A stretch of DNA of 64,000 bases from assembly GCF_003595195.1 (NCBI RefSeq), contig NZ_CP032418.1, positions 1,872,501 through 1,936,500 of the forward strand, in the 5' to 3' direction. The first letter of the stretch is position 1; every line of letters starts with the position of its first letter. A program made the translations under genes and the position numbers. The stretch is from Paenisporosarcina cavernae (GTDB lineage: Bacteria; Bacillota; Bacilli; Bacillales_A; Planococcaceae). Positions 1 through 64,000 of this stretch are shown piece by piece. The notes under the pieces are model-generated. The model did no database searches. It had not been told where the DNA came from and saw nothing but the letters and a program-made list of their open reading frames with translations.

Positions 1-95
1 ACAATGCCTGATGCGATGATCACCCCGTACCATCTAACATCAATCGGGCCGATAGAAAAAGCAATCGGATCCATAATGTTCAATAAAAAACTCAT
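1..95 (-). CDS. lgt: Prolipoprotein diacylglyceryl transferase, N-terminal part
   Basis: Only the first 31 codons lie in the window; the gene runs off the left edge. The reverse strand reads MSFLLNIMDPIAFSIGPI, followed by a VRWYGVIIASG-like stretch. This is the characteristic start of Lgt, the membrane enzyme that attaches diacylglycerol to the lipobox cysteine of prolipoproteins. A GGAGAGGAG ribosome binding site precedes the ATG. It starts 20 bp after the hprK stop, so hprK-lgt is very probably one operon, as in B. subtilis. Several lipoproteins in this window (TctC, PrsA and others) would be its substrates. Confidence 0.88.
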   Translation of the reverse strand, partial: MSFLLNIMDPIAFSIGPIDVRWYGVIIASGI

Positions 96-115
96 GTGAA
101 ACTCCTCTCCATCTG

Positions 116-1051
116 TTAACGAGTACCTTCTTCTTTTTGTTCAATCACTTCATTCAAACGGTTAGAAAACTCTTCTGCCGTATTGACACCCATTCGTTTT
201 AATCGGTAATCCATCGCTGCAACTTCTACAATGACCGATAGATTTCGACCGGGACGAACTGGAACGGTGAGTTTTGGAAGACTCGTATCCATAATTTGCA
301 TTTTTTCTTCATCTAATCCTAAACGGTCATACGTTTTCTTCTCATCCCAAATCTCTAAATCCATGACAAGCGAAATACGCTTGTGATTTCGGACTGCACT
401 CGCCCCAAAAAGCGTCATAATATTAATGATGCCAATACCTCTAATTTCGAGCAAATGTTCAATCAAATTGGGTGCGTTTCCGATAAGTGTATTTTCGCCT
501 TCTTGACGAATTTCCACACAATCATCGGCTACTAAACGATGACCTCGCTTCACTAATTCTAACGCAGTCTCACTCTTCCCGACACCACTTTTGCCTGTAA
601 TTAAAACCCCAATGCCATAAATGTCCACTAAAACGCCATGAACGGCTGTCGTTGGAGCAAGTTTACTTTCTAAAAAGTTTGTCAGCAAACTCGAAAAACG
701 AGTCGTAGGCATCTTCGCAGTAAGCACCGGCACATGATTCGAGTTAGAAGCCGAGATCAATTCCTTAGGCGCTTCCATTTCATGTGACACAATGATCGCC
801 GGTGTATTCTCCGAGCACAGACGTAACATACGTTCATGTTTTTCCGACGTCGTTAACATATCAAAAAAGGATAATTCCGTTTTTCCCAACAATTGAATTC
901 GATTTTCAGGATAATGTGTAAAATAACCGGCCATCTCAAGACCAGGACGTGAAATATCACTCACCGTAATATGACGACCAATACCTTCTGCGCCGCTAAC
1001 CAGCTCTAATTTAAACGTCTCCATCACATCTTTGACGGTAACATGTGCCAT
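116..1051 (-). CDS. hprK: HPr kinase/phosphorylase
   Basis: Bifunctional enzyme that phosphorylates HPr and Crh on Ser46 and removes that phosphate. It controls carbon catabolite repression through CcpA. The 311-residue length is normal for the family. Visible motifs are His139 in the catalytic region, a Walker A loop GKSGVGKS at 153-160, the acidic pair DD at about 176-177, and the family signature [10 protein letters not shown] at 202-211. The N-terminal 130 residues are the usual poorly conserved domain. A GAGGTGAA ribosome binding site precedes the ATG. lgt follows closely. Two cre-like sites elsewhere in the window (24.9 and 55.8 kb) would be downstream outputs of this pathway. Confidence 0.97.
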
Positions 1052-1195
1052 TTATTCTTCACCTCAATTAGTCAATCTCAGTCGCATCATACTGCCCACT
1101 ATTTTACCACTCCTAATAAGATTTAACAGAAAAATAATGTTGCTTGTCCCTTTTTAGTCGTTGCTATCTATTCCTTTTAATAGGAGGCGATATAA

Positions 1196-1744
1196 ATGCT
1201 TAAAATTGCGTTAGATGCTGGGCATGGTGCCCAAACGCCCGGGAAGCGAACCCCAGATGGAAGAATGCGAGAATTTCAGTTCAATGAAGCTGTTGCAGTA
1301 GAACTAAAGAAGCGATGGATGAAGAAAGGATGGCTCGTTGTTTTTACGCATGACAAAACGAAAGATGTCTCCTTGCACGAGCGAGTCGAACTCGCAAATC
1401 GGATGAAAGTCGATCTCTTTGTATCGATACATGCCAACGCATTTGGTTCTGGTTGGAATGACGCAAACGGCATTGAAACGTTTACATGCACACATGCACA
1501 ACCTACAAGTCGAGCCATCGCACAAGCAATTCAACTGTCACTAAGTAAACGAACAGGGAGAAAAAATCGTGGAGTGAAAGAAGCAGACTTCACGGTATTG
1601 AAGCGAACGTTTATGCCCGCTGTATTAGTAGAATGCGGATTTATGACAAATAAAGAAGAAGCTGCGTTGTTACAAAGCACGGCATACCGCCAACTTTGTG
1701 CGGAAGCAATTGGAATAGGAGTGGAGGAGTACTTTCAACAGTAG
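1196..1744 (+). CDS. N-acetylmuramoyl-L-alanine amidase (amidase_3), catalytic domain only
   Basis: Zinc peptidoglycan amidase that cleaves the MurNAc-L-Ala bond. The 182-residue protein is just one amidase_3 domain. The LDAGHG motif (His9 as zinc ligand) is at 6-11, SIHANA is near 77-82, and the catalytic-glutamate motif VLVECGFMTNKEEA is near 143-156. There is no signal peptide and no SPOR, LysM or other wall-binding domain. It therefore resembles the catalytic half of phage endolysins or of the CwlC-type mother-cell hydrolase. AGGAGG lies upstream of the ATG. The gene ends just before a short 21-bp-phased repeat array (1768). Autolysin, spore lysis enzyme and phage remnant all remain possible. 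Confidence 0.87.
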   Translation: MLKIALDAGHGAQTPGKRTPDGRMREFQFNEAVAVELKKRWMKKGWLVVFTHDKTKDVSLHERVELANRMKVDLFVSIHANAFGSGWNDANGIETFTCTHAQPTSRAIAQAIQLSLSKRTGRKNRGVKEADFTVLKRTFMPAVLVECGFMTNKEEAALLQSTAYRQLCAEAIGIGVEEYFQQ

Positions 1745-1767
1745 TTAAGCTTATGGGAAGATTGCCA

Positions 1768-1862
1768 GGACAAAAACAAGTGATTCCAGGACAAAATCGC
1801 GTTTTCAGAGTCAATTTCGAGTCATTCCGGGACAAAATGGAACATTTCAAGGACAAAATCAA
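1768..1862 (+). repeat. Short phased array D (GGACAAAA core)
   Basis: The 8-mer GGACAAAA occurs at 1768, 1789, 1830 and 1851. Spacings are 21, 41 and 21, so one middle unit near 1810 has decayed. The core is usually preceded by CC or CA. It lies between the amidase stop and a terminator hairpin. The spacing matches the larger arrays near 9.5, 46.3 and 54.9 kb, and the core (AGGACA) is shared with them. Confidence 0.7.
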
Positions 1863-1897
1863 GAAAAACCGAACATTAGCCAAAAATTTACAATAAT

Positions 1898-1956
1898 AAA
1901 ACACTCCGCTTCAACGCTTCGTTCGATCGAAGTCGTTAAAGTGGAGTGTTTTCGTT
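1898..1956. terminator. Bidirectional intrinsic terminator
   Basis: The arm AAAACACTCCGCTTCAACG pairs with CGTTAAAGTGGAGTGTTTT (two G-U type mismatches) around a short loop. A-rich and T-rich flanks lie on both sides. It sits between the convergent amidase (+) and yvlB-like (-) genes and can serve both. Confidence 0.8.
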
Positions 1957-1968
1957 TTAAGCAAATAG

Positions 1969-3009
1969 TTATTGAGCTGTCGAACTATATTTTACAAGAA
2001 CAGAACCCATTTTAGCTTCTCCTTCAATTTTCAACGGAGTGCCGCTAAATCCGTCCACTTGTTTAGAGAATCGAATTCGTTTTTGTAAAAACTGCTCTGA
2101 TTCACTTTTATGTTGCACATCTTGTAGTGCTACATCCATTTTTCCTAAGTGAGACGAAATTTCTCCCTCTAAGGAAACTGATGATGGAATATAAATCTCG
2201 ACAGATCCAGCGATTGCGGATGCCTCGATTTTCTTCGCTTCTTTGTCAGTCGTAGTGACCACAACGTGTCCGTTAACAGAACTCGCTTCAATATCGCGCA
2301 ATTCACCATCGATATAAATGCGGCCGTTCACAGTTTCCACGTTGACTTCCGTCGCTTTCACTGTTTGCATATGAATCGCGCCATTGATTAAGCGCGCCTT
2401 AATTGTTTGGTACTTTTTCGCTGGAATGAAAAGCTTCACATTTACTTGTGTCGCTTTCAAGTCACTAATAATACGTAATTTGCCATTATCGACGACAAAC
2501 AAAAATTTCTCCATAAAGAGTTTTTTCGGATCTTCTTCATTCGTTCGATACGATTTCACGTGGCATTCTGCCCGAACTTCGTTCGAATCACTCGTCAGAA
2601 TCTCTAATTTCCCGTTTGCTAATTCGACGGAAATATCTTCAAATGACTCATTTTCTTTAGTGAACCTGTGATGAAACTCCTTCGCTTCGCCAAACGGCAT
2701 ATCAAAGTCAAATGTCTTCACTTTTCCTACCGCCGTTTGCATGAATTGCATAAATTTATCACCAAATTGGGTGAAGTCTCGTTTCAAATCTTCGATAAAT
2801 TCGTCTGCTTTTGGATCTTTCTTTTCCGAATACTGTTGACCAGCAGAATACGTCGACTGGCTTTGCGAATTCGATTGTGAGTGGGACGATGTGTTTACTG
2901 TCGTATTTGTCGTATCGTTGTTCAGTTTTTCGAGTAAGACTAGCGCTTCACTTGCAGACAATTGGCCATTTTCTACCATATCCAAGATTCGTTTGCGTTC
3001 ATTTTGCAT
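1969..3009 (-). CDS. yvlB: YvlB-like DUF4097 protein
   Basis: 346 residues with no signal peptide. Residues 1-29 are a SHOCT-like helical hairpin (RKRILDMVENGQLSASEALV). A Ser/Thr/Gln-rich linker follows at about 33-64. From about 120 to the end is a DUF4097 repeat of beta strands, with recurring patterns such as VNGRIYIDG and VNGHVVV. B. subtilis YvlB has the same architecture and lies near uvrBA and hprK. It belongs to an envelope-stress-associated gene set, but its biochemical role is unknown. Here it starts 35 bp after the uvrA stop with no terminator between, so read-through from uvrBA is likely. The start has a GAGGAGG ribosome binding site. Confidence 0.82.
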   Translation of the reverse strand: MQNERKRILDMVENGQLSASEALVLLEKLNNDTTNTTVNTSSHSQSNSQSQSTYSAGQQYSEKKDPKADEFIEDLKRDFTQFGDKFMQFMQTAVGKVKTFDFDMPFGEAKEFHHRFTKENESFEDISVELANGKLEILTSDSNEVRAECHVKSYRTNEEDPKKLFMEKFLFVVDNGKLRIISDLKATQVNVKLFIPAKKYQTIKARLINGAIHMQTVKATEVNVETVNGRIYIDGELRDIEASSVNGHVVVTTTDKEAKKIEASAIAGSVEIYIPSSVSLEGEISSHLGKMDVALQDVQHKSESEQFLQKRIRFSKQVDGFSGTPLKIEGEAKMGSVLVKYSSTAQ

Positions 3010-3044
3010 GAATAATCCTCCTCATTTTTTCCAACTACCTTACT

Positions 3045-5903
3045 TTACGATTTAGCACACAATAAAGTTTCACGTTTTCGTTCACGTTCTAATACTGGCT
3101 TTAAATATTTCCCAGTATACGACTTCTTCACTTTTACGATTTCCTCTGGTGTCCCTGTCGCGACAATTTGTCCACCTTTGTCTCCGCCTTCAGGACCTAA
3201 GTCAATCATATAATCAGACGTTTTAATCACATCTAAATTGTGTTCAATCACAAGCACCGTATCGCCATTTTCCACTAAACGTTGCAACACGACGAGTAAA
3301 CGGGCTATATCATGTGCATGAAGTCCGGTCGTTGGTTCATCTAAAATATAAAACGATTTTCCGTTCGAGCGGCGATGTAATTCGGATGCAAGTTTTACTC
3401 GTTGCGCTTCCCCACCAGAAAGAGTCGTTGCCGGTTGTCCAAGTTCCATGTACCCTAGCCCTACATCCACAATCGTTTGAAGTTTTCGAGCAATTTTTGG
3501 GATGTTTTCAAAAAATTCGACTGCATCATCTACTGTCATTTTCAGTACATCCGCAATATTTTTCCCTTTATATCGTACTTCTAATGTTTCACGGTTGTAT
3601 CGTTTTCCATGACACACTTCACACGGTACGTATACATCCGGTAAAAAGTGCATCTCAATTTTAATAATTCCGTCTCCGCGACAAGCTTCACAACGGCCAC
3701 CTTTGACGTTAAAGCTAAAGCGGCCTTTTTTATAACCGCGCACTTTCGCTTCATTCGTGGACGCAAACACATCACGAATATCATCAAACACTCCCGTGTA
3801 CGTCGCTGGATTAGAACGTGGCGTCCGCCCAATTGGAGACTGATCGATATCGATTACTTTTTCCAATTCTTCGACTCCAGTTACAGCTTTATGCTGTCCT
3901 GGCTTCGCTTTCGCACGATTCAATTTCTGCGCAAGAGATTTATGTAAAATCTCATTGATTAATGTACTTTTTCCTGAGCCTGACACACCTGTAACAGCAG
4001 TAAATATCCCTAATGGAATATCAACAGAGACGTTTTTTAAATTATTTTCAGATGCCCCTTTAATGGAAACGAAGCGTCCGTCGGGCTTTCGGCGTTCTTC
4101 CGGAAGAGGGATAAATTTCTTTCCACTTAAATATTGTCCAGTTAACGACTTCTTATTTTTCATGACTTCTTCTGGCTTCCCAGCTGCTACTACTTCACCG
4201 CCGTGAACTCCAGCACCTGGACCAATATCGATTAAATAATCGGCCGCCATCATCGTATCTTCATCATGTTCCACGACAATTAATGTGTTCCCAATATCCC
4301 GCATATTTTTCAACGTGGATATCAGACGGTCATTATCGCGTTGATGAAGCCCAATCGAAGGCTCATCTAAAATGTACAACACGCCAGTTAAGCGCGAGCC
4401 AATTTGAGTGGCCAATCGAATACGTTGCGCTTCTCCACCAGATAACGTCCCTGCTGCACGACTCATCGTTAAATAATCGAGTCCGACATTGACTAAAAAG
4501 CCAAGTCGCTCATTTATTTCCCGTAAAATTAAACGAGCAATTTGGAAATCCTTTTCTGATAAGGACAATTCCTCGAAAAATGCTTTTGCTTCTTCTATCG
4601 AGAATTCCGTTACTTGTCCAATGTGAAGTGTTGCCACTTTCACGGCAAGTGTCTCTGGCTTCAAACGGTAACCCTTACAGCTCGGACAATCATGCTGAGC
4701 CATGTACTTTTCCATTTGATCGCGAATATAATCCGACGATGTCTCTTTATAGCGACGTTCAATATTTGCTAGAACACCTTCAAAATAAATGTGATTGTCT
4801 CGCACTTGTCCAAAATCATTTTCATATCGGAAACGAATTTTTTCATCCCCAGAGCCATTCAAAATAATCGCTTGCTCTTCTTTTTTTAGCTTTTCAAACG
4901 GCTTGTTTCGATCAATCTTGTAATGTTTGCAAACAGCTTCTAATAATTTGGGATAATACTGTGAACTAGTTGGCTCCCAAGCAGCTACTGCCCCTTGTTT
5001 AATGGAGAGGTTAGGATCTGGAATAACTAAGTCACGGTCTACTTCTAACTTCGTTCCAAGTCCATCACAATCAGGACAAGCACCGAACGGACTGTTGAAA
5101 GAAAACATACGAGGCTCGAGTTCACCAATCGAGAATCCACAAATTGGACAAGCATGATGCTCACTAAACAAAATTTCTTCGTGCTCCATCACATCTACTA
5201 AAACGCGTCCATCTGCTAAGCGAAGAGCGGACTCAAGTGAATCTGCCATGCGCGCTTCTACGTCTGATTTCACTACGATTCGATCGACAACCACTTCAAT
5301 ATTGTGTTTCTTATTTTTTTCTAATTGAATATCATCATCTAAATCAATCAAATCCCCGTTTACACGAACACGCACAAATCCTTGCTTTTTAATTTCTTCC
5401 AATAATTTGACATGTGTTCCTTTTCGACCTGACACAATTGGAGCTAGAATCTGCATTTTCGTTCTTTCAGGGAATTCCATTAAACGGTCCACCATTTGTT
5501 GCACCGTTTGTGACGTTATTTCTATTCCGTGAATGGGACAAATCGGTTTTCCGACACGCGCAAACAATAGACGCAAGTAGTCATAGATTTCCGTGACTGT
5601 TCCCACTGTCGAACGCGGATTACGACTCGTCGTTTTTTGGTCAATGGAAATAGCAGGTGAAAGTCCTTCAATTGCATCCACATCTGGCTTGTCCATTTGG
5701 CCGAGGAATTGTCTCGCATAAGCAGAGAGAGACTCCACATAACGACGTTGACCTTCTGCATAAATCGTGTCAAAAGCTAGCGAGGATTTCCCTGATCCAG
5801 ACAAACCCGTCATAACCACTAGCTGATCACGCGGAATGGTCAAATCGACATTTTTTAAATTATGCGCTCGCGCACCTTGTATTACTATTTCTTGATTTTT
5901 CAA
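3045..5903 (-). CDS. uvrA: Excinuclease ABC subunit A
   Basis: Damage-recognition ATPase of nucleotide excision repair; it loads UvrB at lesions. The 952 residues form a tandem ABC protein. The first Walker A is GLSGSGKS at 33-40. An inserted zinc module has CPICGF and CPDCDG pairs at about 250-285. The first signature is [12 protein letters not shown]. The second Walker A is GVSGSGKST near 635. A second zinc finger has CEAC and CEVC, and the second signature is [12 protein letters not shown]. The start is TTG, placed after AAGGGTGAC. It begins 6 bp after uvrB, so the two are translated from one mRNA and share the uvrB LexA box. Confidence 0.98.
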
Positions 5904-5909
5904 CGATTG

Positions 5910-7892
5910 TCACCCTTCCGCCTTCAGTTCCAGTAATGTATCTCTAAGCTCAGCTGCACGTTCGAAATCTAGTGCTTTCGCTGCTTCCTTCATTTCTTTT
6001 TCGATAGACATTACGAGCGTTTGTTTCTCGTCTTTTGTCAATTTCTTTCCTTTTGTTACTTTCTCTAAGTAAGTTGGAATTTCTTCCGCTACTTGCGTTG
6101 CACGAATCACATCGCGAATCGTTTTTTGAATTGTCTTCGGTGTAATTCCATGTTTTTCGTTGTATTCCATTTGAATCGTTCGACGACGTTTTGTTTCACT
6201 TATCGCTTTTTCCATCGAATCTGTCATGCGATCTGCATACATAATAACGTGACCGTTCGAGTTACGCGCTGCTCGCCCAATTGTTTGAATGAGTGATCGC
6301 TCAGAACGCAAAAATCCTTCTTTATCTGCATCTAAAATAGTGACTAGCGAAACTTCTGGAATATCGAGCCCTTCTCGCAACAAGTTAATCCCGATCAAGA
6401 CATCATACGTTCCCATCCGAAGCTCTCGAATAATTTCGATTCGCTCTAATGTTTTTATTTCTGAATGAAGGTAATTTACTTTAATGCCAATTTCCTTCAA
6501 GTAATCGGATAGGTCTTCTGACATTTTTTTCGTTAATGTCGTCACTAATACGCGTTCATTTCGTTCCGTCCGTTGACGAATTTCATCGATTAAATCATCG
6601 ATTTGCCCTTCAATTGGTCGAACGTCAATCGTTGGATCAAGTAATCCAGTAGGTCGAATGATTTGTTCAATCATTTCTGGCGTATGTTCCATTTCATATG
6701 GACCAGGCGTTGCCGAAACGAAAATTGCTTGATTGACATGTTGTTCAAATTCGTCAAATGTTAATGGACGATTGTCCATTGCAGATGGCAATCGGAAACC
6801 ATGATCGACGAGTACTTTCTTTCGCGCTTGGTCCCCGTTATACATTCCACGAACTTGCGGCAAGGTTACGTGACTTTCATCCACGACGAGTAAAAAGTCA
6901 TCAGGGAAATAATCAAGCAATGTATAAGGAGTTGATCCTGGTGGTCGAAGCGTTAAATGTCTCGAATAGTTCTCGATACCTGAACAAAATCCCATCTCCC
7001 GCATCATTTCTAAATCATATCGAGTTCGCTGCTCAAGTCGTTGTGCTTCTAGTAACTTGTCTTCAGAACGAAGCAACTTCAATTGTTCTTCTAATTCTTG
7101 TTCAATATTTTCAATCGCGATTTTCATTTTCTCTTCACGCGTAACGAAGTGAGATGCTGGGAAAATAGCGACATGTTCGCGTTCGCCAATAATTTCACCT
7201 GTTAACGCGTCTACTTCACGAATTCGCTCTACTTCATCGCCAAAAAACTCCACACGCATACAACGTTCATCTCTAGAGGCTGGGAAAATTTCCACGACAT
7301 CGCCTCTTACTCGGAACGTTCCGCGTACGAAGTTAATATCATTTCGTTCATATTGAATATCCACTAATTTGCGTAATAGCTGATTTCGTTCCATTTCCAT
7401 TCCAGTCCGAATCGACAGCACCATCTCTTTGTACTCTTCTGGAGAACCTAACCCGTAAATACAGGAAACCGATGCGACAATTAATACATCATCCCGTTCA
7501 AACAGTGAAGATGTCGCGGAGTGACGTAATTTATCAATTTCTTCATTAATAGAAGAATCCTTTTCGATATACGTATCCGTTTGCGGCACATATGCTTCTG
7601 GTTGGTAATAGTCGTAGTAACTGACAAAATACTCAACCGCATTATTAGGGAAGAACTCTTTAAACTCACTATATAATTGTCCGGCAAGTGTTTTGTTGTG
7701 TGCCATGACAAGGGTGGGTTTTTTTATTTCCTTCACGACATTGGACACGGTAAACGTCTTCCCTGTTCCAGTCGCTCCAAGCAAGGTTTGATGTTTCTTT
7801 CCTTCTTCAATACCTTCTACTAATTTTGCAATAGCTGCCGGTTGATCACCATCTGGTTTGTACGGCGCTTGCAAGTCAAACGTCTGAGGCAT
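5910..7892 (-). CDS. uvrB: Excinuclease ABC subunit B
   Basis: Helicase-like, damage-verifying subunit of UvrABC. I start it at the ATG at 7892 ([17 protein letters not shown]), not the one 21 bp upstream. A perfect AAAGGAGG sits 7 nt before 7892, and 660 residues is the usual length. The Walker A is GATGTGKT (about 39-46). The beta-hairpin region rich in Tyr ([15 protein letters not shown]) that inserts into DNA is near 91-105. Helicase motifs follow ([13 protein letters not shown]). The C-terminal UVR domain ([15 protein letters not shown]) contacts UvrC. A LexA box precedes the promoter, so it should be SOS-induced. Confidence 0.98.
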
Positions 7893-7929
7893 ACCGAATC
7901 CTCCTTTTCCCATTTCGTATTCTTACTTT

Positions 7930-7957
7930 ATCATATCCCCTATTTTCCTCCAAGCAA
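7930..7957 (-). promoter_or_regulatory. Sigma-A promoter of uvrBA
   Basis: On the minus strand a -35 TTGCTT (7952-7957) and a -10 TATGAT (7930-7935) are separated by 16 bp. They lie 38 bp upstream of the chosen uvrB start. Confidence 0.6.
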
Positions 7958-7961
7958 AAAG

Positions 7962-7975
7962 CGAACGTATGTTTT
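7962..7975. promoter_or_regulatory. LexA (DinR) box of uvrBA
   Basis: CGAACGTATGTTTT matches the Bacillus SOS box (CGAAC-N4-GTTCG type) except at the last two bases. It lies immediately upstream of the uvrB -35 element. uvrBA is a known LexA target in B. subtilis. Confidence 0.75.
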
Positions 7976-7987
7976 TTCTTCAGGAAT

Positions 7988-8017
7988 GAAAAAATCCACC
8001 CCCTATTTGGGAGTGGA
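7988..8017 (-). terminator. Intrinsic terminator of the IDEAL-domain gene
   Basis: Minus-strand hairpin TCCACTCCC / GGGGGTGGA with a five-base loop, followed by TTTTTT. Confidence 0.8.
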
Positions 8018-8032
8018 ATCGATTACCTTTTA

Positions 8033-8281
8033 CTAATAATAAGAGGCTTGTTGATGAAGTATCTCTAATTCATGTGTGTACTTTAGAAAAGCAACTTCAT
8101 CGTGTTCGTCCAACGACAGGTCGATTAGTTCTGTTAACTTCTCTTTTCGTTGTTCCCGATGCACATGGTTCAAAAACAAATCCATATAAATATCATTCAA
8201 TAACTTCTCAGCTTCAGTTGGCGTGTGGCTTCGACTCATCGCTTTCAAGAAATCTGTGTAGGAATAATACTTATCCACCAT
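8033..8281 (-). CDS. IDEAL-domain protein
   Basis: 82 residues when started at the ATG at 8281 (MVDKYYSYTDFLKAMSRS), which has a GAGGTGAGA ribosome binding site. The open frame continues 18 codons upstream but without such a site. The C-terminal part (KLTELIDLSLDEHDEVAFLK) fits the IDEAL domain, a short helical module of Firmicutes named for its conserved IDEAL-like residues and found in ComK-linked and cyclase-linked proteins. The function is not established. It is monocistronic with its own terminator and divergent from comK, which starts 175 bp away on the other strand. Confidence 0.7.
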   Translation of the reverse strand: MVDKYYSYTDFLKAMSRSHTPTEAEKLLNDIYMDLFLNHVHREQRKEKLTELIDLSLDEHDEVAFLKYTHELEILHQQASYY

Positions 8282-8345
8282 TCTCACCTCGGTTGCCTTT
8301 TTTCTATTATAGTGAAAAACAAACCAAATGTGCAATCATTTTTTG

Positions 8346-8424
8346 AAAATTCGGTTATTTAAAAAATAAAAATATTTTAAAAATTTAAAATTTTACTTGT
8401 CTTCTTTATTTTACCATTTATAAT
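8346..8424 (+). promoter_or_regulatory. comK promoter and AT-rich upstream region
   Basis: A -35 TTGTCT (8397-8402) and a -10 TATAAT (8419-8424) are separated by 16 bp. Upstream, 8346-8395 is almost pure A/T with alternating A and T tracts. ComK binds pairs of AT-boxes (AAAA-N5-TTTT) and activates its own gene in B. subtilis. Only imperfect boxes can be picked out here (for example AAAATTCGGTTAT at 8346), so autoregulation is an inference. Confidence 0.45.
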
Positions 8425-8456
8425 ATACCTTATATAAATAGAAGGAGTTGTTGTAT

Positions 8457-9005
8457 TTGCCGATTCATCAGTCCTATATTTCGGAATACTTAGTAACCTT
8501 CAGTACACTTGCATTAGTTCCTCATACGATAAACGGACGTTTATACACTCGCGTGATTGAAAATCATGCAGAGTTCGTTGTTCATCAAAAACCATTAACC
8601 ATCATTAAAAAATCGTTAGCCTTTTACGGCACTACATTATCTCAATCAATTCTCTATTCTCGACAAATAGTTGGAAATTTAAACAAAGTTCCAATAATCT
8701 TAAGTCATGACTTCGGCTCTCCATTAATTCTTTTTCCTACTCTGTCACCCGAATCCGAACACAATATTTGGATTGCCTTTGGTGCAATTGACCATTATGA
8801 TCAGACAGTAAAAGGACAATGTACCGTTCATTTTAAACGTGACAAGAAATTAGAAGTCCCTTCTTCCTTTAACACAATGTGCCGCCAATTTTTCCTGTGC
8901 CACTATTTAACAAACCACTACATGAAAATGCGCGAAACACTCAATCCACCTACGACCAATTCTCACATGATTTATTTACCGCAACGTACCATGCACGAAC
9001 AATAA
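8457..9005 (+). CDS. comK: Competence transcription factor ComK
   Basis: Master activator of DNA-uptake genes. The frame begins with TTG codons. I choose TTG at 8457 because GAAGGAG lies 9 nt upstream, giving 182 residues (192 in B. subtilis). The match to ComK is clear through the centre: TINGRLYTRVIENHAEF, a QKPLTIIKKSLAFYGTTL block, and PLILFPTLSPESEHNIW. The C-terminus (MIYLPQRT) corresponds to the MecA-sensitive tail region. In B. subtilis comK is likewise near yhjD. No frameshift or stop interrupts it, so the strain may be transformable. Confidence 0.9.
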   Translation: MPIHQSYISEYLVTFSTLALVPHTINGRLYTRVIENHAEFVVHQKPLTIIKKSLAFYGTTLSQSILYSRQIVGNLNKVPIILSHDFGSPLILFPTLSPESEHNIWIAFGAIDHYDQTVKGQCTVHFKRDKKLEVPSSFNTMCRQFFLCHYLTNHYMKMRETLNPPTTNSHMIYLPQRTMHEQ

Positions 9006-9006
9006 G

Positions 9007-9369
9007 TTATGCCTGTTTCACTTCACCAAGATAGATTGCAATGAGTTCTTCTACTCGATTTCGAAGACGAACATTTAAGTACCTACGTCGATCTTCAAAC
9101 CCATTGTAGTTAAATACATATTCCGTAAACGTATCATCATGCGTTCCTTTTAACAGCTGCATACGGTGATTCCGAGCATACTGCTTCGATTCCTTTAGCT
9201 TTTGTTGGGCTTCTTTAATCGCGTGATCCATCAAATGCATGTAAGGCCTCTTCAATTTGAAGGGGCTTTTTTCCATGATGAGGCGGTCCCTTTCCAAAAT
9301 CGTCAATACCATTGGCAAATAAATCAAATTCTCAAAATACGGCAAGCTTTCCTCAGGTAATAACGGCAT
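9007..9369 (-). CDS. yhjD: YhjD-like SOS-regulated protein
   Basis: 120 residues, alpha-helical, soluble, no signal peptide. The pattern (FENLIYLPMVLTILERDR, SPFKLKRPYMHLMD, VFNYNGFEDRRRYLN) matches my recollection of B. subtilis YhjD, a protein of unknown function next to comK. The ribosome binding site is AGGAGGAG. A perfect LexA box lies 20 bp upstream of the ATG, consistent with yhjD being in the B. subtilis LexA regulon and supporting the assignment. The stop codon is 1 bp from the convergent comK stop, with no terminator between. Confidence 0.72.
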   Translation of the reverse strand: MPLLPEESLPYFENLIYLPMVLTILERDRLIMEKSPFKLKRPYMHLMDHAIKEAQQKLKESKQYARNHRMQLLKGTHDDTFTEYVFNYNGFEDRRRYLNVRLRNRVEELIAIYLGEVKQA

Positions 9370-9388
9370 TTTTGCTCCTCCTAAAAAA

Positions 9389-9402
9389 CGAACACATGTT
9401 CT
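9389..9402. promoter_or_regulatory. LexA box upstream of yhjD
   Basis: CGAACACATGTTCT fits the Bacillus SOS consensus CGAAC-RNRY-GTTYC at essentially every position. It is just upstream of the yhjD ribosome binding site. Confidence 0.82.
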
Positions 9403-9498
9403 TATTTGTATTCTTTATTCTACTCCGTTTTTTAAAAAATGCAAGTCGCGAAAAAAATATTTCCCCGGAAATAATTGTGGAGAAATGTCGAAGTTAAG

Positions 9499-10020
9499 TT
9501 GTCTTCATGTTTCTGGTAAGTGTCCTAATGTTTTTGCAAAGTGTCCTAATGTTTCCGCATAGTGTCCTAATCATTCGGAAAAGTGTCCCAATGTTTCTCG
9601 AAAGTGTCTCAATGTTTCTCGAAAGTGTCCTAATGTTTCTCGAAAGTGTCCCAATGTTTCTCGAAAGTGTCCTAATGTTTTCGCAAAGTGTCCCAATGTT
9701 TCTCGAAAGTGTCTCAATGTTTCTCGAAAGTGTCCCAATGTTTTCGCAAAGTGTCCTAATGTTTCCGAATAGTGTCCTAATCATTCGGAAAAGTGTCCCA
9801 ATGTCTCCTCAAAGTTTCTCAATGTTTCTCCCAAGTGTCCTAATGTTTCTCGAAAGTGTCTCAATGTTTCTCGAAAGTGTCCTAATGTTTTCGCAAAGTG
9901 TCCCAATGTTTCTCGAAAGTGTCCTAATGTTTCTCGAAAGTGTCCTAATGTTTCCGCAAAGTGTCTCAATGTTTCTCCCAAGTGTCCTAATCCCATTGGA
10001 AAGTGTCCCAATCAATTCCT
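9499..10020. repeat. Phased tandem array A, about 25 units of 21 bp
   Basis: Units start at 9520 and every 21 bp without a single slip to 10003 (24 starts), with a degenerate unit at 9499. Each has a constant 10 bp, GTGTCCTAAT with C/T changes at two positions, and a variable tail ending in AAA (commonly GTTTCTCGAAA, GTTTTCGCAAA or CATTCGGAAAA). A second-order repeat of 10 units (210 bp) is visible: the CATTCGGAAAA units at 9562 and 9772, and the flanking units, recur at that offset. It fills the gap between yhjD and the aldehyde dehydrogenase terminator. The long open frames across it arise only because 21 is a multiple of three. Confidence 0.93.
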
Positions 10021-10070
10021 CCTTACTATTTTTGCGCATTTTTGAATTAACATACACTTCGCTATAAATG

Positions 10071-10114
10071 AAAAAATGCCTCTTTCATGGGGTCACCATA
10101 AAAGAGACATTTTG
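10071..10114. terminator. Terminator of the aldehyde dehydrogenase gene
   Basis: AAATGCCTCTTT pairs with AAAGAGACATTT. A-rich and T-rich ends make it usable in both directions. It lies just past the stop codon of the minus-strand gene. Confidence 0.75.
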
Positions 10115-10121
10115 CGCTATG

Positions 10122-11510
10122 CTATTTCATCACTTTGCGAATTAATCCTAATTTATTCCCGTATGGTGGGAACAATACTTTGAGTGGAAATTTCGTTCCT
10201 TTTTGGACGATTGATTTGGCATGAGTAAACGTTTCAAAGCTATATTTGCCGTGGTATGCATTCATGCCTGATTGTCCGACACCACCAAATGGCAGTCGTG
10301 TGTTTCCGACGTGTGTAAGGGTATCGTTAATACATCCTCCGCCAAACGATAATTCGTCTAAGAAATACGAGATCGCCCCGTCGTTTTCCGAGAAGAAATA
10401 CGCAGCGAGTGGTTTCGGTAATTTCCGAATCTTGTCGATTGCTTCTGGTAAATGGTCAAATACTAATATGGGAAGAATTGGCCCAAAGATTTCATCTTCC
10501 ATTGCGGCTCCAGACCAAGATGCTTCTTCGATGATGGTTGGTTCAATGTATAAATCCGCTTCGTCCACTTTTCCACCGTAAACGCGACCATACGATTCTA
10601 ACTCAATAATTTCTTTTAGTCGTTTGAGTTGTTTTTCATTTACAATACGGCCGTAATCCGGACTTTGTTGGACGTCGCTTCCATAAAATTCGTGAATTGC
10701 TCGTTTTAATTCTTTGATAAACTTTTCTTTGACCGATCGATGGACGAGTACGTAATCCGGAGCGACACATGTTTGTCCAGCATTCACAAATTTCCCCCAC
10801 ACGATTCGATCCGCAGCGACTGCTAATTTTGCTGTGTGATCAACGACTGCTGGACTTTTCCCACCTAATTCTAGCGTGATAGGTGTAAGTCGTTCCGATG
10901 CCGCTCTCATGACTATTTTTCCGACCCCAACACTTCCAGTAAAGAAAATATAATCAAAAGGTGCATGAATAAGTGCACTAGTTTCGTCTCGCTCACCCTC
11001 TACTACTTGTATGTAATGAGGTTCAAACGTTGACTCGATAATACTGCGTATCACTTTTACGACAGTTGGTGTCGATTCAGAAGGTTTGACGATGGCACAG
11101 TTCCCACCAACAATTGCCCCTAACAATGGTTCCATCACCAGTTGGAACGGGTAATTGAATGGACCAATTATTAAAACACTTCCATATGGTTCACGGATAA
11201 TAAAGCTTTTAGCAGGCATGAGCGTAATCGGCGTACTCACTGATTCTGGTTTCATCCACTCTTCAACATTTTTTAGCATGTAAGAAATGCTGTCGTACAC
11301 AATGCCAATTTCTGTTCCATAAGATTCAAAACCGCTTTTTCCTAAATCTTGGTGCAGTGCGTCCAAAATCGCTTCCTCATGATTTTGGATAGATACACGT
11401 AATTTGAGCAAACTAGCTTTACGAAACTCCACTGATTTTGTGGCACCTGTATAAAAATAGTTTTTTTGCTTGGTGATCATGTTTTCAACATCTGAAGCTG
11501 TAAATAGCAT
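10122..11510 (-). CDS. NAD(P)-dependent aldehyde dehydrogenase (class 3, YwdH-like)
   Basis: Oxidises aldehydes, probably aliphatic or fatty, to acids. Started at the ATG at 11510 (MLFTASDVENM), which has GAGGAGTGATGAC upstream, it is 462 residues; the open frame extends 21 codons further without a ribosome binding site. Visible are the nucleotide-binding loop FTGSVGVGK, the catalytic-base motif LELGGKSP and the nucleophile motif GQTCVAPDY. A C-terminal extension (KFPLKVLFPPYGNKLG) is typical of the class 3/YwdH group. It is monocistronic. Array A lies immediately downstream. The natural substrate cannot be read from sequence. Confidence 0.92.
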   Translation of the reverse strand: MLFTASDVENMITKQKNYFYTGATKSVEFRKASLLKLRVSIQNHEEAILDALHQDLGKSGFESYGTEIGIVYDSISYMLKNVEEWMKPESVSTPITLMPAKSFIIREPYGSVLIIGPFNYPFQLVMEPLLGAIVGGNCAIVKPSESTPTVVKVIRSIIESTFEPHYIQVVEGERDETSALIHAPFDYIFFTGSVGVGKIVMRAASERLTPITLELGGKSPAVVDHTAKLAVAADRIVWGKFVNAGQTCVAPDYVLVHRSVKEKFIKELKRAIHEFYGSDVQQSPDYGRIVNEKQLKRLKEIIELESYGRVYGGKVDEADLYIEPTIIEEASWSGAAMEDEIFGPILPILVFDHLPEAIDKIRKLPKPLAAYFFSENDGAISYFLDELSFGGGCINDTLTHVGNTRLPFGGVGQSGMNAYHGKYSFETFTHAKSIVQKGTKFPLKVLFPPYGNKLGLIRKVMK

Positions 11511-11562
11511 GTCATCACTCCTCTGTGTTAGTACTAGTTTATCCATTTCTTGCCTACTACGC

Positions 11563-11588
11563 AAAAAAGACACCTGTTGCAGGTGTCA
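11563..11588 (-). terminator. Terminator of cotJABC
   Basis: Minus-strand GACACCT / AGGTGTC hairpin with a five-base loop followed by TTTTTT. It overlaps the last codon of cotJC. Confidence 0.8.
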
Positions 11589-12155
11589 GAAATACTTTTT
11601 CGTATTTTGGTCTTCTTTTAAGAGTTCGACTGCTTCACGGAAACGCATGGAATGCACGTTTTCTCGTTCTCGTAAGTAAGCTAAGGAATCATTAATATAC
11701 GGATCATCGGACAAGTCAATGAGCCATTGGTACGTCGCACGTGCTTTTTCTTCTGCAGCAATGTCCTCGTATAGATCAGCGATTGGATCACCTTTCGCCT
11801 GTAAATACGTCGCAGAAAAGGGAACTCCACCTGCATTCGTATAGAACAATGCATGACCATGACTTGCAAAATGTTCACCTAGACCCGCTTCACGGAGTTG
11901 ATCTGGTGTTGCGTCTTTTGTCAGTTTAAAAATCATCGTGGCGATCATTTCTAAGTGACCGAACTCTTCGGTGGCGATATCCGTTAATAGTCCGATGACT
12001 TTGTCCGGAATCGTATACCGCTGATTCATGTAACGAAGTGCAGCCGCAAGTTCACCGTCCGCCCCGCCGTATTGTTCCATTAAAAATTTTGCAAGCTGCG
12101 GATTCGTATCGCGAACTTCTACTGGATATTGAAGCTTTTTATCATATGCCCACAT
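11586..12155 (-). CDS. cotJC: Spore coat protein CotJC (manganese-catalase-like)
   Basis: 189 residues of the ferritin-like manganese catalase fold. It is an inner-coat component made in the mother cell. Metal-site motifs are visible in helices: DGELAAALRYM, DIATEEFGHLEMI and YEDIAAEEKARATYQ. The segment HGHALFYTNAGGVPFSATYL is typical of the family. It is last in a three-gene operon with cotJA and cotJB. The ribosome binding site is AAAGGGG upstream of the ATG. Confidence 0.95.
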   Translation of the reverse strand: MWAYDKKLQYPVEVRDTNPQLAKFLMEQYGGADGELAAALRYMNQRYTIPDKVIGLLTDIATEEFGHLEMIATMIFKLTKDATPDQLREAGLGEHFASHGHALFYTNAGGVPFSATYLQAKGDPIADLYEDIAAEEKARATYQWLIDLSDDPYINDSLAYLRERENVHSMRFREAVELLKEDQNTKKYF

Positions 12156-12173
12156 GTAATCCCCTTTCGTTCC

Positions 12174-12407
12174 TTAAACATGCCATGGCCAAGGTGTTGC
12201 GGTCGTACATTCTAATGTGCCATTAATCAGTGGACCATATTGCGCTTCATAGGCACAGCGCGCTTCAGTTGCTTGCATCGTTGCATCTTGCCATTTTTCT
12301 TTTGCTTCTAGATCGTCTGGATGCGTATGCAAATAGAGAACCCACTCCAGCATGATAAAATCAGCTACCTGCACTTGGTACAAAGCACTTCGTTGTTCCT
12401 CCGTCAT
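12174..12407 (-). CDS. cotJB: Spore coat protein CotJB
   Basis: 77 residues from the ATG at 12407 (MTEEQRSALYQVQVADF), which has an AGGAGGGAA ribosome binding site. It overlaps the cotJA stop as ATGA, so translation is coupled. It shows the family pattern EWVLYLHTHPDDLEA and AYEAQYGPL. Small coat-associated protein needed with CotJC for assembly. Slightly shorter than the 87 residues of B. subtilis CotJB. Confidence 0.9.
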   Translation of the reverse strand: MTEEQRSALYQVQVADFIMLEWVLYLHTHPDDLEAKEKWQDATMQATEARCAYEAQYGPLINGTLECTTATPWPWHV

Positions 12408-12598
12408 CCGATTCCCTCCTGATTTGAAAACCCATCGACTAACATTGGCCAAAGAGAACCTTGATGGAAGGCTTCTTGCGGTGCATACTCTTGTGCATTT
12501 GCAGGTTGTTCATTCCACCAAATTGGCGGTGGTAAAACAAACGTGATGACGCGGCCATCATATCGAACGTATGAGCCACGGTACCAATTCGTATTCAT
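12404..12598 (-). CDS. cotJA: Spore coat protein CotJA
   Basis: 64 residues from the ATG at 12598 (MNTNWYRGSYVRYDGR), after a GAGGAGGAA ribosome binding site. The track-like extension upstream lacks one. A proline-rich middle (VLPPPIWW) and the motif YAPQEAFHQGSLWP identify CotJA. First gene of cotJABC. Shorter than B. subtilis CotJA (82 residues), mainly at the N-terminus. Confidence 0.88.
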   Translation of the reverse strand: MNTNWYRGSYVRYDGRVITFVLPPPIWWNEQPANAQEYAPQEAFHQGSLWPMLVDGFSNQEGIG

Positions 12599-12618
12599 AG
12601 TAGTTCCTCCTCGAACAT

Positions 12619-12626
12619 AATGTATG
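12619..12626 (-). promoter_or_regulatory. Candidate sigma-E -10 element of cotJABC
   Basis: The minus strand reads CATACATT 20 bp before cotJA. This is a good sigma-E -10 (CATACA-T). The -35 region is not convincing. The B. subtilis cotJ operon is sigma-E controlled, which is the main support. Confidence 0.4.
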
Positions 12627-12757
12627 AAAACACGCATAATTTGGTTCCGATTGGACATACTAATCGAGAAGACTTCTTTAAAATAATGTTTAGATGTGTA
12701 ACTTTTTTGGGTATTCAATAGTCAAATAAGTAAGACAATTTAAAGGAGGAACAAATC

Positions 12758-12904
12758 ATGATGAAAACAGAAACTTGGTGGGAGCCGATCTTTTCAGGAA
12801 ACTTAAGTTTAGGGATTAACAAAGACCGTTTAACAGAGTTAGAAGAGGAGTCTTTCATTTATTTCCAAGAAGATGAAGAAGTGGAGGAAACGACGGTATC
12901 TTGA
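12758..12904 (+). CDS. Small acidic protein, 48 residues, divergent from cotJ
   Basis: The frame begins MMKTETWWEPIFSGNLSL and ends with a Glu/Asp-rich tail (FQEDEEVEETTVS). A strong AAAGGAGGA ribosome binding site lies 9 nt upstream and a clear terminator follows, so it is very probably a real gene. No membrane segment or signal peptide. The paired Trp and acidic tail are distinctive. I do not recognise the family. Its position back to back with cotJABC suggests a sporulation link, but no sporulation promoter was clearly seen for it. Confidence 0.7.
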   Translation: MMKTETWWEPIFSGNLSLGINKDRLTELEEESFIYFQEDEEVEETTVS

Positions 12905-12931
12905 TTGAACACAAAAGTCTACATACAAGCT

Positions 12932-12972
12932 AAAGGCAGCTCTCTCATTAAAGAGTAGAAGCTGCCTTTTTC
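12932..12972 (+). terminator. Terminator of the small divergent gene
   Basis: AAAGGCAGCT pairs with AGCTGCCTTT, followed by T-rich sequence on the plus strand. The hairpin overlaps the 3' end of the convergent MFS gene. Confidence 0.75.
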
Positions 12973-14219
12973 TGTGCAAATAAATGGAACATCCAGTAAT
13001 ACGTAAGTGCCGCAAGAAGTTGAAGCACAATAATTAGTCCGAACGTCCAGTTGTACCCAATCCACACGGTTAATGGGATGGAAATTGGTGCGATCGTTCG
13101 ACCAATCGTATAACGAAGACTCGCTGCGGCGAAGTATTGTCCTCGCATATGCTCCGGTGCTAATTTGGAAATGAAGCTCTGCTGAATTCCGACAACGAGT
13201 AATTCCCCGAGCGTGAAGATAAACATCGCGATAATGAACATAAAGAACATGTTGAACATGGCAAAAACGAGCATTCCAACTGCATATAAGATGGAAGAAA
13301 CGATGAAAACATTGCGCTCACTATAGCGCACGACAAATCGTGTAATAGCTACCGTTAGTAAAGCGACTAAAAAACCATTTTCCGAAATAATCATACTGAA
13401 TGCCAATTCGCCTGTTAAGTTAAAATCCCAATCCAAGATGGAAACAACTGTTTCTGGCATGACATCTTTGATAAATACCGGTAGTAACAAATCCATTTGC
13501 ATGAACGTTTGTGCACTTAAAACCCCCGCCACGATAAACAGCAAGAAAACTTTGTCTTGTAAAATGACACCGTAATCTTTCACCTGTGTTTTTATCGCAT
13601 GCATTGCTCCGCGACTCGTGTCAGTCGGCAGCTTATCGGCAGATGCTGGTAAGGACTCCGTTGTAAATTTATATAATATCCATCCTAATAACAAACTAAA
13701 TGCTGCCGCTACTAATAACAACTCAAATCGGTACGTGAAGAAGAAGATTCCACCTAATATCGGTCCGATAACGACCGCGATATTAATGGACGTATAAAAA
13801 ACTGCGAAGACATCACTCCGATGCTCTTCTGGTACCACATCTGCAACCATCGCTTGACTTGCTGGCCAGTAAAAGGAGCCGAATACGCTCGCAATTGTAA
13901 AGGCGACGAAACCTAAAATTGCCGACTCGTAGACAGGCGAATTTGCAAACGCGAACAATACCATCGCAAGGCTTTGCCCAATCGATGCGACAACCATCAT
14001 TCGTTTACGTCCGAAGGTATCTGCAGCATAGCCCCCTACTAAATTCGCAATAACCGAAAATACTTGCGAAATAATCAGTAGTGCACCAGCGGTTGCCCTT
14101 CCGAGTTCTTCTGCGAAGTAAATCGCAAGGAACGGAAAGAACATCCAAAAGGTAATGTTAATCAGTGCTTCACCAAATAACCTTACTTTTAAACTTTTAT
14201 CCCAATCTTTGATTTTCAT
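12948..14219 (-). CDS. MFS multidrug-type transporter
   Basis: 423-residue polytopic membrane protein with about 12 hydrophobic segments in two halves, separated by a charged loop near residues 190-215. The MFS motif A (GGYAADTFGRKRMM) follows helix 2, and the helix 4-5 region has an R-rich loop (PEEHRSDVFAVF). This is the drug/H+ antiporter style of the superfamily, probably exporting small molecules. The substrate cannot be inferred. It lies in no obvious operon; the glycosylase gene ahead of it is 90 bp away on the same strand. Confidence 0.85.
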   Translation of the reverse strand: MKIKDWDKSLKVRLFGEALINITFWMFFPFLAIYFAEELGRATAGALLIISQVFSVIANLVGGYAADTFGRKRMMVVASIGQSLAMVLFAFANSPVYESAILGFVAFTIASVFGSFYWPASQAMVADVVPEEHRSDVFAVFYTSINIAVVIGPILGGIFFFTYRFELLLVAAAFSLLLGWILYKFTTESLPASADKLPTDTSRGAMHAIKTQVKDYGVILQDKVFLLFIVAGVLSAQTFMQMDLLLPVFIKDVMPETVVSILDWDFNLTGELAFSMIISENGFLVALLTVAITRFVVRYSERNVFIVSSILYAVGMLVFAMFNMFFMFIIAMFIFTLGELLVVGIQQSFISKLAPEHMRGQYFAAASLRYTIGRTIAPISIPLTVWIGYNWTFGLIIVLQLLAALTYYWMFHLFAQKKAASTL

Positions 14220-14309
14220 AATTGTGTCTCTCTTTCCCCTATTTCTTCCAGTCTAGCAGAGCCGTTATACGAAAGAAATACATCATCCGACCGAAAGGAA
14301 TAGTCGAAA

Positions 14310-15152
14310 TTATTCGATAGTTCGCCATAAGTAAAGCGATGCATAACTTAAATACGGCTCCCACTCCGGAAAGTGAGCTTGCATTTCTTCTGCCGTAGGT
14401 TTTTGTTCTAACTTCCATAATTTCTTTAACGCGTTTTGTAAACCAACATCTGCCACTGGGAATAAATTCGGACGTCCCAACCCGAAGAGTAGAAAACTCC
14501 CAGCTGTCCATGGACCGATTCCTCGAAGCTTCACCAGTGTCTCCACAATTTCTTCATCCGGTAATTGTTCCATCGTATCTAATTCAATCGTGCCGCTCGC
14601 AATTGCTTTTGAGACGTCAATGACATACTCCGCTTTTCGTTGGCTAAACTGAAGTGCTCGTAATTCTTCCACGGGAATTTCTGCTGTCCGTTCTGGAGTC
14701 GGGTACAACCAAACGCCTTCTTTTTGCGTACCGTAATTCTCGACAAATCGCGTCGTTAACGTATGTGCAAATGCTAAATTTAATTGTTGATGGATAATGC
14801 TTTTCATTAACGTTGCATAAAGCGAAAATTCTTTGACGATAGGAGTTCCTCTGTGTTGGTCGAACACTTCTGCTAAATTCGTGTTGCGAAAATGTGCATG
14901 AATTGGATCCAGCGACCGATCAAAATGGAAAATTGATTTTACTCGTGCAATGTCTTCTTCTGTTAAGTTTCCAGAGAGTTCAAATGCTGGTTGTTCAAAT
15001 GTACCGATACTTTTTAAAGTTGCGACGGAATTTTCCAGTGGAATTTTCACTAGTTTTTCTTCTGGTCGTATATAGATAAGTGGATCGCGTGATAATCTGC
15101 TGATTGCTTTGTCGAAATCGTAGACAAAGTCGAGTTCAAATTGATGAATCAT
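14310..15152 (-). CDS. yfjP: DNA-3-methyladenine glycosylase II (AlkA/YfjP family)
   Basis: Base-excision repair glycosylase of the HhH-GPD superfamily. 280 residues: an N-terminal domain to about 100, then the helical catalytic part. The helix-hairpin-helix (VKLRGIGPWTAGSFLLFGLG) is followed by FPVADVGLQNALKKLW, where the Asp of VADVG is the catalytic aspartate. There is no 4Fe-4S cysteine cluster at the C-terminus, which separates it from Nth and MutY. Length and layout fit B. subtilis YfjP (287). The ribosome binding site is GGAGGAG. Confidence 0.87.
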   Translation of the reverse strand: MIHQFELDFVYDFDKAISRLSRDPLIYIRPEEKLVKIPLENSVATLKSIGTFEQPAFELSGNLTEEDIARVKSIFHFDRSLDPIHAHFRNTNLAEVFDQHRGTPIVKEFSLYATLMKSIIHQQLNLAFAHTLTTRFVENYGTQKEGVWLYPTPERTAEIPVEELRALQFSQRKAEYVIDVSKAIASGTIELDTMEQLPDEEIVETLVKLRGIGPWTAGSFLLFGLGRPNLFPVADVGLQNALKKLWKLEQKPTAEEMQAHFPEWEPYLSYASLYLWRTIE

Positions 15153-15234
15153 CCCAATCTCCTCCGAAAATAGACTATGATAGAATCATAGCATTCACGA
15201 CAAGAAGTACAAAATGGGGCGAGGAGGAAATACA

Positions 15235-15930
15235 GTGAAAAAGGCGATGATTATTCTTGTAGCAGTCTTTTTAAGCGCGTGCCAAGAACAAGCAGACGTC
15301 ACAAAAACGTCAGGCACTACCGATCATATTCCCGTCGAAGTGCAACGAGTAGTAGACGGAGATACCATTGATGTGGTCTATAACGGCAAAGAAGAAAGTG
15401 TTCGCTATTTGCTGATCGATACTCCAGAGCTGCGGGACAAAGAGTTTGGAAAACAAACCTTCAGCGAAGAAGCCACTTTGCGAAATGAAGAACTCTTAAC
15501 TTCCGGAGAAGTATCTCTAGAATTTGATGTGGGGGATCGAATGGACGATTATGGAAGACTACTTGCCTATGTCTATGTGGATGATGTCTTCATTCAAGAA
15601 AAACTAGTAGGAGAAGGATTAGCACGAGTTGCCTACGTCTTTCCTCCGAATACACGGTATTTGAATGCACTAGAAAAAGCGGAGAAACATGCAAAGGAAC
15701 AACGTCTTGGAATTTGGAAAATCGACGGCTACTCGACAAATCGTGGGTTTGACTCTTCCATCGAATCCAATTCCACAAACGATTGTTTAATAAAAGGGAA
15801 TATTAATCGGGACGGGGAGAAAATCTATCACATCCCATCAGCTGAACACTACGCAGAAACAAATCCGGAAGAGTGGTTTTGTACAGAAGTAGAAGCGAAA
15901 AAAGCTGGATTCCGCGCAGCAGTTCAATGA
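15235..15930 (+). CDS. Lipoprotein thermonuclease (SNase domain)
   Basis: Membrane-anchored extracellular nuclease. I start it at the GTG at 15235 (MKKAMIILVAVFLSACQ) because GAGGAGG sits 7 nt upstream; 231 residues. The lipobox is LSAC, with Cys near residue 17. The SNase fold shows RVVDGDTIDV, LIDTPE and DYGRLLAYVYVDD, including the Asp/Arg/Glu active-site region. After about residue 170 is a separate C-terminal segment with two Cys (DCLIKGNI, EEWFCTEVEAKKAGFR), a small module common in secreted Bacillus nucleases and metallohydrolases. It has its own terminator. Confidence 0.9.
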   Translation: MKKAMIILVAVFLSACQEQADVTKTSGTTDHIPVEVQRVVDGDTIDVVYNGKEESVRYLLIDTPELRDKEFGKQTFSEEATLRNEELLTSGEVSLEFDVGDRMDDYGRLLAYVYVDDVFIQEKLVGEGLARVAYVFPPNTRYLNALEKAEKHAKEQRLGIWKIDGYSTNRGFDSSIESNSTNDCLIKGNINRDGEKIYHIPSAEHYAETNPEEWFCTEVEAKKAGFRAAVQ

Positions 15931-15934
15931 GCAA

Positions 15935-15964
15935 AGAAGGTAGCTGATTTGCTATCTTCTTTTA
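15935..15964 (+). terminator. Terminator of the nuclease gene
   Basis: AGAAGGTAGC / GCTATCTTCT hairpin followed by TTT. It abuts the stop codon of the convergent Spo0E-like gene. Confidence 0.65.
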
Positions 15965-16135
15965 TAAGTACGACATAAATTTATCTTGATAGATGTTTAA
16001 CAAATCATCTAATTCTTGGCTACAACAAACAACACGCTCATCCGTAAAGCCAAGGTGCTTCGCTTTGTAATACATGTGCCGCTTTTTTAATTCAATTTTA
16101 CTTAACAATAAATACTTCTCAAAAACTACTAACAC
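15962..16135 (-). CDS. Spo0E-family aspartyl-phosphate phosphatase
   Basis: 57 residues from a GTG start with GGAGGAAGA upstream. Small helical-hairpin phosphatase that dephosphorylates Spo0A~P and so delays sporulation. The signature SQELDDLLNIYQ is unmistakable. The first helix (IELKKRHMYYKAKHLGFTD) is also family-like, including the LGFTDERV turn. A Cys-Cys pair precedes the SQELD motif. It stands alone, convergent with the nuclease. Confidence 0.88.
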   Translation of the reverse strand: MLVVFEKYLLLSKIELKKRHMYYKAKHLGFTDERVVCCSQELDDLLNIYQDKFMSYL

Positions 16136-16266
16136 GTAAATCTTCCTCCAAAACTATTTCGATTATAGAAATGATATTCGTACATTTTCGATTGTAATCG
16201 ATACAAATTGGGAAAATTGTCGAACGATGGATGAAATTGGAAAGTTCATAAAGTTGTCACAAAATG

Positions 16267-16737
16267 TCATTTATTGGACATAAACCTTGATTGCCTAAAA
16301 AGTAGAATCGCTTGCTGCAAAATGGGTAAAAGAAAGAGTTTTACGAGCGACGCCGACAGTGGTAATAGTAGAATCGCATAAAGTAACCCCCAAAGAATCG
16401 TCCCACTCCAATTCAGTGTTCCTACTCCTCCTCGTACAACATATTCACCTATCAAGACACCAAAAGTACTGACAAAAATGGACAATACAAACGCAAAGAT
16501 GAAACTCATCTTCCAATACCCGGCGGATGTCAAAAATTGACTCGAAGATAGATAGTGGGCTAAAACACCGCAGGCAATGGAAAATGGAAAGATACATGCT
16601 ATATAGAGAAATGGCTCTGGTTGAAACGACGTGATTCCACCAGCAAGTACATTTCCGACATACGTGAAAATAAAAACTGAGAGGAATCCAACAATAACTC
16701 CTATGCAACTCCCTATTAAGAACGACCAAACTTTCAC
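16267..16737 (-). CDS. Membrane protein of unknown function
   Basis: 156 residues from the GTG at 16737 (MKVWSFLIGSCIGVIV), preceded by GGAGAGAG. Four hydrophobic segments, short loops and a basic C-terminus (RQSRFMSNK). I do not recognise the family. It lies upstream of, and reads away from, the tRNA gene. Confidence 0.6.
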   Translation of the reverse strand: MKVWSFLIGSCIGVIVGFLSVFIFTYVGNVLAGGITSFQPEPFLYIACIFPFSIACGVLAHYLSSSQFLTSAGYWKMSFIFAFVLSIFVSTFGVLIGEYVVRGGVGTLNWSGTILWGLLYAILLLPLSASLVKLFLLPILQQAILLFRQSRFMSNK

Positions 16738-16933
16738 TACACTCTCTCCTTCCGTTCCTATCAAACGGCAATAGTCTTTTGGGCATTTTTATTCAAAAGA
16801 TAGAAATAATCTTCAGGACAAATAGGTTTGGATCCCCTTTTCCTTCCAAATTCCAGATTCACTATCGCTGGATGAGCAGATAACTAAATGTTTCATACAT
16901 GTTTTAATTCGACACTAGTTTTTCAAAAACCTC

Positions 16934-16961
16934 TTGCTATCTCTGCATTTCCAGCTATAAT
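16934..16961 (+). promoter_or_regulatory. Promoter of tRNA-Val
   Basis: A -35 TTGCTA (16934-16939) and a -10 TATAAT (16956-16961) with 16 bp between, 19 bp before the tRNA 5' end. Confidence 0.7.
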
Positions 16962-16980
16962 TAATTGTATTGCAAAATTA

Positions 16981-17053
16981 GATCCTGTAGCTCAGTTGGG
17001 AGAGCGCCACCTTGACAGGGTGGAGGTCGCTGGTTCGAACCCAGTCGGGGTCA
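16981..17053 (+). tRNA. tRNA-Val (GAC anticodon)
   Basis: Full cloverleaf. The acceptor arm GATCCTG pairs with CGGGGTC (two G-U). The D arm is GCTC-AGTTGGGA-GAGC. The anticodon stem CCACC/GGTGG holds the loop TTGACAG, giving anticodon GAC. The T arm is CTGG-TTCGAAC-CCAG. The CCA end is not encoded. It is a single gene with its own promoter and terminator, not part of an rRNA-tRNA cluster. Confidence 0.95.
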
Positions 17054-17070
17054 TTGGGTGCCAAACCCAC

Positions 17071-17140
17071 GTGAAAGCTGTCGGAACACGGCTTTCACAA
17101 GAAAGAGCCCTATTAGACCGTATCGTCTAGGGGCTCTTTT
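17071..17140 (+). terminator. Two hairpins ending the tRNA-Val transcript
   Basis: The first hairpin is GTGAAAGC / GCTTTCAC (17071-17098). The second is strong: AAAGAGCCC-TATTAGAC pairs with GTCTA-GGGGCTCTTTT (17102-17140), ending in TTTT. Confidence 0.8.
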
Positions 17141-17420
17141 CATTTGTTTAGAATTCTGACTCACTAAATTACATTAAGAAAGAAATATACGATTCTGCTT
17201 TTAACAATAGATAACATGTAGTATTAAATGCATTTGATGCTGGAATTAAAGCTTCAAGTACATAAACAAATATTTTTTTTGAAGCCTGTGAAGAAGATGA
17301 GAATCTTCTTTTTTTATACCTTTTTCAAATAAAACTTATTCCAGTAAAAGTTAAGAAGTTTGCGCCATCACAAAAATTCGATGTATTCCTCTCTTTTTTT
17401 ACGATTAGAAAATTTCCATT
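17141..17420. other. Gap without a gene; one orphan terminator hairpin
   Basis: AT-rich, no credible coding frame. It contains GAAGAT-GAGA-ATCTTC followed by seven T (17293-17315), a plus-strand intrinsic terminator with no gene directly before it. This may be a second tRNA-transcript terminator or a remnant of a lost gene. Confidence 0.4.
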
Positions 17421-18551
17421 TCATTTATCACCGATTGTTACTGTATCCTTGTTACTGGATACGATCCATTCATCCTCATCTTGATTGAACTCTATCTTCT
17501 CAATGACACCTATTTTATTCTGAGCAGCAATGGCTACTACCTGAGATTCGGTTAAATTAGCGCCATCCGGCTTGTAATCCGGTAAAATCTCTACCACTAC
17601 TGCCCTTCCCTGTCCTGGGAAAGATTCCATTATCATTCCTGTAGTTGAAACAAGGACCCGTTGGCCAGTTTTAAGTTTTTTCTTAGCGTCTGTAAAGTCA
17701 TAATACATAGATCCTGTAAAGAATCGGTCTTTCTCAACACCTAAAATTAATTCGCCTTCTGAATGTTGTGTGGTTGTAAATTCTTTTTCTGGATATATCA
17801 CATCAGGTTCACCTTCATCCGGAGCCATTTTTCCTTGAATGGAGAAAACAATCTTATGTCTATCAAAACTTTCTTTGAGATGCTCTATTTGTTTTTCGGT
17901 CAAGAAATTATGGTCGATTTCAATGTTACCAGTTAATGTATCAACCGAAACGCTATAACCAACGGCGTTTGGATTATGGAATTCTTCCACCATCTTTTTT
18001 ACTTCCCGGTTCACTTGATCCATCAGTGCCCGCTGCTCTTCATGCGTAAAATCACTTTTGAAAATATGAATATATTTCGCACTGATTACTCCGCTATCAA
18101 CTTTGGCTTGAAGAATCTTAACAAGCTCATCTAATCGTTCGTCCGGATTCTTTATTCCAATCCAAAAACCAGGATTTTCATCTGTCCCATAGAAGATGAT
18201 TCCTTCTTTTTGAAAACCATTTTGCCCCCCGTACACTTCTTCAAGTGCTGTGATTGCAATTGGGCCCTCTATCTGTTGGACAGTTAGGTTTTCTGCAAGT
18301 TCGTCCGTCTGTTTTCCGTAAATTCCGTCCTTGAATTCTGGTCGTTCTTTAATTTCCGCTTTTACTTTATCTCGCTCTGGTGTTTCTATTTTCGGTTGTT
18401 TCAATTCTACAATTATTTCACGTTCAATTTCCTTCTTTTGCACTTCTGATCCTGATCCTTCTCCATTTGTGACAGGTTCCTTCACAGCTGTACCGCATCC
18501 AGTTACGATAAACAACACTGCAATTCCTATGGGTGTGATGTATTTTTTCAT
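17421..18551 (-). CDS. Lipoprotein with C-terminal DUF3221-like domain
   Basis: 376 residues. A signal peptide ends in the lipobox VTGC (Cys about 19). A charged linker follows (about 25-75), then a repeated mixed alpha/beta region and a C-terminal beta domain containing KTGQRVLVSTTGMIMESFPG and RAVVVEIL, which matches the DUF3221 pattern of small Bacillus lipoproteins. The function is unknown. The start ATG follows GGGGGGCG. Its neighbours (two more small exported or membrane proteins) suggest an accessory cell-surface cluster. Confidence 0.75.
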   Translation of the reverse strand: MKKYITPIGIAVLFIVTGCGTAVKEPVTNGEGSGSEVQKKEIEREIIVELKQPKIETPERDKVKAEIKERPEFKDGIYGKQTDELAENLTVQQIEGPIAITALEEVYGGQNGFQKEGIIFYGTDENPGFWIGIKNPDERLDELVKILQAKVDSGVISAKYIHIFKSDFTHEEQRALMDQVNREVKKMVEEFHNPNAVGYSVSVDTLTGNIEIDHNFLTEKQIEHLKESFDRHKIVFSIQGKMAPDEGEPDVIYPEKEFTTTQHSEGELILGVEKDRFFTGSMYYDFTDAKKKLKTGQRVLVSTTGMIMESFPGQGRAVVVEILPDYKPDGANLTESQVVAIAAQNKIGVIEKIEFNQDEDEWIVSSNKDTVTIGDK

Positions 18552-18896
18552 GATTTCGCCCCCCTATAATTGAAGTAGACGTTTACATAACTATATTGTT
18601 ACAAAATTTCCAAATTTAATAGATAACTTAACATGAATTTTGCAACTTTTGCTTTGCAATATCATTTATCGATGACCAGTATTTATCATGATAGGTAGTA
18701 ATATGTAAAAATCATTTTCCTAAAAATAAACACTATAAATAAACTTGTTTTCAAATGAACAAACGGTTCTAAGGGCCATTCTTCTAAAGTTTCTTAGTTC
18801 TTGATTGAAATTCCTGTCTATTTACTGACACATTTTAAATAAAATTCATTGCAGTGCAAATACAGATTTATGTTAAAAAATTTTGTTAAAGTAGGT
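18552..18896. other. AT-rich gap with no recognisable feature
   Basis: 345 bp between two minus-strand genes. I see no coding frame, terminator of note or repeat. It presumably holds the promoter of the DUF3221 lipoprotein gene. Confidence 0.4.
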
Positions 18897-19175
18897 CTAG
18901 AGTTGTAAAACAAGAATTGTAAAAATCAACGAACAAATCGGAATGACCGTCAGACCGAAGTATGCAAAACTACTTCTTTTCCTCCCTTGCATCAACCTTG
19001 TGATGCCAAAGTTCATCAGAAGTAACAAAACCGTAACCGGAATAGCAATGTTAAGGAGTTTAATATTGAAGGAACTATACCCGTCTAGTAAGAAAAAAAT
19101 AAACACTCCCGAAAAGACTACTAGCAAAAAACAGTTAAATAAGACGCCACTTTTTGTTAAATTTTTGTTTTCCAA
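18897..19175 (-). CDS. Small three-helix membrane protein
   Basis: 92 residues from a TTG start with AGAGGTG upstream. Three hydrophobic segments (about 10-30, 38-57 and 72-90) and a basic loop MQGRKRSS between the second and third. No family recognised. No terminator seen. Confidence 0.55.
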   Translation of the reverse strand: MENKNLTKSGVLFNCFLLVVFSGVFIFFLLDGYSSFNIKLLNIAIPVTVLLLLMNFGITRLMQGRKRSSFAYFGLTVIPICSLIFTILVLQL

Positions 19176-19280
19176 CTCTAGACACCTCTACTTTCTCCTA
19201 ATCTTGTATATTTTATCCTCATCATATTCACTCGTTTCACAAAAAATCGAACTTGTAATTCAATAACCTTTCTAAGTCCA

Positions 19281-19760
19281 TTATTTCACGTCATTCTCAC
19301 ATTTCATTTCCTTAAAAAAATTCTCCACTGATTGAATTGGAGAACCACCGCCTTCTGCGTTCCGCATACCCATATACGCTCCGATAAATTCTGTATCTTT
19401 TTCGTTTCTAATAATGGAAATAAAGTATGTGTATTCCTTGCCGTCTTTCTTACATGTTGGATTTAAATCAAATGTGTAATAGATTAAATGATCCCCTCTG
19501 TACGGATACAAGTTAATGTCAATACTTTGGAGGTGCTCATAATATGGTGTTTCTGCTTCAACAGCATCACTAGAAACGCGTCTAATGCCGTCTTGCAATT
19601 TCCAATCGAATTGACCTGCGTACGTTTCTTCCAAATAATCTTGTATGTCATTAGTTGGACGAACGCTTTCTCCTTTGTCTTCCGGCTGTTGGTTTTGTTC
19701 GCACCCAAACAAGCAAAAGGCACATAACAGGAGCATTAATTTAGAAATGCTTTCTAGCAT
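19281..19760 (-). CDS. Lipoprotein of unknown function
   Basis: 159 residues with the lipobox LFGC (Cys about 20) after a hydrophobic h-region. The mature part is hydrophilic with one further Cys pair (NPTCKKDGKE and MKCENDVK), which could form a disulfide. The ribosome binding site is GGAGG. No recognisable domain. Confidence 0.65.
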   Translation of the reverse strand: MLESISKLMLLLCAFCLFGCEQNQQPEDKGESVRPTNDIQDYLEETYAGQFDWKLQDGIRRVSSDAVEAETPYYEHLQSIDINLYPYRGDHLIYYTFDLNPTCKKDGKEYTYFISIIRNEKDTEFIGAYMGMRNAEGGGSPIQSVENFFKEMKCENDVK

Positions 19761-19875
19761 GTCGCTACCTCCGTTCCAACCACGTTTCTATTTAAAAGAT
19801 AGAACTATCACAAAAAATCTAACCATATATTTACATTCCATACGAAAGATGCAATCTCCTGCATGTATGACTACA

Positions 19876-19907
19876 AATAAAAAGAACGCCACATATGAGC
19901 GTTCTGA
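19876..19907 (-). terminator. Terminator of the zinc-ribbon gene
   Basis: Minus-strand AGAACGC / GCGTTCT hairpin followed by TTTTTA. Confidence 0.65.
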
Positions 19908-19928
19908 ATCTTCCTCGTTATTAACATG

Positions 19929-20138
19929 TTAACGAGACGGTTTAATCTCCACACAACTTGTACATTTCGTTTGTTTATTATCTTTAAATTTTTTAAACGT
20001 TCGTTCAAAATTGTTTCCACACGAACATTTGAACAGTAATTTCTGTGAAAATCCTGTATATTCTTTCGTGAGTAACACACTGTCTGAGTTCTTCTTTACA
20101 TATTCATTGATTTCTTTTATCGTCCACTTTTTGTTCAT
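19929..20138 (-). CDS. Small zinc-ribbon protein, phage/endonuclease-type module
   Basis: 69 residues with an AAAGGAG ribosome binding site. It opens with KWTIKEINEYVKKNSDSVLL, then FKCSCGNNFERTFKKFKD and CTSC. The CxC...CxxC arrangement after a short strand-helix lead resembles the treble-clef module that precedes nuclease domains in phage and restriction-associated proteins. No catalytic domain follows, so this is either a stand-alone zinc protein or a fragment. Inference from pattern only. Confidence 0.55.
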   Translation of the reverse strand: MNKKWTIKEINEYVKKNSDSVLLTKEYTGFSQKLLFKCSCGNNFERTFKKFKDNKQTKCTSCVEIKPSR

Positions 20139-20275
20139 ACTGATACTCCTTTGATTATCTTGACTCGTCCTTAGCCTTTAAGGTTTAAAGTATACCATCA
20201 ATATGGTGAGGACGTTACAAAAAAATCATGCATTAGAAAGTTTAAGGAGTCTTTGTCTCGCACTGTCGTTCTATT

Positions 20276-21030
20276 TTATCTTTCAGCTTCTGTTTTCGTA
20301 TTCGGTTTAAGTTCTCCAATGAAAGGAAATTGTTTTAAAAAACTTTCTAGAATTTGACTGTATAGTTGCGCCTGATCCGTTTGTACCAAATGCCCTGCAA
20401 ATGGAATAACCGCAATATGAGCATTCGAGTTCTTCGATTTCCATTCTTTTAAACCGATAAGCTCATCTAAATTCCCTTCTCCAATTATGAGAAGAATGGG
20501 AAATGTTGAGGCGGTTAATTTTTTTGTAGAATCAAATGGATACCATGATTCCTCTTTCCCCATGTAAATAAATTGTTTCCAATCAGATGCATGCAATTGA
20601 TCGAAATACTGAACTGTTTGGTCGTTCTTTAGCAATTCCATTTGGTCAGTAAATTGCGCGCGATTCATTTCTGTCCAGTTCGCTGGTTTTTCCAATAAGA
20701 TTCCCGATAAGGTCAGCGTATGAATTCGCTCCGGAACATTTCTGAAAATGTGACGGCAACTACAACTCCGAGTGAACTCCCAACTACATGAACTTTCTCC
20801 AATTAGTTAGCTGTTAACGTTTCGGGTAAATCAGTTGCGCAATCTGTAAAAAAGTGAGAAAAATCATTTTCCGTCGATTTCCCGTGCCCTATTAAATCTG
20901 GAGTTATTACCTGATAGCTTTTCTGAAAATAAGCTTATTGTGCTTCGTAGTCAGTACTGCCCGTTTGTAATCCACTATGGAGAAAAACAATCGGTTCCCC
21001 ATGTCCTTTTATCTCAGTATGTAAAATCAT
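20276..21030 (-). pseudogene. Broken alpha/beta hydrolase
   Basis: The ATG at 21030 follows a GGAGG site and reads MILHTEIKGHGEPIVFLHSG, a typical hydrolase start. The frame then has TAA stops after residue 31 and again after about residue 78. It continues with VHVVGSSLGVVVAV, which contains the nucleophile elbow GSSLG. A frameshift near 20742 moves the remaining 139 codons (ERIHTLTLSGILLEKPANWT, ending at 20276) to another frame. The C-terminal part still shows the HVVQTD-type His region (FAGHLVQTD). Three lesions make it a clear pseudogene. Esterase or peptidase-like in origin. Confidence 0.88.
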
Positions 21031-21043
21031 CCTGTATACCCTC

Positions 21044-21571
21044 CTAATTTCTTACGACAATTTCTCCCTCGCCTTTTGGTACTTCAAACCTCTTCAAATA
21101 AGAGGCTAGCAGCTCATCAGAAATTGGAAAGGAGTTAGCATCCGCTCGTTGATTTCGTAGTTGGAGCCTTTTTTGTAATTCTTCTACCTCTACTTGTAGA
21201 TAAAGTAAGACCCATTTACCTCCAGAAGATTCTATTAGACGTTTATAGTCCTCTCTTCTGCTCCGATCCCAAAAACTGAAGTCTATGACGACGTGTTGTT
21301 TATCCTTCATTAATTGAATAAGTTGCAAACGTAATTTTCCCTCCGCACTTGCTCGATATTCCACCAATTTTTCCATTGGAAAATCAATTCCCCATCTTCC
21401 ATTCGTCGTCCAAATTTCTTCATCGATCGATAATCTTACGAAGCCTTTTTTCTCCAGTATTTTAGCGAAAGTCGTTTTGCCTGATCCAGCAACTCCGCAC
21501 ATCATGACAACAATAGGTTTTGTTTCCCTTTGCAACTGAAACAGTTGCTCAAAATCGAATTGTTCAAACAA
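21044..21571 (-). CDS. P-loop kinase-like ATP-binding protein (AAA_33/zeta-toxin-like)
   Basis: 175 residues from a TTG start with AGGAGGAG. The Walker A is GVAGSGKTT (about 26-34), followed by RLSIDEEIW, and a Walker-B-like strand HVVIDFSFWDRSRR whose lid arginines are typical of small nucleotide or sugar kinases. The family also includes tRNA ligase-type kinases and zeta-like kinases. No antitoxin-like partner is adjacent, so a toxin role is not supported. The substrate is unknown. Confidence 0.75.
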   Translation of the reverse strand: MFEQFDFEQLFQLQRETKPIVVMMCGVAGSGKTTFAKILEKKGFVRLSIDEEIWTTNGRWGIDFPMEKLVEYRASAEGKLRLQLIQLMKDKQHVVIDFSFWDRSRREDYKRLIESSGGKWVLLYLQVEVEELQKRLQLRNQRADANSFPISDELLASYLKRFEVPKGEGEIVVRN

Positions 21572-21695
21572 GGACTTCTCCTCCTAAAAATTTCGTTCAT
21601 TTATTTCCGAAAAACTAGTTTTAGTGATTTCAAGGATAACATATTCTTCCATAGTCTAATCTTCCACGTTACATACACCATTTCCTTCTATAAAA

Positions 21696-21733
21696 AAAGC
21701 TGCCTTCAAGTGAATTCACTTAAAAGACAGCTG
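21696..21733 (-). terminator. Terminator of the tct operon
   Basis: Minus-strand imperfect hairpin built on AAGTG-AATT-CACTT with outer AGCTG/CAGCT arms, then TTTTTTT. Confidence 0.7.
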
Positions 21734-21742
21734 TCTTACGTT

Positions 21743-23269
21743 TTAATCTTCTTCATTTATCACGATTTTTCGACCTTTTAATTTTAACACAAGCGGAATA
21801 ACCAACCAGGCAACTGCCGCAATGATGAAAATTAGCGATAATGGTTTTGTTACAAAGATGGAAAAATCTCCATTCGAAATCGTTAATGCACGACGCATAT
21901 TGTTTTCAATCATAGGGCCTAATACTAACGCTAACACGAGCGGTGCAAGTGGGAAATCATTTTTTGATAACAAGTAGCCAAGTACACCGCACGCTAATAA
22001 TAAGTACAAATCAAACGTCGTATATTGCACCGCGTATACTCCGAAGAAGGAAATCGCGACGATTAGCGGGATTAAATATTTCTTTGGTGTTTGGATGATT
22101 TTCGCAAACACTTTTACTAATGGCATGTTTAACACCAGAAGCATTAAATTTCCGATGAACATACTCGCAATCAAGCCCCATGCAACTTCTGGATGATCAT
22201 CGAACAATAAAGGGCCGGGCTGAATGTTGTACATGATGAGTGCACCCATCAGTATAGCGGTTGTTCCAGACCCTGGAATCCCCAATGTTAATAACGGAAT
22301 CATCGCTCCACCAGATGCTGCATTATTCGCTGACTCTGGACCAGCTACTCCTTCAATAGCTCCTGTACCGAATTTCTCCGGATGTTTACTAAACTTTTTC
22401 TCTGCAATATATGAGAAGAAAGATGCTAAAGTGGCACCTGCGCCAGGTAATACACCGATGAAAAATCCTAAAACGGATCCCCGAAGAATTGGTTTTGAAC
22501 TATCTTTTAAGTCCTGTTTTGTTGGAAGAACCCTGTCAATTTTAGCGATCGCACCATCTTCTTTGTCTCGTTCCATAATTGTTTTAAACACTTCACCTAA
22601 TGCGAATAAACCAACTGCAATCGTTAAAAATTCAAGTCCAGAATATAAAATAGGCAAATCATATGTAAAACGTGCAATTCCGGAAACGGCATCAATTCCA
22701 ATGGTTGCTAATAATAGACCCATAACGGTCATGATGAGTGCTTTCGTGATGGATTTTCCAGCTAATCCACTTACTGCAGCTAATCCTAATAACATGAGTG
22801 AAAAATATTCAGCTGGCCCAAATTTTAACGCTACATTAGACAATGGTTCTGCCAGTAAAACTAATCCGATTAACGACACAATTCCTGCGACGAATGAACC
22901 AATTGCTGCAATAGATAACGCTGCTCCTGCTCGGCCTTGTCTGGCCATTTGATAGCCATCTAACGTCGTCACGACCGATGATGACTCACCAGGAGTGTTT
23001 AATAAAATGGATGTTGTGGATCCGCCATACATGGCTCCGTAGTAGACACCTGCTAGTAAAATGATGGAACTAGCCGCTGCTGCTTCTGTAGGCATACCAG
23101 ACGTAAGTGTTGCGGTGACAGGTATTAACAGCGCAACTCCACTCATTGGTCCAATACCAGGTAAGACACCGACTGCTGTCCCGATTAATACACCAACAAA
23201 GGCAAATAAGATATTTTGCCACTGAAATGCTGTGGCGAATCCTTGTAATAGAAAATCGACCGTCGTCAT
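21743..23269 (-). CDS. tctA: Tripartite tricarboxylate transporter, large permease TctA
   Basis: 508-residue, roughly 12-helix membrane subunit that carries out substrate transport. The paired family motifs are present: GVLPGIGPMSGVALLIP near the N-terminus and LGIPGSGTTAILMGALIMY in the middle, each with the conserved Gly/Pro loop. The ribosome binding site is AAAGGAG. Last gene of tctCBA. Citrate or a related carboxylate is the expected substrate, on family grounds and from the CitST-like regulators upstream. Confidence 0.93.
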   Translation of the reverse strand: MTTVDFLLQGFATAFQWQNILFAFVGVLIGTAVGVLPGIGPMSGVALLIPVTATLTSGMPTEAAAASSIILLAGVYYGAMYGGSTTSILLNTPGESSSVVTTLDGYQMARQGRAGAALSIAAIGSFVAGIVSLIGLVLLAEPLSNVALKFGPAEYFSLMLLGLAAVSGLAGKSITKALIMTVMGLLLATIGIDAVSGIARFTYDLPILYSGLEFLTIAVGLFALGEVFKTIMERDKEDGAIAKIDRVLPTKQDLKDSSKPILRGSVLGFFIGVLPGAGATLASFFSYIAEKKFSKHPEKFGTGAIEGVAGPESANNAASGGAMIPLLTLGIPGSGTTAILMGALIMYNIQPGPLLFDDHPEVAWGLIASMFIGNLMLLVLNMPLVKVFAKIIQTPKKYLIPLIVAISFFGVYAVQYTTFDLYLLLACGVLGYLLSKNDFPLAPLVLALVLGPMIENNMRRALTISNGDFSIFVTKPLSLIFIIAAVAWLVIPLVLKLKGRKIVINEED

Positions 23270-23287
23270 ACCAAAACTCCTTTCAAC

Positions 23288-23737
23288 TTATAATTCTGGG
23301 AATCCAGGTAATGATCCGCCGAGAAATTCTGCAAAAAAGTAATAGACACCTAGCGAAAAGAAACTCGCAATCAGTAAAGTGCTCAGCCACTTTCCACGCT
23401 CCATTGTTTGAAACGCGATGACTAAAAAGAGGAATGTCGAAATGACATATCCAATTGGTTCAAGTGCTGCTGCATAAGCTACGGCACTAACAAAAATGAT
23501 GAGGAATTTTTTGTATTGTAATCGTTCTTTTTCACCGTTGGATGTTTTGTATTTCATTGTTTCAAAAAGCAATTTAATGCTTAGCAGAAGCAATATAATT
23601 CCAAGAGCCATCGGGAAAATATTTGGTCCCACGGAAGAACCGTAAGCACTTTGCGATATGGATTGACTTTCTATGACAAATAAAAGACCAATCAGTAAAA
23701 AGACGATACTTGCTATTCGATCGAACGTTTTACTCAT
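23288..23737 (-). CDS. tctB: Tripartite tricarboxylate transporter, small permease TctB
   Basis: 149 residues from the ATG at 23737 (MSKTFDRIASIVFLLIG), chosen because AGGAGGGGG lies just upstream; the longer frame lacks a site. Four hydrophobic helices, low similarity as usual for TctB, with a family-like IGLLFVIESQSI first loop. 18 bp before tctA. A terminator-like hairpin separates it from tctC. Confidence 0.85.
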   Translation of the reverse strand: MSKTFDRIASIVFLLIGLLFVIESQSISQSAYGSSVGPNIFPMALGIILLLLSIKLLFETMKYKTSNGEKERLQYKKFLIIFVSAVAYAAALEPIGYVISTFLFLVIAFQTMERGKWLSTLLIASFFSLGVYYFFAEFLGGSLPGFPEL

Positions 23738-23754
23738 TATTCTTCCCCCTCCTA

Positions 23755-23786
23755 AGAAAAACGGTGACGGAGATGCGTCACCGTTC
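23755..23786 (-). terminator. Intercistronic hairpin between tctC and tctB
   Basis: Minus-strand AACGGTGACG / CGTCACCGTT, a 10-bp perfect stem, then TTTTTC. It is a complete intrinsic terminator inside the operon. Partial termination would keep the binding protein in excess over the permeases. Confidence 0.78.
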
Positions 23787-23844
23787 AAGCTATTTCTTGT
23801 GTTCTGATTAAGTCCTGTCTTTCCCTAAAAAGTTTTCGTTCCTA

Positions 23845-24852
23845 TTATTTTTGCATATCTAAAGCAGTCAATAATTCAACGATGACTTTATCTTGATCAT
23901 CTAAATATGTTTTAAATTCTTCCGCATTGCGATATTCACTTGCCCAACCATTACGTTCAAGTTCAGCTTTCCATTCATCCGTTTTTACTAACTCATCCAT
24001 TTTCTCGGACCAGAAATCGAATGCTTCATCTGACATATTTTTTGGTGCAAATAGTCCACGCCAAATGGTAAACTCTGCATCCACGCCAGCTTCTTTGAAA
24101 GTTGGGACATCACTTAATTCCCCGTCTAATCGTTCTGCTGAACTGACAGCTAACACACGAACATCACCTGATTTTACATATTCAGCTATTGTTGATGCAT
24201 CGGTTGCAATGACATCCGCGTTGTCTCCTAATAATGCTGCGATAGCTTCTCCGCCACCGTCATACGAGACATATTTTACAGACTTAGGATCAATGCCGTA
24301 TTCATAAGCAGGTAAAATGCCGACTAAGTGGTCCATCGATCCAGGTGCAGAACCACCAGCAAGCGTCACTTTTGTTGCATCCGCTTTAATCGCTTTTAGT
24401 ACATCTTCTAACGTTTTAAATTCAGAGTCCGCTTGCACCACAATTGCACCGTAATCACGAGTAAGTTGTGCAACTGGGCGAGTATCTTTGTAGCCGTAAG
24501 GACTATTTCCTTCTGCTTTGTTATTGTTAATTAAAATGGGAGGTGATTTCACCATTAAGACGTAATCATTGTCTGCTTCTTTCGTCGCAAACTCCGCCAT
24601 ATAAACAGCACCGCCACCACCTGGTTTGTTTTCAACCATAATGGATTCATCTACTAACTTCGTATCATTTAACGTTTTTGCAATTGCACGAGCCGTTAAA
24701 TCCCATCCCCCACCAGCTCCAGAAGGTGCTACAATCGTGATATTTTTGTCCGGATAGTTTGAGGAAGCGCTTTCATTTCCATCAGAACTACATGCCGCTA
24801 AGCTAAGTGCAAGCGAACTAACAAGTGCAACTGTCGATAATTTTTTCCACAT
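23845..24852 (-). CDS. tctC: Tripartite tricarboxylate transporter, substrate-binding lipoprotein TctC
   Basis: 335 residues. The signal peptide ends in the lipobox LAAC (Cys about 21). The mature protein has the Bug/TctC fold with the signature YPDKNITIVAPSGAGGGWD and a second ligand loop near TLAGGSAPGSMDHLVG. It captures carboxylates outside the membrane for TctAB. First gene of tctCBA. The ribosome binding site is AAGGGGG. A cre-like sequence lies 30 bp upstream. Confidence 0.93.
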   Translation of the reverse strand: MWKKLSTVALVSSLALSLAACSSDGNESASSNYPDKNITIVAPSGAGGGWDLTARAIAKTLNDTKLVDESIMVENKPGGGGAVYMAEFATKEADNDYVLMVKSPPILINNNKAEGNSPYGYKDTRPVAQLTRDYGAIVVQADSEFKTLEDVLKAIKADATKVTLAGGSAPGSMDHLVGILPAYEYGIDPKSVKYVSYDGGGEAIAALLGDNADVIATDASTIAEYVKSGDVRVLAVSSAERLDGELSDVPTFKEAGVDAEFTIWRGLFAPKNMSDEAFDFWSEKMDELVKTDEWKAELERNGWASEYRNAEEFKTYLDDQDKVIVELLTALDMQK

Positions 24853-24875
24853 ACAATATTTCCCCCTTGAATGAA

Positions 24876-24905
24876 ATAAAAAGACAGCGCTTTCATTGCG
24901 CTGTC
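24876..24905 (-). terminator. Terminator after the response-regulator gene
   Basis: Minus-strand GACAGCGC / GCGCTGTC perfect stem followed by TTTTTATTTC. It separates the two-component genes from tctCBA. Confidence 0.75.
24882..24896 (-). promoter_or_regulatory. cre-like site before tctC
   Basis: The minus strand ATGAAAGCGCTGTCT fits the CcpA operator pattern WTGNAANCGNWNNCW at every fixed position. It overlaps the terminator stem, so the match could partly be a by-product of that palindrome. Confidence 0.45.
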
Positions 24906-24968
24906 ATCAATTTATCAGAACTTTTCTACTATTCAATGTTTTGGGTCATAAGTGGAATAAATTTCTTT

Positions 24969-25682
24969 CTAGCTATTTTGTTCATTTTGTTCACGGAGTT
25001 TTGGGAAATAACGTCTTTCAGGTCGCCCGATCGTACCGTAGATTAATTCTGCCGTTGCTTTATTGTCCGAAACTAAAAATTCTAAGTAACGTCTGGAGGA
25101 ACTTCTGCTAAGACCACTTAACACGCCAAACTTTTCTGCAGTTATGCCTAGCGATTGATCCTGCAGATGAAACAATACTTTCTCCATTGTTTTCGGATCA
25201 ATCCCTTTAGGCGTTGGAACTTTATCAGCTTCTAGCGATGATTTTTGCTGATTCCAAAGCATTTGAATAGATGCTTCCTCTAAACTTTCGGTGCTTTTTA
25301 AAAGCTGCGTCTTTTCTTTGTATGACAATAAACTCTCTTTAAAACGATCAAATGTGGCAGGCTTCACTACGTAGTCAAAAACCCCACTGCGAAAGGCTTG
25401 TTTCACGATTGGGACTTCCGCTGCCGCTGTAATAAAGATAATATCAGATTCTGGACTTTCTTCGTGAATATACGACAACAATTCCGTGCCCAACATATCG
25501 GGCAAATAGACATCCAGCAAAATAAGATTCGGTTGTAGCGCGGAAATCCAATCCTTTGCCTCCATACCTGTAGCAGCAGAGCCAACGACTTGAAACCCGT
25601 CAATTCGGTCAATAAATCTGCGGTGAATATCCGCGATTCGATGATCGTCTTCTATGATTACTATTTCAATGATTTCCTCCAT
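24969..25682 (-). CDS. Response regulator, CitT/DcuR type
   Basis: 237 residues. The N-terminal receiver has the acidic EDD at 11-13, phospho-acceptor Asp57 (LILLDVYLP) and Lys near 103 (VVKP). The C-terminal helical DNA-binding domain has LGITAEKFGVLSGLSRSSSR as its probable helix-turn-helix. It overlaps the kinase gene by 17 bp and lies just ahead of tctCBA, which it presumably activates in response to an external carboxylate. The ribosome binding site is AAGGGGG. Confidence 0.9.
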   Translation of the reverse strand: MEEIIEIVIIEDDHRIADIHRRFIDRIDGFQVVGSAATGMEAKDWISALQPNLILLDVYLPDMLGTELLSYIHEESPESDIIFITAAAEVPIVKQAFRSGVFDYVVKPATFDRFKESLLSYKEKTQLLKSTESLEEASIQMLWNQQKSSLEADKVPTPKGIDPKTMEKVLFHLQDQSLGITAEKFGVLSGLSRSSSRRYLEFLVSDNKATAELIYGTIGRPERRYFPKLREQNEQNS

Positions 25683-27276
25683 CGAGAAAACCCCCTTTTG
25701 GAATGGAAATGATAAATAATGCTCCTCCTAAATCCCCTTGCTCTATTGAGCATACGCCGTTTAAATCTTGGATGTCCGAATTCACTTTCATTAATCCGTA
25801 TCCTCGATCTTCACCTTCTTTTGTGGAAATACGGGCAGTGAAAAGAGATTCTTGAATTTCCGGGGGAAGCCCTTCACCGGAATCTTCTACTTCAAACAAG
25901 ATTTCATTCCCATTATCCGTAATGAGTAACCGGACAATTCGTTTGGACTCTTCTAAATGCTCCACCGCTTCAAGCGCATTCGTCACTAAATTTCCAATAA
26001 TGGAGACGAACAAGCTTTTTTCCAAGTGTTTTGGTAGCATCTTCAAATGGCTGTCTTCATCTAAAATAAACCGGACTTTTAGTTCACGTGCTCGGTTGAA
26101 AAGCCCGATAACGAGCCCCCCTAGATATGGATCTTGTAAGCGTTGTGTGACGAAGTGAATAAGCGATTGATGTTCCTCTGTTTCGGAATGAATGAGATGC
26201 AACGCTTCATCGAGCGAATTTAATTGGATTAACCCGCTGATGGTATATAAAAAGTTTTGATATTCGTGTGTTTGTGCACGGAGTGCTTCCGTATACTGTT
26301 TTACTTGCGACAGTTCCGTTGTCAATTGATGAAAATCGGACTGCAAACGGAAACTTGAAATAGCACCAACGATTTCATTGCCTACTAAAATCGGCATGCG
26401 GTTGACAATCGTTTCTTTTCCACGTATCAGCATACTACGGTCAAATTGTTTCTCCCCAGTTTGCAAGACATGCGGAAGTAATGTGTTTGGTAAGATTTCT
26501 TCAACCGGATGACCGATGACAGGACTATCTTCTGGAATGGATAGAATCTCGTAAGCAGCTTTATTCAACATGGAAATTTGCGCATGCTTGTCCACCATAA
26601 TAATGCCTTCACGGACCGATTCTAAAACAGTGTTTCGTTCTGTAAATAAATGCGCGATTTCCGTTGGTTCCAAATTAAAGAGAACTTTTTTAATGCTTCT
26701 AGCAAGAATCGTGGAACCAATGACACCTAACACAATTGCAATAACGACAATCCCAATGATGGAATCGGCGTAACTAAAAAAGGTGTGTGAAATATCTTCT
26801 TTTAAAAAGCCAACCGAAATAACACCAATAATGTTTCCGTCGCTGTCTTTAATGGGTGCTTTTCCTCGCAACGCAGGTCCAAGCGTTCCGGTCGCTTCTG
26901 AAATATAGGATTCCCCTTTTAATAACGCTCGGTCATTATCATCCCCCACCATTTTTTGCCCAATACGTTTTGGCACGGGATGTGCATATCGGATGCCATC
27001 TGTATTTCCAATCACCACGTATTCCGCACCAGATAGCTTTCGAACTTCTTCTGCTATTGGTTGTAATTGCTCACTAGGATTGAGAGTATCAAACGCACTT
27101 CGCACATCAGGTCGACTAGCCGTTGTAACCGCTAGATTGAGTGCTCGATTTCCAATTTGTTGTTCGATACTTTGGGACATGGTGAAATAAAAAGACGTAC
27201 CAATTAAAAGGGAAATGGCGGTCACAAAAAGTGCTCCATAAAGAAATATTTTGGTTTGTAACGTTACATTTCTCAA
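25666..27276 (-). CDS. Sensor histidine kinase, CitS/DcuS type
   Basis: Membrane sensor: first helix, extracytoplasmic sCache/PDC-like domain (SRPDVRSAFDT; DGIRYAHPVPKRIG is the ligand-domain motif), second helix, PAS domain and kinase core. The phospho-His motif is RAQTHEYQNFLYTISG, the N-box NLVTNALEAVEH and the G-box DSGEGLPPE. The start is uncertain. A TTG at 27336 opens the frame, but that TTG forms part of a promoter-like TTGCCA-17-CATACT. I prefer the TTG at 27276 (536 residues, MRNVTLQTKIFLYGAL), although its ribosome binding site is weak. Confidence 0.88.
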   Translation of the reverse strand: MRNVTLQTKIFLYGALFVTAISLLIGTSFYFTMSQSIEQQIGNRALNLAVTTASRPDVRSAFDTLNPSEQLQPIAEEVRKLSGAEYVVIGNTDGIRYAHPVPKRIGQKMVGDDNDRALLKGESYISEATGTLGPALRGKAPIKDSDGNIIGVISVGFLKEDISHTFFSYADSIIGIVVIAIVLGVIGSTILARSIKKVLFNLEPTEIAHLFTERNTVLESVREGIIMVDKHAQISMLNKAAYEILSIPEDSPVIGHPVEEILPNTLLPHVLQTGEKQFDRSMLIRGKETIVNRMPILVGNEIVGAISSFRLQSDFHQLTTELSQVKQYTEALRAQTHEYQNFLYTISGLIQLNSLDEALHLIHSETEEHQSLIHFVTQRLQDPYLGGLVIGLFNRARELKVRFILDEDSHLKMLPKHLEKSLFVSIIGNLVTNALEAVEHLEESKRIVRLLITDNGNEILFEVEDSGEGLPPEIQESLFTARISTKEGEDRGYGLMKVNSDIQDLNGVCSIEQGDLGGALFIISIPKGGFLDGGNH

Positions 27277-27509
27277 AAGCCCACACTCGTTTCTAATAAT
27301 ATGTGTTAGTATGACAAGTTCGACAAAAATTGGCAAGACCTGTTTCGCTATTCTACTGTACGAGTGGATGAAATCATTGATGCAATTATCGTTTTGGGTT
27401 ACGTTTGTTGGGAAAATAAGATAATTCTGAAACTTTTTCTCACATTCAACGTATAGGTAAGTATGAGATACATGTCAATCGTCAAATTAGAGTTGAAGGA
27501 GGCACACAG

Positions 27510-27692
27510 ATGATTTGGATTATTGTGGGGATACCAGTAGGATTAATTGTATTCGGTCTGATCTATGACTGGAAACAAAAGAATGGATATCAAGAAATAG
27601 GACGTGGCCAACGAAATGAAAATGCAGATAAAGCAGCGTCAGAAGCCTTGTCTCTAGCATCTAGAAATAATTTCAACAACACCGGCCAATAA
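27510..27692 (+). CDS. Small single-pass membrane protein
   Basis: 60 residues with a strong GAAGGAGG ribosome binding site and its own terminator. One N-terminal helix (IIVGIPVGLIVFGLIYDW), then a polar, basic-to-acidic tail ending NNFNNTGQ. No family function recognised. The tail resembles small conserved Bacillaceae proteins that are uncharacterised. Confidence 0.7.
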   Translation: MIWIIVGIPVGLIVFGLIYDWKQKNGYQEIGRGQRNENADKAASEALSLASRNNFNNTGQ

Positions 27693-27697
27693 CATAA

Positions 27698-27730
27698 AAA
27701 CTATCGAGCAGGGTGCTCGATAGTTTTTTG
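27698..27730. terminator. Bidirectional terminator
   Basis: CTATCGAGCA / TGCTCGATAG perfect 10-bp stem with a GGG loop, flanked by AAAAA and TTTTTT. Shared by convergent genes. Confidence 0.88.
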
Positions 27731-27731
27731 T

Positions 27732-28955
27732 TTACGCTAATTCATTTGTCCACTGCATAGCCTTTGTATAATACTTTCGAATAATCTCTTCTGAAAGATC
27801 TAGTTCACTCATCAGTTGTCTCATCTTCACCCATTGCAACTGATCAACCGCTACTGCTAAATCTAAATGCATCGACATTTCTGTTTTCGCACCGTGTAAC
27901 GTTTCCTCAATCATGTCAGAAAGAGATAATTTGTGTAAAATTTGATCGAACGGTTTATGTAATAGTGCTTCAATCATCGAAAACATGCCTAACAAAAAAT
28001 ATTCGGAGGCATTTTGTTTTTTCCCATGTTTCGCAATGAGTTCTAAAAATTTTGCTCGGAACAATGAAGATGTTAAGAGAGCATTTGTTTGTGGATCGGA
28101 GCTTTCAACGGCCGTCTCCCGCAATGTAAGTACGTAAATCCATTTGTGTAATTCATCTAAACCTAAAAGTAAAATAGCTTGTTGAATAGAACGGACTTTC
28201 TTCTTAATTCCTGATGTATTAATCAATTTCAGTAACTTAAACGATAATGACACATCTCGTTCAATTAAGCTTGCAATGCTAGAAATATCCGCATCTTGTT
28301 CGGCAATCTTTTGAAGGATTTGAAAGTTTTGCGAGACATTACTGGGAATTTCTTTTCCTTGTATAATTTGAGGCTTCGAAAAAAAGTAGCCTTGAAAAAA
28401 TGCATAACCTGATTTCTTCGCCATATTAAATTCACTGCGTGTCTCTACCTTCTCCGCTAGCAATTGTATGTGCGGATAATGCTTTTTAATATAGTGCTCG
28501 ATAATTTCTCGTTCATCTTGTGAAGATTTTAAGAAATCTACTTTGATATAATCAATCACGTCAAAAATTCCGGCTTCTTTTAAATACGGATCTAATAGCA
28601 CGAAATCATCGAGTGCAATTGAAAATCCGCGAAATTTTAATTCATTTATTTTAACAAGCACATCGGCCGTAATATTCACATCTTCCAAAATTTCAATGAT
28701 GACATGTCGAGGATCTAACATATCCAAAATAGAATCGTGTAACAAATTTTCGGTAAAGTTTATAAAACAGGGCTTTCCATTCGCTAACTCTTCTACCCCA
28801 ATGGTAATAAAGGAATGAATCAGCACTTCCATCGTGGCTTTATCCCCATCAATAATTGGGAATGAATTTAAATCACTATTGCGATACAGCAACTCAAAGC
28901 CAAATATTTGCTCTTGGATATCAAATATAGGTTGTCTTCCAACAAAGACCTCCAT
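27732..28955 (-). CDS. EAL-HDOD signalling protein (YuxH-like)
   Basis: 407 residues. An N-terminal EAL-like domain (about 1-200) opens FVGRQPIFDIQEQIFGFELLYR; the EAL signature itself is changed to ELL. Catalytic acidic residues are only partly preserved (LDDFV; DYIKVDFLK), so c-di-GMP hydrolysis is doubtful. The second half is an HDOD domain (about 205-400; LIERDVSLSFKLLKLINTSG, RSIQQAILLLGLDEL). Architecture as in B. subtilis YuxH. The role is probably binding rather than catalysis. The ribosome binding site is GAGGGAATGAG. Confidence 0.85.
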   Translation of the reverse strand: MEVFVGRQPIFDIQEQIFGFELLYRNSDLNSFPIIDGDKATMEVLIHSFITIGVEELANGKPCFINFTENLLHDSILDMLDPRHVIIEILEDVNITADVLVKINELKFRGFSIALDDFVLLDPYLKEAGIFDVIDYIKVDFLKSSQDEREIIEHYIKKHYPHIQLLAEKVETRSEFNMAKKSGYAFFQGYFFSKPQIIQGKEIPSNVSQNFQILQKIAEQDADISSIASLIERDVSLSFKLLKLINTSGIKKKVRSIQQAILLLGLDELHKWIYVLTLRETAVESSDPQTNALLTSSLFRAKFLELIAKHGKKQNASEYFLLGMFSMIEALLHKPFDQILHKLSLSDMIEETLHGAKTEMSMHLDLAVAVDQLQWVKMRQLMSELDLSEEIIRKYYTKAMQWTNELA

Positions 28956-29154
28956 CTCATTCCCTCGATTCCATCTCTTTTTTTAATTAATTATATCAAA
29001 TTTATATAAAAAGTCCTATGATAATTTCACTAACTGACCTAAAAATACCCAAATAGAGGAATATTTGATGCCATTTGGTAGCCTCACATGACAATAGCGA
29101 GAAAATACAAAAAATGATAGTCTGATAATAGATGACGAAAAAAGGGGTTAAACT

Positions 29155-29931
29155 ATGGAAACAATTCGTTACGAACAAACAGGCAATTTAGCAATTATCA
29201 CACTTAATCGTCCTGATGCAATGAACGCTTTTAACTACGACATGCTACGTGAACTTTCACAAGTCGTCGAAGCAATCCGCATCAACCCAGACATTCGTGT
29301 CGTAATCTTCACAGGTGCTGGAGAGAAAGCCTTCAGCGTTGGAGCTGATCTCAAAGAGCGCAAAACCTTAACCGAACAACAAGTAAAACGAAATATTTAT
29401 AAAATTGGCGAAGTCTTTACAACCATCGAAAATTTACCTCAACCAACAATCGCGATGATGAATGGCTACGCATTTGGTGGAGGGATGGAACTTGCATTAG
29501 CATGCGATTTCCGAATCGCAGCCGATACAGTACTACTTGGCCTCACCGAAACAAGCTTAGCCATAATTCCAGGAGCAGGCGGAACACAAAGACTCCCTCG
29601 ATTAATTGGCGAATCAAAAGCAATGGAACTCATCTTAACAGCTAGACGACTTCGCGCAGAAGAAGCACTAGAATATGGCGTCGTGACAAAAGTTGTCCCA
29701 TCAGCGAGTCTCATTGAAGAAACAGGAAAATTTGCTGATCTAATGCTAGCAAACGGACCAATAGCTCTCCAGCAAGCAAAATTTGCTATCAAACACGGTA
29801 TGAATGCTGATCTCCAAACCGGTCTAAATATCGAACGAAAAGCATACGAAATAACCATCCCAACAGAAGACCGTGTCGAAGCCCTACTTGCCTTCGGAGA
29901 AAAACGAAAACCAATCTTTAAAGGAAAATAA
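29155..29931 (+). CDS. Enoyl-CoA hydratase/isomerase family protein
   Basis: 258-residue crotonase. The oxyanion-hole segments are GADLKERK and GGGMELALACDFRIAAD. The Glu of LTETSLAIIPGAGGTQRLPR is the second catalytic region. Both catalytic glutamates of true hydratases (MELA and ETSL) are present, so hydratase activity on 2-enoyl-CoA is expected. The substrate could be fatty or branched-chain (YngF-like). Monocistronic, with an AAGGGG ribosome binding site and a terminator. No FadR box was seen ahead of it, unlike lcfB. Confidence 0.9.
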   Translation: METIRYEQTGNLAIITLNRPDAMNAFNYDMLRELSQVVEAIRINPDIRVVIFTGAGEKAFSVGADLKERKTLTEQQVKRNIYKIGEVFTTIENLPQPTIAMMNGYAFGGGMELALACDFRIAADTVLLGLTETSLAIIPGAGGTQRLPRLIGESKAMELILTARRLRAEEALEYGVVTKVVPSASLIEETGKFADLMLANGPIALQQAKFAIKHGMNADLQTGLNIERKAYEITIPTEDRVEALLAFGEKRKPIFKGK

Positions 29932-29967
29932 AAAAATCCCCCTCGAATTTCGCAGGGGGATTTCTTC
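29932..29967 (+). terminator. Terminator of the enoyl-CoA hydratase gene
   Basis: AATCCCCCTCG / CAGGGGGATT stem with A-rich left and T-rich right flank. Confidence 0.82.
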
Positions 29968-29989
29968 TATAATCGTATATTAAATTGTG

Positions 29990-30422
29990 TCCATCACCGA
30001 ATTCGACAAGTTAATCACCGCAAATCGAAGTTAACCACCCAATCGCACGAGTTAACCACCGCAAATCAGAGTTAACCACCCAATCGGCGTACTTAATCAC
30101 CCTAACATTAGGATAATCCATTACTTCGACGACTGCTGAATGGCGAGTCTACTATTCAACGTCAATCTGGTCAATCACCGAATTCGACAACTTAATCACC
30201 GCAAATCAGAGTTAACCACCCAATCGGCGAACTTAATCACCCTAACATTAGGACAATCCATTACTTCGACGACTGCTGAATGGCGAGTCTACTATTCAAC
30301 GTCAATCTGGTCAATCCCCGAATTCGACAACTTAATCACCGCAAATCGAAGTTAATCACCCAATCGCTCGGGTTAACCACCGCAAATCAGAGTTAATCAC
30401 CCAATCGCCGTACTTAATCACC
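29990..30422 (+). repeat. Phased array E (TTAAYCACC core, alternating 21/20 bp)
   Basis: The 9-mer TTAATCACC/TTAACCACC (or TCAATCACC) starts at 29990, 30011, 30031, 30052, 30072, 30093; 30171, 30192, 30212, 30233; and 30311, 30332, 30352, 30373, 30393, 30414. Within each block spacing strictly alternates 21, 20, 21, 20. The spacers also alternate, between a GCAAATC type and a CAATCG type, so the real unit is about 41 bp. Two copies of a 78-bp interruption contain TTAGGAYAATCC, which resembles the core of the other arrays. No coding frame is credible. Confidence 0.9.
30061..30340 (+). repeat. 140-bp tandem duplication inside array E
   Basis: 30061-30200 and 30201-30340 are nearly identical (only a handful of substitutions, e.g. 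GGCGTAC versus GGCGAAC and GGATAATCC versus GGACAATCC). A partial third copy follows from 30341. This is a recent duplication or copy-number change of a multi-unit block. Confidence 0.92.
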
Positions 30423-30454
30423 CTAACATGAGGACACTCTCCATCCATTTCCAA

Positions 30455-31588
30455 TCAACCTAAAGCTGCTTCTAGATCTTCTATCAAATCTTCTACATCT
30501 TCAATGCCGACAGAAATGCGCACTAATCCATCAACAATTCCTAGTTCCTGCCGACGATCTGCAGGAATGGATGCGTGTGTCATTTGTGCTGGAACGGAGA
30601 TAAGACTTTCTACTGCTCCTAAGCTTTCTGCTAGTGTGAAGTAGCGAAGTTTTGCGAGTAAATCGTTAGCTTTTTCCGTTGAACCGACATCAAACGATAT
30701 CATGCCCCCGAAGCCTTTTGTTTGTTTTTGCATAATGTCTCGACCTTTGTGGCCTTTTAAACCCGGATAGTAAATTTTTCCGACTGCTTCATGTTCTTCA
30801 AGGAACATGGCAATTCGCATGGCGTTTTTGTTTGTTTCGTCCATCCGAATTCCAAGTGTTTTCAATCCCCGAATAAGTAGCCAAGAGTCTTGTGGTCCTA
30901 GAATCGCTCCTACCGAATTTTGGACAAAATGCATGTCAGTTGCCAGTTCTTCATTTGCCACCACTACTAATCCTGCGACAACATCACTATGTCCGCCTAT
31001 ATATTTCGTTGCACTGTGAACGACGATATCTGCTCCAAGTTGAATAGGTTGTTGTAAGTATGGTGTCATGAAAGTGTTGTCGACAATTGTTTTCAATCCT
31101 TTTTGCCTTGCTAATGAAGACACTTCGGCGATATCGGTAATTTTCAATAATGGGTTTGTCGGCGTTTCAATGAAAATCGCTTTTGTATTTGGTTGAATTG
31201 CCGCTTCTACTGCATCTAAATCACTTGTATCCACTAGTGTCGATTCGATTCCCATACGGTTCATCACTTTCGTCATGACACGGTATGTTCCACCATACAC
31301 ATCGTCTGTCATCACAATATGGTCTCCTGAGTTAAACATCATCATGACAGAGCTAATTGCTGCCATACCAGATCCGAACGCAAATCCTGCGTGGCCACCT
31401 TCTAAATCACTGATCAACACTTCTAGTGCATGGCGAGTTGGATTTCCTGTTCTAGAATACTCATATCCTCTGAAATCACCGACTGCATCTTGTTTATACG
31501 TACTTACTTGATAAATCGGTGTCGAAACTGCACCAGTTGTCTCGTCACCAAAAATCCCTGCGTGAATCATTTTTGTTTTAGCTCTCAT
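30455..31588 (-). CDS. mccB: Cystathionine gamma-lyase / homocysteine gamma-lyase
   Basis: PLP enzyme of reverse transsulfuration; splits cystathionine to cysteine. 377 residues of the Cys/Met metabolism family. PLP-binding Lys195 lies in VVHSATKYIGGHSDVV. The active-site tyrosine motif YEYSRTGNPTR and the phosphate-binding FGSGMAAIS are present. The ATG overlaps the mccA stop by 4 bp (ATGA) with GGAGGACAG upstream. It matches B. subtilis MccB (YrhB) in length and operon position. Confidence 0.93.
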   Translation of the reverse strand: MRAKTKMIHAGIFGDETTGAVSTPIYQVSTYKQDAVGDFRGYEYSRTGNPTRHALEVLISDLEGGHAGFAFGSGMAAISSVMMMFNSGDHIVMTDDVYGGTYRVMTKVMNRMGIESTLVDTSDLDAVEAAIQPNTKAIFIETPTNPLLKITDIAEVSSLARQKGLKTIVDNTFMTPYLQQPIQLGADIVVHSATKYIGGHSDVVAGLVVVANEELATDMHFVQNSVGAILGPQDSWLLIRGLKTLGIRMDETNKNAMRIAMFLEEHEAVGKIYYPGLKGHKGRDIMQKQTKGFGGMISFDVGSTEKANDLLAKLRYFTLAESLGAVESLISVPAQMTHASIPADRRQELGIVDGLVRISVGIEDVEDLIEDLEAALG

Positions 31589-32520
31589 GCTCTGTCCTCC
31601 TGGAATAAATCATAAATTTTCTGGCTCATGTAACGCTCACTGGAATCCGCAAACACCGTCACGATATGGCTACCAGGTGCTGCTATCTCTGCTTCTTTTA
31701 AGGCAGCATGATACGCTGCTCCGGACGAACTTCCAACAAGCAGCCCTTCCATTTTTGCCAGTTCTCGCACTCGCGTAAACGCATCTTTGTCTTCTACCGT
31801 ATGAATCGCATCGAAAAGAGATTCATTCATATAACCGGGTAGAAATTCCATGCCAATACCTTCTGTGTAATGACTACCTGGTTCTCCGCCATTTAAAATA
31901 GATCCCTCTGGCTCGACAATAACCGTTTTAATCGCTTCACTTTTCGCCTTTAAATAGCTGGCAGTTCCCATAAAGGTTCCTCCAGAACCAGCCCCTGCAA
32001 CGAACACGTCCACTTTTCCATCCATGTCTTCCCAAAGCTCTGGACCTAGTGTATGGATATACGTTTCTGGATTCGCAGGGTTCGAAAATTGAGCAGGTGA
32101 AAAGGATTGCGGGATTTCTTTCACTAACTCTTCTGCTTTTGCAATGGCACCTTTGATGCCTAGTTCGGTCGGCGTATTGATAACTTCCGCTCCAAGTGCG
32201 CGCATCAACGTTTGTTTTTCCATGCTAAATTTTTGAGGAACGACAAATATCACGTTATACCCTCGTCCAATTGCCGCCATCGCTATACCAATTCCAGTGT
32301 TGCCGGCAGTTGGCTCAATAATGGTCCCCCCAGGGGAAAGAACGCCACGTTTTTCGGCGTCCGCAAGTAAGTTCATTCCCAAGCGATCTTTGACACTTCC
32401 GCCTGGATTCATGAATTCGAGCTTGGCAAAAAGTCGACAATTGTTTGGGATTTCCACTCGTGTCAATTCCACAATTGGTGTGTTCCCTATTAGCTCTTGC
32501 ACATTGCTAAAAACGTTCAT
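31585..32520 (-). CDS. mccA: Cystathionine beta-synthase, O-acetylserine-dependent
   Basis: PLP enzyme that joins homocysteine to O-acetylserine to make cystathionine. 311 residues of the cysteine synthase family. PLP Lys44 is in [11 protein letters not shown], the substrate loop is TAGNTGIG, and the phosphate loop [10 protein letters not shown]. It overlaps both neighbours by 4 bp. It corresponds to MccA (YrhA). Standing between the YrrT-LuxS fusion, which yields homocysteine, and MccB identifies it as CBS rather than plain cysteine synthase. Confidence 0.92.
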
Positions 32521-33638
32521 CGTGCTTCCTCAGCAAAAACCACGTTCCATTCGTCACGCTTTGAAAGCATTTCTTTCGCAATTTCCTTTGCACCTTCTAA
32601 GCTGTGATTCGCCGCCCATCCGCACTGCACTTCATTACAAGCAGGAACTTCTGTAGCCTCTAACACATCTTGTAATGTTTTTTCTAGAATCGTTAAAACT
32701 TCCTCATAATTATCATGATTAATCATTGTTAAATAAAACCCTGTCTGACATCCCATTGGACCAATATCTACTACTTGATCCGTATGATTTCGAATATTTT
32801 CAGCCATCAAATGCTCGATGGAATGAAGACCGGCCATTTCCATGTGTTCTTTGTTCGGTTGTTTAAAACGAATATCATATTTTAAAATTTGGTCTCCGTT
32901 TGCTCCGGTTTTTTCACCAGCTAATCGTACATATGGTGCCACTACTTTCGTGTGATCTAAGTTGAAGCTTTCTACATTCATTTTCTTTGTCAATGTTCCC
33001 ACTCCTTCTTTTTTCGTTGCATCCATTAGCCAAACATAATCATTAAGTTGTTTCAAGTGTACATAAAATCCTGCTTCATCAAAAGCATTTTGCAGGAACG
33101 GCACTGTCGTATAGTATTCTCGTTCTAAATCATCGGCAACATGATCGAACCCTCGAGCCCGTTCTTTCGCGATTTGAGCGGACTTCGCCGTCTCAGAAAT
33201 AAACGCAGTATCCGCAAACACCACTTTTCCACCAATTGGTAACTGTTGTGCATACTTTTTCAGTGCCATAATTTTTTCTTCATCTGTTAAGTGATGAAAT
33301 ACATATGTGCTTACAATCGTTTCAACTTTTGTTTCTGGGTAATGAAGTAAGTCTCCGTCTAGAATTCGGATATCCCCTACTTTTTCTCGTGTCGCTTGTT
33401 GCATGGCCTTATTCGGTTCCACTGCAGTGACAGGATGACCAAGTTCCATAAGCAACTTTGTTAAATTTCCTGTACCAGATCCGAATTCCATGACATTCCC
33501 TTTAGCTCGACTTGCTACCTCTTTTAATATTTCTGTATATCCCTCAAAAACATCCGCGTATTCTGGATCAAGTCCTGCAACGGAGGAATCATATGATTGA
33601 ACCCATTCATCAAAAATTTCTACAAATTCTCTACCCAT
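32517..33638 (-). CDS. Fusion: YrrT-type SAM methyltransferase + LuxS
   Basis: 373 residues. Residues 1-209 are a class I methyltransferase like YrrT (SAM loop [14 protein letters not shown] at 50-63; VEPNKAM at 73-79; ends WLMDATKK as YrrT does). Residues about 220-373 are complete S-ribosylhomocysteinase: [15 protein letters not shown], metal ligands His272 and His276 with Glu275 (HSIEH), Cys297 (GCQTG) and metal ligand Cys339 (EVQCGWA). It makes homocysteine and AI-2 precursor. In B. subtilis yrrT is followed by mtnN, not luxS. An internal GAAGGAG lies 8 nt before TTG 32993, so LuxS alone could also be made. A GTTGGAAT sequence at 33667-33674 (minus) hints at CymR control. Confidence 0.92.
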
Positions 33639-33799
33639 GTAAGGTAACCCCTTTTTAAATTATATTATTCCAACATGATTACTAGGTTTTAGGCTACCCT
33701 ATAGTTATAACACAGAAATAAAGAGACTTTCAAACTTCAGAAGTTTGGCATATTTAGGGTGAAAGAGGGAAAAGATACTGATAAAAAGGTGTGTTCGTA

Positions 33800-35302
33800 G
33801 TGAATCAATCTTATTGGCTAGAAAATCACATTCCATCCTTTCCGCAACTGGCTACTTCTACTAAAACAGATGTGTGCATTATTGGGGGAGGAATTGTAGG
33901 TATCACCGCAGCGTATTTATTAGCAAAAGAAGGAAAACAAGTCACGCTTTTAGAGGCAACATCGCTTTTACATGGAACAACTGGTTTTACAACCGCAAAA
34001 GTAACGGCGCAACACGGCCCAATCTATCAAGAATTACTTCACAGTACTGATGAAGCGCGTGCTCGTGCTTATTACGAAGCGAATACAGAAGCCTTGCAAT
34101 CCATTCAAAATTGGATACAACAAGAATCGATTTCTTGTGATTGGGAAGAAAAGTCTGCTGTCATCTATGCCACAACAGAAAACGGAGAAATAACAATTGA
34201 TAATGAACGTGACGCATATAAAAAACTATCGATTCCTTATGAAGAATTGACGGATTTGCCTCTTCCAGAAGCAAGGAATGGTCTTTCATTGCCAAAACAA
34301 GGACAATTCCATCCTGTCAAATACCTTCTTGCGTTGCTGGAAAAGGCAGTAGCAAAAGGAGTCGATATTCGTGAAAACAGTCGTGCAATCGACGTTTCAA
34401 AAGGAAAAATCTATTCCGTATCGCTGGAGAATGGCCATGAGATTGAGGCGGACCATGTGATCATTGCAACGCATTATCCATTTCTTCGATGGAAAGACCT
34501 TTACTTCTCAAAATTAAGTCCGTATCGTTCTTATGCTATTTTGACGAATAAACACATACCCAATATCTCGAGCATGTACATTAGCGTCGATGAACCAAAA
34601 CGTTCGTATCGAACTGTGAAAACACAGACTGGAGAAAGTGTTTTACTCATTGGCGGAGAGGGGCACAAAGTTGGGCAGTCAGAGGAACCGATGGAGTCAA
34701 GTTATGAACGTTTAGAATCGGAAGCTACATCTACTTGGGGAGCAACTTCCATCACGCATAAATGGTCCGCGCAAGATCTTAAAACACTCGACCATCTCCC
34801 CTATATTGGGCGCATGGACAAAGGGGAAGAATTGTTTGTGGCAACTGGATTTGATAAATGGGGAATGACGAATGGAACCGTTGCGGCCCTTTTACTAACT
34901 GATCTCGTCATGAAAAAAGACAACCGGTTTGAAGATTTGTTCGATCCACATCGTGATAGCTCTTTTTCCGAAAAATCGTCTCAGTTTTTAAAAGAAAATA
35001 TGAATGTCGGAAAAGAGTTGCTTAAAGGGAAAATGAAAAACCCAAGCGGTTCTATTGATGAATTGGCAAATGGTTGTGGTGACATCGTGCTATTAAATGG
35101 AGAAAAAGTAGCAGCATATCGCGATGACCAAGGAGCGATTCATGCAGTAAGTCCGATATGTACACATTTAGGATGCGATGTTGCCTTTAACAGTGCGGAA
35201 AAAAGCTGGGACTGCCCGTGTCATGGATCGAGATTTACAATTGATGGAGATGTAATAGAAGGTCCTGCCGTGAAACCACTGGATCGTAAAAACGAAGTAT
35301 AA
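33800..35302 (+). CDS. yhfW: FAD oxidoreductase with Rieske domain (YhfW-like)
   Basis: 500 residues from the GTG at 33800 (MNQSYWLENH), placed 7 nt after AAAGGTG; three upstream codons are open. Residues about 25-390 are a DAO-type FAD domain (CIIGGGIVGITAAYLLAKEG; VATGFDKWGMTNG near the end). Residues about 410-500 are a Rieske [2Fe-2S] domain with both ligand pairs, CTHLGC and CPCHGSRF. Same architecture and length as B. subtilis YhfW. Substrate unknown. Divergent from the transsulfuration operon. Confidence 0.9.
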   Translation: MNQSYWLENHIPSFPQLATSTKTDVCIIGGGIVGITAAYLLAKEGKQVTLLEATSLLHGTTGFTTAKVTAQHGPIYQELLHSTDEARARAYYEANTEALQSIQNWIQQESISCDWEEKSAVIYATTENGEITIDNERDAYKKLSIPYEELTDLPLPEARNGLSLPKQGQFHPVKYLLALLEKAVAKGVDIRENSRAIDVSKGKIYSVSLENGHEIEADHVIIATHYPFLRWKDLYFSKLSPYRSYAILTNKHIPNISSMYISVDEPKRSYRTVKTQTGESVLLIGGEGHKVGQSEEPMESSYERLESEATSTWGATSITHKWSAQDLKTLDHLPYIGRMDKGEELFVATGFDKWGMTNGTVAALLLTDLVMKKDNRFEDLFDPHRDSSFSEKSSQFLKENMNVGKELLKGKMKNPSGSIDELANGCGDIVLLNGEKVAAYRDDQGAIHAVSPICTHLGCDVAFNSAEKSWDCPCHGSRFTIDGDVIEGPAVKPLDRKNEV

Positions 35303-35314
35303 CTAAACACAGGA

Positions 35315-35347
35315 AAAAGGTGAAATCGAATTGGATTTCACCTTTTC
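35315..35347. terminator. Bidirectional terminator after yhfW
   Basis: AAAGGTGAAATC / GATTTCACCTTT stem with A- and T-rich flanks. Confidence 0.85.
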
Positions 35348-35384
35348 TATTTGTGGTCTTACAATTATCGCTTATGCATGCACG

Positions 35385-35801
35385 TCATTCTTTTACTGTG
35401 ATTTCATCTAGCGCTTTAAGAATGTACGCATCCTCGACTACTTTTTCATCTAAAGATTGTTCGTGCACAAAAAAGAGTAGTGCATTTTCTTTTTGGTACA
35501 CATTAAAGGAAACCAGATCCATACTAGCTGTTGCTTTTTGAAAATCTTCTAGCCCTTCATCGCTTCCTTTAGACGAACGATAGAGAAAAAGGTACAACGT
35601 TCTTCCGTTTAAATCATACACTTTTGGCTTTTCCCAATTTAATCGTTGCCCGAAAATGGAATCGATATTTTTTTCCGTCTCGGTTAGTTCCAAGCCATTT
35701 TCCGCAAATGCAGCTTCAATCTGTTCGGACGTTATTTTTGGCTCGTTGCAGGCAGATAGAAGAAACAAAATAGCGATGGAAAGTACAAAAAGTTTTTTCA
35801 T
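35385..35801 (-). CDS. Lipoprotein of unknown function
   Basis: 138 residues with a GAGGTACGC ribosome binding site. Signal peptide MKKLFVLSIAILFLLSAC with lipobox LSAC (Cys18). The mature domain is a compact alpha/beta of about 115 residues with no motif I can name. Monocistronic. Confidence 0.7.
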   Translation of the reverse strand: MKKLFVLSIAILFLLSACNEPKITSEQIEAAFAENGLELTETEKNIDSIFGQRLNWEKPKVYDLNGRTLYLFLYRSSKGSDEGLEDFQKATASMDLVSFNVYQKENALLFFVHEQSLDEKVVEDAYILKALDEITVKE

Positions 35802-35930
35802 TGCGTACCTCTTTCATATAAAAGGATTTTTTTAACCTATTCGATAAAAATGGGAAAATCCCTTTAATTGGAATTTGAATGTTAACATAGCTCGAAATAC
35901 TTTCGTTTTTTATGGAAAAATTTGGCTCAT

Positions 35931-36056
35931 TGCATGTTTTTAGCGTATAATAACAGGATATTTCTAATTTCTGCATGTTTTTAGCGCTCGTTGACAGGAT
36001 ATTTCTGTTTCTTGCATGTTTGCGCCCGATTTTTGCATGTTTTACCTGTCCTCCTT
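35931..36056. repeat. Phased array F (two alternating cores, 41-bp period)
   Basis: TGCATGTTT at 35931, 35972, 36013 and 36034, and ACAGGATATTTCT at 35953 and 35994. Each core repeats at 41 bp (last TGCATG step 21). The two cores alternate about 20 bp apart. After both full copies the TGCATGTTTTTAGCG stretch is extended. It lies between the lipoprotein gene and the lcfB terminator. The AGGATA core recalls AGGACA in other arrays. Confidence 0.78.
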
Positions 36057-36084
36057 AACCACTCCCTTCTATTCTCTCCATTAA

Positions 36085-36118
36085 AAAATGCCATGAGCGT
36101 TGAGCTCACAGCATTTTC
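36085..36118 (-). terminator. Terminator of lcfB
   Basis: AAAATGC-CATGAGC pairs with GCTCACA-GCATTTT around a short loop, flanked by A and T runs. Confidence 0.75.
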
Positions 36119-36127
36119 AGATACAAT

Positions 36128-37681
36128 CTATTTTTCCGTTGCTTGGTCTTTTAATGAACGACGTAAAATTTTCCCTGTTGTGTTTTTCGGTAGTTCCGCT
36201 AAGAACTCGAATTTACGAGGTACTTTATATTTTGCTAAATGTTCTTGGCAATACGCGTATAAATCTTCTTCCGTTAGAGCGTCATCTTTTTTCACGACAT
36301 ACGCGTACACCGCTTCACCGAAATCCGCATCTGGAAGGCCAATCACTGCTGCTTCCACGATACCAGGATGTGCAAATAATACTTCTTCTACTTCACGTGG
36401 ATAAACGTTGTAGCCTCCGACGATCACCAAATCTTTTTTACGATCTACGATATAGAAATATCCTTCTTCGTCTTTTTTCGCTAAATCGCCTGTATACAGC
36501 CAGCCGTCACGAATGGTAGCAGAGGATTCTTCAGGCATTTTGTAGTAGCCTTTCATTACGTTTGGTCCGCGAACGATTAATTCGCCTACTTCACCAACTG
36601 CTACTTCCTCTCCTAACTCATCGACGACTTTATTCTCCACATTCATGATGGAAGTTCCGATTGAACCTGGCTTCCGGTCACGATCTAGAGGATTGAAACA
36701 CGTTACAGGGGATGCTTCCGACAATCCATACCCTTCGGAAATCCGTACATTGAACTTATCTTCAAAGTTGTGTAACAATGCTACTGGCAATGAAGAACCT
36801 CCAGAGATAGCTAAGCGTAACGTGTCAAAATCAGATGCTTGTCCTTCTGGGAATTGGTACAAGAAGTTGTACATTGTTGGTACTCCTGCAAACACCGTAG
36901 CTTTATGTGCTCGAGCTGTTGCAAAGACATCTTGTGGACTGAATTTCGGTACAAGTAGAATGGTTGCTCCTTTTATAAGTGGTGCATTGACCACAACGGT
37001 TAAAGCAAACACATGAAATACTGGTAATGTAGCGATAACACGATCTTCTGCCGTGAAATGAAGATAGTCGGCTGTGTCACGAGCATTTGAGTACAAATTC
37101 CCGTGGGTCAGCATTGCTCCTTTTGGGCGACCAGTTGTACCAGAAGTGTACAAAATGACGGCCGTGTCATCTTGACTTACTTCTTCTGGCAAACTATCTG
37201 GAGTGGCTCCCATTAATAACTGAGAAAACGCTTTCACTTTTGGCAATATAGAAGCCGGGAGTGCAGCAATTTTGTCTGCAGCGTCCGCAGAAGTTTCGCA
37301 AATAATATAGTTATGTACAGATGGGAATGCAGCTGCCGCTTTTTCTACTAAAGGTAGCAGCATATCTAGCGCAATAACTGCTTTTGCATCACTATTTTGA
37401 ATGATGTAAGAAATTTCATCTGGAGTATAAATTGGATTGATTGGAATCGCTGTTGCGCCAATACGCATTGTTGCATATAACGAAATCAAGAAATGAGGTG
37501 TATTACCAAGTAAGAATGCAACATGATCTCCTTTTTCAACACCTAACGATTTTAAACTACTGGCAAACATGGAAACTGTTTGGTCAAATTCAGCATACGA
37601 TGTATCTTTTCCCATGAAATGGTACGCGGTTTTTCCAGGTTGGGTCTTTGCAGTTTCATGGACGGAAGTTACTAAGTTCAT
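36128..37681 (-). CDS. lcfB: Long-chain fatty-acid-CoA ligase
   Basis: Activates fatty acids to acyl-CoA. 517 residues of the AMP-forming family: P-loop-like YTSGTTGRPKGAM, YGLSEASPVTC, GWLYTGDLAKKD, hinge region DRKKDLVIVGGYNVYP and C-terminal Lys in LPKNTTGKILRR. Length and neighbours (lplJ and yhfH nearby) match B. subtilis LcfB (YhfL). The ribosome binding site is AAGGAGCG. A consensus FadR operator sits just upstream, so it should be de-repressed by long-chain acyl-CoA. Confidence 0.95.
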   Translation of the reverse strand: MNLVTSVHETAKTQPGKTAYHFMGKDTSYAEFDQTVSMFASSLKSLGVEKGDHVAFLLGNTPHFLISLYATMRIGATAIPINPIYTPDEISYIIQNSDAKAVIALDMLLPLVEKAAAAFPSVHNYIICETSADAADKIAALPASILPKVKAFSQLLMGATPDSLPEEVSQDDTAVILYTSGTTGRPKGAMLTHGNLYSNARDTADYLHFTAEDRVIATLPVFHVFALTVVVNAPLIKGATILLVPKFSPQDVFATARAHKATVFAGVPTMYNFLYQFPEGQASDFDTLRLAISGGSSLPVALLHNFEDKFNVRISEGYGLSEASPVTCFNPLDRDRKPGSIGTSIMNVENKVVDELGEEVAVGEVGELIVRGPNVMKGYYKMPEESSATIRDGWLYTGDLAKKDEEGYFYIVDRKKDLVIVGGYNVYPREVEEVLFAHPGIVEAAVIGLPDADFGEAVYAYVVKKDDALTEEDLYAYCQEHLAKYKVPRKFEFLAELPKNTTGKILRRSLKDQATEK

Positions 37682-37701
37682 CTTATTCGCTCCTTTTTAA
37701 T

Positions 37702-37719
37702 TGAATGAATCGTCATTCA
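37702..37719. promoter_or_regulatory. FadR operator of lcfB
   Basis: TGAATGAATCGTCATTCA, an 18-bp inverted repeat matching the Bacillus FadR (YsiA) consensus TGAATGANTANTCATTCA except at the centre. 20 bp upstream of the lcfB start. Confidence 0.85.
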
Positions 37720-37817
37720 TTATTCGTACTTTTCATTATAAAAGAAATGTTCAGACAATACAACGCTTCAACACGTAAAAATTATGCTACAATAAGAAAT
37801 TTTCATTTCCACTCGTC

Positions 37818-37845
37818 AAAAAAAGAGAGGATTTCTCCTCTCTTA
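37818..37845 (-). terminator. Terminator of the BceRSAB-like operon
   Basis: Minus-strand AGAGAGGA / TCCTCTCT stem followed by TTTTTTT, overlapping the stop codon of the permease. Confidence 0.8.
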
Positions 37846-39780
37846 CTGCGCTTCTCTAACGTGGTCTAAATAACGCCATCGTATTAAGTAATAGTAAATG
37901 ACTTGAATCACGGTAAAGCCGATTAACACTAATACCATTTCTCGTAGAATAGAAATCTCTGCTAAGTTGTTCCAAAATACTTGGAGCGACAAGAAAGAAA
38001 ACGCACTGTGTAAGATGGCAATACTCCACGGCAAGAAAAATTGGGGTAGCAATTGTCTATTAACAATTTTCACGAGTTCTTGATCCGTTAATCCAATTTT
38101 ACGCAACGTTGCAAACTGCATTTTGTCATGTTCAAGTCCTGTATATAGCTTGAAATAAATAAAGCTTCCTGCTGCTAGTAATAATACTGCTGCTACAAGT
38201 AACCCTGTAAATAATAACAAGGAAAATGTAGCTCGGATGAAGGAATAATTGAGTCCTGGGTTCTCGAAGTAAAATGGTAGTGCGTCTACATTGTTATCGT
38301 ATCCATTAGAAATAGCGTCGAGTTTTAGCCCAATATTTTTAGTTCGCTGCCACTCTGGAACATTAAATGCATAAAAATAAAATGCGTCATTTTCTTCAAC
38401 TTCTGCAAGTTGACTTGGTTGGGTGATTTGAGAATAGTCTTCATCACTTACAATAATCACATTCGCTCCGATAATCATGGAAGGAAACAGCAGTTTTGGA
38501 TAAACCCCTGAAACGGTGACTGGCACATTGCTTTCTTGCAACACGGTCTGTGTCGTCTTGTTTTCTAGTTGATCAATCGAACTTTCCGAATAAGGGAAAA
38601 ACATCGCTTCGGATTTTGCGATATCCACTACTGGATAATCGAGTGACACTGCAAGTGCATTTACATCCGATTCACGGACGATCAATATAGGGTACTGTGT
38701 TGCCGAAGACGTCTGCTTTTTCACTAGAAAAGGAACAATAGAATACGATAGTCCTTCTGTTTCTAATTCTTTCCGTAAACTACTTAAATGCGCAATGCGA
38801 AGATCATTATCAAGCTGGCTCGTATAAATCAACCCGAGTGGATTCATTGCTCGAAACTGCCCTGTGTAAGATGTGAGCGAAGTTAAAGTCCCCACAGATA
38901 AAAAGGCAATAGTCGTCACAATGGTTACAATAAAGTACATGCGTGCATTTTCTCGGAGCTTAATTGCCCCTTCTGATACAGCTATAAGTCGATACCGATG
39001 CCAATACAACGTTTTTCGTTTTCGAATTAAATCATGTAAAAACAGCACACTATGTGTGAAAAAATAATACGTTCCAATGGTCGCTAAAGGCGGCAGCGTA
39101 ATAATAAGTGTGGAGACTATTTGCGTTGAAGTGAACGTCGCAAGAACATACACAACTACCAAAATAAGCATCCCGGCCAAAGCTTTCCAAGTGGAATACT
39201 GTTCTAAATCATCCCGTGTTAAATACCCTCTCATTAACTCAATAATTTTTTGTTCGCGGATAAATACCACGGACGTAAACGAGATAATAACAAACAAACT
39301 GGCGAATGCACCAATTGTGAGGGCAAACGGTTCCCATGAAACATAGAGAGGAAGGCTATCTAATAGTAACAATTCCCGTACGATCATAAAGAAGAATTTA
39401 GTAAATGCGTATCCGAACAAAATTCCTGTCACAATCGAAATAGCACCAAGAATAAGCGTTTCTAAAAATACGAGTAAATTTAATTGTCTTTTTTCCATCC
39501 CAAGCTGTAGTAAAAGTCCAAATTCCTTCGACCTTGCTTGTAAAAAAGCACTCATGGAGTAAAACAAAAAGAACAACGTGAAAATATAGAGTATGAGTTC
39601 GGCTACTAGCATTCCGCTCGAGGCAACCTCACGTAAAAATTGGTCCTCAATTTTCGGGTGAAATAACAACATCGAATACATAAAAAAGACCATAACCGAA
39701 AATACACTCGCCATAAAAAACGCAGCATAAATTCGCAAATTGCGAATGACATTACGGTAAGCGAACTGTTGAAAGGTCAT
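37843..39780 (-). CDS. BceB-type ABC transporter permease
   Basis: 645 residues from the ATG at 39780 (MTFQQFAYRNVIRNLRIY) with TTGGAGGAAA upstream. Ten hydrophobic segments in FtsX-like arrangement. A large extracytoplasmic loop of about 200 residues lies between helices 7 and 8 (about 315-520), the family's peptide-sensing domain. It pairs with the ATPase and forms the sensory complex with the adjacent kinase for detox of cell-wall-active peptides such as bacitracin. The exact antibiotic cannot be assigned. Confidence 0.9.
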   Translation of the reverse strand: MTFQQFAYRNVIRNLRIYAAFFMASVFSVMVFFMYSMLLFHPKIEDQFLREVASSGMLVAELILYIFTLFFLFYSMSAFLQARSKEFGLLLQLGMEKRQLNLLVFLETLILGAISIVTGILFGYAFTKFFFMIVRELLLLDSLPLYVSWEPFALTIGAFASLFVIISFTSVVFIREQKIIELMRGYLTRDDLEQYSTWKALAGMLILVVVYVLATFTSTQIVSTLIITLPPLATIGTYYFFTHSVLFLHDLIRKRKTLYWHRYRLIAVSEGAIKLRENARMYFIVTIVTTIAFLSVGTLTSLTSYTGQFRAMNPLGLIYTSQLDNDLRIAHLSSLRKELETEGLSYSIVPFLVKKQTSSATQYPILIVRESDVNALAVSLDYPVVDIAKSEAMFFPYSESSIDQLENKTTQTVLQESNVPVTVSGVYPKLLFPSMIIGANVIIVSDEDYSQITQPSQLAEVEENDAFYFYAFNVPEWQRTKNIGLKLDAISNGYDNNVDALPFYFENPGLNYSFIRATFSLLLFTGLLVAAVLLLAAGSFIYFKLYTGLEHDKMQFATLRKIGLTDQELVKIVNRQLLPQFFLPWSIAILHSAFSFLSLQVFWNNLAEISILREMVLVLIGFTVIQVIYYYLIRWRYLDHVREAQ

Positions 39781-40522
39781 TGACGTTTCCTCCAAGAAGG
39801 CTAAGCACATTCAAGATGCGTTGGAAAAAAGTTTGTCTCCGATCATCACTATAAATCTCGTTAAAAAACTCTCCATCTTTAATAAATATTACCCGGTCGC
39901 AGTGACTTGCGGCGATTGGATCATGCGTTACCATCACAATTGTCGTATTCTGCTCTTGGTTTATTTTCACAAGTAGCTCCATCACATCACGAGAAGCTTT
40001 CGAATCAAGGTTCCCTGTTGGTTCATCTGCAAGGATAAACGTCGGTTGGTGAATTAACGCACGTGCAATTGCTGTCCTCTGCGCTTGTCCACCGGATAAT
40101 TCATTTGGACGTTTAGAGAGGATAGAAGTTAAATCGAGTTTTTCCTGCAGCTCTTCCACTCTTTTCTTCATAAAATCCACCGATTTTCCATCGAGCGTTA
40201 AAGGTAAGATGATATTTTCTTCCACCGTCAACATTTGAAGTAAATGAAAGTCTTGAAACACAAAGCCCAATTTTCTCCGCCGGAAAAGCGCTAACTCTTG
40301 TTTAGTCATTTCCTCTGGTTGTACTTGATCAAGCGTCACAGAGCCAAATGTTGGCGAGTCTATAGTGGAAATAATATTTAGAAGTGTGGTTTTGCCGCTA
40401 CCGGACGGTCCCATGATTGCGACAAACTCCCCTTTTTCAATATCCAAGTTAAATTGATGAAGTGCACGATGGGTTACTTTCCCTTCGTACACTTTCGTAA
40501 TTTCTTCAAGTTTCAGTATCGC
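39752..40522 (-). CDS. BceA-type ABC transporter ATP-binding protein
   Basis: 256 residues from the ATG at 40522 (MAILKLEEITKVYEGK) with GGGAGGTG. Walker A GPSGSGKTT, Q-loop FVFQDFHLL, signature LSGGQAQRTAIARAL, Walker B ILADEPTGNLDS, H-loop VTHD. It overlaps the permease by 29 bp and the kinase by 17 bp, so translation is coupled. MacB/LolD-like subfamily typical of peptide-resistance modules. Confidence 0.93.
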   Translation of the reverse strand, partial: AILKLEEITKVYEGKVTHRALHQFNLDIEKGEFVAIMGPSGSGKTTLLNIISTIDSPTFGSVTLDQVQPEEMTKQELALFRRRKLGFVFQDFHLLQMLTVEENIILPLTLDGKSVDFMKKRVEELQEKLDLTSILSKRPNELSGGQAQRTAIARALIHQPTFILADEPTGNLDSKASRDVMELLVKINQEQNTTIVMVTHDPIAASHCDRVIFIKDGEFFNEIYSDDRRQTFFQRILNVLSLLGGNVNDLSTVRLP

Positions 40523-41534
40523 CATCGATTGCACCTCCCTTTCCTTGGATAAAGAACTCATTAAACACAATCTTTACGCATGTTCCTTTCCCAACCTCCG
40601 ATTGAATCGTAAAGGAATGTCCTAGCTTATCAGTTATCTCTTTGACAAGATACAATCCCATACCAGTACTTTCCCCAGTCTTCCGTCCATTTTCGCCTGT
40701 GAAAAATGCTTTCGTCACGCGAGGTAAGTCCGAAACAGGAATTCCAATTCCTTCATCACGAATTGACACATGCAGCTTTCCTTTCTCTATTTCCGTACGA
40801 ACGTACACTTTTTTGTTTGAATCAAACGTATATTTAATTGCGTTCGTGATCAGCTGAGTGAACAAAAACGTTAGCCATTTTTGATCCGACGCGACGACTA
40901 TTCCTTCCTCTACATCTACTACTGGGAAGGTTTGATGGGTAATGAATAACCGTTTGTGGTCTGAAATAACTTTTGTTAATAATGGTTTCAACTCAACTTG
41001 TTCAATTTGCATGTCATCTTCAAATGTATCAAGACGCGCATTCATCAAGACTGTCTCAAGCGCACGTTTCAAGCGGTCGATTTCTTCTTGCACACTTGCG
41101 CGATCAAGTTCTGCTTCTTGCAACAGAAGCTCCACCACGGAAATAGGCGTTTTCATTTGATGCACCCATTGATTCATAAATTGAAGGTGCCTCGCTTGAC
41201 TGGAATAAAGCGCATGCACATCACTTTGATACACTTTGTATAATTGTTGTAAAAATGCATCGACTTCCACTTGTTCCGGTGAATTCGCATCGCGTTGCAG
41301 AACAGCTTCCATCGTAGACGGTTTAGACATGATTTTTTTGTAGTACGATACTCTTTTCATGAACCGAACAGCCAAGAATGCAGCGATTAGCAAAATACTG
41401 ATGACTATTGAATATACCGCCGTATCGATATTTCGGAATCCGTCCAGCCAATAAAGAGATAAAATAAACAACACCATGACTAGTTGAAAAACGACATAGC
41501 TTATATGTTCTCGTAAAAATAGACGGAGATACAT
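40506..41534 (-). CDS. BceS-type intramembrane-sensing histidine kinase
   Basis: 342 residues. Two N-terminal helices (about 13-30 and 36-56) with almost no external loop, hence no own sensor domain. Phospho-His is in WVHQMKTPISVVELL, with N-box LITNAIKYT, G1 DEGIGIPVSDL and G2 STGMGLYLVKE. It senses flux through its BceAB-like transporter. Start ATG and the regulator stop share one base (TAATG). Confidence 0.92.
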   Translation of the reverse strand: MYLRLFLREHISYVVFQLVMVLFILSLYWLDGFRNIDTAVYSIVISILLIAAFLAVRFMKRVSYYKKIMSKPSTMEAVLQRDANSPEQVEVDAFLQQLYKVYQSDVHALYSSQARHLQFMNQWVHQMKTPISVVELLLQEAELDRASVQEEIDRLKRALETVLMNARLDTFEDDMQIEQVELKPLLTKVISDHKRLFITHQTFPVVDVEEGIVVASDQKWLTFLFTQLITNAIKYTFDSNKKVYVRTEIEKGKLHVSIRDEGIGIPVSDLPRVTKAFFTGENGRKTGESTGMGLYLVKEITDKLGHSFTIQSEVGKGTCVKIVFNEFFIQGKGGAIDGDTET

Positions 41535-42238
41535 TATGTTTCCTCCGGATGAAGCACGAATTTATATCCTGCTCCCCTGACGGTTTCTAATGTAGATTTG
41601 ATCCCATAATCCGCAAGTTTTTTTCGAACGCGAGTCATATTTACATTCAATGTATTTTCGTCGACGAATGATTGATCATCCCATAACTCTTCTAGTAACT
41701 TCTCTCTGGTCACGACTTTTGGATGTTCGGCAAATAACAACTCTAATATGGTTGTTTCTTTTTTCTGAAGAGGAATGATTTCATTCCCAAGGTGAAGTTC
41801 CATTCGCTCTAAATAAAGACAAAGTTTACCTTGTTTCAACGTTCGTTCTTCCGTCTTTAAAGCATACTCCCCATACGTTCTTCGTAAATGACTACGTATC
41901 TTCGCTAAGACGATTTCATAGTGAAATGGTTTCGTGATGAAATCGTCTCCACCATTTTCTAGCGCAAACACTTGATCCATTTCACCAGAACGAGCAGAGA
42001 TGAATATGATAGGGCAAGTCGTTTCTAATCGAAATTGACGACACCAATAATACCCGTCATACGTTGGCAAATTGATATCCAATAAGATTAAGTGCGGATC
42101 GAATGCTTTCATCTCGTCTAATACACGATCGAAATCCTCGACAATCTGCACGTCATATTGATATTTGCGAAGAGTATCGGCTAATAAAGCAGCAATTTTC
42201 CGATCATCTTCTACGATAAAAATTCGATGTTGCGGCAT
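41534..42238 (-). CDS. BceR-type response regulator (OmpR family)
   Basis: 234 residues. Receiver with EDD at 10-12, phospho-acceptor Asp54 (LILLDINLP) and KPF near 103. C-terminal winged helix (LLEELWDDQSFVDENTLNVN; ETVRGAGYKF). First gene of the four-gene module; activates the transporter genes. The ribosome binding site is AAAGGAG. Confidence 0.92.
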   Translation of the reverse strand: MPQHRIFIVEDDRKIAALLADTLRKYQYDVQIVEDFDRVLDEMKAFDPHLILLDINLPTYDGYYWCRQFRLETTCPIIFISARSGEMDQVFALENGGDDFITKPFHYEIVLAKIRSHLRRTYGEYALKTEERTLKQGKLCLYLERMELHLGNEIIPLQKKETTILELLFAEHPKVVTREKLLEELWDDQSFVDENTLNVNMTRVRKKLADYGIKSTLETVRGAGYKFVLHPEET

Positions 42239-42259
42239 ACGATTGGCTCCTTTCTCGGA

Positions 42260-43252
42260 TCAGTACACGAGTTTGACAAAGTCTTCACGAGAAATTCCAC
42301 CTAAATATTTCTCAATATCGATGTCTCGTATCGCAGTTTGAATAGCAGATTGTTCATACGAAATGCCTTTAAGTGCATTTTCCACATCTGCCACGTCTCC
42401 AAGACCGAAAAAGTCTCCATAAATATGAATGTCTTCAATTTTATTGTTTTTCACTTGTAGTTTTACATCGATACCACCTTGAGGAAAACGTTCACGATGT
42501 TCTAAATTGAACGCTGGAGATTTCCCGTAGTTCCAATCCCAATTTGCGTAACGTTCTTTTGACAAGGTATGAATGTTTTCCCAATCTTGTTCCGTTAATT
42601 CCACCTCTTGCACATTTTCAGCTCCACCGAAAATAGAATGCAAAATTTTCGTACGGAATTGCTCGATTGTAATGGGATCTTGAAGGAACTCCATTATATT
42701 CGCCACACGCGAACGAATTGATTTAATTCCTTTTGACTCAATTTTATCTTTACGTACTTTCAATGCTGACACGACAGCATCCATTTCTGAATCAAATAGC
42801 AACGTACCGTGACTAAACATTCTCCCTTTGGTCGAAAATTGAGCGTTACCTGAAATTTTTCTACCTTCAGCCAAGATGTCATTTCGACCAGATAGCTCAG
42901 CATCTACCCCTAAGTCTTTCAATGCATCAACAATTGGTTGCGTAAACTTTTTAAAATTACGGAAACTATCTCCATCATCTTTTGTAATAAAACTAAAATT
43001 CAAATTCCCTAAATCATGATAAACTGCTCCACCGCCTGATAATCGGCGCACCACATGGATACCATTTGACTCCACATAGTCCGTATTAATTTCTTCTACT
43101 GTATTTTGGTTTTTCCCGATGATAATAGATGGTTCATTAATATAAAACAAAAAGAACGAATCTTTTTCTACATCCATCGTTTTTAATACGTATTCCTCTA
43201 TCGCTAAATTAATACGAGGATCCGTAATTCCTTGGTTATTTACAAATTGCAT
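42260..43252 (-). CDS. lplJ: Lipoate-protein ligase
   Basis: Attaches free lipoate to GcvH, E2 and related domains through lipoyl-AMP. 330 residues, same as B. subtilis LplJ (331). The motif RRLSGGGAVYHDLGNLNFSF (72-91 region), the lysine loop KISGNAQF and a C-terminal accessory domain are present. Strong GGAAAGGGG ribosome binding site. The kinship with yhfH next to it follows the B. subtilis yhf order. Confidence 0.95.
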   Translation of the reverse strand: MQFVNNQGITDPRINLAIEEYVLKTMDVEKDSFFLFYINEPSIIIGKNQNTVEEINTDYVESNGIHVVRRLSGGGAVYHDLGNLNFSFITKDDGDSFRNFKKFTQPIVDALKDLGVDAELSGRNDILAEGRKISGNAQFSTKGRMFSHGTLLFDSEMDAVVSALKVRKDKIESKGIKSIRSRVANIMEFLQDPITIEQFRTKILHSIFGGAENVQEVELTEQDWENIHTLSKERYANWDWNYGKSPAFNLEHRERFPQGGIDVKLQVKNNKIEDIHIYGDFFGLGDVADVENALKGISYEQSAIQTAIRDIDIEKYLGGISREDFVKLVY

Positions 43253-43312
43253 CGTTATTTCCCCTTTCCAATCTCTTTAGTTACTACTATAAATCATTCA
43301 AGAGGTTTTGTG

Positions 43313-43341
43313 TTGACATACATAAACTGTTATAATACAAT
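43313..43341 (+). promoter_or_regulatory. Promoter of yhfH with repeated AACTGT motif
   Basis: TTGACA (43313-43318), 17 bp, TACAAT (43336-43341). Spanning and following the -10 are AACTGTTATAATAC and, inverted, ATAATACAGTT (to about 43374), a candidate operator for an unidentified regulator. Confidence 0.6.
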
Positions 43342-43386
43342 CAATTTAATTTAAAACAGTAATAATACAGTTAAAGGAGGGTCTAT

Positions 43387-43512
43387 ATGATAGAGAACGT
43401 GTTAGAATTTTTCCGTAACCTACCTGCAAAAAAATGTACAACGTGTGGTGAAACGATCGAAGAACAGCACGAATGCTACGGCAATACTTGCGACAAATGC
43501 CTTCAAAACTAA
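43387..43512 (+). CDS. yhfH: YhfH-family zinc-ribbon micropeptide
   Basis: 41 residues: MIENVLEFFRNLPAKK, then CTTCGETIEEQHECYGNTCD and CLQN. Two CxxC-type pairs suggest a small zinc ribbon. It resembles B. subtilis YhfH in both sequence and location next to lplJ. AAAGGAGG precedes the ATG, with clear promoter and terminator. Function unknown. Confidence 0.85.
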   Translation: MIENVLEFFRNLPAKKCTTCGETIEEQHECYGNTCDKCLQN

Positions 43513-43515
43513 CAC

Positions 43516-43548
43516 AAAAGCCCGGTCCAATTTAGGATCGGGCTTTTA
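43516..43548. terminator. Bidirectional terminator between yhfH and yhgE
   Basis: AAAAGCCCGGTCC / GGATCGGGCTTTT stem with one mismatch, loop AATTTA. Confidence 0.85.
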
Positions 43549-43556
43549 CATGTTGT

Positions 43557-45482
43557 TTAGTTTGTTGTTGCAACATTTTTCCGAAATTTCGTTTGGAAAA
43601 ATACGAGTGTTAAGATAAATGCTCCCGCCATAAACGCAGCGAGTACACCGATCGATTGCCATACAGAGTCAACATTTGTTGATGAAATGGCATCTTTCAT
43701 TCCTTCCACTGAATAGGTCATTGGTAAAAACGCATTAAATGGTTGTAACGATGTTGGAATTAACTCGAGCGGGAATGTTCCAGCACTCGTCGTTAACTGT
43801 AAAATCAATATGACAATTGCCACAAATCTTCCTGGGTCTCCAAGAACCGATACGAGTAGTTGGACGATTGCTAAAAAGGCAAAACTTGTGACGATACTGA
43901 GCAAGACAAACAAATATGGCTGAGAAACATCTAACCCTAATCCGTAAATCAAGACCGCATCAGCAAGAAGTGCTTGAACAACACCTACGATTGCTAACAC
44001 TCCAGCTTTACTCAAACCTAATCGAATGCCGCTTTTCACTTCACCGGCTGGTAAAACTAGCGGGAATACGATGGAAATTAAAAGTGCACCGACAAACAAT
44101 CCTAGTGATAGGAAGTAAGGTGCAAATCCTGATCCGTAGTTTGGCACATGATTCACAGCGGATTTTACAACCGAAACCGGTGCCGCTGCTTGTTCCGTGT
44201 TGTCGCCATTTAACGACTTCGATGCCGCTTCCGTCGCACCATCTTCTAATTCATCTGCAAACACGTGCATGTTGTCATCTAATGCTCGTGCGCCATTCTC
44301 CACTTTTTCCGAACCGTTTACTAATTTGTCGCTACCAGCAGCCAATTGTGTTGCTGCGTTCGAAAGTTTTGTTGCTCCTGCACTTAATTCTGGCGACTTA
44401 CTTTCCAGTGTCTTTGCACCATCGGACAGTTGTTGATGTGCAGCATACAATTTGTTCGCACCACTTTCTGCTTGCGTAAGTCCGCTAGACAGTTGGGATG
44501 CCCCTTTTGATACGTCATTTGCACCTTGTGCAAGTGCTTTACTCGACATTTGCATTTGAGCAAGTGCTTCTTTATAAGAATTCGCCTGTTCTTCCGGGAG
44601 TGATGCTAAAACAGGTGCTAATTTCTGTGAGAACGACTCGATCCCAGTTGCTAGTGCTTCATTCCCAGCAGCAACTTTTGATGCTCCATTTGTTAATGAA
44701 GTAGCACCAGCAGACGCTTGACTAATACCATTTACTAACTGTCCTTCCGAAGAAGTGGCTTTCGTAAGTCCTGCAGATAATGAGTTTACGCCATTTGTAT
44801 AAGAAGTAATACCACTTTGTAATGCTGTAAATCCTGTTTGAAATTGTGTAGCACCATTTTTTAATGTCAGTACTCCATTTTTCAATTCAGTTGTACCTGA
44901 AGAAAGGGAATTAGTTCCGTCTGCAAATTTTGTTGCAGCATCTGCAGCTTCTGTGATGCCGCCTTTCATTTCATCAATTCCATCAATCATTTTCGTGGAG
45001 TAAGTTGCAACGATTTCTTTGTTTACTTCCGCACGAACTTTTTCCATTGCTGTATCCCCGATTTGTGCAGATAGGAAATTGTAGCCTTCATTAGGCACAT
45101 AATCGATGATGACGTCGCTTGGTTGTTCGTCATAGAGCGTGGTAACATGATCGGAAAATTCCGATGGAATATGCACCATCATGTAAATTTCTTTGTTTTC
45201 AAGTGCTTTTTCTGCTTGTTTTTCGGTCATTTCTTGAAAATAAAATTGGCGTCCATCCACCAATTTCTCCGTAACATCTGACCCGAGTTGAAGTGTTTCT
45301 CCTTCGACAGTTGCGCCGGCATCTTCATTGACTATCGCTACCGGTAAATCTTTTAATTGTTCATACGGATCCCAAAATGCCCATAAAAACATTCCCGCAT
45401 ATAATACTGGGATAAAAAGTACAGCTAAAATCGGAATAAGTAACTTTCGGTTTTTCAAAATTTGTTGTAACTCTGCTTTCAA
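43557..45482 (-). CDS. yhgE: YhgE/Pip-family membrane protein
   Basis: 641 residues from a TTG start after AAGGAGG. One N-terminal helix (LLIPILAVLFIPVLYAGMFL), a long extracytoplasmic part with repeated LSSGxxxLxxG-like heptad motifs (about 185-400; predicted coiled coil), and five to six C-terminal helices of ABC-2 type. The family includes phage-infection protein and type VII-associated YueB/EsaA-like proteins. Role in B. subtilis not settled. Paired with the TetR gene yhgD upstream. Somewhat shorter than the typical 770 or so residues. Confidence 0.88.
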   Translation of the reverse strand: MKAELQQILKNRKLLIPILAVLFIPVLYAGMFLWAFWDPYEQLKDLPVAIVNEDAGATVEGETLQLGSDVTEKLVDGRQFYFQEMTEKQAEKALENKEIYMMVHIPSEFSDHVTTLYDEQPSDVIIDYVPNEGYNFLSAQIGDTAMEKVRAEVNKEIVATYSTKMIDGIDEMKGGITEAADAATKFADGTNSLSSGTTELKNGVLTLKNGATQFQTGFTALQSGITSYTNGVNSLSAGLTKATSSEGQLVNGISQASAGATSLTNGASKVAAGNEALATGIESFSQKLAPVLASLPEEQANSYKEALAQMQMSSKALAQGANDVSKGASQLSSGLTQAESGANKLYAAHQQLSDGAKTLESKSPELSAGATKLSNAATQLAAGSDKLVNGSEKVENGARALDDNMHVFADELEDGATEAASKSLNGDNTEQAAAPVSVVKSAVNHVPNYGSGFAPYFLSLGLFVGALLISIVFPLVLPAGEVKSGIRLGLSKAGVLAIVGVVQALLADAVLIYGLGLDVSQPYLFVLLSIVTSFAFLAIVQLLVSVLGDPGRFVAIVILILQLTTSAGTFPLELIPTSLQPFNAFLPMTYSVEGMKDAISSTNVDSVWQSIGVLAAFMAGAFILTLVFFQTKFRKNVATTN

Positions 45483-45511
45483 CTTGTTTCCTCCTTGTTC
45501 TTTAACTAATT

Positions 45512-45541
45512 GACTAAATTATTCACATGGTCAATTTAGTC
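45512..45541. promoter_or_regulatory. Candidate YhgD operator upstream of yhgE
   Basis: Perfect inverted repeat GACTAAATT-N12-AATTTAGTC between yhgD and yhgE. The half-site recurs at 46139. Confidence 0.65.
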
Positions 45542-45556
45542 GAAATAAAAAGTCCC

Positions 45557-46123
45557 TTACGCGAGACTTTTAAAAATCACATCATGGAACACACGTGTAA
45601 TTTGATTCTCTGATAAAATCGATTCATGCGTTTTCTGCCATTCTACCGCTAACGCCAAGTACGATTTGAGTAACAGATACGAGACGATCTCTACATCTAC
45701 TTCTCGCATTTTTTCTCTATCAATGCCAAGTTGTAAATGCTCTGCAATGTACCCAATAATTTTCCGTTCAATTTGGTTTAATGCTTCTTGAACAATTGGT
45801 GTTCCCATTTCTCGCTCTTCTTGTATTAATTTCGCAAACAATGCATGTTTCTCGCGAAACTCCAACATTTTCATTAAAACGGCAAGAGCATTTTCATCGA
45901 ATGGTTTTGTTTCATCAATCACTTTGTCTTTTTCAAACGTCATTTCTTCAATCATCGAAAAAACAATTTCATGAAATAACTCTTCTTTCGTAGAAAAAAA
46001 GGTGTAAATTGTTCCCTTTCCTACGTTTGCAAGCTTTGCCACTTGATCCATTGTTGTAGCCTTATAGCCAAAAATCGAAAACGAACGCGTCGCAGCATCC
46101 AAAATTTCTTTTCTTCGATCCAT
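45557..46123 (-). CDS. yhgD: TetR/AcrR-family regulator YhgD
   Basis: 188 residues. N-terminal helix-turn-helix YKATTMDQVAKLANVGKGTIYTFFSTKEELF is typical of the family; the C-terminal ligand domain is of the TetR_C YhgD type. Located between hemEHY and yhgE exactly as in B. subtilis. Inverted repeats with the same half-site precede both its own gene and yhgE, implying it controls both. The ribosome binding site is GAGGTGAA. Confidence 0.9.
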   Translation of the reverse strand: MDRRKEILDAATRSFSIFGYKATTMDQVAKLANVGKGTIYTFFSTKEELFHEIVFSMIEEMTFEKDKVIDETKPFDENALAVLMKMLEFREKHALFAKLIQEEREMGTPIVQEALNQIERKIIGYIAEHLQLGIDREKMREVDVEIVSYLLLKSYLALAVEWQKTHESILSENQITRVFHDVIFKSLA

Positions 46124-46138
46124 GTTTCACCTCATTCT

Positions 46139-46159
46139 GACTAAAATACTAATTTGGTC
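46139..46159. promoter_or_regulatory. Candidate YhgD operator upstream of yhgD
   Basis: GACTAAAA-TACTA-ATTTGGTC, an inverted repeat sharing the GACYAAA half-site with 45512-45541. Confidence 0.6.
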
Positions 46160-46261
46160 TTAAAGTCATTATACACGCTTTAGTACAGATTGCAAGGGGT
46201 GTTGTTTATTCCAAGACAAAACTTCTTCATACTAAGATGTTTTAGCTGTTTTCAAGAGTGA

Positions 46262-46475
46262 ATAAAGATACTTACTTCATTATTAGGATACTTTATGTAG
46301 TTATTAGGACACTTTGCGCGATTATTAGGACACTCTCCGCGATCATTAGGACACTTCGCGCGATTATTTGGACACTCTCCGCAATCATTAGGACACTCTC
46401 CGCGATTATTAGGACACTTTGCGTAATTATTAGGACACTTTATGTGATCATTAGGACACTCGCGTCATTATCCTA
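46262..46475 (+). repeat. Phased tandem array B, TTAGGACAC core, 21 bp
   Basis: TTAGGA(C/T)AC starts at 46283, 46304, 46325, 46346, 46367 (TTTGGACAC), 46388, 46409, 46430 and 46451, all exactly 21 bp apart, with a decayed unit at 46262. The 12-bp spacers are TTTGCGCGATTA-like, usually containing CGC. The core is the reverse complement of array A's GTGTCCTAA. It fills the space between the hemY terminator and the yhgD promoter. No ribosome binding site for the open frame across it. Confidence 0.92.
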
Positions 46476-46542
46476 TATTCAGAAACAAAACGCGTGAATA
46501 CAGAGCCAGTCAACATTTATCGCCAGCTCATCAACACCAAAC

Positions 46543-46588
46543 AAAAAACTGTAAATGCTCTCCGCTAAAAGAGAGTCATTTACAGTTT
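46543..46588 (-). terminator. Terminator of hemEHY
   Basis: AACTGTAAATG-CTCTC pairs with GAGAGT-CATTTACAGTT; on the minus strand TTTTTTG follows. Confidence 0.82.
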
Positions 46589-46589
46589 C

Positions 46590-48014
46590 TTATTTCGCGA
46601 CAACTACTTCTTTCAAAAAAAGTTCATCCAGAAGTTCGCGTGTCATTGCTTTCCCTTGATCAACACAATCAGGCAATCCAAGTCCCTCGTAGGAACTTCC
46701 TGCTAGTTTCACATGAGGTAATTTAGTGGCTAAATCAGCTTTGACACGTTGTACACGATCTTGATGACCGACGACGTATTGCGGCATTGCTTCTTTCCAT
46801 CGGGTTACGACTGTGAATAAAGGATCTCCATCGATTTTCGTTGTTTTGCGTAAGTCGTCTAGCACAACTTTTTCAATTTCTTTATCGGATAGATCAACGA
46901 TTGCTTCGTCTCCTGCTCTACCTACATATCCTCTCATCAGTACATGACCTTCTGGTGTAGTTGTTGGCCATTTTTTATGAGTCCATGTACAAGCAGTGAT
47001 CGAGTAGTCACTGTTTCGAGAAACAACGAATCCAGTACCATCTTTAGAAATTTGCACTTGGTCTTCTTTAAATGCCATCGCAACTGTTGCCACACTAGTA
47101 GATGGCATTTCTTCAAATTCTTCCATGATTCCATGTTCTTCTAATAACGATTTCGTTACGCCATGTGGAGTAGTAAGGATGATACCGTCTGCCTGTAATG
47201 TCGAGCCTGTATTTAATGTTATTTCTACCTGCTCGCCAACTTGTTGAAGGCGTTCTGCACGAACTCCTTTGTAAAGTTGAACATCTGTCAGTGCTTGTTC
47301 AAGCGATTCAACGATAGTTTCTAATCCATCACGGAACGTACGGAATATTCCTTCTTTTTTTGCTTTTGTAGGAGACTTCGGAGTAGTCCGTTTTGTTCCA
47401 AGTATGAGCGATCGATGCTCTTGTTCTACTTTTTCAAACTGCGGAAAGGTTGCTTGCAAACTTAGTCGGTCCAAATCACCTGCATATATTCCAGATAACA
47501 ATGGTTCAATTAAGTTTTCCACTACTTCATTTCCAAAACGTCTACGGAAAAAGTGACCGAGCGATTGATCTCCTTGAATGTTTGATTTCGGCAAAACAAA
47601 ATCACCAGCAGCCCGGACTTTTCCACTCCACGAGAAGAGACCGGATGTAACAAACGGAGAAATTTCAGTCGGAATCCCCATTACAGACCCCGCAGGAATG
47701 GGGTGGAGTTCTTCACCAACTAAAACATACGCTTGTCCTGTTGCGTTTTTTACTAGTTGGTCCTCAATACCCAAGTCTTCTGCAAGCTGTCCAAAGCTCA
47801 CTTTTCTCGCTAAGAAGGAGTCCGGTCCGCGTTCCACTATGAAGCCATCTTTTCGAAGCGTTTGAATTTTCCCTCCTAAACGTGGAGAAGATTCGATGAG
47901 TGTAATCTCTAATGGATAGCCTTTTTCTCTCGCTTCTTTTTGCATATAGAAGGCAGCGGATAATCCAGTGATTCCGCCGCCAATGATGATAATTTTCTTT
48001 TTCTGTTGTGACAT
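46590..48014 (-). CDS. hemY: Coproporphyrinogen III oxidase (HemY/CgoX)
   Basis: FAD oxidase of Gram-positive haem synthesis (coproporphyrin-dependent route). 474 residues from the ATG at 48014 (MSQQKKKIIIIGGGITG). Earlier in-frame starts exist (to 48026), but homologues begin here. FAD loop GGGITGLSAAFYM, ERGPDSFLARK, and C-terminal VKLAGSSYEGLGLPDCV. Last of hemE-hemH-hemY. The ribosome binding site is weak (AGAAAGTGAT), suggesting coupling to hemH translation. Confidence 0.94.
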   Translation of the reverse strand: MSQQKKKIIIIGGGITGLSAAFYMQKEAREKGYPLEITLIESSPRLGGKIQTLRKDGFIVERGPDSFLARKVSFGQLAEDLGIEDQLVKNATGQAYVLVGEELHPIPAGSVMGIPTEISPFVTSGLFSWSGKVRAAGDFVLPKSNIQGDQSLGHFFRRRFGNEVVENLIEPLLSGIYAGDLDRLSLQATFPQFEKVEQEHRSLILGTKRTTPKSPTKAKKEGIFRTFRDGLETIVESLEQALTDVQLYKGVRAERLQQVGEQVEITLNTGSTLQADGIILTTPHGVTKSLLEEHGIMEEFEEMPSTSVATVAMAFKEDQVQISKDGTGFVVSRNSDYSITACTWTHKKWPTTTPEGHVLMRGYVGRAGDEAIVDLSDKEIEKVVLDDLRKTTKIDGDPLFTVVTRWKEAMPQYVVGHQDRVQRVKADLATKLPHVKLAGSSYEGLGLPDCVDQGKAMTRELLDELFLKEVVVAK

Positions 48015-48049
48015 CTTCATCATCACTTTCTTGTCTGACTTTCAATCGA

Positions 48050-48982
48050 TTATTTGTGGTTCAACTTTTTTAACACGACATCTGCCATTGCATCAATAAA
48101 TAACGGTTGTGTGTTTGGCATTTCCGGACGGTAATAGTTCGCGCCAATTTCATCCGTCACAACTTTACACTCGACATCATTGTCAAAAAGCACTTCTAAA
48201 TGGTCCGCTACAAATCCAACTGGCGTGTAAACGAAAGAAGTGTATCCTTTTTCGTTATGTAGATCGCGCGTTAAGTCTTGTACATCTGGTCCAATCCACG
48301 GCTCAGGAGTTTGTCCAGCACTTTGCCAACCAACTTCGTAGTTTTCGACTCCTGCTGCTTTCGCAATCATATCTGCTGTTGCATGTAATTGATCTGGATA
48401 CGGGTCACCATTTGCAATGATTTTCTCTGGCAACGAGTGAGCGGAAACGATTAGGCAAGCTTTAGCGCGTTCTTCTTCTGACATAGATGCAAATGTTGAC
48501 GCGATCTTTTCCTGCCAGTATTGAATAAACTTCGGCTCATCGTACCAGCTTTCCACTGATGTGATTTGTGGTCCACCCAACGTTTCTGCAGTTTCTTTTG
48601 CACGTCCGTTGTAGGATTTAATGGAAAACGTAGAGAAGTGTGGTGCTAACACAATCGAAACAGCTTCTTCTATTCCGTCTTCGTGCATTTGTTTCACTGC
48701 ATCTTCGACAAATGGTTCAATATGCTTTAACCCAATGTATAGCACAAATTCAATGTCATCTTGCACTTCATTCAAACGGGCACAAAGCGCTGTTGCTTGG
48801 TCATCTGTAATTTTCGCAAGAGGCGAAATTCCACCGATCGCACGGTAACGATCACGCAGATCTTCTAAAGCTTCTGTACTTGGTGGACGTCCATGACGAA
48901 TATGCGTGTAATACCGTTCTAAGTCTTCCTCTTTGTATGGCGTTCCGTAAGCCATCACTAGTAATCCCATTTTCTTTTTCAA
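48050..48982 (-). CDS. hemH: Coproporphyrin ferrochelatase
   Basis: Inserts Fe2+ into coproporphyrin III. 310 residues (same as B. subtilis) when started at the TTG at 48982 ([20 protein letters not shown]), which follows GAGGTGA; a GTG three codons earlier is possible. Metal-site histidine in [16 protein letters not shown] and acidic partner in the [15 protein letters not shown] region. Second gene of the haem operon. Confidence 0.95.
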
Positions 48983-49053
48983 GTCAATCACCTCAGATTA
49001 GATTTTCTGTTCTATTTTCCCATTATCTATCTGTTTTCTCGAGAAGGAAGCGT

Positions 49054-50100
49054 TTAAGAATGTGCTAATCGTTCGCGTGAATACTCATGTACAAACGCAG
49101 TTAATCGTTTTAACGTGTCCGGATTTACTTCTGGGAAGACACCATGTCCCAAGTTAAAAATGTGACCTGGTTGCGCCAACCCTTCATCTAAAATGGCTCT
49201 TGCACGACTTTCAATGACATTCCAGTCTGCTAATAATAAGGATGGATCTAAGTTCCCTTGAAGTGTTTTTGTAAGTCCCATAGAGCGAGCTTCTGCAATC
49301 GATAATCGCCAGTCAAGTCCGACAACATCTACCGGAAGGTCATGCCATTCCTTCGCTAAGTGACTTGCACCTACTCCAAACGTCGTTACTGGAACTCCAT
49401 AAGACTGAATGGCTGTAAAGATTTTCTCCATCACTGGTTTAATGAAGATCCGGTAATCTGCTACATTTAACGCACCGACCCATGAATCAAAGATTTGAAT
49501 CGCTTTCGCTCCAGAGTCCACTTGAGCTTTCGTGTAGACGATGATCATATCAGCAAGCTTGTCCATTAAAGCGAACCACGCTTCTGGATTAGATACCATC
49601 ATCGCTTTGGTTTTGTTGTAGTTACGAGAAGGACCGCCTTCAATCATGTAACTCGCTAATGTGAAAGGTGCTCCAGAGAACCCGATTAATGGAACATTCA
49701 GTTGTTCTGTCGTTAATAATTTTATCGTCTCTAACACAAATGGAATATGGTCTTCAGGTGATAGTTCTCCTAGTCTATCTACATCTTCTTTCGAACGAAT
49801 CGGATTTGAAATCACTGGACCTACACCAGCTTTGATTTTTACATCTACCCCGATTCCAGGAAGCGGTGTTACGATATCTTTATATAAAATCGCTGCATCT
49901 ACATCATATTGTTCCACTGGTAAACGAGTCACGTAAGCACACAGTTCTGGTTGGTGCGTAATTTCCTCTAGAGAGTACTTTTCTTTAATCTTTCGATATT
50001 CAGGTTGCGAGCGTCCAGCTTGGCGCATATACCATACTGGTGTATGCACAACTGATTCTCCTTTTGCGGCACGTAAAAAAGTATCGTTAAATGGTTTCAT
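49054..50100 (-). CDS. hemE: Uroporphyrinogen decarboxylase
   Basis: Decarboxylates uroporphyrinogen III to coproporphyrinogen III. 348 residues. Signature [15 protein letters not shown] (about 22-36), the catalytic-Asp region [11 protein letters not shown], and [17 protein letters not shown]. First gene of hemEHY, divergent from hmoB with 169 bp between. Confidence 0.97.
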
Positions 50101-50269
50101 AAGTCGTCGTTCCTGCCTTTCTTCTTGCTTCTCACTATAGACGTATATACCCTCATTGTATAGATTCCTCGGTCAATTGTCATAGAATTGCCTATAATTG
50201 TGTCGGAGAGTTGTTTCAAGATTTTTATTCAGGGGAAAGTTATACTTGTAGAAAACGGAGGGATTACAT

Positions 50270-50788
50270 ATGAACATTTATTTGACGAACGGAACGCCTG
50301 AATTTATGAAGTCATTAAAACAGAAAAACGCGAACGAAAAAATGGTCGTTATGTATGGCGAAGGAAATGCCGTATTACTTCATGAAACAGATGGAAAAAC
50401 AGTATTCGCAACACCTCGTAAATATGAAGTGATTGATTCGGCAGGTGAATTAAGTGAAAACGGCTTCTTCGTTTTTAATAATATTCCTGTCACAGAAGAA
50501 GGACGTCCTATTTTCGAACACCGTTTTACCAATCGCGCACGTGCAATTGAAGACGAACCAGGATTTATTGCCATTCGTGTATTACGTCCTTTAGATTCGG
50601 ATACGTATATTGTGGTGACAGAATGGACTGGACCTAGCTCATTTGAAGCATGGCAATCTTCTTCTGCTTACGATAAAGCACACGCAAAGCGCGGAACAGA
50701 AGAAGGCATTGACAAAAAACCAAACATTTTCTCTAGTGCATCTTATGTAACGAAGTATTTCACAGAAAGAAGTACGGAAGAAGAATAG
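50270..50788 (+). CDS. hmoB: Haem-degrading monooxygenase HmoB-like
   Basis: 172 residues. C-terminal ABM ferredoxin-like domain (about 75-165; NRARAIEDEPGFIAIRVLRP, YIVVTEWTGPSSFEAWQSS), which in HmoB opens the haem ring. The N-terminal 65 residues are the HmoB-specific extension. Divergent from hemEHY as yhgC is in B. subtilis, so haem synthesis and breakdown are side by side. AACGGAGGGA ribosome binding site. Confidence 0.88.
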   Translation: MNIYLTNGTPEFMKSLKQKNANEKMVVMYGEGNAVLLHETDGKTVFATPRKYEVIDSAGELSENGFFVFNNIPVTEEGRPIFEHRFTNRARAIEDEPGFIAIRVLRPLDSDTYIVVTEWTGPSSFEAWQSSSAYDKAHAKRGTEEGIDKKPNIFSSASYVTKYFTERSTEEE

Positions 50789-50790
50789 AT

Positions 50791-50833
50791 TGAAAAGAGC
50801 GTATCGGATGAGAAAATCCAATACGCTCTTTTT
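50791..50833. terminator. Terminator of hmoB
   Basis: AAAAGAGCGTAT-GGAT / ATCC-ATACGCTCTTTT, strong stem followed by TT. Confidence 0.85.
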
Positions 50834-50850
50834 TGTCTTTGATCGTTTTT

Positions 50851-51051
50851 CTATCTAGTTGTATCGTCCTTTTCGAACTCGCTTTCAATCTCATCAGCCG
50901 TCACAATCGGTTTCGGCTTTTCCATTTCATACTTCGCCACCAAGATTTTAGCGATGTCTGATTTATTGATCGCATCTTTCACGGCTAAGTAAATCACAAA
51001 GTATGTAATGACTAACCCTATCAGCCACATGAATATCCCTAATAATCCCAT
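50851..51051 (-). CDS. Small membrane protein after ecsB
   Basis: 66 residues. One or two hydrophobic segments (LLGIFMWLIGLVITYFVIYLA), then a charged tail ending EKDDTTR. GAGGGGGAG ribosome binding site, 19 bp after the ecsB stop, so co-transcribed with ecsAB. It takes the place of ecsC of B. subtilis but is unrelated. Family not recognised. Confidence 0.65.
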   Translation of the reverse strand: MGLLGIFMWLIGLVITYFVIYLAVKDAINKSDIAKILVAKYEMEKPKPIVTADEIESEFEKDDTTR

Positions 51052-51069
51052 TCCAATCTCCCCCTCTGT

Positions 51070-52269
51070 TTATCTCTTCTTATATCTCACAACGCTCTGT
51101 GACACCACAACATGTAAAAATGCCAAAATCCCTACATGCAGGATCGGAACTTTTGTTAGGATTGCCGTGACGATTAGAACAATCAGTTGCACGAACTGTG
51201 CTGTAGAAACGACATTTGCGGCAGCTTGACGTCTCGTCTCTTCTGATACTGCTGGGAATAAAGCATCCAATTTAAATTCGGACTGTTGACTTAATGCCGC
51301 TTTTAACTGAAGTACGGTGGCAAATGCGAATACCGCTGTAAGCGCATATTGTACAAACGAGATATCGACAAGCGCGATGATAACCGCAAGGATGAGCGTT
51401 AAGCGAACCCATAAATAAAAAGTATCGCTAGACCGAATGAATTTTCTTGCCAATAAATATGTCTCCGCATTTTTCTGTTTATACGGAATCACTGAAAATA
51501 AACCATCTGCATACTTTCTTCGACGAATCGACGGTGTAATATGTGGAACATCCGTGAAGTTATTAGCAAAACGATAAAATCGCATCATTCGTCTATTTTC
51601 CATTTCGATAAATGTCTCAAATGGAAACGCTACATTCTCTTTTTTGCGCTGAAGAACTAGGTGAAATACAACAAATACTAACAGGCTAATTCCGACAAAT
51701 AACCAGCTCTCTTTAAACAGGAAGAAAAAGATAACCCCTTGTAGTAAAAATCGTACCAATCGATCGATCCAAGCCCCTTGTCCATTAAAATGCCAGAGAA
51801 GTGACATTTCATGTTGCACAGAAAAGTGTTTCATTGCCAAAACAAGCACTGCTGTTACTAATAAAGTGGTGGCGCTTACCCCTTCGACTTTCGTTAACAA
51901 TGGAATACTGACAATTAAAATTAGAAGTGGAATCCACACTTGTGAGAAAAAAGTCCATGTTGTCGCCTTCTTCATATAGGCATGTAATTGCGTTTCGAGT
52001 GGCAGAAAAAATACTTTGTCCGCTTCCTTGAATAGTGTGACTGGTTTACTTAGAAGTAGCGTCACGGAAAGAAGAACGCTAACTAGCACTTCTCCAGGGA
52101 AATCTGCGGGAGCACGTTTTAGCCATTCACTGTACTGATAGCCCCCTGCCCCTATTGCAAAAACAAGCGCAAACGCTAAATGGCCAGTAAAAATATATTG
52201 CACATATTTTTGAAGTTCTTCTATATAAGACTGAAATCGTTTATTCCAAAAATCAAGCAAGCTTTTCAT
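51070..52269 (-). CDS. ecsB: ABC transporter permease EcsB
   Basis: 399 residues, about ten hydrophobic segments, with the EcsB-like cytoplasmic stretch VAFPFETFIEMENRRMMRFYRFANNFTDVPHI split over 216-247. With EcsA it affects secretion, competence and intramembrane proteolysis in B. subtilis; the transported substrate is unknown. The start overlaps ecsA by 17 bp. Confidence 0.9.
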   Translation of the reverse strand: MKSLLDFWNKRFQSYIEELQKYVQYIFTGHLAFALVFAIGAGGYQYSEWLKRAPADFPGEVLVSVLLSVTLLLSKPVTLFKEADKVFFLPLETQLHAYMKKATTWTFFSQVWIPLLILIVSIPLLTKVEGVSATTLLVTAVLVLAMKHFSVQHEMSLLWHFNGQGAWIDRLVRFLLQGVIFFFLFKESWLFVGISLLVFVVFHLVLQRKKENVAFPFETFIEMENRRMMRFYRFANNFTDVPHITPSIRRRKYADGLFSVIPYKQKNAETYLLARKFIRSSDTFYLWVRLTLILAVIIALVDISFVQYALTAVFAFATVLQLKAALSQQSEFKLDALFPAVSEETRRQAAANVVSTAQFVQLIVLIVTAILTKVPILHVGILAFLHVVVSQSVVRYKKR

Positions 52270-53002
52270 CGTCTTGCTCCTTTGTCATCTCAATGTACAA
52301 GTCATCGAGGGTGGCATGCGGCATTCCAAACTCCTTGCGCAGCTGATCCATCGTGCCACTAGCGCGTACACGCCCGTGATGCAGAAGAATAATACGGTCA
52401 CAGTACCGTTCTGCTGTCGCCAATACGTGCGTTGACATCAGAACTGCAGCACCACGTTGCTTACGACTTTCCATTTGCTGAAGTAACGATTGAATACCGA
52501 GTGGATCCAGTCCAACGAATGGTTCATCAATCATGTAAAGAGTTGGTTCCACTAAGAATGCGCACATAATCATTACTTTTTGGCGCATACCTTTCGAGAA
52601 ATGCGAAGGAAACCAATTTAAGCGTTTTTCCAATCGAAATTCTTTTAAGAGTAATTCGCTTCGCTGCTGAAGCGTTTGCTCGTCAATACCATATGCCATC
52701 GCTGTTAGCTCTAAATGTTCTTTTAACGTAAGCTCGTCATATAAAATAGGCGTTTCTGGAATATAGCTAAAAGATGTACGATACGCACTTGGATTTTCTG
52801 AAAAGGTCGTTCCATTGATGGAGATCGTTCCAATTCTTGGTTCCATCATTCCAATAATATGTTTAATCGTTGTACTCTTCCCAGCGCCGTTTAGTCCAAT
52901 CAGGCCAACTAACTCCCCTGGCTCGATTTTGAATGAAATCTCATGCAACACATCTTTACGGGTGTAGCCACCTGTTACATGGTCCACGTGTAAAATACTC
53001 AT
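52253..53002 (-). CDS. ecsA: ABC transporter ATP-binding protein EcsA
   Basis: 249 residues from the ATG at 53002 (a TTG lies just before), with GAGGTGA upstream. Walker A GLNGAGKST, signature FSKGMRQKV, Walker B LYMIDEPFVGLD, H-loop STHV. Forms the exporter with EcsB. Divergent from hit, as in B. subtilis. Confidence 0.93.
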   Translation of the reverse strand: MSILHVDHVTGGYTRKDVLHEISFKIEPGELVGLIGLNGAGKSTTIKHIIGMMEPRIGTISINGTTFSENPSAYRTSFSYIPETPILYDELTLKEHLELTAMAYGIDEQTLQQRSELLLKEFRLEKRLNWFPSHFSKGMRQKVMIMCAFLVEPTLYMIDEPFVGLDPLGIQSLLQQMESRKQRGAAVLMSTHVLATAERYCDRIILLHHGRVRASGTMDQLRKEFGMPHATLDDLYIEMTKEQDDEKLA

Positions 53003-53066
53003 CAAGTCACCTCATTTTGTGATTTTAGTGTATCATATCTTCATATACGAAAAAGGAGTGACGCAT

Positions 53067-53489
53067 ATGACTGAATGTTTGTTTTGTAAATTAGTAGACG
53101 GATCAATTCCTGCTACGAAAGTGTACGAAGATGACAAAGTACTTGCGTTTATGGATATTATGCCATTAACGAAAGGTCACACATTACTCATTCCAAAAGC
53201 GCATCACGCATCGATTCAAGAAATGCCACCGGAAGAAGCGGCGCATTTATTTTCGGTCGCACCTAAAATCGCACGCGCAATTGAAGATGCTTTCGAACCG
53301 CACGGCTTAAACTTGTTAAACAATAATGGCGCACCAGCAGGGCAAAGTGTCTTCCATTTCCATTTACACTTCATCCCTCGTTATAACGAAAAAGACGGGT
53401 TGAAAGTATCATGGAAAACAAAAGAAAAAGAATTTTCTATGGATGATTTTGCCGAACACGCGAAAGAAATACAAGCAAAACTATCCTAA
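53067..53489 (+). CDS. hit: HIT-family nucleotide hydrolase
   Basis: 140 residues from the ATG at 53067 (MTECLFCKLVDGSIPATK) with AAAGGAGTG; the longer upstream frame has no site. Histidine-triad motif HFHLHFIPR and N-terminal CLFC zinc pair region. Hint/FHIT-like hydrolase of nucleoside phosphoramidates. Conserved back-to-back with ecsA. Confidence 0.93.
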   Translation: MTECLFCKLVDGSIPATKVYEDDKVLAFMDIMPLTKGHTLLIPKAHHASIQEMPPEEAAHLFSVAPKIARAIEDAFEPHGLNLLNNNGAPAGQSVFHFHLHFIPRYNEKDGLKVSWKTKEKEFSMDDFAEHAKEIQAKLS

Positions 53490-53500
53490 TAATTCCCACT

Positions 53501-53539
53501 GCAGAGAAACTTGGTATCGCCGAGCTTCTCTGCTTTTTT
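53501..53539 (+). terminator. Terminator of hit
   Basis: GCAGAGAA / TTCTCTGC stem then TTTTTT. Confidence 0.85.
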
Positions 53540-53635
53540 CATGGCAATGAAATTCGGCATCATACTTGGTGACATGAATATTGGATGCCATTCTATATAG
53601 AAACAGCCTTACCAATCCTACCGAAGAAGAAACAC

Positions 53636-53664
53636 TTGCTTCTGAGTGCGAAACACGGTACACT
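53636..53664 (+). promoter_or_regulatory. Promoter of trpP
   Basis: TTGCTT (53636-53641), 17 bp, TACACT (53659-53664), about 80 bp before the start codon; leaves a leader long enough to hold the TRAP site. Confidence 0.6.
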
Positions 53665-53718
53665 CTCCTATAAGTTCTCGCAAACGGCAATAAGTGCACG
53701 TTTGGGGAATGAAAAAAA

Positions 53719-53741
53719 TAGCAGAGTCTAGGAGAGATGAG
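53719..53741 (+). promoter_or_regulatory. TRAP-binding site over the trpP ribosome binding site
   Basis: Five NAG triplets, TAG-GAG-TAG-GAG-GAG, start at 53719, 53724, 53729, 53734 and 53739, each exactly 5 nt apart (triplet plus two-base spacer). This is the spacing TRAP recognises in RNA. The fourth and fifth overlap the Shine-Dalgarno sequence (TAGGAGAG). Tryptophan-bound TRAP would block trpP translation, as in B. subtilis. Confidence 0.75.
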
Positions 53742-53744
53742 AAA

Positions 53745-54272
53745 ATGAATACGAAACAACTTGTACTTATGTCCATGCTTATTGCATTGGGCACCGCATT
53801 ATATTTGGTTATCCCCGGATTTAACGGAGGAATGAAACCAGATTTCATGCTAACGATGATGTTTATTGGCATTCTTTTATTCCCAAAAGCGTCACATGTC
53901 TTTTTACTAGGAACCGTAACGGGAATTTTATCTGGATTATTTTCCACGTTTCCCGCAGGATTTATTCCAAACGTTGTAGACAAAGTAGCAACTGCATTTT
54001 TGTTCTACATCGCGATTCTTTTATTGAAAAAAGTATCACAACATATCCTCGTTTCCACGGTTTTGACAGCCGTTGGCACCATATTATCTGGAAGCATATT
54101 CTTAAGCGTTGCGATTTTCTTAATGGGCGTTAACGTTCCGTTTATCGGACTATTTCTTACAGTCGTATTGCCTGCAGTCGCGCTAAATGCTCTCGCTTTC
54201 TTTATCATGTATCCAATCGTGCTACAACTTATGAAACGATCAAACATGCAACCAATCAGTTTAAGCGCATAA
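53745..54272 (+). CDS. trpP: Tryptophan transporter TrpP
   Basis: 175 residues from the ATG at 53745 (MNTKQLVLMSMLIALGT), fixed by the TAGGAGAG site. Five to six helices. Family motifs GMKPDFMLTMMFIGILLFPK, FPAGFIPNVVDKVATAF and LTAVGTILSGS match B. subtilis TrpP (YhaG). Tryptophan uptake. Context trpP-yhaH-hpr is conserved. Confidence 0.92.
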   Translation: MNTKQLVLMSMLIALGTALYLVIPGFNGGMKPDFMLTMMFIGILLFPKASHVFLLGTVTGILSGLFSTFPAGFIPNVVDKVATAFLFYIAILLLKKVSQHILVSTVLTAVGTILSGSIFLSVAIFLMGVNVPFIGLFLTVVLPAVALNALAFFIMYPIVLQLMKRSNMQPISLSA

Positions 54273-54278
54273 TATAAC

Positions 54279-54315
54279 CGCCAGCTTCCTAACTCAAGGA
54301 GAGCTGGTTTTTTTA
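54279..54315 (+). terminator. Terminator of trpP
   Basis: CCAGCT-TCCT / AGGA-AGCTGG stem followed by TTTTTTT. Confidence 0.85.
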
Positions 54316-54485
54316 TGCGGCACGGGTCAGGGATGGACGTTTACGATTTAGGATCGGCTATACTATACATTCTCACACAACGCTATTTTCACGGAATATC
54401 TATACAGCATTTCCTACAAATGTTTTAATAGTTCTAGAAGAAGGAAATACATAGACTATAGACATTCGAAGGGAGCCCTAACGTG

Positions 54486-54872
54486 ATGAAAGCATCCACA
54501 TTTACACTAGGAATTGTTTCTGGCATTGTAGTTGGCACAGCGGCAGTATTATTCTCTACTCCCCAAACTGGCCAAGAACTACGCGGAAACGTAAAAGTAC
54601 AATCGCAAAACTTAAAACAAAAACTTCAAGAAGTAAAATTTCATGTGCGAGACTTAACCTCTTCCATTCAACAACTCACAGCGGAAGCAAAAAACGAGTT
54701 GCCAGAAACCATCAATGGAATTAAGCAATCGTTACATGACTGGCAAGGAGAAATCGCGCCAATCCAAGAAAACTTACAACAAGAACTAAACTCGATCCAA
54801 CTTGCAATGGAAGATCTTGAAAAAACACTAAGAGAACATCAAAAAGAAAAGAATTCGGAGACGACTAATTGA
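54486..54872 (+). CDS. yhaH: YtxH-domain protein (YhaH)
   Basis: 128 residues from the ATG at 54486; a GTG one codon earlier is equally spaced from AAGGGAG. N-terminal helix with glycine pattern (FTLGIVSGIVVGTAAVLFST, the YtxH signature), then a long amphipathic coiled coil. General-stress-type protein of unknown action. Position between trpP and hpr as in B. subtilis. Confidence 0.82.
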   Translation: MKASTFTLGIVSGIVVGTAAVLFSTPQTGQELRGNVKVQSQNLKQKLQEVKFHVRDLTSSIQQLTAEAKNELPETINGIKQSLHDWQGEIAPIQENLQQELNSIQLAMEDLEKTLREHQKEKNSETTN

Positions 54873-54887
54873 TTAGTCGTCTTTTTT
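54860..54887 (+). terminator. Terminator of yhaH
   Basis: GACGACTAAT / ATTAGTCGTC perfect stem, two-base loop, then TTTTTT; overlaps the stop codon. Confidence 0.88.
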
Positions 54888-54911
54888 AATGGAAAGATTG
54901 TGCGGAAAATG

Positions 54912-55133
54912 GGACATTTTTTGGCGACATTAGGACACTTTTTGGCGACATTAGGACACTTCGCGTCAACTTTAGGACACTTCGCGTCAACTTCAGGACA
55001 CTTCGCTTCAACTTCAGGACACTTTTGCCGGACATTAGGACACTTTCACCAAACATTAGGACACTTCGCGTCAACTTCAGGACACTTCGCCTCAACTTCA
55101 GGACACTTTCTTCAATACACAAGAACACTTTCC
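54912..55133 (+). repeat. Phased tandem array C, AGGACAC core, 21 bp
   Basis: GGACA starts at 54912, 54933, 54954, 54975, 54996, 55017, 55038, 55059, 55080 and 55101, exactly 21 bp apart, and a decayed unit follows near 55122. The core is T(T/C)AGGACACTT; spacers are CGCGTCAAC, TTGGCGACA or CACCAAACA types. It lies directly after the yhaH terminator and ahead of hpr. Plus-strand orientation of AGGACAC, same strand as the flanking genes. Confidence 0.92.
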
Positions 55134-55238
55134 TAAAACTTTATAAATTGACGAATAATTTTCATTATTCTAACTTTCCACTCTTTTGTTTTATTGCTAT
55201 AATGATAAAAACGTTTTTTTGAGAAAGTGGGAAAAAAT

Positions 55239-55805
55239 GTGTCCGAGAAAAATTACACGTTGAAGGAAGCAATGCTCTACAGCCAAAGGATTGCTCAGTT
55301 GGCAAAGGCTTTATGGAAGGCTGTTGAAAAGGATTGGCAGCTTTGGATAAAACCTTATGACTTGAATATTAATGAACATCACATATTATGGATATCCTAT
55401 CATTTAAAGGGTGCATCGATTTCTGATGTGGCAAAATTTGGCGTGATGCACGTTTCGACTGCCTTCAATTTTTCGAAGAAGTTGGAAGAACGTGGGCTCC
55501 TTACTTTTTCTAAGCGAGATGATGATAAGCGAAATACGTATGTGGAGTTAACACCGCAGGGTGAAAGTTTATTGCTTGATATGATTGCGAATTATCATGA
55601 TACGCCTCATAGCGTGATTGAGGGTTCATTGCCAATTAAAGAGTTGTATGGTCGTTTCCCAGATTTCATGGAAGTAATGGCGGTGATTCGCAATATTTAT
55701 GGGGAAGATTTTATGGAGATTTTTGAACATTCCTTTAAAAATATTGATCAGCGTTTCGATCAAGTAGAGGAAAAATTAAATCTACAAAAGATGCCGTTAG
55801 AATAA
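55239..55805 (+). CDS. hpr: Transition-state regulator Hpr/ScoC (MarR family)
   Basis: Represses exoprotease, sporulation and peptide transport genes. 188 residues from the GTG at 55239 ([17 protein letters not shown]); a GTG four codons upstream opens the frame too. The ribosome binding site is weak (AAAGTGGGA). Near identity to ScoC through [19 protein letters not shown] and the HTH/wing ([31 protein letters not shown]). The C-terminal tail is shorter than in B. subtilis (203). Array C fills its upstream region. Confidence 0.95.
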
Positions 55806-55807
55806 CG

Positions 55808-55822
55808 TTGAAAGCGCTATCT
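55808..55822 (+). promoter_or_regulatory. cre-like site between hpr and the DUF3267 gene
   Basis: TTGAAAGCGCTATCT satisfies the CcpA pattern WTGNAANCGNWNNCW. It starts 2 bp after the hpr stop, about 95 bp before the next gene. Confidence 0.45.
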
Positions 55823-55914
55823 AAAATGTAATATTCGAGTGGTTGCATTTTCTGATCAAAGAGAGTATTGTATCTATTCGTAAGTACTTTTGAAATGATT
55901 AGGAGATGCATACT

Positions 55915-56460
55915 GTGCACTGCTGGAAAACAATCAATGTACGAAAACAATACGGGTTCGATCGAATCTTTATGTTGTCTTCACTCATTGTATTAGCTGT
56001 ATTTTCAATTTTTTATGTGGCGATGGAAGTTACTCGTCAAGCAGACTTGTCTGATCAAGGATTCGGCATCTTTTTTGCCAGTTTCCTGTTACTATATCCC
56101 ACTCACAAATTAATTCATTATTTACCACTGATTCGGTATCGGAAAGAAGTTCGTTTTTATGTAAAGCGACAATTAGGGATTATTCCTATTTTAGTGATTC
56201 GCATTAAAGAGCCTATTCCGAAGACTCGTTTTTTGTTCGCCCTGTTAGCACCTTTTGTGCTAATAAATGGTGTATTAATCGCGGGGGCAATTCTTTTTCC
56301 GATGTTTAATCACTACTTCACAATGCTACTTGCTTATCATTGTGGAATTTGTTTGATAGACTTACTGTATATCAAAAATTTGGCCCGTTCGCCAAAACTT
56401 GCTCTGATTGAAGAGACTGACAATGGCTACGAAATTCTCGTACCTCCAGTATCTGTTTAA
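55915..56460 (+). CDS. DUF3267-type membrane protein
   Basis: 181 residues from the GTG at 55915, 9 nt after TTAGGAG; the ATG at 55906 sits too close to that site. Four hydrophobic segments. HKLIHYLPLIRYRKEV is the HxxxH-like motif of DUF3267, a family suggested to be related to zincin-type membrane peptidases. Activity not shown. Possibly co-transcribed with the small gene that follows. Confidence 0.7.
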   Translation: MHCWKTINVRKQYGFDRIFMLSSLIVLAVFSIFYVAMEVTRQADLSDQGFGIFFASFLLLYPTHKLIHYLPLIRYRKEVRFYVKRQLGIIPILVIRIKEPIPKTRFLFALLAPFVLINGVLIAGAILFPMFNHYFTMLLAYHCGICLIDLLYIKNLARSPKLALIEETDNGYEILVPPVSV

Positions 56461-56492
56461 GATCGGACGCTTCAGAGAGAGGGGGAGAGTTT

Positions 56493-56678
56493 GTGATTAT
56501 TGCAGTTGTTGTGATTTTCTCAATCTTTTATCTGTTTCAAATTAATCGAATGACATACGCCTTATGTATGCAACGAGAGATTCCCGAAGAGAAACAAACG
56601 AAGATTTTCCGAACAATTAATGTTCTGATTACGATCCTTCTTGTTTCTTTTTATGTAGAAATTCTGTTAACAGCATAA
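56493..56678 (+). CDS. Small two-helix membrane protein
   Basis: 61 residues from a GTG start with AGAGGGGGAG upstream. Two hydrophobic helices flank a charged loop (QREIPEEKQTKIFR). 32 bp after the DUF3267 gene and followed by a strong terminator, so last gene of a two-gene unit. No family recognised. Confidence 0.65.
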   Translation: MIIAVVVIFSIFYLFQINRMTYALCMQREIPEEKQTKIFRTINVLITILLVSFYVEILLTA

Positions 56679-56718
56679 AAGCTCGTGTACCTGTAAAACA
56701 GGTACATGAGCTTTTTTT
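56679..56718. terminator. Bidirectional terminator
   Basis: AAGCTC-TGTACCTG / CAGGTACA-GAGCTT around a short loop, then TTTTTTT on the plus strand and a matching A run for the minus-strand peptide gene. Confidence 0.85.
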
Positions 56719-56809
56719 AGTACAAGAATGCTGCCCCAACAATAATTAACAAGATGAAAAGTACGACAATCAATGCAAAGTTTGATTGACAAGGATATCC
56801 TCCACTCAC
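56717..56809 (-). CDS. YjcZ-family sporulation micropeptide
   Basis: 30 residues from a GTG start: MSGGYPCQSN followed by FALIVVLFILLIIVGAAFLY. The invariant hydrophobic tail FALIVVLFILLIIVGA defines the YjcZ/SscA-type small spore proteins. AAAGGAGGGG upstream (11 nt spacing). Expected to be made in the mother cell during sporulation. Too short for routine gene calling. Confidence 0.87.
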   Translation of the reverse strand: MSGGYPCQSNFALIVVLFILLIIVGAAFLY

Positions 56810-56946
56810 GCGAACCCCTCCTTTCTCTATCTTTATGGTATGTAGGAGATTGCACCCATTTTAGGCATTTGAGGGAACTATTTTTGTTTTTCCATCGTTT
56901 ATGGTATAGTAACTTCTGCATCGAGAAGACAGATAGGAGCGATAAC

Positions 56947-57855
56947 ATGAAAAAATCAGTATTAGCATTATCCATTGCAGCTTCTGCATTAGCGTTAGGT
57001 GCATGTAATGATGAATCAGCATCCGATTCAGCTGTAGTGGCAACATCAAAAGCTGGAGACGTGACAAAAGACGATCTTTATCAAGAAATGAAAGAATCCG
57101 TTGGCGATCAAGCACTTCAAGTATTATTAATTGAAAAAGTACTTGCAGATAAATATGAAGTTACGGACAAAGAAGTACAGGCTGAATTTGACAAGCAAAA
57201 GAAGGAAATGGGCGATAGTTTCGAACAAACACTTCAAGCTCAAGGTCAAACAGAAGAAAGCTTTAAAAAATATCTTCGTTTAAATATTCTTCAAGAAAAA
57301 GCACTAACAGATGGTGTGGAAGTTTCAGATGAAGATGTGAAAGCTTATTACGATCGTATGAAAACAGAGCTTAACGCTCGTCACATCTTAGTAGATGATG
57401 AAGAAACAGCTAAAGAAGTGAAAAAGAAATTAGAAGATGGTGGAGATTTTGCAGCGCTTGCGAAAGAATACTCTACTGAACAAGCTGCACAACAAACTGG
57501 TGGAGACCTTGGATGGTTCGGTCCAGATAAAATGGTGGCGGAATTTACAGATGCTGCGTATGCACTTGATGTAAATGAAATCAGTGAACCTGTGAAATCA
57601 CAGTTTGGTTATCACATTATCCAAGTAACGGAAAAACGTGAAGTTGAAGTTGACGGTACATTGGATGAAAAGAAAGATGAAATCAAAAAAGAACTACAAA
57701 TGAAAAACGCAGATCAAGCTTCTTTATTACCAAAAGTTTCGAAGATGATGAAAGATGCAGACATCGAAATTAAGGATGAAGACTTGAAAGGCGCTATCGA
57801 TCAAATTTTAAGCGCTGGTGAGCAGCAAGAAGAACCAGCACCAACTGAAGAGTAA
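56947..57855 (+). CDS. prsA: Foldase lipoprotein PrsA
   Basis: Extracytoplasmic peptidyl-prolyl isomerase that folds secreted proteins. 302 residues from the ATG at 56947 with AGGAGCG. Signal peptide and lipobox LGAC (Cys20). Parvulin domain about 140-230 (ARHILVDDEETAKEVKKKLE; GGDLGWFGPDKMV; FGYHIIQV). Helical N/C chaperone parts surround it. C-terminus ends in a Glu/Pro tail. Gene order hpr-prsA-yhaM as in B. subtilis. Confidence 0.95.
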   Translation: MKKSVLALSIAASALALGACNDESASDSAVVATSKAGDVTKDDLYQEMKESVGDQALQVLLIEKVLADKYEVTDKEVQAEFDKQKKEMGDSFEQTLQAQGQTEESFKKYLRLNILQEKALTDGVEVSDEDVKAYYDRMKTELNARHILVDDEETAKEVKKKLEDGGDFAALAKEYSTEQAAQQTGGDLGWFGPDKMVAEFTDAAYALDVNEISEPVKSQFGYHIIQVTEKREVEVDGTLDEKKDEIKKELQMKNADQASLLPKVSKMMKDADIEIKDEDLKGAIDQILSAGEQQEEPAPTEE

Positions 57856-57857
57856 AA

Positions 57858-57896
57858 AATTGGCCCTCCTAGATATTCTAGTGAGGGCCATTTTCT
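57858..57896. terminator. Bidirectional terminator between prsA and yhaM
   Basis: GGCCCTC-CTAGA / CTAG-GAGGGCC stem with A- and T-rich flanks; touches the yhaM stop codon. Confidence 0.85.
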
Positions 57897-58839
57897 ATTC
57901 ATCAAAGGTAGGTCGGTAGAAAGAACGATTATCAAGTGGAAACATTCTTTCGGAGAATTCTCCAGGAGGTGTTTTCTTCAATGCACGATTCAGCATATTC
58001 ATCTTCGCATCTATGTTATCAATGTAATGAAGAATTTCTGCTTCACGAATCATCGGTTTTTTCGGGCTTCCCCACTCTTCTTTTCCGTGATGAGAAAGTA
58101 CGAGGTGTTGGAGCACCATTACTTCTTCCCCTTCAATTTGCAATTCTTCTGCAGCCTTATCAATTTCCGTCACCATAATGGTAATATGACCTAGCAAATT
58201 TCCTTCGACCGTATAAGATGTTGCAATCGCACCTGAGAGCTCTCTCACCTTGCCAATATCGTGTAGGATAATTCCTGCATATAAAATATCGCGATTTAAT
58301 GTAGGATACAGCTCACAAAGTGCTTTTCCTAACTTTAGCATCGAGACAACGTGATCGATTAGTCCTGACACGTAGTCATGGTGATTTTTCGTTGCAGCTG
58401 GGTACGTCATAATTTTCGTTTGGTATTTTTTAAGAATATGGCGAGTTAAACGTTGAATATTTGCATTTTGCATTTCAAACAGAAATTGTTGCAACTCTTC
58501 CATTAGCACTTCTTTCGGTTTTTCCGCTGCTGGCACTAAATCGCTCAGTTGAATTCCTTCTTCTTCCTTCATAGGACGAATGCTTTTAATGCGCAATTGA
58601 TTTTTCCCTCGATAGTGATGAATTTCTCCACCCACTCGAACAATTGCCTCTGGATGATATAGTCTTTCATGTTCATCGGTTGTATCCCACAGTTTCGCTT
58701 CAATATCGCCACTCTTATCTTGAAGTATCAGCGTCATAAAAGGACTTCCTTGCGTCGTAACCGCTTTTGTCGCTTGTTTAATTAACAGGAAGTGATCAAC
58801 TGCTTCTCCTACTCCTAAAGTTGTAATACCTTTCATCAT
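57895..58839 (-). CDS. yhaM: 3'-5' exoribonuclease YhaM
   Basis: 314 residues from the ATG at 58839 (same as B. subtilis), with GAAAGGAGTG upstream; longer upstream frame is inside yhaN. OB-fold (about 20-90; [19 protein letters not shown]) and HD domain with [16 protein letters not shown] and [11 protein letters not shown]. Degrades RNA (and ssDNA) 3' to 5'. ATGA overlap with yhaN couples translation. Confidence 0.94.
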
Positions 58840-61691
58840 GAATGAACACTCCTTTCTATTTCTGCCTTCGTTAGTCTTACAATGGTTGCAGTTGGTAATG
58901 ATGTCGCAATTGATTCGTGACAAGTAAAGTAAAGAACTTGATGCTTTGTCGATAGTTGCATTACGGCTTCTATAGCATGGCCCATTCGATGTTTGTCAAA
59001 GTGGACAAAGGGATCGTCTAACAATAATGGAAGTGGTGCTCTTTCTAGCATAGAATCAGCTAAGGCGAAACGCAAGGCAACATACGCTTGTTCTTTTGTT
59101 GCTTGGCTTAACTCTCCCACTAAATATCTTCGTTCATCATTTGTCACCGCTTCTACTTGCTCTTGTTCTGTCCATTCTAAAGAATGGTATTTGCCACCTG
59201 TCAATTCGGAGAAGTATCGATTTGCCTCTTCCATCACTCCAGGCAGTCTCTCTTCTTTTAACTGGCTCATCGTTTGACGAATTGTTTCTGCCACTACTTT
59301 TTTCACTGCCCATGATTTCGCCAGTTCTTGCAAGAAAGCTTTTTCTGTTTCAAATTCTTGCAATAAATTGCCATATGCCTCATCTTCCATTAACGATTTC
59401 GTTAATTGCTTTAATGTTGCTTGTTCTTCTAACAGTTCGTGTCGTCTAGCCGTATTTTCCCTGGATCTAGTTTCAAGCTCCTGAACACGCTGTTCTGTAT
59501 TCTCCAAATGATTCAGATCATTATCATCGATTCCGATGGAAGTAAGTTGGCTCTCTATTTGTTTCAATCGATTAGTAGCCTCCACATATGTTCTATGCTG
59601 CTGATCTGCCAAATAGAATGATTTCTCTTCTGAAACGTTTGCTTCATTTAAAAGATTCTCTTTCTCTTGCACAAATGCTTGTTTTAATTGTTGCTTTTCT
59701 TTCCATTCTTTCTCTTTTTGCTCTAGTAGAGTTTCCACGTCGTTTTGTTTTCTTTTTTGATCGGACCAAGCCAGTTTTGCCTCTCTCAACTTGTCGAAAA
59801 GCGATTCTTTCGTCAACGGTGTTTGAAGGATAGATTGTCCTTCTGCTAGCCACTCATTCACTTGTGTTGTCCCCGAATTGTACTCTTGTCGTAATCGATC
59901 TATTTGTTTTTCTACTCGTTGCAGATGACGAATTTTCACAAACGTTCCTTCATTTAACGTGCGCTGATGTAGTCCTTCTTGCTCCGCAAATGTTGTAAGA
60001 GACTTTTTCGCTTCTTCGTATGTTTCCTGGGTGAGCTTCAACGCCTCTTGTGTCCGCCCTATAGTACGCTCGATTTCTTCTAGTTGTTCATTCAATTGAT
60101 CGCGCTGTAGTTTCGTTACTATTGCCTTCTCTTTCCGCTGCTTCCAATCGTATAGTTCCTGCTCCAACGCTTCCATCGTTTCTTTTGATACGGTTTCACG
60201 GGAAGTCGTGTTCTCTTTCGCAGCTAACATATATAAAATAGCAGCCAAAATGATTCCAAGTATCATCACTCGGTAGTCAGATAATACGATACTGCCAATA
60301 ATGGAAAAGCCAAGACTTAGACCGACAAGTAGCAAAGGATGCAAGGTGGTCGATTTGGAAGTGGACTGATTCGACAGTTTCGCTTCAGCGAGCTGTTGTT
60401 CTTTTTCAAATACTTGTGCCTGTATCTTTTCAACATCTTCCGGCTGCTCCGACTGCTGTAATTTTTCGCGCACTATAATTCGTTGATCTAAAACTTGTGC
60501 TTCGTTTGTCTTGTTCTGCGCAAGCGTCTTCTCGACTTCTTCTACGTGTTTTAACGCTGTCAAGAATGCCGTTTCTTTTTCCAATGAAACATTTTGCGCT
60601 AGAAGTCGTTGTTTATCTTCTTCTGTCTGGATGCCAACTAATTGATACTCTTGTTCGAGTTCATCTTCTAACGTGACGATTTTTTGCTGTATTTCCGCTA
60701 ATTTCGCGTGCGTTTGATGCCACTCAACTTCCTTCGTTAAAAACTGATCGATCGAAGCGATATCAATTTCTTTCACGTCATTCGTTAGGACGTTTTTTAA
60801 TTCCTCTATTTCCTCTTCTAACCGTGTGATTCGAGCGTCACTCTCTTTTTCTTTATCTCGCAGTGATTCCCATCGCCGAACCCCATCTATAGGGAATTGT
60901 TGTTGATCATTTTCGGATTGAATTTCTAGCAGCTGCTCTTTCTCTATAAATAGTGGTCCTGCTTGCTTCAGCTTTTGAAGTAGCGATAAGTCCTTCGTAA
61001 TCAGGTGTTCTTCTTGACGCAGCCTTTCTAAGCTCGAAGTAATTTCGTTCAAACGATTGATAGATGGTTCATAGTGTTCCGTTTTCTCCCGAATCTCTTT
61101 TATCTTCGTTTCCAGCTCACGCACTTTTTCCAGCTGCACATTCATTTGCGGTTTTTTTCCCGCTTTTTTAAATAAATCGGCTAGTTCATTGCCCATTTTT
61201 GTTTCCAATACTGCAAGTTGATCGACTCCTGTAGTTCCAGAAGCTAGTAATGTCCGGCTCACTTCTTCTTCTGTCATTTTTTCAAATTGCTGTAGTTGGT
61301 GGATAGAGAAAGAAAAAATTGCTTCGTATGAACTCCTATCATAGCCATACACAACATCGCGTAGTAAATCATCGGATCCACGAGTGCCGTCCTCTAGATA
61401 TACTGTTACATCTCCAGCGGACTTACCTTTTACTCGTTCGATCACGACATGACCATATTTTTCATGATGGAGATGAACTTGTCCACCATGCTTTCCACCT
61501 GTTTTTGGTTCATATCTTTGAAGGCCTTGATTCCGAAGTGGAAAACCGAACAGGATCGATAAGATGAATTGTTGTATCGTCGTTTTCCCTGCTTCATTCT
61601 CCCCCAAAAAAACAGTCATATTCGACTGTAAGTCAAATTTACGATCTTCGTGCTGTCCAAAGCCAAAGATTATTAGCTTTTTCAGATACAT
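58836..61691 (-). CDS. yhaN: YhaN, SbcC/Rad50-like ATPase
   Basis: 951 residues. Walker [10 protein letters not shown] (about 33-41), long coiled coils either side of two hydrophobic segments near 470-515 ([33 protein letters not shown]), an odd membrane insertion known for YhaN. Signature-like [17 protein letters not shown] and Walker [12 protein letters not shown] near the C-terminus. Works with nuclease YhaO. GAGGAGTGATGAT ribosome binding site, 4 bp after yhaO. Confidence 0.92.
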
Positions 61692-61695
61692 ATCA

Positions 61696-62916
61696 TCACT
61701 CCTCGCTCGCTACGTGGGATATAATAATTTTCGTTGCCTCATTCGCTACTTCCTCTTTTTCTTCCATGGAAAGAGGCTCTAAGTATTTACTTAATCTCGC
61801 GTGCTGATGAACATCTTTGACAACCGTTTTCCACTCTTTGTCATCCCACGCAGCCATCGTTTGAAGTAAAATGCCCGCCAAACTATTTTCCGACGGATTC
61901 ATTTGCGTTGGTTTCTCTAGCTCTATCGAACGAATAAAAACGGTCGGATCGTGCATTTCTTCTGCTTCTCGTAACGACTCGAGCCATTCGTCAAGTGGAG
62001 TACTTTCCAGAAGTTCCTTCGCTGTTTCCCCGACTGCTGTTAATCGAATATCTACTATAGCCGTTCCAACGCGAGTTCTAGTGTCGTCACAAACTTCTTC
62101 GATAAAACGGTAAAAATCGTTTGCATGCTGTAGCTCTGGACACTTCACCTCTACTCGTTCGTAAACCACTTGAGAGGTCACATGAAAAGCTAATTCTGTA
62201 CCATTTGTGTCGATTGTCACTTCATAAAAACCCTTTTCTCCTTGTTCATTTCGGTGTCGACTTTGACTATTTCCTGGATACACAATTGATGGGTCTCGGT
62301 GAAGTATCTGGCGTTTGTGAATATGGCCGAGAGCCCAGTAGTGGTAATTTTTTGACAGAAGTTCTTCTTTTGTAAACGGTGCGTAAACATCATGTGACGT
62401 GTCGCCTGCGATACTTCCGTGCAACATACCAATATGAATCTCTTTTGGATTTTCTCGTGGTATGTAACTAGTCATCCGACTCTTCTTCACATGTCTTTCC
62501 GGGTAGCTAAAACCATGAATCACCACTGTTTCTCCATTCACTTGTAACGAAGCAGAAGATGTTTCATTGCCAAAAACATGCACATTCGCCGGCAGCTGAA
62601 ATCTAGTCCATTTCCCACTCAAGTGGTCGTGATTGCCATGGCTAATGAAAACCGGAATCCCAGCTTGTTCTAGCTTCTCCATTCCCCGAAGAAAATGCGC
62701 TTGCGCTTTTAAACTTCTTTCTTCCCCGTCGTAAATATCTCCGACTATCAGTAGAAAATCAGGTTTATGTTCAAGGGCTAAGTCTATTAATCTGGTATAA
62801 GCATCAAATGTGCTATTTCGAAGGGTTTGATGTAGCTTATGTGGAAGGTTGGATATTCCTTTAAATGGACTATCTAAATGCAAATCAGCTGCATGAAAAA
62901 AACGAATAGAAGACAT
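61696..62916 (-). CDS. yhaO: YhaO, SbcD/Mre11-like nuclease
   Basis: 406 residues. Calcineurin-like phosphoesterase with all metal motifs: HAADLHLDSPF (D, H), IVGDIYDGEE (GDxxD), ISHGNHDHLSG (GNHD) and HGSIAGDTSH...WALGHIHKR (GHxH). C-terminal cap domain follows. Nuclease partner of YhaN. AAAGGAGTT ribosome binding site. First gene of yhaONM, with a LexA-like box upstream. Confidence 0.94.
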   Translation of the reverse strand: MSSIRFFHAADLHLDSPFKGISNLPHKLHQTLRNSTFDAYTRLIDLALEHKPDFLLIVGDIYDGEERSLKAQAHFLRGMEKLEQAGIPVFISHGNHDHLSGKWTRFQLPANVHVFGNETSSASLQVNGETVVIHGFSYPERHVKKSRMTSYIPRENPKEIHIGMLHGSIAGDTSHDVYAPFTKEELLSKNYHYWALGHIHKRQILHRDPSIVYPGNSQSRHRNEQGEKGFYEVTIDTNGTELAFHVTSQVVYERVEVKCPELQHANDFYRFIEEVCDDTRTRVGTAIVDIRLTAVGETAKELLESTPLDEWLESLREAEEMHDPTVFIRSIELEKPTQMNPSENSLAGILLQTMAAWDDKEWKTVVKDVHQHARLSKYLEPLSMEEKEEVANEATKIIISHVASEE

Positions 62917-62939
62917 AGGTGAACTCCTTTATAAAAAAA

Positions 62940-62953
62940 CGAATATTTGTTCT
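62940..62953. promoter_or_regulatory. Weak LexA-like box upstream of yhaO
   Basis: CGAATATTTGTTCT keeps CGAA and GTTC of the SOS box but lacks the first-half C. 24 bp before the yhaO start. B. subtilis yhaONM is, to my knowledge, in the LexA regulon. Confidence 0.5.
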
Positions 62954-63039
62954 TATTTTAGCATTTGATATGAAAAATCGCCAATTCCCCTGAAAGGAAA
63001 ATTGACGATGATCATTGGATAAGTATTTTTAGTTCATAC

Positions 63040-64000
63040 TTAGCTTTTCCCTAATTGAATTGCCTTTTTAATATCCTTTAACGATTGAGATGGTCCATAC
63101 ATTAAGACTCCACCTCGGTAAACTCGTGCACCGAAATAGCCCATAATCGCAATCGAAACGACTAAAATTGCCACTCCTAAAATTGGTTCCCAAATTGGCA
63201 AATCGAGCATTCCTACACGTAAAAACATGACAAGAGGTGTAAAAAACGGGAAGTACGATGTATATGTTACGTATGCTGCTTCTGGGTTTCCCAGTCCGGA
63301 AAATGAAATAAACGCTGCAATAATGATGATGAATGTCATTGGCATGATTAACTGCTGTACATCTTCCGTGCGACTAACGAGTGATCCTAGTAGAGCAGCA
63401 AGCGTTGCGTACAAGAAGTATCCTAGCAAGAAAAAGATGACGGCAAAAACGATCGTTGAAACTGCAACATTTGAAAACCCGAAATATTGGAAGAATCCGG
63501 ATGTCATATCTGAAGAGCTTGTTTTAATCGCGAAATACCCTGCTAATCCATAAATCGCTATTTGCAGTAAACCAAGGGTTCCAACTCCAAGAATTTTTGC
63601 AAACATATGCTTCACTGGAGAGACACTGGAGATCATGATTTCCATTACTCGAGAAGATTTCTCTGTTGCAACTTCCATTGCAATCATATTGGAATAATAA
63701 ATAACGGAAAAATAAATGACGAAAATGAGCACATAAACAAGCCCTCTCGCTTCACTTAATTCTTCCTCGGATCGAGAATTTTTCACAATGGCTTGTTGGT
63801 CGAACTGGATTGGCGCGAACAATTCGTTTACTTCATTGCCCGTTAAATTCAACCCTTCTGCTTTAATCGACGTTTGAATAGCTTGTAAAGCTTCTTGAAT
63901 TTCCTGTGGCTTCATCACGTCATTTGCCGATTCGGACGTGTACGTGACTTGAATAGTCTTCTGTGCATCTAAATCGAGTTCTAGAATGCTGGAGAAGTCT
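63040..64000 (-). CDS. yhaP: ABC-2 type permease, YhaP/NatB-like, C-terminal part
   Basis: The frame is open to the right edge, so the N-terminus is missing; 319 codons are present. An extracytoplasmic domain (…KTIQVTYTSESAND…, about the first 95 codons here) precedes five to six helices, including MEVATEKSSRVMEIMISSVS, the NatB-type motif. Family exports ions or drugs with an ATPase (YhaQ expected beyond the edge). Position beside yhaO agrees with B. subtilis yhaP. Confidence 0.85.
   Translation of the reverse strand, partial: DFSSILELDLDAQKTIQVTYTSESANDVMKPQEIQEALQAIQTSIKAEGLNLTGNEVNELFAPIQFDQQAIVKNSRSEEELSEARGLVYVLIFVIYFSVIYYSNMIAMEVATEKSSRVMEIMISSVSPVKHMFAKILGVGTLGLLQIAIYGLAGYFAIKTSSSDMTSGFFQYFGFSNVAVSTIVFAVIFFLLGYFLYATLAALLGSLVSRTEDVQQLIMPMTFIIIIAAFISFSGLGNPEAAYVTYTSYFPFFTPLVMFLRVGMLDLPIWEPILGVAILVVSIAIMGYFGARVYRGGVLMYGPSQSLKDIKKAIQLGKS

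Follow-up and report, generated by a model that had tools for sequence, protein, structure and literature searches.

Array A and its surroundings

The window analysed here comprises 64,000 nucleotides of Paenisporosarcina cavernae with a GC content of 40%, equivalent to positions 1872501-1936500 of a genome that forms a single contig with 2,537,131 bases (2.54 Mb), and its profile matches include ComK and CotJB, which indicate a spore-former of the Bacillales. At positions 9499-10023 (genome 1881999-1882523) the window carries array A, a run of 25 tandem 21-bp units on the plus strand with the core GTGTCYYAAT and a second-order repeat of ten units. The array is bordered on one side by an open reading frame (ORF) of 120 amino acids on the minus strand (9007-9369) without Pfam match, beyond which a comK-type gene is located, and on the other side by an aldehyde dehydrogenase gene, equally on the minus strand (10122-11573). 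That array A contains no gene, as proposed in an earlier note on this DNA, is supported. The about 25 units of 21 bp without insertion or deletion described there correspond to the 25 consecutive units found, and the core described as constant is exact in 23 of them, in the variants CCT (12 units), CCC (7) and CTC (4), with two units deviating, namely the first (TTGTCTTCAT) and one in the interior (GTTTCTCAAT). In the last unit the tail no longer resembles the tails of the other units; altogether, the units fall into 16 different sequences and their 11-nt tails into 12. The higher-order repeat of ten units was recovered as a mean identity of 0.867 at unit lag 10, the highest among unit lags 1-15, with the remaining lags giving 0.739-0.798 and with 4 of the 15 unit pairs ten apart being identical. 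Tandem Repeats Finder assigned a score of 592 to positions 9500-9991, and as the reversed-pattern control had 0 matches in the genome, the pattern of array A lies far beyond chance.

A conserved part alternating with a variable part is equally a feature of CRISPR loci. The variable part of array A is, however, only approximately 6 bp long and recurs within the array, unlike the unique spacers of tens of bases, so that a CRISPR reading was rejected in agreement with the note.

While array A is real, the scope of the note was too narrow, as the window contains two more arrays with the same core in reverse orientation. Array B (46262-46459, minus strand, approximately 10 units) is situated between the start of a TetR-type gene and the end of an amine-oxidase gene, and array C (54908-55109, minus strand, approximately 10 units) between a ytxH-like and a MarR-family gene; in array C the first unit is degenerate and several units read TTCAGGACA. 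Arrays of similar pitch with different cores also occur in the window. Array D (29990-30440, outer limits set by eye) belongs to a 20-bp family (TTAATCACC/TTAACCACC) and has a second-order repeat of 140 bp, which includes single array-A-type words of the ATTAGGACA type. A small array of another family with the word TTGCATGTTT and a 41-bp period is present at 35930-36021, and CCAGGACAAAA and GGACAAAAT words at a 21-bp lag are found in the intergenic gap from 1765 to approximately 1870 (genome 1874265 and 1874330).

A dispersed family with a near-fixed core

Throughout the 2.54-Mb genome, the core and the pitch of array A recur in 24 arrays with approximately 337 units, including the three arrays of the window. 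A two-unit pattern with at most one mismatch gave 162 forward and 125 reverse matches in the genome, with 0 for the reversed control. Chaining of units in sampled genome stretches assembled 23 arrays with 313 units, which account for 141 of the 162 forward and all 125 reverse matches, and a 24th array at 2010277-2010790 with approximately 24 units accounts for the remaining 21 forward matches; looser patterns gave slightly more matches in the same genome (137 reverse with one pattern, 166 and 129 with another), beyond the set assigned to the 24 arrays. With 24 arrays present, array A is not the chance local expansion that the note had envisaged for a core without further arrays in the genome. 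Of the 290 steps counted in 23 arrays, 284 amount to 21 bp, with 6 of the 23 arrays showing one step of 20, 22 or 43 bp, and the copy number reaches up to 36. The core is not palindromic, and the units within an array all run in one direction.

Among the 313 units, the nine positions of AAGTGTCCYAATGTT, that is the A at position -1, GTGTC and the AAT past two pyrimidines, are occupied by one base in 95-99%, values slightly inflated by the threshold of 8 of 10 core positions at which units were gathered; one 43-bp step in this collection passed over a unit. The first core pyrimidine is C in 90% of units and the second is C or T, and the G and T after the core are conserved to 86% and 84%, respectively. 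Spacer positions 13-17 carry little information (0.09-0.39 bits), and positions 14-17 have a GC content of 65-81% compared with 40% for the window. In 20 arrays with at least seven units, interior units compared between arrays differ in 1.6-5.5% of pairs at the nine core positions and in 60-73% at positions 13-17, the latter being near saturation, while pairs within an array differ in 0.9-5.3% and 37-55%, respectively. The spacer mix is peculiar to each array, and concerted evolution through duplication of entire units is suggested by this. Taken together, a near-fixed core and near-random, GC-rich spacers homogenized within each array suggest a constraint on the DNA word combined with whole-unit duplication, and both the mode of growth and the constraint on the core put forward in the note are thereby supported.

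With an ORF cut-off of 90 or 110 amino acids, the 22 gaps with array-A-type arrays were classed as 13 tandem, 6 convergent and 3 divergent and the gaps with other-family arrays as 17 tandem, 6 convergent and 0 divergent; with a cut-off of 130 amino acids divergent gaps were rarer with arrays than without (3/45 versus 61/302; p = 0.037), the gap of array A itself being classed as tandem at the lower and as convergent at the higher cut-off. In tandem gaps no consistency between array and gene direction was observed (7 same, 6 opposite), and orientation of the arrays by transcription was rejected on these numbers. If the origin is placed near position 1 and the skew is taken to switch somewhere between 0.97 and 1.26 Mb, GTGTCC resides on the presumed leading strand in 18 of 24 arrays (p = 0.023), or in 16 of 22 with split arrays merged (p = 0.052), a hint of a replication-strand bias that is marginal.

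Occurrence in relatives and sequence collections

The array-A core pattern was found in 0 of 8 genus mates, one of which is 81% complete, and among 260 other genomes of the family there was one single, chance-like match with two mismatches. The array-A family thus appears to be limited to the species with respect to these genomes, and as it is absent from close relatives, no genus-wide function rests upon it. The expectation of the note that relatives might share the arrays consequently fails for the core in the 8 genus mates and holds insofar as sampled relatives possess 20-21-bp arrays with other cores. At the array A locus, the best loci of the 8 relatives show no 21-bp array; in the four relatives inspected the gap is apparently followed by another gene in place of the aldehyde dehydrogenase gene, presumably of the ABC1/UbiB type. 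In the gap equivalent to that of array C, the MarR-type gene is present in 8 of 8 relatives and the array in 0 of 8, with the ytxH-like gene adjoining the MarR-type gene in 7 relatives and with a terminator and a promoter recognized by eye on the flanks of the gap in the relatives' sequences inspected. In one relative (L196, G008), the homologous gap upstream of the MarR-type gene harbours a longer GC-rich insertion that resembles a dispersed repeat by eye.

In the GTDB contig collection, a search of which may omit the window's own genome, the exact three-unit pattern (CCY) matched two loci, both from the cyanobacterium Tychonema sp. BBK16. These are short ATTAGGACAC arrays with a 21-bp pitch (L031 2915-2966 and L032 7497-7548), and as members of the family they were set aside as probably due to chance on a rough estimate. 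Array A DNA had no match among 72,556 plasmid and 50,697 phage records, and a plasmid or phage origin was rejected since such matches are missing. A single IMG/VR match (L081) consists of one word pair in GC-rich DNA and looks like chance.

Arrays with the same pitch and different cores

Judged from the sequence, the array-A family is one among many families of the genome with differing cores. Tandem Repeats Finder, applied to 1.25 Mb of the own genome in stretches partly chosen for array-A-type arrays, detected 43 intergenic array loci; 34 of these have a period of 20-21, including 11 of the array-A family, and without that family the proportion is 23 of 32. In 0.8 Mb from three genus mates 14 of 23 intergenic array loci have a period of 20-21; in all these counts intergenic regions are delimited by a crude ORF rule and arrays under spurious ORFs are missing. 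Other core words are TTCTATCGTGCAAC, CCCATAGAA, GGTGATTAAC, CGTAAGATAAC, GTGCGAT, GAGAATCGATC and TTGCATGTTT, among others. Furthermore, six-mers in own intergenic DNA recur at lag 21 with 16.0 per 10 kb versus 1.3-6.7 at other lags, the arrays then known being masked, and in the unmasked intergenic DNA of relatives with 9.8 per 10 kb. Own coding DNA shows no excess at lag 21 (2.23 versus 1.54-2.33 at other multiples of three). A lag-21 repeat is present in 89 of 447 own intergenic regions, whereas the remaining lags average 25.1 regions (z 11.2). The signal is weak in three relatives (z 1.7 in G001, 1.0 in G005 and 2.4 in G006), with G001 reaching z 3.0 at lag 20, and 250 kb of Escherichia coli K-12 show no lag-21 excess (3 of 99 regions versus 5.2).

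In small samples from four other genera, a 21-bp array with 5.9 copies was identified in one genome (G010). In these samples another genus of the family (G190) carries a 41-bp (2 x 20.5) array with 9.3 copies (L182 1-376), the CTATGAGCGGTTCC part of which resembles, by eye, the CTATAAGCG mini-arrays of the own genome. A tandem repeat with a period of 132 bp and 4.7 copies at genome positions 2332589-2333195 (L111) is presumably protein-coding.

Helical periodicity, flanks and palindromes

A common architecture becomes visible among arrays with unrelated cores. In 35 other-family arrays of whole-number pitch (23 own and 12 from relatives, those with a pitch of 20.5 or 41 bp being left out), 0.258 of the power in the first seven harmonics of the GC/AT signal falls on the 10.5-bp harmonic, compared with 0.141 +/- 0.021 in column-permuted arrays; 0 of 500 permutations reach the observed share. 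The value is 0.262, equally reached by 0 of 500 permutations, with one array per family (26 arrays, the families being delimited by eye), and for the relatives' arrays alone 3 of 500 permutations reach the observed level. Taken separately, the array-A family shows no significant 10.5-bp harmonic (0.336 versus 0.152 +/- 0.115; 31 of 300 permutations reach it). Intrinsic curvature, predicted from wedge values and compared with permuted arrays, was weakly above the controls (mean z 0.78, 17 of 21 positive) and was set aside as an array feature.

The GC skew is higher in the left than in the right flank in 23 of 24 array-A-type arrays, as exemplified by array A with +0.30 in the left 60-bp flank (9450-9509, which overlaps part of the first, degenerate unit) and -0.29 in the right one (10023-10082). 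The same drop is seen, in array lists picked by hand, in 22 of 25 other own arrays (p = 2.2e-5) and in 11 of 14 arrays of relatives (p = 0.013). For array-A-type arrays the skew reaches no further than approximately 80 bp ahead of the array and 60 bp behind it; in gaps without an array-A-type array, which may contain other-family arrays, the mean left-minus-right difference amounts to +0.20 if convergent and to -0.02 to +0.04 otherwise. As the drop is invariant under strand reversal, it is uninformative on orientation. Deamination was rejected as its cause, since the left flanks contain 374 G and 169 C, A and T being roughly balanced, for which loss of C to T alone is insufficient.

Palindromes of a kind first spotted in array flanks and subsequently tested are enriched near arrays: among intergenic regions of at least 200 bp, 12 of 43 with an array contain one, compared with 4 of 250 others (p = 2.7e-8). 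The palindromes comprise four related types, GATTTTCG...CGAAAATC, GATTTTGC..., CGTTTTCG... and CGTTTTGC.... Array-bearing regions are longer (median 495 versus 347 bp), and with length matched the excess is 7/23 versus 1/168 and 7/25 versus 3/164; without three segment-sharing loci it is 9/40 versus 4/250. An approximately 80-bp segment with the palindrome is, by eye, common to the arrays at 358, 416 and 435 kb. The GATTTTCG...CGAAAATC palindrome (20-23 bp) has 16 exact copies in the own genome, at 27588, 257218, 358689, 416128, 435733, 494884, 497695, 497740, 687083, 702025, 1727075, 1816088, 1955546, 2102625, 2319828 and 2523646, and none in the 8 genus mates. In the stretches examined, 8 of 13 copies are located at most 150 bp from an array or mini-array with a 21-bp pitch.

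Relation to known repeat systems

The closest known kind to the array-A family are the STAR elements of Staphylococcus aureus, which are described as direct repeats of intergenic DNA, made up of a short conserved word and locus-specific spacers, of unknown function and abundant in particular species at species-specific loci where they expand and contract locally (PMC3532100). The array-A family is likewise intergenic and combines a conserved word with locus-specific spacers. On the other hand, compared with the features given in that account, its core is AAGTGTCCYAATGTT and not the 14-bp STAR word T(G/A/T)TGTTG(G/T)GGCCC(C/A), its pitch is 21 bp with a variable spacer of approximately 6 bp versus at least 40 bp between STAR words, and it has sister families with other words. 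The arrays together with their palindromes are also reminiscent of the BIMEs of enterobacteria, which are interspersed intergenic mosaics. REPs are palindromic and associated with Y1 (RAYT) transposases, whereas array-A units are one-way direct repeats; the Y1/RAYT profile PF01797 has 0 matches in the own genome and matches in 5 of 9 genus genomes, and dissemination by a REP/RAYT system was rejected as a Y1 match is missing from the own genome.

The iterons of theta-replicating plasmids are direct repeats of approximately two helical turns with a conserved part, which lie on one face of the DNA and are found at an origin near a rep gene. The array-A repeats resemble them in being phased to helical turns by their 21-bp pitch and differ in that they occupy 24 chromosomal gaps, with array A having no plasmid match. 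Searches of the open-access literature, judged at the level of listings, brought up no account of these words or of two-turn arrays as a class.

Competing explanations

Array A is tentatively, and at somewhat less than even confidence, regarded as a member of a species-specific, dispersed family of intergenic direct repeats, a STAR/BIME-like 'two-turn' satellite, the word of which would be read as DNA. Nearly as open is an explanation by selfish or neutral minisatellites, in which the word is needed by the duplicating machinery; here the core could be the recognition or annealing word of a duplicating or dispersing process such as break repair, template switching or a nuclease, with no gain for the host, and this alternative is considered quite possible on its own account. 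It is in line with the species-limited spread, with the array-specific, locally homogenized spacers, with the unrelated insertion seen by eye in the array C gap of one relative, with the lower number of arrays in divergent gaps and with the coupling of arrays to hairpin-forming palindromes, palindromes of this kind being known to provoke breaks in other bacteria. One pitch and a common 10.5-bp alternation across many unrelated cores are, however, not expected from plain slippage, which yields arbitrary periods. Mobilization of the arrays as a whole, as miniature transposons with inverted-repeat ends moved by a transposase, seems quite unlikely. The model for such an event is BrickBuilt of Porphyromonas gingivalis, described as a MITE with a gapless 23-bp tandem unit that is always intergenic and has 19 copies in ATCC 33277, and with a leader and a tail with small inverted-repeat ends (PMC4596501). 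Such an origin would fit the 80-bp palindrome segment that three arrays have in common, but no leader, tail or terminal inverted repeat shared by the 24 arrays was seen by eye within 84 bp per side, pairing between the two flanks of an array does not exceed that of mismatched flanks, the one transposase family searched (Y1/HUH, PF01797) has no match in the own genome and array A DNA is unmatched in the plasmid and phage collections.

Iterons and multi-site operators present a conserved word in several phased copies, which is the property that would make the arrays repeated operators of one regulator governing adjacent genes. Such a role is very doubtful in view of a location mainly in tandem and convergent gaps in either orientation, a copy number of up to 36 and the unrelated neighbours of the three window arrays (aldehyde dehydrogenase, TetR, amine oxidase, ytxH and MarR). 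A transcribed repeat RNA titrating an RNA-binding protein, as suggested in the earlier note, or a small RNA is regarded as highly improbable and did not find support: the predicted folding of 20 arrays is less stable than that of column-permuted controls (mean z +1.72 sense and +1.14 antisense), the orientation relative to genes is inconsistent, and none of the window's arrays has an Rfam match, the sole match in the window being one tRNA. A seven-codon protein repeat is barely conceivable. Twenty-one base pairs are divisible by three, most arrays have an open frame on at least one of the strands and a 186-aa ORF spans array A; yet all three sense frames contain stops in 5 of 23 arrays and all three antisense frames in 2 of 23, including array A, the 20-, 22- and 43-bp steps disrupt the frame, and other families have a period of 20 or 41. 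Coding, structured RNA and REP-type transposition are thus disfavoured.

A possible mode of maintenance and its implications

Under the preferred reading of the word as DNA, the arrays expand and become homogenized through whole-unit (21-bp) duplication within a locus, as the pattern of units shows, and would occupy gaps that tolerate insertions, as shown for array C, the flanking genes of which are neighbours in 7 relatives. Selection might then keep the short word since something reads it as DNA. A 21-bp pitch would place all copies on one face of the helix, an arrangement that would suit side-by-side binding of a protein or complex along that face, or bending and wrapping of the DNA by it. 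BIMEs have known protein targets, for example gyrase, and by analogy to gyrase or HU on the BIMEs of E. coli a nucleoid- or topology-related factor can serve as a first guess for the candidate reader. The proposal of the note that the arrays may bind a DNA-organizing protein is a possible direction and the one preferred. Conservation of the core could instead mark the recognition site of the spreading machinery.

A wider and rather unlikely proposal is that these arrays represent an unnamed class of bacterial 'two-turn' arrays between genes, in which many families, each with its own word of approximately 10-12 bp and a pitch of 20-21 bp, coupled to palindromes and accompanied by a composition switch from G to C, would form helically phased platforms for binding or wrapping by a nucleoid or topology factor and would turn over species by species like eukaryotic satellites. 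Together with the sister families of differing core, the 24 arrays provide ready comparisons for finding the reader of two-turn arrays, if one exists, and the arrays could also act as strain-typing loci in the lineage. With a near-fixed core, free neighbouring bases and a pitch set by the helix, the family offers a direct handle on what retains repeats in small genomes.
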